IMG/VR virus record: IMGVR_UViG_3300025687_005968
Span: 1 to 20,857 of that record
Origin: a virus
Reading direction: 5' to 3' (one strand)
DNA length: 20,857 nt
The notes beneath the pieces were generated by a model, which saw nothing but the letters and a program-made list of their open reading frames with translations, did no database searches and was not told where the DNA came from. The position numbers and the translations under genes are program-made. Each line of letters opens with the position of its first letter. The first letter of the stretch is position 1. Shown here piece after piece: positions 1-20,857 of the stretch.

Positions 1-141
1 GAAAAGGTAGAAGCGTTCACTTCCCAATATGGAAATGATATTACTGTAAATAATAGAACCTTTAAAAAACGGTTTCGTGCAGCGAGTAATGCTTATCAGA
101 GATTAAAAGCGTTGAAAGAGAAAGGAACAAGAAATGACTAA
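1..141 (+). CDS. C-terminal fragment of unknown small protein (5' cut by window)
   Basis: An open frame runs from base 1 to a TAA at 139-141, giving the last 46 residues of a protein whose start lies outside the window. The visible part is basic and rich in Lys and Arg (for example NRTFKKRFRAASNAYQRLKA), suggesting a helical, perhaps nucleic-acid-binding or structural, tail. The next gene starts at 134 inside this one, so the two are translationally coupled in a rightward operon that continues through the peptidase gene. I do not recognise the family. Confidence 0.6.
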   Translation, partial: EKVEAFTSQYGNDITVNNRTFKKRFRAASNAYQRLKALKEKGTRND

Positions 142-337
142 TGAAGAAATAATTGGAGGAGTCCAAAGCAGGACTAAAGAATGTAAACAAGCGTATGCCA
201 GTAGATGCTCACCTTGGGGGACTCCTCAAGAGTGGGAAGCAGGGTTTAAACGATTCTGGAGTGGGAAGTTAAATCCTGCCATGAAAGACATACGACGAAT
301 TTCACATTTAAACCCAGCTAATAGAAACAGTAAATGA
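134..337 (+). CDS. Small hypothetical protein, 67 aa
   Basis: The start ATG at 134 overlaps the previous gene by 8 nt and has AAAGGA upstream as a ribosome-binding site; the stop TGA overlaps the ATG of the next gene (ATGA). The protein is soluble, has no predicted membrane segment, and is rich in Trp and Lys (for example PWGTPQEWEAGFKRFWSG). It has no motif I can tie to a function. Its position between two coupled genes and directly before the papain-like peptidase suggests it is co-expressed with it, but a shared role is only a guess. Confidence 0.7.
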   Translation: MTNEEIIGGVQSRTKECKQAYASRCSPWGTPQEWEAGFKRFWSGKLNPAMKDIRRISHLNPANRNSK

Positions 338-930
338 AAATAGACAGAAGAAAGAATCTCCCACCTGTAGAGAACCAACACTTAATAAAGAAGTGCGTCG
401 CATCTGCATTTGCTTGTTTGGCACATGAAAATGGAGAGAACGTCAATAGCGACGATCTCTATGAACGTGCCAAAGTTTTGGATCGCATCCAAGGCAATGA
501 GGATAAGGATGAAGGAACAGACTTTCAAGGAGGCAGGCTTGCTCTCGACGCTATGACAACAACTATAGAGGTGGTGCCAATTAAAATGGATAGTGCATCC
601 ATAGATAAGGCATTAGAAACCTCGTCAGTGGTGTTTCAAGCATACACTAAGCTCTTTCAAGGTGATAGGGTAGGGCTTCATGCTGCTGTGATATGTGGGA
701 CTGAAGGACACGTCTATTTGGTTCGCAATTCATGGGGAGAGAATTGGGGCGTGAAAGGATATAGAGCTATCGACAAAGAAAAGCTCATCATCCATAGCGT
801 AGGAGAGGGATATTACGCAAGGAAGAAGTCTGTCAGACAACTCTTCAGAAAGAAGAAACTAATTGCTATGGGAGTGGCTGTCGCTGTCGCTGTCGCAACT
901 ATAGGAGCTTTGATTTTCTTTCTGTCATGA
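334..930 (+). CDS. Papain-like (C1 family) cysteine peptidase with C-terminal membrane anchor
   Basis: This 198-aa protein carries the whole papain-type active site in order: oxyanion Gln15, Cys21 in QHLIKKCVASAFA (six residues apart, as in papain), His116 in GLHAAVICG, and Asn132 in RNSWGENWGVKGY, the hallmark C1 motif. A stretch around 60-73 (EGTDFQGGRLALDA) fits the usual middle region. Residues 176-197 form one hydrophobic helix after the basic run RKKK, ending two residues from the C-terminus: a tail anchor with the catalytic domain probably cytoplasmic. There is no signal peptide and no propeptide, so it is shorter than cellular papains. The gene overlaps both neighbours (ATGA at each end). 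Phage peptidases of this class are not standard head proteases. A role in host takeover, superinfection immunity or lysis is possible; the sequence does not choose between them. The fold call is firm, the function open. Confidence 0.85.
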   Translation: MKIDRRKNLPPVENQHLIKKCVASAFACLAHENGENVNSDDLYERAKVLDRIQGNEDKDEGTDFQGGRLALDAMTTTIEVVPIKMDSASIDKALETSSVVFQAYTKLFQGDRVGLHAAVICGTEGHVYLVRNSWGENWGVKGYRAIDKEKLIIHSVGEGYYARKKSVRQLFRKKKLIAMGVAVAVAVATIGALIFFLS

Positions 931-1088
931 ACGAGTCAGTCCTAAGAGGAAAAATCTGGCTTTACTCTCAAAAGAGTATTGAGGCAATTGAGTCTGAGGA
1001 TTATGAGGCTCATAAATATTGGCGAGAAAAAGCAGACGCTTGTCGAAAAGAGCTAGTGTGCCAATTACAAACAGCAGAACAACCATAG
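927..1088 (+). CDS. Small hypothetical protein, 53 aa
   Basis: ATG at 927 overlaps the peptidase stop as ATGA, and the frame closes with TAG at 1086-1088. The product is a short, charged, mostly helical protein (for example SIEAIESEDYEAHKYWREKA) with two Cys near its C-terminus and no membrane segment. It is the last gene of the rightward operon; a terminator follows at about 1122. Tight coupling to the membrane-anchored peptidase makes it a candidate partner or inhibitor, but nothing in the sequence shows this. A longer open frame on the opposite strand covers the same bases and looks like a shadow. Confidence 0.65.
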   Translation: MNESVLRGKIWLYSQKSIEAIESEDYEAHKYWREKADACRKELVCQLQTAEQP

Positions 1089-1121
1089 GTGCTTTGAGAC
1101 TCAAAGCGTCAGATACAAAGA

Positions 1122-1150
1122 AGCCACACTTTAAACGGTGTGGCTCTTTT
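1122..1150 (+). terminator. Rho-independent terminator, possibly bidirectional
   Basis: Perfect 8-bp stem AGCCACAC (1122-1129) / GTGTGGCT (1138-1145) with an 8-nt loop, followed by CTTTTGTTTT. It closes the rightward operon that ends at 1088. On the minus strand the stem is followed by the T-rich TTCTTTG, so it could also stop the leftward operon that ends at 1238. Confidence 0.85.
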
Positions 1151-1237
1151 GTTTTCTGTTTTCGACTCCAGAGAAATTCATAGGTGTCGGTCTTTTCGTT
1201 TTGCGTCGCAACCATAGGTGCTTTGAGAATTTTCCGT

Positions 1238-1426
1238 TTACTTGTGTGGCGTGGCGTTGGCGTTGGCCGCTTGAATCAGATTTTCAATCCATTTTCTGGT
1301 CGAAATTCCCTCCTGGGAGGCTTTAGCTTCTGCAATGGTGAACAAATGTACATCTATTCGAGTGTAGCGGCTTTCGCTCTTCTCCTCTGGTGCTTTCTTT
1401 GGCCTTCCTCTAGTCTCTGGTTTCAT
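1238..1426 (-). CDS. Ribbon-helix-helix-like DNA-binding protein, 62 aa
   Basis: Last gene of the leftward operon; its ATG overlaps the stop of the upstream gene (ATGA at 1423-1426). The N-terminus holds an AT-hook-like RGRPKK, then a pattern typical of Arc/MetJ-type proteins: a short strand (SRYTRIDVHLFT) and two helices (IAEAKASQEG, STRKWIENLIQAA). Such proteins bind DNA as dimers and usually act as small repressors. Length fits the family. The target is unknown; the repeat-rich region at 5343-5943 is one candidate. I infer the fold from pattern only. Confidence 0.65.
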   Translation of the reverse strand: MKPETRGRPKKAPEEKSESRYTRIDVHLFTIAEAKASQEGISTRKWIENLIQAANANATPHK

Positions 1427-1764
1427 GATTTATAATCCTCTGTTGTTATTACTCTTTCAACGATGTACTTCCCTCTGTCCTTCTCTGCACAGCATTCGCA
1501 TCGGCCGTCTTTGTTGTTTGCTTCTGTTGTAAATTCAAGCTCTCCGTTCTCGGTATTTCTTAGGAGTAAACAAACATCTGGCCTATCAAGTTCGGGATGT
1601 TTTTTCAGAAATTCATCTCTTGTCAATTTGTCGGTACATTTCGCTTTGGCTTCCTCAAATGTTTTAAAATGCTCCTGGTGCTGCTTGTCTGGGCTTGTTA
1701 CCTGCCAAGTATCAAAGAAATCGTTATACATTATTATGTGCTTGTTTATGTAGTAGGTTCTCAT
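1423..1764 (-). CDS. Hypothetical protein with Cys-rich C-terminus, 113 aa
   Basis: The start overlaps the stop of the upstream gene (ATGA), and the stop overlaps the next start (ATGA), so it sits inside a fully coupled chain. The N-terminal half looks like a small alpha/beta domain (WQVTSPDKQHQEHFKTFEEA), the pattern of phage proteins that spread a short sheet before a helix. Near the C-terminus GRCECCAEKDRGKYIVERVI packs three Cys, possibly part of a metal site with Cys42 or Cys65. I do not recognise the family. An internal ATG at residue 12 is an alternative start. Confidence 0.7.
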   Translation of the reverse strand: MRTYYINKHIIMYNDFFDTWQVTSPDKQHQEHFKTFEEAKAKCTDKLTRDEFLKKHPELDRPDVCLLLRNTENGELEFTTEANNKDGRCECCAEKDRGKYIVERVITTEDYKS

Positions 1765-1931
1765 GGTCTTATTATCTCCTCTATCGTGTTGAATAATCCT
1801 CTTTTGACGTGTCCGTAACTCTCTAGGCTTTCCAGCTCCTTAGGAGTGAAATTAATGTTTATTCGTTGCCATTGGTCGCTTTCTTTCCATCTGGCAAGTT
1901 TTTTTAATGTTCTCTCTGTTGGTTTTTTCAT
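1761..1931 (-). CDS. Small RHH-like protein, 56 aa
   Basis: The frame starts at ATG 1931-1929, overlapping the stop of the upstream gene (ATGA), and ends with a TGA that overlaps the next start (ATGA). The product is basic at its N-terminus (KKPTERTLKKLARWKES), then has a strand-helix-helix pattern (QRININFTPKELESLE, KRGLFNTIEEIIRP) that resembles ribbon-helix-helix DNA-binding domains, although the second helix is irregular. Overlaps at both ends and the purine-rich composition shared with its neighbours support it as a real gene despite its length. A regulatory role is inference. Confidence 0.65.
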   Translation of the reverse strand: MKKPTERTLKKLARWKESDQWQRININFTPKELESLESYGHVKRGLFNTIEEIIRP

Positions 1932-2101
1932 AATTTAGCAATCTTTTCCATTATTTTAACGTCTAGTTTTGCAAGCTCTTTAGCTGTTATAAGATCGGCA
2001 TTATAAAATTGATCTAGTTTATCCGCTAACTTCTCAAGGGCTTCCTTGCTGTAGGTGTCTTTGATTCTTATTATTAATATCTTGTACGTGTCTGTTTTCA
2101 T
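1928..2101 (-). CDS. Small hypothetical helical protein, 57 aa
   Basis: ATG at 2101-2099 opens a frame of 57 codons whose TGA overlaps the next start (ATGA). It begins MKTDTYKILIIRIKDTYSKE and continues as one charged helix (EALEKLADKLDQFYN, TAKELAKLDVKIMEK). Several genes in this operon share a MKT N-terminus. No strong SD lies at the usual distance: AGAGGAG is about 46 nt upstream, and a hairpin (2113-2137) lies between it and the start. Function unknown. Confidence 0.6.
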   Translation of the reverse strand: MKTDTYKILIIRIKDTYSKEALEKLADKLDQFYNADLITAKELAKLDVKIMEKIAKL

Positions 2102-2112
2102 GGTCTTAAAAT

Positions 2113-2137
2113 AGCGGATGGGGTTGAATCCTCCGCT
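2113..2137 (-). promoter_or_regulatory. Intergenic hairpin between SD-like AGAGGAG and start codon
   Basis: Arms AGCGGA (2113-2118) and TCCGCT (2132-2137) are perfect inverted repeats with a 13-nt loop. On the minus strand the order is AGAGGAG, hairpin, 11 nt, ATG. A fold would shorten the distance between SD and start, as known for some phage mRNAs. It also buries a GGAGG. Only 6 bp long, so weak. Confidence 0.35.
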
Positions 2138-2153
2138 TCTGGTTCTCCTCTGG

Positions 2154-2348
2154 TTATTGGTTTGCCTCTCTTTGTCTTAGTGTCTCAATCCAGCTTTCCA
2201 GGTGGCCGTAAGTCTCGGGCCGCTTCTGAATGAGTTTTTCAAGCTCTGTGCTTGTGATGTTGTTTTCTTTTACAAGATCCATAAATGCCTTGTTAATGTT
2301 GGCAAGTCGTTCGTGTGCCATATAAAATAGTTGGGTCTGTGTTTTCAT
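2154..2348 (-). CDS. Small hypothetical helical protein, 64 aa
   Basis: ATG overlaps the upstream stop (ATGA at 2345-2348). The protein starts MKTQTQLFYMAHERLANINK and is predicted almost wholly helical and charged (DLVKENNITSTELEKLIQKR, ESWIETLRQREANQ). The middle NNITSTELEKLIQKRPETYG has the spacing of a short helix-turn-helix, but this is too weak to call. A 52-nt non-coding gap with a hairpin follows, one of the few real gaps in this operon. Family not recognised. Confidence 0.65.
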   Translation of the reverse strand: MKTQTQLFYMAHERLANINKAFMDLVKENNITSTELEKLIQKRPETYGHLESWIETLRQREANQ

Positions 2349-2527
2349 GCTGTTATTATATCCTCAATTATACAAGCTAATCGCAAGCACTCCGGGCAAT
2401 AAAGATCCTCTGGTGTGTCTGGTTTCGCAAGTCTCCTCAAAGTATTCACCATACTTTTTGAGTAAATATCTTTAAGTTTAAAATTGCGTTTTATCTGCGT
2501 TAAGAATTCTAGGTCTTTTGTTTTCAT
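2345..2527 (-). CDS. Small hypothetical protein with CPEC motif, 60 aa
   Basis: Coupled at both ends by ATGA overlaps. The N-terminal part is basic and helical (MKTKDLEFLTQIKRNFKLKD); the C-terminal part carries YCPECLRLACIIEDI, a CxxC followed by a third Cys, which could hold a metal or a disulfide. No further ligands are obvious, so metal binding would need a dimer. Family not recognised. Confidence 0.65.
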   Translation of the reverse strand: MKTKDLEFLTQIKRNFKLKDIYSKSMVNTLRRLAKPDTPEDLYCPECLRLACIIEDIITA

Positions 2528-2715
2528 ATTAGTTTCAACTCCTGTTGTTTGTTCTGTGGTGGTTGCTCTTTGTCGGTTCTCCAGGTTACTCTCTGGTTTG
2601 TTTCGTGTTCGATCCCTATGGCAATCCTGTTTAATTGCATAGGCTCTATTCTTTTGACTCTTAACACCTGGAGGGGCTTAAAGTCCTCCAGGCTGTAAAA
2701 TGTTATAGTGTGCAT
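2524..2715 (-). CDS. Small hypothetical protein, 63 aa
   Basis: The start at 2715 lies 13 nt inside the upstream gene, and the stop overlaps the next start (ATGA). The sequence alternates strands (HTITFYSLEDFKPLQVLRVK, RIAIGIEHETNQRVTWRTD), so a small beta domain is likely, unlike the helical neighbours. No known motif seen. Confidence rests on tight packing and shared composition. Confidence 0.65.
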   Translation of the reverse strand: MHTITFYSLEDFKPLQVLRVKRIEPMQLNRIAIGIEHETNQRVTWRTDKEQPPQNKQQELKLI

Positions 2716-3215
2716 AGGTTCTCGGCTCTGTAGTCTTTAAGGGTTTCCTTAAGGGTTTCTACGTTCGGGATAAGTTTAACGTGTGCATATCCCATGTTGA
2801 GGTAAGCTAGTCCCGGGCTGCTGTCATTGATAATAACATCAGTTTCTCTTTCAATGTATTCCATGATGATTTTAAAGAATGGGCTGCTCTGGTCAAGCTC
2901 TGGCAAGTATTCTTGAAAATCAATCTCTTCTTCGTGTATGGGCCATGATATAATTGCTCTTTCGTCAAACTCAATGCCATCCTCTAAAATGAGGAGGTGT
3001 TCTGAATTACTACAAAGATCGTACTCAAGTTCTTCCTGTTCTGCTTGTGTCAATTCCTCGTCAATGTTCTCTTTTAACCATTGGCTTACATTTGGGCTGT
3101 GATATGTTAGGCTGTCTCCTATCATATCAGCATAATTATTTACATAATCTTCTGATTCAATGTACTGTTTGTGGCCTTCAATGCTTTTAATAATGTTTTC
3201 AATTGTTGTTTTCAT
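2703..3215 (-). CDS. Hypothetical acidic protein, 170 aa
   Basis: I place the start at ATG 3215, which yields MKTTIENIIKSIEGHKQYIE. A longer frame from 3254 would add 13 basic residues that overlap the upstream gene, with no better SD. The sequence before 3215 (AGAAAGTAAAAACCATG) is also found before the gene starting at 3577. The protein is strongly acidic in the middle (ENIDEELTQAEQEELEYD, EEIDFQEYLPELD), one of the largest of this operon, with no membrane segment. Acidic early phage proteins are often DNA mimics or inhibitors of host nucleic-acid enzymes; that is only a thought here. Confidence 0.7.
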   Translation of the reverse strand: MKTTIENIIKSIEGHKQYIESEDYVNNYADMIGDSLTYHSPNVSQWLKENIDEELTQAEQEELEYDLCSNSEHLLILEDGIEFDERAIISWPIHEEEIDFQEYLPELDQSSPFFKIIMEYIERETDVIINDSSPGLAYLNMGYAHVKLIPNVETLKETLKDYRAENLCTL

Positions 3216-3220
3216 GGTTT

Positions 3221-3577
3221 TTACTTTCTTCTGGCTTCTTTTTCTATGTTGCAAGGTTCTGTTTTCTCAATGTAGCAAGTATAATCCACTAGCCATAAAT
3301 CAAGTTTTCCCTTTTTCCATTGTTCAAGTTCTAATTCTGTCGGCTCTTCTCCTCTTTCGTTTTCTGTTCTCTGGAAGTCAACTCTGTCGGCTGCGTCTCC
3401 GCAAGGGTCAATCTGGAAATATTCTCCTAAATATATTTTCAACTCCTTAAAAAGTGCGTCTAGTGTCGGTCTTTTTATGTTTAATTCAAAGTCCATCAAC
3501 TGGGATGTACTAGGGTCGCAACCTTCTTTGTAGTTGTCTTTTTCTGCGTGTTTTAAAATTGTGCTTACTCTGTACAT
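3221..3577 (-). CDS. Hypothetical protein, 118 aa
   Basis: ATG at 3577 follows AGAAAGTAAAAACC, the same leader that precedes the next gene. The product is a soluble mixed alpha/beta protein with an acidic middle (RTENERGEEPTELELEQWKK) and a Trp/Tyr strand (KLDLWLVDYTCYIEKT). Four Cys are spread too far apart to form a clear metal site. The stop at 3221 is 5 nt before the next start. Family not recognised. Confidence 0.7.
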   Translation of the reverse strand: MYRVSTILKHAEKDNYKEGCDPSTSQLMDFELNIKRPTLDALFKELKIYLGEYFQIDPCGDAADRVDFQRTENERGEEPTELELEQWKKGKLDLWLVDYTCYIEKTEPCNIEKEARRK

Positions 3578-3582
3578 GGTTT

Positions 3583-3669
3583 TTACTTTCTGTTTCTGAT
3601 GGTGGTTATTATGCGGTTTATCTTTAGTCGTAACTTACTAGGCTGTTTAATGTCTCTAATTGTTTTCAT
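3583..3669 (-). CDS. Possible very small basic peptide, 28 aa
   Basis: ATG at 3669-3667 overlaps the stop of the upstream gene (ATGA), and 28 codons follow to TAA at 3585-3583, filling nearly the whole gap to the next gene. The peptide begins MKT like many neighbours and is very basic (SKLRLKINRIITTIRNRK). Overlap geometry and gap filling favour coding; length alone gives little proof. It could instead be a spacer. Confidence 0.4.
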   Translation of the reverse strand: MKTIRDIKQPSKLRLKINRIITTIRNRK

Positions 3670-3920
3670 AGGGTGAAATAATATGATTTTGCTATTCTTG
3701 TATTGGTTGGGTTTCCAGTAATCCAACTATTTTTATCCTTTCTTAGATTCTCTTCTAGTCTCAAAGCAATAAAATAATCATTGCTCTGGTGCTTTGTGTC
3801 CAGCCACCCGATAGCATTATCATAGGCTTGTACAATAAAATTTTCATATCGTCTGCTTTTGCGACTGGCTAGTGGCAAATTTTCAATTATTTCTTTTTTA
3901 ACTGGTGGGAATGTTCTCAT
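3666..3920 (-). CDS. Small hypothetical protein, 84 aa
   Basis: ATG at 3920 follows AGAAAGAAGACA, a purine-rich leader ending in GACAATG like other genes here. The stop overlaps the next start (ATGA). The product is basic and soluble (PVKKEIIENLPLASRKSRRY, then EENLRKDKNSWITGNP). No motif recognised. Confidence 0.65.
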   Translation of the reverse strand: MRTFPPVKKEIIENLPLASRKSRRYENFIVQAYDNAIGWLDTKHQSNDYFIALRLEENLRKDKNSWITGNPTNTRIAKSYYFTL

Positions 3921-3933
3921 TGTCTTCTTTCTT

Positions 3934-4095
3934 TTATTTTATAAACTCTATTTTAATACACTTTTGCATATTGTCTTTTACTCTTCCGAGATTGAAAAAC
4001 TTGCCAAGATAGTATTCTTCAATCTGTTTATTTGTTCCATTAATCTCCGTTGTGAGGTGATCACCGTTCTCAAAATATACTTTTACTACTCTCAT
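3934..4095 (-). CDS. Small hypothetical protein, 53 aa
   Basis: ATG at 4095-4093 overlaps the upstream stop (ATGA). The product starts MRVVKVYFENGDHLTTEING, a strand-turn-strand pattern seen in many short phage proteins that begin with KVYFENGD-like sequence, then a helix (TNKQIEEYYLGKFFNLGRV) and a final strand (MQKCIKIEFIK). This compact beta-beta-alpha-beta plan and the overlap make it a convincing gene. Role unknown. Confidence 0.7.
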   Translation of the reverse strand: MRVVKVYFENGDHLTTEINGTNKQIEEYYLGKFFNLGRVKDNMQKCIKIEFIK

Positions 4096-4640
4096 TTCGT
4101 TAATCTTTCAAATTGTTTAGAGTGCTTTGATATAATTGCTGACATAAGCAAATCAAATACTTGTTTACGTTTCTCCAGGTTCCAAAAGTTTTTTATTCCG
4201 TTTGCTTTGCTCCATGTGTCAATCATCCTGCCTTCAATCTCTCTAGTGTCAGACTCAGCACACAATAAGGGGCAAAAATTATCTGGAGCGTCTTTCAATT
4301 TGGCTTCTACGTAACAGTGCTGCAATTCTTCATAATAGTCTTTTAAAACTGCTTTGTTTCTCTCTCCGTTGTGTTTTCCATGTAAAAGAAACAGATTCTT
4401 TTCTGTTAGTGTCTCGGCTGTCACCCTGTCACCTTCAAGACCGCTTCTTCTATCTCTGTAGGATTGATTGATTGTGTCATAATCAAAATGAGGTTTAAAC
4501 GCTTCTAAGGTCTTTTTTTGAATTGGCTCTACTATTTCCCTAATTGTTTCTTCTTTTGCTTTCGCTATGCAATAAAGCATGGCTTCTGGCAATAGTTCGT
4601 CAATTAAGTCTAGGTTTCTTTTTTGTTGTGTCTTTGTCAT
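4092..4640 (-). CDS. Hypothetical protein, 182 aa (largest of leftward operon)
   Basis: A clear SD (AGGAGACAAGACAATG) sets the start at 4640. The protein is long-helical and highly charged, with Cys at 24, 109, 123 and 127 (DNFCPLLCAESDTREIEGRM) and a C-terminal run with aromatic and basic residues (NFWNLEKRKQVFDLLMSA). No membrane segment. I see no enzyme motif. The stop overlaps the next start (ATGA). Family not recognised. Confidence 0.75.
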   Translation of the reverse strand: MTKTQQKRNLDLIDELLPEAMLYCIAKAKEETIREIVEPIQKKTLEAFKPHFDYDTINQSYRDRRSGLEGDRVTAETLTEKNLFLLHGKHNGERNKAVLKDYYEELQHCYVEAKLKDAPDNFCPLLCAESDTREIEGRMIDTWSKANGIKNFWNLEKRKQVFDLLMSAIISKHSKQFERLTK

Positions 4641-4654
4641 TGTCTTGTCTCCTG

Positions 4655-4840
4655 TTAGCGTTGTGTGTTATAAAATGATACTGACAGTTTCCAGTATAGA
4701 TCAATCTGTTTTATCTCGTGTAAATAGTCGGCCAAGTCTAAGAAATACTTTCTTACTCCGTAATCTCTTACTTGTCTGCCATATTGTTTGAATTGGCCGT
4801 TGTTGTGGCTGTTAATAATTTCTTCTAGTTGTGTGTGCAT
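4655..4840 (-). CDS. Small hypothetical protein, 61 aa
   Basis: SD CAGGAGACACAATG sets the start at 4840. The product is a small helical protein rich in Tyr and charged residues (GQFKQYGRQVRDYGVRKYFL, DYLHEIKQIDLYWKLS). The 17-nt gap before it holds ACCAATAACC, also found in the gap before 2101. No known motif. Confidence 0.7.
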   Translation of the reverse strand: MHTQLEEIINSHNNGQFKQYGRQVRDYGVRKYFLDLADYLHEIKQIDLYWKLSVSFYNTQR

Positions 4841-4857
4841 TGTGTCTCCTGGTGCGG

Positions 4858-5013
4858 TTATTGGTTTTTGAGTTGGTTCGCGGCTGCTATGCAGCTCTTT
4901 TGGTTTAGGCTCTGTGGTATCTCCTTAAAGGCCCGAACTTCGAGCTTTAAGATTTTTGCTTTTGTAGTGCTGGAGCTTGCCAGCACTTTTTTAATGAATG
5001 TTTCGGTTTTCAT
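4858..5013 (-). CDS. Small hypothetical protein, 51 aa
   Basis: I choose the ATG at 5013 rather than the in-frame one at 5079: 5013 forms a TAATG overlap with the upstream stop, and the product then begins MKTETFIKKVLASSSTTKAK, sharing the MKT start of its neighbours. The extension to 5079 would overlap the upstream gene by 67 nt. The protein is basic and helical. Function unknown. Confidence 0.65.
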   Translation of the reverse strand: MKTETFIKKVLASSSTTKAKILKLEVRAFKEIPQSLNQKSCIAAANQLKNQ

Positions 5014-5234
5014 TATTCGTCGCTTCCGATAATGCCAAACGTCAATCCATTTTGGGTTGGGTTGCTCTTCAACGTCCATTCAATGTGTAATTGGCCGTCA
5101 TATCCTCTTCTTCGGTCAATGTCAGATATATAATATCCTGTGTTGTTCATCGCTGCGAGTCGGGCGGCTCCAAAATAAGCGTTGAAACCTACTCTGAATT
5201 CTGGGTCTGTGTTATACGTGTCTAGTATGCTCAT
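5013..5234 (-). CDS. Small hypothetical protein, 73 aa
   Basis: Excellent SD AAGGAGAACAAGACAATG sets the start at 5234. The product starts MSILDTYNTDPEFRVGFNAY, then GAARLAAMNNTGYYISDIDR and a strand-rich end. It looks like a compact globular protein. This is the first well-initiated gene of the leftward operon, so probably among the earliest made. Family not recognised. Confidence 0.75.
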   Translation of the reverse strand: MSILDTYNTDPEFRVGFNAYFGAARLAAMNNTGYYISDIDRRRGYDGQLHIEWTLKSNPTQNGLTFGIIGSDE

Positions 5235-5249
5235 TGTCTTGTTCTCCTT

Positions 5250-5342
5250 TTAGTGTGCCAATAATAAAACTTGGCAAAGCCCAAAGAATAAAAAAGATAT
5301 TCCAGCTAAAGCCAAGTAACCTAAAAAATATAAGTAATTCAT
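5250..5342 (-). CDS. Possible 30-aa single-span membrane peptide
   Basis: ATG at 5342-5340 opens 30 codons, MNYLYFLGYLALAGISFLFF then GLCQVLLLAH, almost all hydrophobic: one membrane span. It fills the space between the leftward promoter and the first SD-led gene. There is no SD, and the ATG lies just after the predicted -10 box, so any translation would be leaderless. Small membrane peptides at the head of early operons are known in phages. Equally, it may be an untranslated leader. Confidence 0.4.
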   Translation of the reverse strand: MNYLYFLGYLALAGISFLFFGLCQVLLLAH

Positions 5343-5378
5343 GACAACAATAAATAGTCAGCTTTTATTTGTTGTCAA
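5342..5378 (-). promoter_or_regulatory. Leftward promoter inside a palindromic operator
   Basis: On the minus strand TTGACA (5378-5373), 16 nt, then TATTTA (5356-5351) make a sigma-70-like promoter aimed at the leftward operon. Nine-base arms TGACAACAA (5342-5350) and TTGTTGTCA (5369-5377) form an inverted repeat that spans the promoter, with centres about 27 bp apart (two to three helical turns), a good operator geometry for a dimeric repressor. Confidence 0.6.
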
Positions 5379-5566
5379 ATTAATAATGATGATTTTATTA
5401 AAATAATTACAAAATGATTATGATTGTAATAGGCTATCATTTCATTTCTTAACTGTAAGTAGTTAATAGTTAATTATTTAATATATAGATTATAAAAAAA
5501 GAGGGGTATCTCTAAATATTTATTTCTCTCTCTTTTCTCCCTTTTTCTATAAGGGGGGTCTTATTT

Positions 5567-5723
5567 TAGGACAGCCTAAGCTCTTTTTTTCTGTAAGTTA
5601 TTGAATATCAATAAGATTAGAGCTATCCTAATTTAGGACAGCCTATTATAATCTAAGACTTAACTTATTATCTATCAAATACTTACAAATTAAGAAAATT
5701 AGGATAGTTTAGGATAGCCTAAG
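5567..5723. repeat. Cluster of TAGGAYAG motifs (iteron- or operator-like)
   Basis: TAGGACAG at 5567-5574 and 5634-5641; TAGGATAG at 5700-5707 and 5710-5717; one inverted copy (CTATCCTA) at 5623-5630. Three copies extend to a small palindrome, TTAGGACAGCCTAAG (5566-5580), TTAGGACAGCCTA (5633-5645) and TTAGGATAGCCTAAG (5709-5723). A related AGGCTATC lies at 5431-5438. Spacing is irregular between groups. Such clusters are typical of repressor operators or of replication initiator sites. Confidence 0.75.
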
Positions 5724-5810
5724 AATATCTGTAATTCTCAGAATCATATGGTAAAATTTTCCGATGTACAACTGTTCACTAGGAAAAAAATGCCATATCT
5801 GGTTTCGCTC

Positions 5811-5918
5811 TCGATATTTTAAGAAAGTTTTTAATCATCTCATTTCTCATTGGCATACTCGATAATTTAAGAAAGTTTTGACTTTTTAACTTTCCTGTCG
5901 ATATTTTAAGAAAGTTTT
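5811..5918 (+). repeat. Three direct copies of a 21-bp repeat upstream of the small terminase gene
   Basis: TCGATATTTTAAGAAAGTTT plus a T occurs at 5811-5831 and 5898-5918, with one change (TCGATAATTT...) at 5859-5879. Start-to-start distances are 48 and 39 bp. The last copy ends 25 bp before the ATG at 5944. These could be sites for the small terminase itself (pac/cos binding), for a phage transcription factor, or parts of repeated promoters, since the third copy carries a -10-like TATTTT. Confidence 0.8.
5878..5907 (+). promoter_or_regulatory. Candidate rightward promoter
   Basis: TTGACT (5878-5883), 18 nt, TATTTT (5902-5907). The -10 box is inside the third 21-bp repeat, so a protein bound to the repeat would block or modulate it. 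Start of transcription would fall near 5914, about 30 nt before the ATG at 5944. Confidence 0.45.
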
Positions 5919-5943
5919 CAATTGCGTTAGAGAATTTAAAAAT

Positions 5944-6489
5944 ATGAACAGTGAACAAGAAACCTTTAGATCTATTACAACATTAACAAGATCACAGAAA
6001 CTTAAAATCCGTAAACTTTATTTGGCTGATCTTCTCCCTCCTAAGGAAATCGCAAGCAAGTATAATATAAGGGAAGGGAATTTCCGTGTATGGATACATA
6101 ATCAAGGATGGACTAAAGAACGGCAAAAGATAGAAGCATTAGACAACCTCAATCAATTAACAGAGACTAAACAAACAACAGAATATAAGACGCAGCGTCA
6201 GCTGGACTTCTACTCTAACCTCCAGGAAAAGACTGAGGAGCTAACGGAAAAGGCTCTGGCAAACGCTGCCGAAGCCGAAGGCATAGGCGAACTAAATACG
6301 GCCTTAGGAAGCGTTAAAAGTGCTGTAAGTCTATTTGAGGAGGCTTCTGCTAAGCTCGGGGAAAGCCTACAGACTGCTGGCAGCGTTGCGGAGTCTGGTA
6401 ATCAATACAATTTTTTCTATTTAGATGCGGATAAAGGCCGGGAAATACTGGCGAAATGTAAAGACCAGGGGAAAGTTATTGATATATAG
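5944..6489 (+). CDS. terS: Putative terminase small subunit (HTH DNA-binding)
   Basis: The 181-aa protein has an N-terminal helix-turn-helix of the small-terminase type: KLRKLYL-like helix (KIRKLYLADLLPPKEIASKY) then NIREGNFRVWIHNQGWTKER, where the Trp residues and the KEIA turn are typical. The middle is a long charged coiled helix (about residues 75-150), as used for ring assembly, and a short C-terminal tail may touch the large subunit. It is the first gene rightward of the repeat-rich region. The large subunit gene follows only after 4.5 kb. No strong SD precedes the ATG. A general HTH regulator is the alternative; position before the packaging genes favours TerS. Confidence 0.65.
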   Translation: MNSEQETFRSITTLTRSQKLKIRKLYLADLLPPKEIASKYNIREGNFRVWIHNQGWTKERQKIEALDNLNQLTETKQTTEYKTQRQLDFYSNLQEKTEELTEKALANAAEAEGIGELNTALGSVKSAVSLFEEASAKLGESLQTAGSVAESGNQYNFFYLDADKGREILAKCKDQGKVIDI

Positions 6490-6493
6490 TTTC

Positions 6494-6539
6494 CAGTCTC
6501 AACAAGCGTTTTTTAGTCTTTTCTTCAGTCTCAACAAGC
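6494..6539 (+). repeat. 14-bp direct repeat after the small terminase gene
   Basis: CAGTCTCAACAAGC at 6494-6507 and again at 6526-6539, 32 bp start to start (three helical turns). A T-rich stretch lies between. Possible protein binding site. Confidence 0.6.
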
Positions 6540-6587
6540 TAAGGTTATAAGACAAGCATTGATTATCAATAACTTATGAAGTAGTTA

Positions 6588-6617
6588 AGGGTCTGATTAT
6601 AGGTATTATCAGACCCT
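6588..6617. repeat. Perfect 10-bp inverted repeat
   Basis: AGGGTCTGAT (6588-6597) and ATCAGACCCT (6608-6617) with a 10-nt loop. No T-run follows on either strand, so it is not a standard terminator. It may be an RNA structure, an operator or part of a packaging site. Confidence 0.6.
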
Positions 6618-6630
6618 AAAGTCCGAATTC

Positions 6631-6657
6631 GGGCACCACCTACCCCCCCACCCCCCG
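6631..6657. other. C-rich tract (G-rich on minus strand)
   Basis: GGGCACCACC, then TA, seven C, A, six C and G. It stands out in AT-rich DNA. On the minus strand it reads as two long G runs. Stretches like this occur at cohesive ends or as replication/transcription pause sites; none is shown here. Confidence 0.5.
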
Positions 6658-6715
6658 ATTTTTGTCCAGAGGTATCCCTATATACCCCAAGCCAAAAATT
6701 TCCTCAAAAAATTAC

Positions 6716-6744
6716 TTGACTCATAGATGATACTGCTCAATATT
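6716..6744 (+). promoter_or_regulatory. Weak candidate promoter before the Mom-like gene
   Basis: TTGACT (6716-6721), 17 nt, AATATT (6739-6744). The distance to the ATG at 6755 leaves almost no leader, and the GAGG lies right at the start point, so this is doubtful. Confidence 0.25.
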
Positions 6745-6754
6745 GAGGCTAACA

Positions 6755-7375
6755 ATGAAAGAGGAAAGAATTAAGTCATCTGATTACGCTGTAAAGGCGA
6801 TAAGCAAGTTGGAGTGTATGCCATACTTAATAGATATACATTATGCTGGCAGATGTCCTAGTATATCTTATGCTTTTGGGTTGTTTAAGTCTAATGATCT
6901 TGTAGGTGTTATTACTTATGGCACACCACCATCATCTACTTTGAGGGTTGGTATAGCAGGGAAGGATAACGCTCATTCTGTTTTAGAGCTAAATAGATTA
7001 TGTTTGAAGTATAACCTAAAGAATGAGGCTAGTTTATTAGTTGGAAGGAGTATAAGGTTGCTTCCAAAGAACAAGATAATAATTAGTTTTGCTGATACTG
7101 AGCAAGGGCACGAGGGTATAGTCTATAAGGCTTGTAATTTCAGTTACCATGGTTTAAGTGCTAAGAGAACTGATTGGGCAGTAAAAGGGAAAGAGCATCT
7201 TCATGGGCAAACTATAGCAGATGAGTTTAGAGGGGTTAAGAACAGGGCTAAGGCTATGAGGGATAAGTATGGTGATGATTTTTATTTAAAGCCTAGATCG
7301 AGGAAGCACAGATATATATATTTGCATGGGGATAAGAAATGGAAGAGGGAAGTGATTAAGGATATAAAATACTAG
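6755..7375 (+). CDS. Mom-like DNA-modification protein (GNAT-fold, adenine acylation family)
   Basis: I place the start at ATG 6755, which has GAGG 7 nt upstream; a TTG at 6743 is also in frame. The 206-aa product shows the pattern I know from the phage Mu Mom family and its relatives: a His-Tyr pair near the N-terminus (DIHYAGRCPS, H29-Y30), SYAFGLFKSNDLVGVITYGT (38-57), the ELNRL core (78-82), and a C-terminal block IISFADTEQGHEGIVYKACN (109-128) followed by SYHGLSAKRTDW and HLHGQT. Mom changes adenine to a carbamoylmethyl form and protects phage DNA from restriction. Family assignment is by pattern; the exact chemistry in this phage is unknown. It lies alone after a 265-nt gap, as first gene of the accessory block, with no partner regulator like Mu Com recognised beside it. 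Confidence 0.75.
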   Translation: MKEERIKSSDYAVKAISKLECMPYLIDIHYAGRCPSISYAFGLFKSNDLVGVITYGTPPSSTLRVGIAGKDNAHSVLELNRLCLKYNLKNEASLLVGRSIRLLPKNKIIISFADTEQGHEGIVYKACNFSYHGLSAKRTDWAVKGKEHLHGQTIADEFRGVKNRAKAMRDKYGDDFYLKPRSRKHRYIYLHGDKKWKREVIKDIKY

Positions 7376-7379
7376 CAAG

Positions 7380-7514
7380 ATGAAAGTATACATAGTAGAG
7401 AGGGTTGATATGGGTGTGGAGAAGGTATTTAGGAGATATGATAAGGCATTGGCATATAAGAGTAAGGATGCGAGTGGTTGGGAGTTATTGATAATTGAGA
7501 AGGAGGTAGAGTGA
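7380..7514 (+). CDS. Small hypothetical protein, 44 aa
   Basis: ATG at 7380 lies 4 nt after the stop of the Mom-like gene, and 44 codons follow to TGA at 7512-7514, which overlaps the next GTG start. The product MKVYIVERVDMGVEKVFRRY looks like a small strand-turn-helix protein ending in SGWELLIIEKEVE. Compact phage proteins that begin KVYIVERV are common and uncharacterised. The end of the gene carries the SD of the next one. Confidence 0.6.
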   Translation: MKVYIVERVDMGVEKVFRRYDKALAYKSKDASGWELLIIEKEVE

Positions 7515-7672
7515 CTACGAGTGATTTAGTGAAGAGGATAGAGGAGTTGAGTAGGGAGAATGGTGAGTTGGCAAGTGAGAACGATCATTTGAGGGCATCT
7601 TTAAGGGTGTTGACTGAGCAGGTGATGGGAGAGCAGGTGAAGGGTTATTTTATAAACAACGACGAGGATTGA
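7511..7672 (+). CDS. Small coiled-coil protein, 53 aa, GTG start
   Basis: GTG at 7511 has a very strong SD (AAGGAGG, 5 nt spacing), overlaps the stop of the upstream gene (GTGA), and its TGA is 1 nt before the next ATG. The product is a heptad-patterned helix (DLVKRIEELSRENGELASEN, DHLRASLRVLTEQV), likely a dimeric leucine-zipper-like coil. Only 13 of 162 bases are C, matching the composition of its neighbours. Confidence 0.65.
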   Translation: MTTSDLVKRIEELSRENGELASENDHLRASLRVLTEQVMGEQVKGYFINNDED

Positions 7673-7673
7673 T

Positions 7674-7862
7674 ATGGCAGGTAAAGGGAAGAAACCAGAG
7701 GGAGGGGTTGATTGGGGTAAGTTCTATGAGCTGAGTCCTTTTTTGAGTCCTTGGGAAAAGAAGTTACAGGAAGAGGTTAATTGTGTAGAGCCTGAGAGTG
7801 AGGATGCTGTTGAATGGGCTAAGAGGAAGTTGGAGGAGCAGAGTGAAGGATATGGCAAGTGA
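7674..7862 (+). CDS. Small hypothetical protein, 62 aa
   Basis: ATG at 7674 has GAGG upstream (spacing 8). The protein begins with a basic, flexible MAGKGKKPEGGVDWGKFYEL and then is acidic and helical (EWAKRKLEEQSEGYGK). No known motif. It overlaps the next gene by 20 nt. Confidence 0.6.
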   Translation: MAGKGKKPEGGVDWGKFYELSPFLSPWEKKLQEEVNCVEPESEDAVEWAKRKLEEQSEGYGK

Positions 7863-8046
7863 ATTAACGGTATGTGATTATTTAAATATGAAAGGTTGTA
7901 AGCATCATAAGAGGGATTATTATACAAGGACTGAGCATGATTGGAAGTGTAGGGATTGTTGTGCGACAGGATGGCATTTTTTAGATGACAATATTGATAA
8001 GTTGATTGCATTTGCATCTAATGAAAGGGAGCAGAGTGAAGGATGA
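7843..8046 (+). CDS. Small Cys/His-rich (zinc-type) protein, 67 aa
   Basis: I favour a GTG start at 7843: it has GGAGG 6 nt upstream, and an almost identical segment (GAGCAGAGTGAAGGAT) precedes the next gene. An ATG at 7852 is the alternative. The protein has Cys11, Cys19, His21-22, Cys36, Cys39 (CRDC), Cys40 and His45 in GCKHHKRDY and WKCRDCCATGWHF, so one zinc site is likely. Possible roles are protein or nucleic-acid binding; no family recognised. Confidence 0.6.
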   Translation: MKDMASELTVCDYLNMKGCKHHKRDYYTRTEHDWKCRDCCATGWHFLDDNIDKLIAFASNEREQSEG

Positions 8047-8581
8047 GTTTAGGAGTAATGAAGAACTGTATTTTAGCTGGTGGTTAGACGAGTTAAAAGA
8101 GGCTGGGTATATAAATTATTGGGAATATGAACCTGAGAGTTTCACTTTGATTGATTCTGTAAGGTATAGTTGGTGGAAGCAGTTGAAAACAAAAGAAAAG
8201 CACATGGAATCTACTTTATTGAATGACTTATGTTATACTCCTGACTTTTTTATAAGTTGGAGAGGTTCTGCTTTGGTTACTGGACTGATATGGGATGATG
8301 ACGAAAGCAAGAAGAAGGGTGCGTATGAGTTTGCTACTACTGGATTAGATTCTTGGGTAGACGTAAAGGGAAGTTTTGATAGGAACAAGAGTAATTCTAC
8401 CTTTAGTATTATTCAGAAGGTTATGTATGATAAGACTGGCATATATGTTGAGAAGGTAGTACCAGAGAAGTTGTTTGCGGCTACGTTTACGCCAAAGAGG
8501 TATTTATTGACAGATAAGAGTGGTAAGAGTAGGAAGATAAAATGGGAAGTGAGGATGTTAGATGAAATTTCATTTAAGTGA
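8036..8581 (+). CDS. PD-(D/E)XK family nuclease-like protein
   Basis: With the GTG at 8036 (GGGAG 4 nt upstream) the product is 181 aa; ATGs at 8006 and 8021 are alternatives. The order of motifs fits a restriction-endonuclease-like fold: early acidic residues (SNEELYFSWWLDELKEAGYI), then YTPDFFISW (Pro69-Asp70), then WVDVKGSFD with Asp109-x-Lys111, then an SIIQKVMY helix and GIYVEKVVPEKLF. This layout recurs in uncharacterised phage proteins, where it may act in recombination, repair or degradation of host DNA. Catalytic triad: Asp70, Asp109, Lys111, plus Glu9 or Glu10. It overlaps the next gene by 20 nt. Confidence 0.65.
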   Translation: MKDEFRSNEELYFSWWLDELKEAGYINYWEYEPESFTLIDSVRYSWWKQLKTKEKHMESTLLNDLCYTPDFFISWRGSALVTGLIWDDDESKKKGAYEFATTGLDSWVDVKGSFDRNKSNSTFSIIQKVMYDKTGIYVEKVVPEKLFAATFTPKRYLLTDKSGKSRKIKWEVRMLDEISFK

Positions 8582-8792
8582 TAGGTTTTATGGTGAGTTT
8601 AGTGAATGGTTGGCACATGAGTTGAAGGTTCGTGGGATTAGCCAGATGGATTTGTGTAGGAAGAGTGGTGTGAGTAGGCCACATATACAGAGGATGGTGA
8701 GTGGGAAGAGTGATGGGATGACATTGGTTGTTTTGTGTAAGATAGCGAGTGCATTGGGTTATCGTGTGGACTTTGAGTTTGAGAGAAAATGA
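8562..8792 (+). CDS. Cro/CI-type (XRE) HTH regulator, 76 aa
   Basis: ATG at 8562 has GAGGATGTTAG upstream. Residues about 22-62 form a five-helix XRE domain with the recognition unit ISQMDLCRKSGVSRPHIQRM and the closing LCKIASALGYRVDFEF, which resembles single-domain Cro-like or antitoxin-like regulators. It sits in the middle of the accessory block and not next to the divergent control region, so it might control these genes or be part of the early/late switch. No toxin partner is recognisable beside it. Confidence 0.8.
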   Translation: MKFHLSDRFYGEFSEWLAHELKVRGISQMDLCRKSGVSRPHIQRMVSGKSDGMTLVVLCKIASALGYRVDFEFERK

Positions 8793-8798
8793 GTGGCT

Positions 8799-9098
8799 AT
8801 GAGTGATTTAGAAGCTAAACCATGTGAAGTTTGTGGTGAATATCCTTATAGAAAATTTGGGGCTGCTGGGTATTGGAGTATGTATTCTACATGCTCTCAC
8901 CGTAAGCACATAGAACATAGGAACTCAGAAGAAGAGGTTGTCCATCTATGGAACATAAACAAGCAAGAGTCAGGCTACTACTACTGCGATAAGCATAAGA
9001 GAAAGGTTGAGTATTATCATGACTTTATGGATGAAGGATGGGATTGTGGATGTTATGATGTTAGATATGTTAAGGAGGACGAGGAAAATGAAGTTTAA
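8799..9098 (+). CDS. Lar-like zinc protein (restriction-alleviation candidate)
   Basis: The first half follows the plan of Lar-type restriction-alleviation proteins: MSDLEAKPCEVCGEYPY (Cys9-x2-Cys12 near the N-terminus), a second Cys pair position (Cys32 with His34/His37), then acidic SEEEVVHLWNIN ending in the conserved Trp-Asn. Lar modulates type I restriction-modification. The C-terminal 40 residues add a further Cys/His set (YYCDKHKRK, DCGCYDV), not part of the usual Lar length. I choose ATG 8799 because the protein then starts like Lar; GTG at 8793 is possible. Other zinc-ribbon proteins can look the same, so the function is tentative. Confidence 0.5.
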   Translation: MSDLEAKPCEVCGEYPYRKFGAAGYWSMYSTCSHRKHIEHRNSEEEVVHLWNINKQESGYYYCDKHKRKVEYYHDFMDEGWDCGCYDVRYVKEDEENEV

Positions 9099-9231
9099 TA
9101 TAGGGCAGATGGTGTATTATCAAGGAGAGGTATGGGAGATCTTCTTGTATGTTGGTGGCAAGTATAGTATTTGGAATAGGGAGAGTAGGTTGAGTGTTCA
9201 GGTGAGCGAGGAAGAGATAGATGTGATATGA
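9088..9231 (+). CDS. Small hypothetical beta protein, 47 aa
   Basis: ATG at 9088 follows AAGGAGGACGAGGAAA, a very strong SD, and overlaps the upstream gene by 11 nt; an earlier in-frame start at 9007 lacks such a site. The product MKFNIGQMVYYQGEVWEIFL, then VGGKYSIWNR and LSVQVSEEEIDVI is a small SH3/KOW-like barrel pattern (GQMVYYQGEVWEI). These small barrels often bind nucleic acid or protein. Inference only. Confidence 0.65.
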   Translation: MKFNIGQMVYYQGEVWEIFLYVGGKYSIWNRESRLSVQVSEEEIDVI

Positions 9232-9398
9232 GAGTGTGGTGTGTATTTCAGAGTTATTGTTATGATCCAATGGAGTTGGTTGGTATATATTCTAATGAGG
9301 AGGCAGCGTTATTGGAGGTGGAGAGTATAGAGAGTGAGAGTAGTGATAATGTGTATCGTGCTTTTGTGAGAGTGATGGAAGTGAAGGATAGGTGGTAG
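9228..9398 (+). CDS. Small hypothetical protein, 56 aa
   Basis: ATG at 9228 overlaps the upstream stop (ATGA), and 56 codons end with TAG at 9396-9398. The product starts MRVWCVFQSYCYDPMELVGI and then is acidic (SNEEAALLEVESIESESSDN): strand, helix, strand (VYRAFVRVMEVKDRW), a fold plan common in short phage proteins. Only 8 of 171 bases are C. Confidence 0.65.
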   Translation: MRVWCVFQSYCYDPMELVGIYSNEEAALLEVESIESESSDNVYRAFVRVMEVKDRW

Positions 9399-9401
9399 GA
9401 G

Positions 9402-9584
9402 ATGAAAGAAGCTAGGGAGTGGGTAGAAGAGATGAGCCAGAGTGGAGCATTTGATTTGATAGATGGTATGGATGAAGCTGAGGAGTTTATTAGGAAGGTT
9501 CAGAGGGATGCGTATTCCTCTGCTAAGAATGAATGCCAAATGGGTTATAGATCGAATATAAGAGATAAGGTGATGGATTGGTGA
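9402..9584 (+). CDS. Small hypothetical helical protein, 60 aa
   Basis: ATG at 9402 lies right after TAGGAG, 3 nt past the upstream stop. The product is acidic and helical (MKEAREWVEEMSQSGAFDLI, DEAEEFIRKVQRDAYSSAKN) without Cys pairs or membrane segment. Its stop overlaps the next start (TGATG). No family recognised. Confidence 0.6.
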   Translation: MKEAREWVEEMSQSGAFDLIDGMDEAEEFIRKVQRDAYSSAKNECQMGYRSNIRDKVMDW

Positions 9585-9793
9585 TGATCGAGTTTGAAGT
9601 GAGTAGGAAGGACGAGGCGAGTATGTTTTCGTTTGATTATATTGAGAGGAGTAAGTGGATTATGCAGTATGTAGATAGTTTGCGGTTTGTTGGTGGTAAG
9701 GTTAGGTGCCATGTGATGATGGAACATGATGATGTGTTCAAAGAGGAGATGGCACATAGGGGATTTGAAGTTAGAGAGGTAAGTTATGAGTAG
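9584..9793 (+). CDS. Small hypothetical protein, 69 aa
   Basis: I use ATG 9584, which overlaps the upstream stop as TGATG; TTG at 9578 would add two residues. The product has strands at both ends (MIEFEVSRKDEASMFSFDYI, GFEVREVSYE) and a central VDSLRFVGGKVRCHVMMEHD, a mixed alpha/beta plan. Function unknown; it overlaps the next gene by 8 nt. Confidence 0.6.
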   Translation: MIEFEVSRKDEASMFSFDYIERSKWIMQYVDSLRFVGGKVRCHVMMEHDDVFKEEMAHRGFEVREVSYE

Positions 9794-9998
9794 ATCGTAT
9801 AAGAACAGGAAGAAAACGAGAGAGATAGGTGATTTGACGTATCCCTCTGGAGGTGGTAGGATAAGCAGGAATGCTTATAAGGCTATGTTGAAGAGGCAGA
9901 AGAAGTTGAATCCAGAGTTGGAAGGCTTGGAAGAGGACTATGGTGCTTTTGTTGAGATTGGGAATAAGATAGCGAGAGGTATTCAGAATAATGATTAG
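9786..9998 (+). CDS. Small basic hypothetical protein, 70 aa
   Basis: ATG at 9786 with GAGAGG 6 nt upstream. Strongly basic N-terminal half (MSRSYKNRKKTREIGDLTYP, NAYKAMLKRQKKLN) then an acidic helix (PELEGLEEDYGAFVEIGNKI). Charge suggests nucleic-acid contact through the N-terminus. No family recognised. It overlaps the next gene by 8 nt. Confidence 0.6.
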   Translation: MSRSYKNRKKTREIGDLTYPSGGGRISRNAYKAMLKRQKKLNPELEGLEEDYGAFVEIGNKIARGIQNND

Positions 9999-10302
9999 GA
10001 GACTATTACAAAGTTTTATTGATGCTGAGCTTATTGAGGAAAATATCAATCTGAGGCTTGATATTGAGAATTTAAGGGAAGATTGTGAACATTGGGAAAG
10101 ACAAGCTGATTTATGGAAGGCTAAGTGTAGTAAGCATAATAAACTTTATACTGATATTAAGAAACAATTGGCTATTAAGAATAAGGTGATTGAGGACTAT
10201 AAGAAAAAGACTCAAACTACTCTTAATGATGCGATAAGCCAAACGAATTATCCCAAAGATGGGATGTGCGACGAGCAAGGTAACTATATTGGGGAACAGT
10301 AA
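9991..10302 (+). CDS. Coiled-coil hypothetical protein, 103 aa
   Basis: ATG at 9991 is inside the end of the upstream gene. Heptad-patterned coil over most of its length (ENINLRLDIENLREDCEHWE, LYTDIKKQLAIKNKVIEDYK), with a short non-helical C-terminus. Similar short coil proteins sit near packaging genes in other phages without a known role. Six nt before the methyltransferase ATG. Confidence 0.65.
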   Translation: MIRRLLQSFIDAELIEENINLRLDIENLREDCEHWERQADLWKAKCSKHNKLYTDIKKQLAIKNKVIEDYKKKTQTTLNDAISQTNYPKDGMCDEQGNYIGEQ

Positions 10303-10307
10303 GTTAA

Positions 10308-10976
10308 ATGAAACCATATTACGAAGATAAGTACTGCACTATTTACAATGCAGATTGCAGGGAAGTGTTACCTAGTTTGCCGAAGGTAGATTTGGTCTTA
10401 ACTGATCCTCCGTATTTGCTTAATATGGGGAAAGGAGGTGGAGGCGAACTTGGCTCAAGGAAAGCGAGGGAAAATACTAGAGGATTTACTGACTCAGGAT
10501 TTGATACATCTATTTTAGATTTATTTGATAATTGGTTCTGTTTTTGTCCAAGACTAGGATTGCAAGAGGTAATAAGTAAAGCGGTAAACGGAAAATGGAA
10601 TTTGATTACATGGTGTAAGCCGAATCCAATCCCGACTTTCAATAATACTTATCTTTCAGATGTGGAATATTGCGTTCACAAGTGGTCTAAGGGAAGGCTG
10701 TTTGGTGGATATAAAGATAAGTCTTGTTTTTCTGTATTAGCAAACTCAGAAAAAGAAACTAATCATCCAAATGAAAAGCCACTAAAGCTAATGGCAAAGC
10801 TATTAAACCTTGGAAGTGAAAAAGGTGATACCATCCTAGACCCATTCATGGGAAGCGGAACAACATTAAGAGCTGCCAAAGACTTGAATCGGAAAGCTAT
10901 AGGAATCGAATTAGAAGAGAAGTACTGCGAGATTGCAGCTAAGAGGTTGAGCCAAGAGGTTTTTGATTTTTCATAA
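10308..10976 (+). CDS. Orphan DNA methyltransferase, beta class (probable N6-adenine)
   Basis: The 222-aa protein carries motif IV DPPY (33-36, in DLVLTDPPYLL) before the AdoMet-binding motif I DPFMGSGTT (178-186), with the usual HPNEKPLKLM (153-162) and GIELEEKYCEIAAKRL (199-214) around it: the N4/N6 methyltransferase layout, beta class. DPPY favours adenine-N6 over cytosine-N4. No cognate endonuclease lies beside it, so it is probably a solitary phage enzyme that shields or marks DNA. The TAATG overlap couples it to the large terminase gene, which hints at a link with packaging. No separate target-recognition domain is visible; the 85-150 stretch must serve. Confidence 0.9.
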   Translation: MKPYYEDKYCTIYNADCREVLPSLPKVDLVLTDPPYLLNMGKGGGGELGSRKARENTRGFTDSGFDTSILDLFDNWFCFCPRLGLQEVISKAVNGKWNLITWCKPNPIPTFNNTYLSDVEYCVHKWSKGRLFGGYKDKSCFSVLANSEKETNHPNEKPLKLMAKLLNLGSEKGDTILDPFMGSGTTLRAAKDLNRKAIGIELEEKYCEIAAKRLSQEVFDFS

Positions 10977-12802
10977 TGCCTAAGAACACTGATTTAAAGG
11001 TTAATAAGTCTGGAGATACTTACTCTATTTATGGAAGGACTTTTGATGTTAGGGAGATAAGTCCCTTGCAGTTAGAGTTGTTTGCGTGGAGAGAGAAGTT
11101 GGGTGAGAATGATGGGTTTGTGAATCCTGAGTATCACTTTAGGCAGGCGTTTGCGTTGATGTATCCTAAGTTCAAGATGCACAAGTGGGTGGACATGGAG
11201 ATTGAGGCGTATTGCAATTACAAGGTGATAAATGTGATTGGTCATACGAGAGCGAGTAAGACATTCACCTTTGCTTATATTGTGTATTTGGACTATTGTG
11301 CGAATCCTTTTGAGACAATGATAAGTTTGGCAACTGTGACCTTTTCGGGATTGAGGACTCGTATGTGGAGTGATTTGATGAGTGCGGTTGAGCAGTCTAG
11401 GATTCCATCTACGATGTTTAAGATTACGAGTAGTAGTGCTGATATGAGCATTACGAATGCACCTGAGAAGGGTTTGACTAGGGAGCAGAACTTGGCTAGG
11501 CAGAAGTTTATGATTCAAGGGTTGGCTGTGTCGAAGCAGAAGGATAGTGCTGCTAGAATACAGGGTATGCACGCACCTAGAAGAATTGTGGTATTGGATG
11601 AGGCTCAGGGCTTGCCAGATGCGATATATGATGCTGAGAAGAATGCTCAGTCTGCTCCGTATGGTAAGTTTATTAGATTGGCAAATCCAGAGGATAGGTA
11701 TTCTGTGTTTGGTCGTGAGTGTGAGCCAAAGACAGGTTGGGATACTGTGCATGATACTGATTTAGCATGGCCGACAAAGCAGAAGGACAGTATTTGTCTA
11801 CACTTAGATGGTTTTCAATGCCATAATATGGAGTTGCACTACAAGAAAGAGCGAGGAGAGATTACTAAGGAGGAATATGAGAAGAATTTATTACCATTTC
11901 AGCCTACAGCAGAGTATTTCTTAGGGTTAGATCCAGATTCGATAACGTATTGGAAGTTTGGCAAGGGATATTTTCCACCTGATGGGCTGATTACTAAGGT
12001 ATTTAATGATATGTTTTTGGCTTCTGCTGCTCATGATAATGAGAGTTTTGTGTATGGTGGGACAACTATTGCGTGTTTAGACCCTGCGTTTGAGCATGAT
12101 GATTGTGTGCTTCAGATATTTGAGTATGGAAAGAAGCGTAATGGACAATGGCACGTGAATTGTTTGAGTAGTCATAAGATTGTGCCTAAAATTGGTGGGT
12201 TTGGTGGTTCTAAGCCGAAGGATTATCAGATTGCTAAGCAGGTTACTGATATATGTAAGGCAAATGGGATAAGACCAGAGAATTTCATAATGGATAAGTC
12301 TGGAAATGGTAGAGGTGTGTATGCCATTATGCAAGTTGAGTGGGATGGTTCTATTGAGGGATGTGAATTTGGTGGTAAGGCTACTAAGAGGCTACTGAGA
12401 GAGGGTGACGATCAGCCTTGTAATGAGAAGTATGCTTATTTTGTTGATGAGTTGTGGTTTCGAGCAGCAGAATGGATGAGATATGGCGATGTTACAGGGT
12501 TGAACAACATGGATAATGAGACAAAGGACGATTTGAGTAGTCGTTTGTATAATCAGAAGTCTAAGGATAATGACCTATTAAGGGTAGAGAGTAAGAAGGA
12601 CATGAAGTCTCGTATTGGGAAATCACCTGACTTTGGTGATGCTTTTTGTTTATTTGCTGAGTTACTGGCACGTAAGGGGATAATACCTGGGTTAAAGAAC
12701 ACCGATGGAGAGAGAATAAAGTCGAGTAATAAGTCTGCACTTGAGAGAGCAAGAAAAGTGAACGCTATATATGAAGATAGTTTCTCAAGTGCAGCTTTTT
12801 AA
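10976..12802 (+). CDS. terL: Terminase large subunit (ATPase and nuclease)
   Basis: The 608-aa protein has the two TerL domains. ATPase: an unusual Walker A, VIGHTRASKTFTF (Gly89 to Thr96), Walker B RRIVVLDEAQ (Asp208-Glu209) and a following FIRLANPED coupling motif. Nuclease: RNase-H-like strands with Asp368 in IACLDPAFEHDD, Asp439 in NFIMDKSGNG and Asp551/Asp554 in KSPDFGDAF. It cuts and pumps DNA into the prohead with the portal and the small subunit. TAATG coupling to the methyltransferase supports the start. Length fits the larger TerL groups. The Walker A lacks the common GKS/GKT and reads ASKT instead, which occurs in some TerL lineages. Confidence 0.92.
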   Translation: MPKNTDLKVNKSGDTYSIYGRTFDVREISPLQLELFAWREKLGENDGFVNPEYHFRQAFALMYPKFKMHKWVDMEIEAYCNYKVINVIGHTRASKTFTFAYIVYLDYCANPFETMISLATVTFSGLRTRMWSDLMSAVEQSRIPSTMFKITSSSADMSITNAPEKGLTREQNLARQKFMIQGLAVSKQKDSAARIQGMHAPRRIVVLDEAQGLPDAIYDAEKNAQSAPYGKFIRLANPEDRYSVFGRECEPKTGWDTVHDTDLAWPTKQKDSICLHLDGFQCHNMELHYKKERGEITKEEYEKNLLPFQPTAEYFLGLDPDSITYWKFGKGYFPPDGLITKVFNDMFLASAAHDNESFVYGGTTIACLDPAFEHDDCVLQIFEYGKKRNGQWHVNCLSSHKIVPKIGGFGGSKPKDYQIAKQVTDICKANGIRPENFIMDKSGNGRGVYAIMQVEWDGSIEGCEFGGKATKRLLREGDDQPCNEKYAYFVDELWFRAAEWMRYGDVTGLNNMDNETKDDLSSRLYNQKSKDNDLLRVESKKDMKSRIGKSPDFGDAFCLFAELLARKGIIPGLKNTDGERIKSSNKSALERARKVNAIYEDSFSSAAF

Positions 12803-12846
12803 TTTGTTGTTGCAAAAAAGAGTTAATGTAATAAGTATATTGTTTT

Positions 12847-13587
12847 ATGATAAAGATAAAGAAAAGAAATTTAGTTCCTCCTGGGGGTTGGAAGTTTAAA
12901 GACCCTGATTCTGGTTTCTGGCTTGAGGGCAGAAGTATCGAGCAACTGGTTTCTAATGTTATCTTGAGTCGTAAAAAGAATGGATATACTGGCTCTTTTG
13001 ATATTGAAGAGACTGAGCAAGAGGTATTAAAGCAGATTTGTTCTATTATTGGTGAGCCTCATTGTAAAGCAGATGAGGAAATTGTCATGTATGAGGACAA
13101 AACAGGAATTTTCAAGTTAGATAAGATCACTTCTATTGCTAGTGCAGCTTTGGAGATGGCTAAGGGTGAATCGTTGGTAGATGCTAAAGAGTTGGCACGT
13201 AGACAAGCGATATGTAATAAGTGCTTTCTTAATAGACCTGCTAGGGGATGTGCTTGTGCAACGGTTTACAAAATGATAAATGCTGCAATTCCAGACAATC
13301 GTAGGGATGAGAATCTTGAGATGTGTGGTGCTTGTGGTTGTATGATAAATGCTAAAATACAATTACCTATGTCTGCGGTTAATGCAGCGAATAAAGGATC
13401 TAATAATAAATACCCTTCTTATTGTTGGCAATTGGATGAACAATCAGAATTGGATGAATCCAAGGAGATTGAGACTCCTACAGAAGTTAAGGAAGTTGTG
13501 GAGTCAATTGAAGAAGAAACCCCTAAACCAGTTGTTAAGAAAAAAGTTAAGGCTAAGAAAAAAGTAGCTAAGAAAAAGGCTGAATAA
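12847..13587 (+). CDS. Cys-rich (zinc-cluster) protein with lysine-rich tail, 246 aa
   Basis: N-terminus KRNLVPPGGWKFKDPDSGFW is a PPGGW-type domain I recall from uncharacterised phage proteins near portal genes. Residues 123-165 hold CNKC, CAC and CGACGC (Cys123, 126, 135, 137, 160, 163, 165), with Cys65, Cys73 and Cys193 outside: at least one zinc site. The last 20 residues (PKPVVKKKVKAKKKVAKKKA) are histone-H1-like repeats, after an acidic linker. It lies between terL and portal with TAATG coupling to portal, so it is probably a head-assembly or DNA-associated protein. No SD is visible at the ATG, and no upstream alternative exists. Confidence 0.75.
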   Translation: MIKIKKRNLVPPGGWKFKDPDSGFWLEGRSIEQLVSNVILSRKKNGYTGSFDIEETEQEVLKQICSIIGEPHCKADEEIVMYEDKTGIFKLDKITSIASAALEMAKGESLVDAKELARRQAICNKCFLNRPARGCACATVYKMINAAIPDNRRDENLEMCGACGCMINAKIQLPMSAVNAANKGSNNKYPSYCWQLDEQSELDESKEIETPTEVKEVVESIEEETPKPVVKKKVKAKKKVAKKKAE

Positions 13588-15653
13588 TGGATGGAACTAG
13601 CGATTATACAGATGATAATGGAATCATTAAAATTAAGGATGTTGGAGTCGCTAGGACTTTATTTAGACGATATTGGGAAGAGGGAGAGTTAAGAAGAAGA
13701 AACTATACCAAGGTAAGAAACCAATTAGAGGGTGGTTTACCTTATAGTCCTGAGACTCTTAGAAATCGTGGTGAAGCATGGCGAACTAATGTCAATTTTA
13801 GAGATGCTGAGGAGTCTAAGAATAGAGTAATTAAGCCATATTGGGACATGGTAAATAATGTTCCTAGTAAGATTGCGATTACAATTCATAGTCAGTCACC
13901 TAGGTCTGGTATTTGGCAACGTGCTATGGAACAAGCATTTGATATGTTCTATGACGACTGGGGATTGGACTATCAGATTCAATTTAGACTTTGGGTAGAG
14001 GAATATATCAAATTTGGATATGGACTTCCTATGTTTCCTGATAAGAATTGCCCAAAGTATAAGGCTTTGACTGCTGATAAGGTTCATGCTCCTAAGAGAG
14101 CTAGCTTAACTCCAGACAGTTGGGACATCATCATGATTCGTGATGAGTGGTCGATTTCTGATCTTTATAAGAAGTTGAGAAAAAACAAGAACGGTGAGAG
14201 TGAATACTTAGGGTATAACACCAAGGAAATTCAGAGAGTCATTGAACACGCTGTAAAAGGTCATGGAAACAACATTCAATCTGATGATTGGGTGAAGATC
14301 CAAGACGAGATGAAGAATAATGACCTTGGATATTCTGAGCTACAAACTACAGTAGACATTATTCACTTACTTTATCGTGAAGAGAGTGGGAAAGTCAGTC
14401 ATTGTATCTTTGAGGAAAAGGGACAAGCTGATGGTGGTGGGAATCCCATTTATCACAAGGATAAGGATGGGTTTATTTTCCATTCTGAGGAATGCTTTGA
14501 TAGCTTTGAGGAATACTTGGCACCTTTGTATTACGAGGTAGGAAATGGTCAGTTTCATGGAGTAAAGGGATTCGGGATAAAGAACTATCATTTTTCTGTG
14601 CTTCTGAATCGCTTGAAGTCTAATATTGTAGACTCTACTTCAATTACAATGGGATTGAACTTTGTAAGAACTGATAATGCAAACTCAGAGAATCCTCCTG
14701 TAGAAGCCTATGGGCCAGTTAATATTTTCCCTAGAGGGCTAGAGCAAATCAATCATTATCCTAGTGGTAATAATGGATTTAATGCTCTTGAGATGCTTCA
14801 AAACAATCAAGCTGAGAATAATTCACAATATCGTGAGCAGAGGTCACAGATAGCGAATACAAGCACAGCAAAGCAAGCTGAGATATTGGCAAGTATCAAT
14901 CAAGAAATGAGCCAAGCAGATGCTTCTCTTTTCCTTTCTCAGTTGTCTGAGTGTGTTTACGAGAATCAATTAAAAAGACTCCGTAAAAAGGGTAATATTA
15001 ATCCTGCTGCTAAGAAGTTTGTTGAGCGTTGTAAGGAAATGGGAGTTCCAGATGAAATTATTTATAATTCTGAGATTACCGTTAAGTCTGGTGCTAATGC
15101 TAATATGGCAAGCTCATTAGCTCGTAAAGCTATATGGGAACAATTAATGGCTACAGGTCGTCAAATGGGCTTCAATTTCAGATGGATACAAGAGAACTTC
15201 ATAGCTAATACATTTGGGGCACAAGCGGTCAATAAGGCGCTTCCTGTAGATGGAATGAATACTGACAATAACCAAACTCGATTGGCTACTATTGAGAATA
15301 CTCAGATGGCAGATGGTGTGCCGATGCCTGTAGATGGAATGGATATGCACGATAAACACGCAAATGTTCACGTGGGTATGTTCCAGAATATGATGAAGAA
15401 ACTTGAGTCAACTGGAGAGTTATCTCAAGAAGATATGGTATTTATGGATCTTTGTCTTAATCACCTTGATGAACACTTTAGATTCATGGAGATGGATGAG
15501 ACTTTAGAGGCTATAGCTAAAGAGATGCGTGGAAATATGAACAATCTAGTCGCTGCTTATGCTGGGTATAAAAGGCAGGTAGAGCGACAGATGCAAGAGG
15601 AACAACTAGAACCAAATATAAATGCAGAACAAAATCCTAACATACCGACCTAA
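13587..15653 (+). CDS. Portal protein
   Basis: The 688-aa protein follows terL in the expected order and precedes scaffold and capsid. Sequence marks: an N-terminal wing domain with many aromatic residues (ARTLFRRYWEEGELRRRNYT, YQIQFRLWVEEYIKFGYG), a stem-type segment NNQAENNSQYREQRSQIA near residue 410 followed by the helix KQAEILASINQEMSQADASL, and a C-terminal His/Asp-rich stretch HDKHANVHVGMFQNMMKKL (about 585-605) as in portals of podovirus-like phages. It forms the dodecameric DNA channel at one vertex. TAATG coupling fixes the start. The assignment rests on order, size and these patterns and not on a single diagnostic motif. Confidence 0.8.
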   Translation: MDGTSDYTDDNGIIKIKDVGVARTLFRRYWEEGELRRRNYTKVRNQLEGGLPYSPETLRNRGEAWRTNVNFRDAEESKNRVIKPYWDMVNNVPSKIAITIHSQSPRSGIWQRAMEQAFDMFYDDWGLDYQIQFRLWVEEYIKFGYGLPMFPDKNCPKYKALTADKVHAPKRASLTPDSWDIIMIRDEWSISDLYKKLRKNKNGESEYLGYNTKEIQRVIEHAVKGHGNNIQSDDWVKIQDEMKNNDLGYSELQTTVDIIHLLYREESGKVSHCIFEEKGQADGGGNPIYHKDKDGFIFHSEECFDSFEEYLAPLYYEVGNGQFHGVKGFGIKNYHFSVLLNRLKSNIVDSTSITMGLNFVRTDNANSENPPVEAYGPVNIFPRGLEQINHYPSGNNGFNALEMLQNNQAENNSQYREQRSQIANTSTAKQAEILASINQEMSQADASLFLSQLSECVYENQLKRLRKKGNINPAAKKFVERCKEMGVPDEIIYNSEITVKSGANANMASSLARKAIWEQLMATGRQMGFNFRWIQENFIANTFGAQAVNKALPVDGMNTDNNQTRLATIENTQMADGVPMPVDGMDMHDKHANVHVGMFQNMMKKLESTGELSQEDMVFMDLCLNHLDEHFRFMEMDETLEAIAKEMRGNMNNLVAAYAGYKRQVERQMQEEQLEPNINAEQNPNIPT

Positions 15654-15936
15654 AATAATAGAAGGCAATGTATTAACCCTATCAGATAATAAGCGAGATA
15701 AGATCAAGCGATTCCTTGAGAGTCCTGAGATGCTCGATGTGTTAGAATTGGCAAATCAAAGCAAACCTACTGTCCACATGACAGGCTTTGATGTTCAACA
15801 ATGCAATGATAGGTTAAAGGAAATTAGTGGATGGGAGCTATGCGAGGCTGCCATTCTTAACTGTTTAGATGTTTTAAATAAGAAGCAATTAAATCCTCTT
15901 GAAGAAGATTTTGATACAAAAGCAACAGAGTTATGA
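15622..15936 (+). CDS. Small hypothetical protein between portal and scaffold, 104 aa
   Basis: ATG at 15622 lies 32 nt inside the portal gene, and the stop overlaps the scaffold start (ATGA). The product is a mixed helical protein (RDKIKRFLESPEMLDVLELA, FDVQQCNDRLKEISGWELCE) with three Cys and no membrane segment. Similar small genes sit at this place in related phages; a role in prohead assembly is possible. Unknown family. Confidence 0.65.
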   Translation: MQNKILTYRPKIIEGNVLTLSDNKRDKIKRFLESPEMLDVLELANQSKPTVHMTGFDVQQCNDRLKEISGWELCEAAILNCLDVLNKKQLNPLEEDFDTKATEL

Positions 15937-17216
15937 GTGATACAAATACAATAGAACAACAAACTACCCAACCAGAACCAACGCAACAGCAATCGAGCGT
16001 TCCAGACTACATGAAGCCACCTGGTCTTGATGGTGATGGTCTAGCGGATTTGAGTGATGTATTTAATCAATATATGGGTGCAGGTTCAGTAGAGACTCCA
16101 CAAAAGACTATTGATCCTATTGAAGCATTAAAGGGTGAACCTGAGCAGGTAGAGAAACCTAAGCAAGAAACACCTAAAGAAGAAGTTCCTGTTGAATCAG
16201 AAGAGCCACAAGGTCTATTCGATCAACTTCTAAAGAAGAATGAAGCCAAAGAAGAAACTGGTAATGATTCTATCGTAGAGCAAATTAAAGCACCAGAGAA
16301 TCTTAGTGAAGCCTCACTAGAAGGTTGGAATGCTCTAAAATCAAAAGCTAAGGACTTTGAAAAAGAGAATTACGAGTTAAAACAAAAACTTACTGAGTAT
16401 GAGGGTAATCCTGAGCAAGTAAGTCAGTTTCAGTCTCAACTTGAAGAACTTAAAAGAGAGAAACAAGAACTTCTAAATAAGATTGCTCAAAAGGATCTTA
16501 CTGAGCATCCAGAGTTTCAACAGAAGTATCAAGAACCATTAGATAGATCTTTAAGTAGACTTGAATCAGTGTTAGAGGACTCACGTGCTGACGTGAAAGT
16601 TAGCGACCTTCTCAAGATGAATAAGAGAGACTTGGCAGATACGGTAGAAGAAATTACTGAGGGTATGCCAAAGGTTTTTGCTAGGGACTTTGTTGAGGAA
16701 ATTGCGAAAGCGAGAGAACTTTCTAGTGCTAGAGAAGATGCACTTGGTAATGCTTCTCAATTCATTAGTGGGATTGAGGAACAATCAAAGACTCAAGCAT
16801 TCCAAGACTTTAATAAAACTGTTGGTGATTTTAAGAATGAGTATGGAATGATATTTCAACCGCTTAAAGCAACTGGCAATTTGTCTGAAGAACAAAAGCA
16901 CGAACTTTCTACTTACAATAACGCCTTGGCTGAGATTGAAACAAAGGCTCAGAGTTTTGCATTTGGTAAGATGGATAATGCTCAAATGTCTAAGGTTGCT
17001 ATGCAAGCAGCAGCTAATGAGTTCATGGTGAATCATGCTATACCTAGACTAGAGAAGGAATATGTTTCACTATTGGACGCCAATAGGCAAATGTCTGAGC
17101 AGTTGAAGTCTCTGCAAGGATTAAAGCCTAAAGTTGCTCAAACAACTACGAGTGATCCAGGTAAACCTCAATTTAACTCTACAGAGGATTTGGTTAAACA
17201 CTACCTAGGTAGATAA
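15933..17216 (+). CDS. Probable scaffolding protein
   Basis: A 427-aa, very acidic, low-complexity protein directly before the major capsid gene, with ATGA coupling. The N-terminal 110 residues are Gln/Pro/Glu-rich and likely disordered (TEQ- and PEPTQQQ-type runs), residues about 120-190 form a long coil (KAKDFEKENYELKQKLTEYE, QFQSQLEELKREKQELLNKI), and the extreme C-terminus (STEDLVKHYLGR) is a short amphipathic helix like the capsid-binding end of known scaffolds. It should guide capsid assembly and then leave the prohead. There is no visible protease domain. Confidence 0.8.
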   Translation: MSDTNTIEQQTTQPEPTQQQSSVPDYMKPPGLDGDGLADLSDVFNQYMGAGSVETPQKTIDPIEALKGEPEQVEKPKQETPKEEVPVESEEPQGLFDQLLKKNEAKEETGNDSIVEQIKAPENLSEASLEGWNALKSKAKDFEKENYELKQKLTEYEGNPEQVSQFQSQLEELKREKQELLNKIAQKDLTEHPEFQQKYQEPLDRSLSRLESVLEDSRADVKVSDLLKMNKRDLADTVEEITEGMPKVFARDFVEEIAKARELSSAREDALGNASQFISGIEEQSKTQAFQDFNKTVGDFKNEYGMIFQPLKATGNLSEEQKHELSTYNNALAEIETKAQSFAFGKMDNAQMSKVAMQAAANEFMVNHAIPRLEKEYVSLLDANRQMSEQLKSLQGLKPKVAQTTTSDPGKPQFNSTEDLVKHYLGR

Positions 17217-17240
17217 CTTTCCTTATTAACATCCATTGTC

Positions 17241-17273
17241 AAAAGCTCTAGTGTAAAAGCTAGGGCTTTTTTA
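17241..17273 (+). terminator. Rho-independent terminator after scaffold
   Basis: Stem AAGCTCTAG / CTAGGGCTT with one T-G pair, short loop, then TTTTTTATT. It ends the packaging-portal-scaffold transcript and isolates the capsid gene. Confidence 0.8.
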
Positions 17274-17274
17274 T

Positions 17275-17304
17275 TTGACAGATTCCTTGTGCATGATTTA
17301 TATT
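17275..17304 (+). promoter_or_regulatory. Promoter for the major capsid gene
   Basis: TTGACA (17275-17280), 18 nt, TATATT (17299-17304): consensus -35 and a good -10, immediately after the terminator. A second weak -10 (TATAAT) lies near 17464 with a distant ATGACA. Confidence 0.65.
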
Positions 17305-17492
17305 GTCATCGTGCTTATTAAAGGAAGTGGCATACCTTATTCTATTTTATTTTTTATGACTGAGCTTTCATAATACTTATAGAAGAGGTGGTAGCCTTCA
17401 AAAAGCAGTAAATGTCATAGTTTCTGTGTTTGATACGAGAATGACACACTCGATTTAACTTAAACTATAATTTTATTTTTGGAGGACTAATT
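17305..17492 (+). promoter_or_regulatory. Long 5' leader of the capsid mRNA
   Basis: About 180 non-coding bases between the promoter and the capsid ATG. They hold short inverted segments, no gene, and end in the strong SD GGAGGACTAATTATG. Such leaders can raise mRNA stability of highly made capsid proteins. I see no recognisable riboswitch. Confidence 0.45.
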
Positions 17493-18923
17493 ATGCCTGC
17501 ACCTGATTTAACGAATATGACTAATTTATTCGTGGCTTTGAGAGATCAATTCCATGAAAAAATCTTTACACACTATTGGCAAACAGACCCTTATGTCTCT
17601 TTGATTCCCAAGAAGTTTTATAACCCTAAAGAGGGTATTCTACCTACAGTATTAACGCCAACTTATGAGTTGCCACTAGACTATCCTACAGCGATGGCTA
17701 CATTAGCTCGCTCTACAGGAACTGGTTCTGCTTGTGATGTTGACCCAACTGAAGTTGAGTTCGGACATGACGAAAGAACTTTCGGTCTTAAAGTAGATGC
17801 TTGGAGATCACCAGGAATCTGTTTGACTGACCTTCAGTTCGACCATAACCCACTTGCTTTCATCCGTAATGTTGAAGAAGGTTTGATGCAGTATGCAATC
17901 ACTAAGAATGCTGACTGGAATCGTTACCACGCAACAGGAATGGTTGATAATAAAGCAACTATTAAGGGTGCAAACGATATTACTGAAGATGAGAATACTT
18001 CTTTTGACTTCGATGACATTATCTTAGATCGTCAGAATACAGCGACAGGCGGTAGTGCTACTACTGTAGTATTGGATGCAGGTGCAAGTGCCGTAACAGG
18101 AACATACGTAGGACAAGAAGTTCATATAATCAGCGGTACAGGTGCAGGATCATTTGCAACTATTACTGCTTATAATGGTGGTACTCAAACTGCAACAGTA
18201 GCAGCTTGGTCTACAGCTTCAGGTGCAACAGGAACTGCCCCTGTAAGCGGTGATGTATTCCGTATCTTAACTGCTAATATCCCAACCAATACACTGCAAT
18301 GGTCAAATCTTGAGTATTTCTATAATGAGCTTGCTCGTAGAGGTGCAGACAGATATGCAGTAGGTTATGCTGATGGACAACGTGTTTACGCTTTGACTGT
18401 TGGTGCTGAAACTAAATCTAATCTTTTCCTAAGTGATTCTAACTATCGTGAAGATATTCGTTATGCAATGCCAATGGAAAACTTTAGAGCTAGAGGTATT
18501 GACAGAGCGTTAAATGGTTTCATGCCAAATGTAGACCTCTTCCCAATCCGTTTCAATGCAGCAGGACAAAGATTATATCCTTGGATCTCAGCAGCTTCTT
18601 CTGGAACTGGTAAAAAGTATGCAGCTAACCCTAATTACAAACCTGTATCTAAGGGTGGTAAAGCAATCTATGAGACTGCAAATATCCTTACTACTGAGGT
18701 GTTTGAATGTCAGCCAAGACCAATCGGGCAGATTCAATTCAGCAAAGCTAAATTCCAAGCGATTAACTATACAGCAGAGCTTAACTGGATCAATAATCCT
18801 GACAACGGTGACAATCCTCTTGGTAATAAAGGTTACTTTAGAGCAGATTGGCAGTTGGCAGCTATGCCTAAACGTCCTGAGATGGGTTACACAATCCTTC
18901 ACAAGATAGCATCTGAGGTTTAA
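17493..18923 (+). CDS. Major capsid protein with inserted beta domain
   Basis: The 476-aa product lies after the scaffold gene, has its own promoter, strong SD and terminator, and shows the more C-rich codon choice of a highly made protein. The N-terminal part (MTNLFVALRDQFHEKIFTHY, YVSLIPKKFYNPKEGILPTV) and the C-terminal part (RPIGQIQFSKAKFQAINYTA, then NPLGNKGYFRADWQLAAMPK) look like capsid shell. Residues about 184-261 (ATGGSATTVVLDAGASAV, then GQEVHIISGTGAGSFATITA and TQTATVAAWS) form an all-beta repeat-type module that I have also seen on phage tail and capsid surfaces; here it is an insertion. No cleavage site or crosslink residue is evident. HK97-type fold is expected but not shown. 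Confidence 0.85.
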   Translation: MPAPDLTNMTNLFVALRDQFHEKIFTHYWQTDPYVSLIPKKFYNPKEGILPTVLTPTYELPLDYPTAMATLARSTGTGSACDVDPTEVEFGHDERTFGLKVDAWRSPGICLTDLQFDHNPLAFIRNVEEGLMQYAITKNADWNRYHATGMVDNKATIKGANDITEDENTSFDFDDIILDRQNTATGGSATTVVLDAGASAVTGTYVGQEVHIISGTGAGSFATITAYNGGTQTATVAAWSTASGATGTAPVSGDVFRILTANIPTNTLQWSNLEYFYNELARRGADRYAVGYADGQRVYALTVGAETKSNLFLSDSNYREDIRYAMPMENFRARGIDRALNGFMPNVDLFPIRFNAAGQRLYPWISAASSGTGKKYAANPNYKPVSKGGKAIYETANILTTEVFECQPRPIGQIQFSKAKFQAINYTAELNWINNPDNGDNPLGNKGYFRADWQLAAMPKRPEMGYTILHKIASEV

Positions 18924-18999
18924 TCTTAAATCTCGTTCGATTTTGAGAGTATAAGTATGGTTCTAGTTGTATTCTCTTAACTCAACGCATAACTCAATC

Positions 19000-19027
19000 G
19001 GGGAGGTGAAATTCCTCCCCATTTTTT
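19000..19027 (+). terminator. Strong rho-independent terminator after capsid gene
   Basis: Perfect 7-bp stem GGGGAGG (19000-19006) / CCTCCCC (19014-19020), loop TGAAATT, then ATTTTTT. With the promoter at 17275 it frames a single-gene capsid transcript. Confidence 0.92.
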
Positions 19028-19041
19028 AAAAAGGATTTATT

Positions 19042-19587
19042 ATGGCAGGTAACGATAGCGATTACGAACGTACCAATGATGTAGAGTATCAAGACAGTGA
19101 ACTTGGAACACTAAGAAAGATGCTTCAGCAATTGAACGCAATGGCAGGAACGGTTTCATTAGGAGCAAGTGTTAGCCTAGCAAAAGATTCCACATTAACT
19201 GATGTGTATAACAGACTTCTAGCAATCAGAGCAGGAGATGGATCTGAGCCAGTCACAGAACAAGATGATGGCCCTGCCGAGATAGCAACGGTCACGAATT
19301 TAAAAGCAGTCAGCTTAGGTTCTGCACAAATATTAGCAGCAGCACCCGGAGCGAGCTTAAAGGCACAAATTAGAGACTTATTCGTATCAGTTGATACCGA
19401 TTGCTATGTTAGTATATTTTCAACATCTGGAACGATGTTCGTAGGTAATTTAAAGGCATCTAATGGAACAGTTCAGCTTTGTCCACGGCAGGGCTTTACT
19501 ACAGCAGGTACAAATGAAGCAATTAGTATGATCTCCACTTCAGCGAGTGGGACTCATAACACTACTGTAAATTCTGTCTCTGTCTAA
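19042..19587 (+). CDS. Putative head decoration or minor structural protein, 181 aa
   Basis: SD AAAGGATTTATT leads to ATG 19042, 15 nt after the terminator. The N-terminal part is charged and coiled (ELGTLRKMLQQLNAMAG), then AGTVSLGASVSLAKDSTLTD, and the C-terminal 90 residues are beta-rich (LKAQIRDLFVSVDTDCYVSI, GNLKASNGTVQLCPRQGFTT, then ASGTHNTTVNSVSV), a trimer-like decoration or spike-tip pattern. Its place after the capsid gene fits a decoration or head-fibre protein. Family not certain. Confidence 0.6.
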   Translation: MAGNDSDYERTNDVEYQDSELGTLRKMLQQLNAMAGTVSLGASVSLAKDSTLTDVYNRLLAIRAGDGSEPVTEQDDGPAEIATVTNLKAVSLGSAQILAAAPGASLKAQIRDLFVSVDTDCYVSIFSTSGTMFVGNLKASNGTVQLCPRQGFTTAGTNEAISMISTSASGTHNTTVNSVSV

Positions 19588-19880
19588 TGTTTAATATTGG
19601 ATCAATCGTTTCTGCGGTTAGACGTCTAGGTGCATTGACCCTCGAACAGGCGGTCGCTGCCCTCGGCTCCACCCTATGGCTAGACGCTACGGAGACTTAT
19701 GCCAAGAGTAAGGTGGCGGTGGATTTAGTTAATACAAGAGGAATAGCAGCAGTTGATTACCTAGAGTCCATAGAAGGAATAGTGGAAATGGGGCAACTCG
19801 GAGTAGAAATGGTATTTGAACAGGAAGCAGAAACGCAAATTAGTGAACTAGGTTTGGAAATTGTATTTGAGGAAGTTTAA
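19587..19880 (+). CDS. Small structural-type protein, 97 aa
   Basis: TAATG coupling to the upstream gene sets the start. N-terminal amphipathic helices (IGSIVSAVRRLGALTLEQAV, ATETYAKSKVAVDLVNTR), then two short related units near the C-terminus (QLGVEMVFEQ and ELGLEIVFEE), as in phage virion proteins that repeat a QLGVEVxY-type strand. Two nt separate it from the next gene. It is probably virion-associated or a chaperone for the following surface protein. Confidence 0.55.
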   Translation: MFNIGSIVSAVRRLGALTLEQAVAALGSTLWLDATETYAKSKVAVDLVNTRGIAAVDYLESIEGIVEMGQLGVEMVFEQEAETQISELGLEIVFEEV

Positions 19881-19882
19881 TT

Positions 19883-20857
19883 ATGGCTAGAAAATTAAGA
19901 ACAGGGTTTGAGTTACCTTTTAGTAATTCAAGTGGGAATTCAAGTAGGACTTTAAATATTAGAGATTCATATCTGTGGAATGGTATTATTATAGGAGGTT
20001 ATCAATCGACTTGGGGAACTCAATACGCAACAAGCACTTCTCTCAGAATAACGGATAATATAACTTTAACAAAAGATACAACTGCTAGAACTCTAAGCGA
20101 TGGGACTCGTGGTTCACATTTAACTAGTGCTTCCGATACTTATTTTGCGATTGATTTAACTAAATTTTCAAATGGTGCTTATTGTAATGCTTATATTTGC
20201 CCTAGACTTTCAAGTAGTTATCTTAAATTAGGGTATTTCTATGATGGAACCGATAAATATGAGGCTTATGTTAATAGCACAGGGGCTACAGACATTGTAA
20301 CAATATCAAAAAACTCCACTGATGTTGCTACATTTGACACAGGAGCACCCCATAGCGTAAATACTTGGTATAATTACTCTGTAGGTGTTGATAATACTGG
20401 AACTATTACTGTGGGTTTCAATGGATCTACTCCTTTAACATATAATACTTCTGTTAGTTTTGCTAATTGGAATTTTGTTTGTTTGTTCTGGTGTGGGGGA
20501 AACAGAATGGAAGTAGACGATTTAGCAATAAATGACGGTAGCGGAGCAAGCGACAATTCAACGCCTAATTCTATAAGAGGTTATAATTTCTTTGACGCTG
20601 CAACATTAAACACAAATAGCGGATTTTCAGCCGTTGGCGGAACGACGGTTCTTGCTAATTTACAGGATGGTTCGGACTCAACTAGAGCAAGTGCAAGTTC
20701 TGATTTGTCCTATATTGATTTTTCTTTGCCTACTCTTTCGGGTACTGGTATGTCAGAAACGGCATCGAATTTTACAAAAATTGAGGCAATTAATGTTTAC
20801 GGTAGACAGATCGAAGCGACTAAGGCGAGCAGTTTACTCAAAGCAAAGGTAACGGAT
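19883..20857 (+). CDS. Lectin/glucanase-like (concanavalin-fold) virion protein, 3' cut by window
   Basis: ATG at 19883 opens a frame of 325 codons that runs off the window end. The sequence is beta-rich with few charges. About residues 70-215 resemble a LamG/concanavalin-like sandwich: TYFAIDLTKFSNGAYCNAYI, LKLGYFYDGTDKYEAYVN, NTWYNYSVGVDNTGTITVGF and RMEVDDLAINDGSG, the last a typical closing strand of phage surface proteins of this fold. A second beta domain begins near residue 230. It is likely a tail or head surface protein for host or glycan contact. The product beyond 325 residues is unknown. Confidence 0.65.
   Translation, partial: MARKLRTGFELPFSNSSGNSSRTLNIRDSYLWNGIIIGGYQSTWGTQYATSTSLRITDNITLTKDTTARTLSDGTRGSHLTSASDTYFAIDLTKFSNGAYCNAYICPRLSSSYLKLGYFYDGTDKYEAYVNSTGATDIVTISKNSTDVATFDTGAPHSVNTWYNYSVGVDNTGTITVGFNGSTPLTYNTSVSFANWNFVCLFWCGGNRMEVDDLAINDGSGASDNSTPNSIRGYNFFDAATLNTNSGFSAVGGTTVLANLQDGSDSTRASASSDLSYIDFSLPTLSGTGMSETASNFTKIEAINVYGRQIEATKASSLLKAKVTD

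Follow-up and report, generated by a model that had tools for sequence, protein, structure and literature searches.

The window spans all 20,857 bases of an incomplete virus contig and encodes a genuine relative of the Mom protein of phage Mu. In Mu, this protein chemically disguises the phage DNA against bacterial restriction enzymes. We put the probability at roughly three in four that the enzyme encoded here would also perform a Mom-type adenine modification, by Mu-like chemistry, and so protect the phage from restriction.

The 206-residue product of the mom gene (Table 1) contains all of the motifs that had been named in a preliminary description of this DNA: the His29-Tyr30 pair, an ELNRL core at residues 78–82 and a FADTEQGHEGIVYKACN block at residues 112–128. 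When it was searched against Pfam, the Mom family (PF25680) was matched at 126.4 bits (E = 1.5e-36; cut-off 27.1) over nearly the full length of the profile (positions 2–193 of 202), and no family besides Mom was matched. The product also matches PHROG 1384, 'Mom-like DNA modification protein' (E = 4.3e-47), more remotely phrog_3339, which represents a Mom-endonuclease fusion type (E = 2.6e-8), and, in a phmmer comparison, the solved chain of Mu Mom (PDB: 8bv8; E = 4e-10). Its identity to Mu Mom itself is 28%. A fold predicted from the single sequence was useless (pLDDT 36), and a model based on an alignment of 51 natural sequences (pLDDT 91) was used instead. The top match of this model in the PDB is again 8bv8 (E = 8.4e-11, TM 0.67/0.63), followed by ordinary GNAT acetyltransferases starting at E = 1.5e-5. 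The Pfam, PHROG and 8bv8 matches, taken with this fold match, identify the product as a Mom on the GNAT fold. The preliminary description was therefore right about the family, since Mom comes first in the sequence, family and fold comparisons alike; placement in an unrelated GNAT group was checked and does not hold, with other GNAT proteins falling five orders of magnitude behind 8bv8.

Across 17 diverse Moms, including that of Mu, 13 alignment columns are invariant (H29, Y30, G51, E78, L79, R81, S93, G121, Y124, A126, N128, G133 and Y187 in the window protein). Within this set, Ser93 aligns with Ser124 of Mu (numbered on the 241-residue Mu ORF). The 8bv8 entry is entitled 'phage Mu protein Mom inactive mutant S124A', and the mutant Ala lies opposite Ser93 in the phmmer alignment. 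Other, group-specific positions are unlike Mu, with His119 in the window corresponding to Arg154, Lys184 to Gln214 and Asp140 to Phe174. Taken together, the invariant residues and Ser93 are good evidence that the window enzyme retains the catalytic chemistry of Mom. The suggestion that the phage might carry modified DNA with a substrate of its own finds no support here, and the residues shared with Mu rather speak against it.

Table 1. Features in and around the mom region of the window.
Feature	Position	Strand	Basis
Candidate terminase small subunit / HTH DNA-binding protein	5944..6489	+	phrog_4151 (DNA binding protein) at 1.4e-7; terminase small subunit families at 4e-4 or worse
Promoter-like TTGACT-17-AATATT, 9/12, probably chance	6716..6744	+	Only promoter-like match in region
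Shine-Dalgarno-like GAGG, 6 nt ahead of the mom start codon	6745..6748	+	Sequence
mom homolog, single Mom/GNAT domain, 206 aa	6755..7375	+	ATG start; Pfam, PHROG, 8bv8, invariant residues
Holliday-junction-resolvase-like / nuclease-like gene	8045..8581	+	phrog_190, 7e-5; homolog in related locus L025
N6/N4 amino DNA methyltransferase, overlaps TerL	10308..10976	+	PF01555, 1e-30
Terminase large subunit (TerL)	10976..12802	+	tblastn, phiV10/epsilon15 TerL, 24–25%, best E ~1e-6; homologs beside mom in L051/L052

The novelty that the preliminary description implied for a Mom outside a Mu-type phage was misplaced. A tblastn survey of 50,697 phage records found mom homologs in 301, mostly not Mu-like, carried by Listeria phage A511 and its relatives, by phages of Staphylococcus, Enterococcus, Proteus, Arthrobacter and Microbacterium, and by Vibrio phage ICP1, cyanophage S-SSM6a and Riggi. 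Annotations and papers have repeatedly placed Mom outside Mu, the papers both in Bacillus phage Riggi, whose authors found neither C nor Com (PMC3853051), and in jumbo phages (PMC7824862). At least 538 stretches in IMG/VR encode Mom relatives, 80 of which, about 50–75% identical to the window protein, were kept for comparison. The window gene is thus a sound addition to a family that is already well known, and no surprise. Its nearest described counterparts are the PHROG 1384 proteins of the A511, Riggi and CRP-902 type, which are 38–42% identical to it (isolate phages aligned), resemble it in length and residues, likewise occur without Com and differ from the window case only in the carrier phage and neighbouring genes; environmental versions reach 75% identity. 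Mu Mom (NP_050657.1) has the same domain, fold and invariant residues, but the window gene differs from it in lacking Com and an upstream GATC and in lying in another gene neighbourhood, besides the low identity given above. Fusions of Mom to an endonuclease are known in jumbo and other phages (PMC7824862) and have the Mom domain in common with the window protein, which is a single domain with no restriction-endonuclease-fold fusion; here a separate nuclease-like gene lies 670 bp downstream. The window's contribution is one Mom, well supported, from a phage that has not been cultured. Non-Mu Moms run to hundreds, annotated by homology only, and the identity of their product would tell whether the Mu chemistry is general.

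The gene travels by itself. We compared 81 related loci (the 80 kept IMG/VR relatives and L002) with flanks of ~6 kb (8 kb for L002), many of the contigs being short, and in 72 of them mom is the sole gene in common with the window; the other nine have a further match, to the methyltransferase, TerL or the nuclease. Compared with 13 of its nearest relatives, the protein is 62–75% identical and the gene 54–66% identical in nucleotides, dN is 0.24–0.39, and synonymous sites are saturated in 12 of the 13 while the protein is conserved. Because most loci share mom only, and because the protein is conserved over saturated synonymous sites, these comparisons show mom to behave as a mobile gene under purifying selection, whose group moves singly between unrelated phages.

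Expression was considered against the com-mom operon of Mu, in which the zinc-ribbon translational activator Com overlaps mom. A profile search for Com (PF10122), which detected Mu as a positive control, found none in the window. The missing Com partner had been remarked on before and is borne out by this search, but it is not distinctive, as Mu alone has Com among 36 mom-bearing records (several of them fragments). The Com-binding motif, CCN2-3GAG (PMC6483171), was not found upstream of the window mom, and there are no Dam (GATC) sites between 6490 and 6790. A small Cys-rich protein at 7855–8046 was rejected as a Com-like candidate; it has no Pfam match and one weak match to a PHROG without known function (E = 0.0042). 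The new promoter region proposed in the preliminary description is also unsupported. Promoter-like matches in the region number 12, not clearly above the 6.7 ± 2.5 found in shuffles, and the single candidate before mom was rejected as a dedicated promoter, being close to chance and having an expected start that would cut off the Shine-Dalgarno-like site. The simplest reading is that transcripts from a promoter further upstream probably read through into mom, which would be translated directly without Com.

We propose that this tailed-phage genome carries a mom homolog that spreads horizontally and that, expressed by such read-through and from a normal ribosome-binding site, would yield a GNAT-fold enzyme that binds an acyl-CoA. 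By analogy with Mu, the enzyme would modify adenines at their N6 amino group once the phage DNA has been replicated and before it is packaged, and the modified virion DNA would be shielded from host restriction endonucleases. The product of Mu Mom has been named ncm6A, N6-carbamoylmethyl-adenine (PMC8281217), and the product here would most likely be this base or a close relative, although a particular modified base is something that we infer from sequence beyond the catalytic chemistry of Mom. Of the donor for Mom, the published description says no more than that it is an acyl-CoA, for example glycyl-CoA (PMC7824862). The function proposed thus takes its substrate, product and protective effect from Mu, and builds on the family, fold, active-site residues, purifying selection, spread and lack of Com described here.

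That loose description of the donor, the low identity to Mu Mom and the group-specific residues would all suit an enzyme of the same class that acts on DNA adenine with a different acyl donor, giving a modified base unlike that of Mu; every family-invariant residue is nevertheless retained, including the Ser that is essential in Mu, and we consider this unlikely. We are similarly doubtful of a wider proposal, in which the widespread non-Mu Moms of PHROG 1384 would make an adenine modification unlike Mu's and constitute a mobile, Com-free and broad anti-restriction device.

It is less probable still that the protein is a GNAT enzyme directed at protein, RNA or a small molecule in place of DNA. 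GNAT folds commonly serve such substrates, and the remoter fold matches are indeed ordinary acetyltransferases, but Mom ranks first in sequence, family and fold, with other GNATs five orders of magnitude behind, and is the only Pfam family matched. We give equally little credence to the idea that the gene was acquired and is now silent or decaying, without a role in the phage: mom does move between phages alone and has no clear promoter of its own, yet its ORF is intact and preceded by a Shine-Dalgarno-like site, none of the family-invariant residues has been lost, and selection on the protein is evident from the synonymous sites. Adenine modification of the Mu type remains the preferred reading.

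Six-base palindromes over the window (1–20,857) occur at 0.50 of expectation (152 against 304 ± 17 in local single-strand dinucleotide-preserving shuffles, which do not hold codon structure fixed), and the mirror-repeat control stands at 0.94; a pooled-strand estimate, which is biased by strand skew, was replaced by these shuffles. The median for mom-bearing loci of at least 7 kb is 0.60. This depletion suggests long exposure of the phage line to type II restriction. It fits a need for Mom and shows as well that modification has left restriction pressure in place, and it neither proves nor refutes Mom activity. GCGC and CGCG are nearly absent, with one occurrence each (21 and 11 expected). More unusual than the mom gene itself is the depletion of cytosine at 7.3–10 kb. 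From 7000 to 10,300 on the plus strand, the coding strand contains 5–9% C and 27–38% G per 300 bases, the GC skew is 0.61 over 2.5 kb and up to 0.69 over 1 kb (across 96 other loci, mom-bearing or related, the 2.5-kb skew reaches 0.31 at most), and C occupies 0–8% of third codon positions in most genes. The depletion starts inside mom and eases at the methyltransferase, and homologous mom genes are without it.

The gene had been placed between terminase genes. TerL downstream is supported, but the small-subunit call is weak and mom lies ~3.6 kb from TerL, across about ten small ORFs, among them the N6/N4 methyltransferase, the resolvase/nuclease-like gene and genes for an HTH protein and a weakly Lar-like protein. 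This location is not peculiar, since mom recurs beside TerL in Riggi and in the related loci L051 and L052. We found no close relative of the phage as a whole, and a TerL scan of IMG/VR gave none. The ORFs in portal and capsid position (13587–15653 and 17493–18923) have no match in the 50,697 phage records and no significant one in Pfam or PHROGs, which points to a poorly sampled lineage. Neither of two candidate gene pairings holds: the methyltransferase accompanies mom in 7 of 36 mom-bearing records, and a glutaredoxin pairing raised by S-SSM6a and TV54 was rejected as a general rule, with a Pfam glutaredoxin in 4 of 38. A glutaredoxin gene does adjoin or closely trail mom in Enterococcus phage TV54, cyanophage S-SSM6a and L020 (L017 2501–3333; L010 1453–2794; L020 5524–6758).

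The Lar-like protein (8793–9098) is small and Cys-rich, and its resemblance to Lar restriction-alleviation proteins is weak (PF14354, E = 0.0094, under the cut-off; TIGR03655, E = 0.037). At 334–930 lies the C-terminal half of a papain-family protein (Peptidase_C1). It has an H and N region resembling an active site and, C-terminally, a hydrophobic segment, and its presence is unusual for a phage early region. Upstream of the candidate small subunit are two sets of three direct repeats each, at 5559–5721 and 5808–5922, of a 20-nt TCTTATTTTAGGACAGCCTA type and a 28-nt CTCTCGATATTTTAAGAAAGTTTTTAAT type, which are possible operators, or a possible origin or packaging site.
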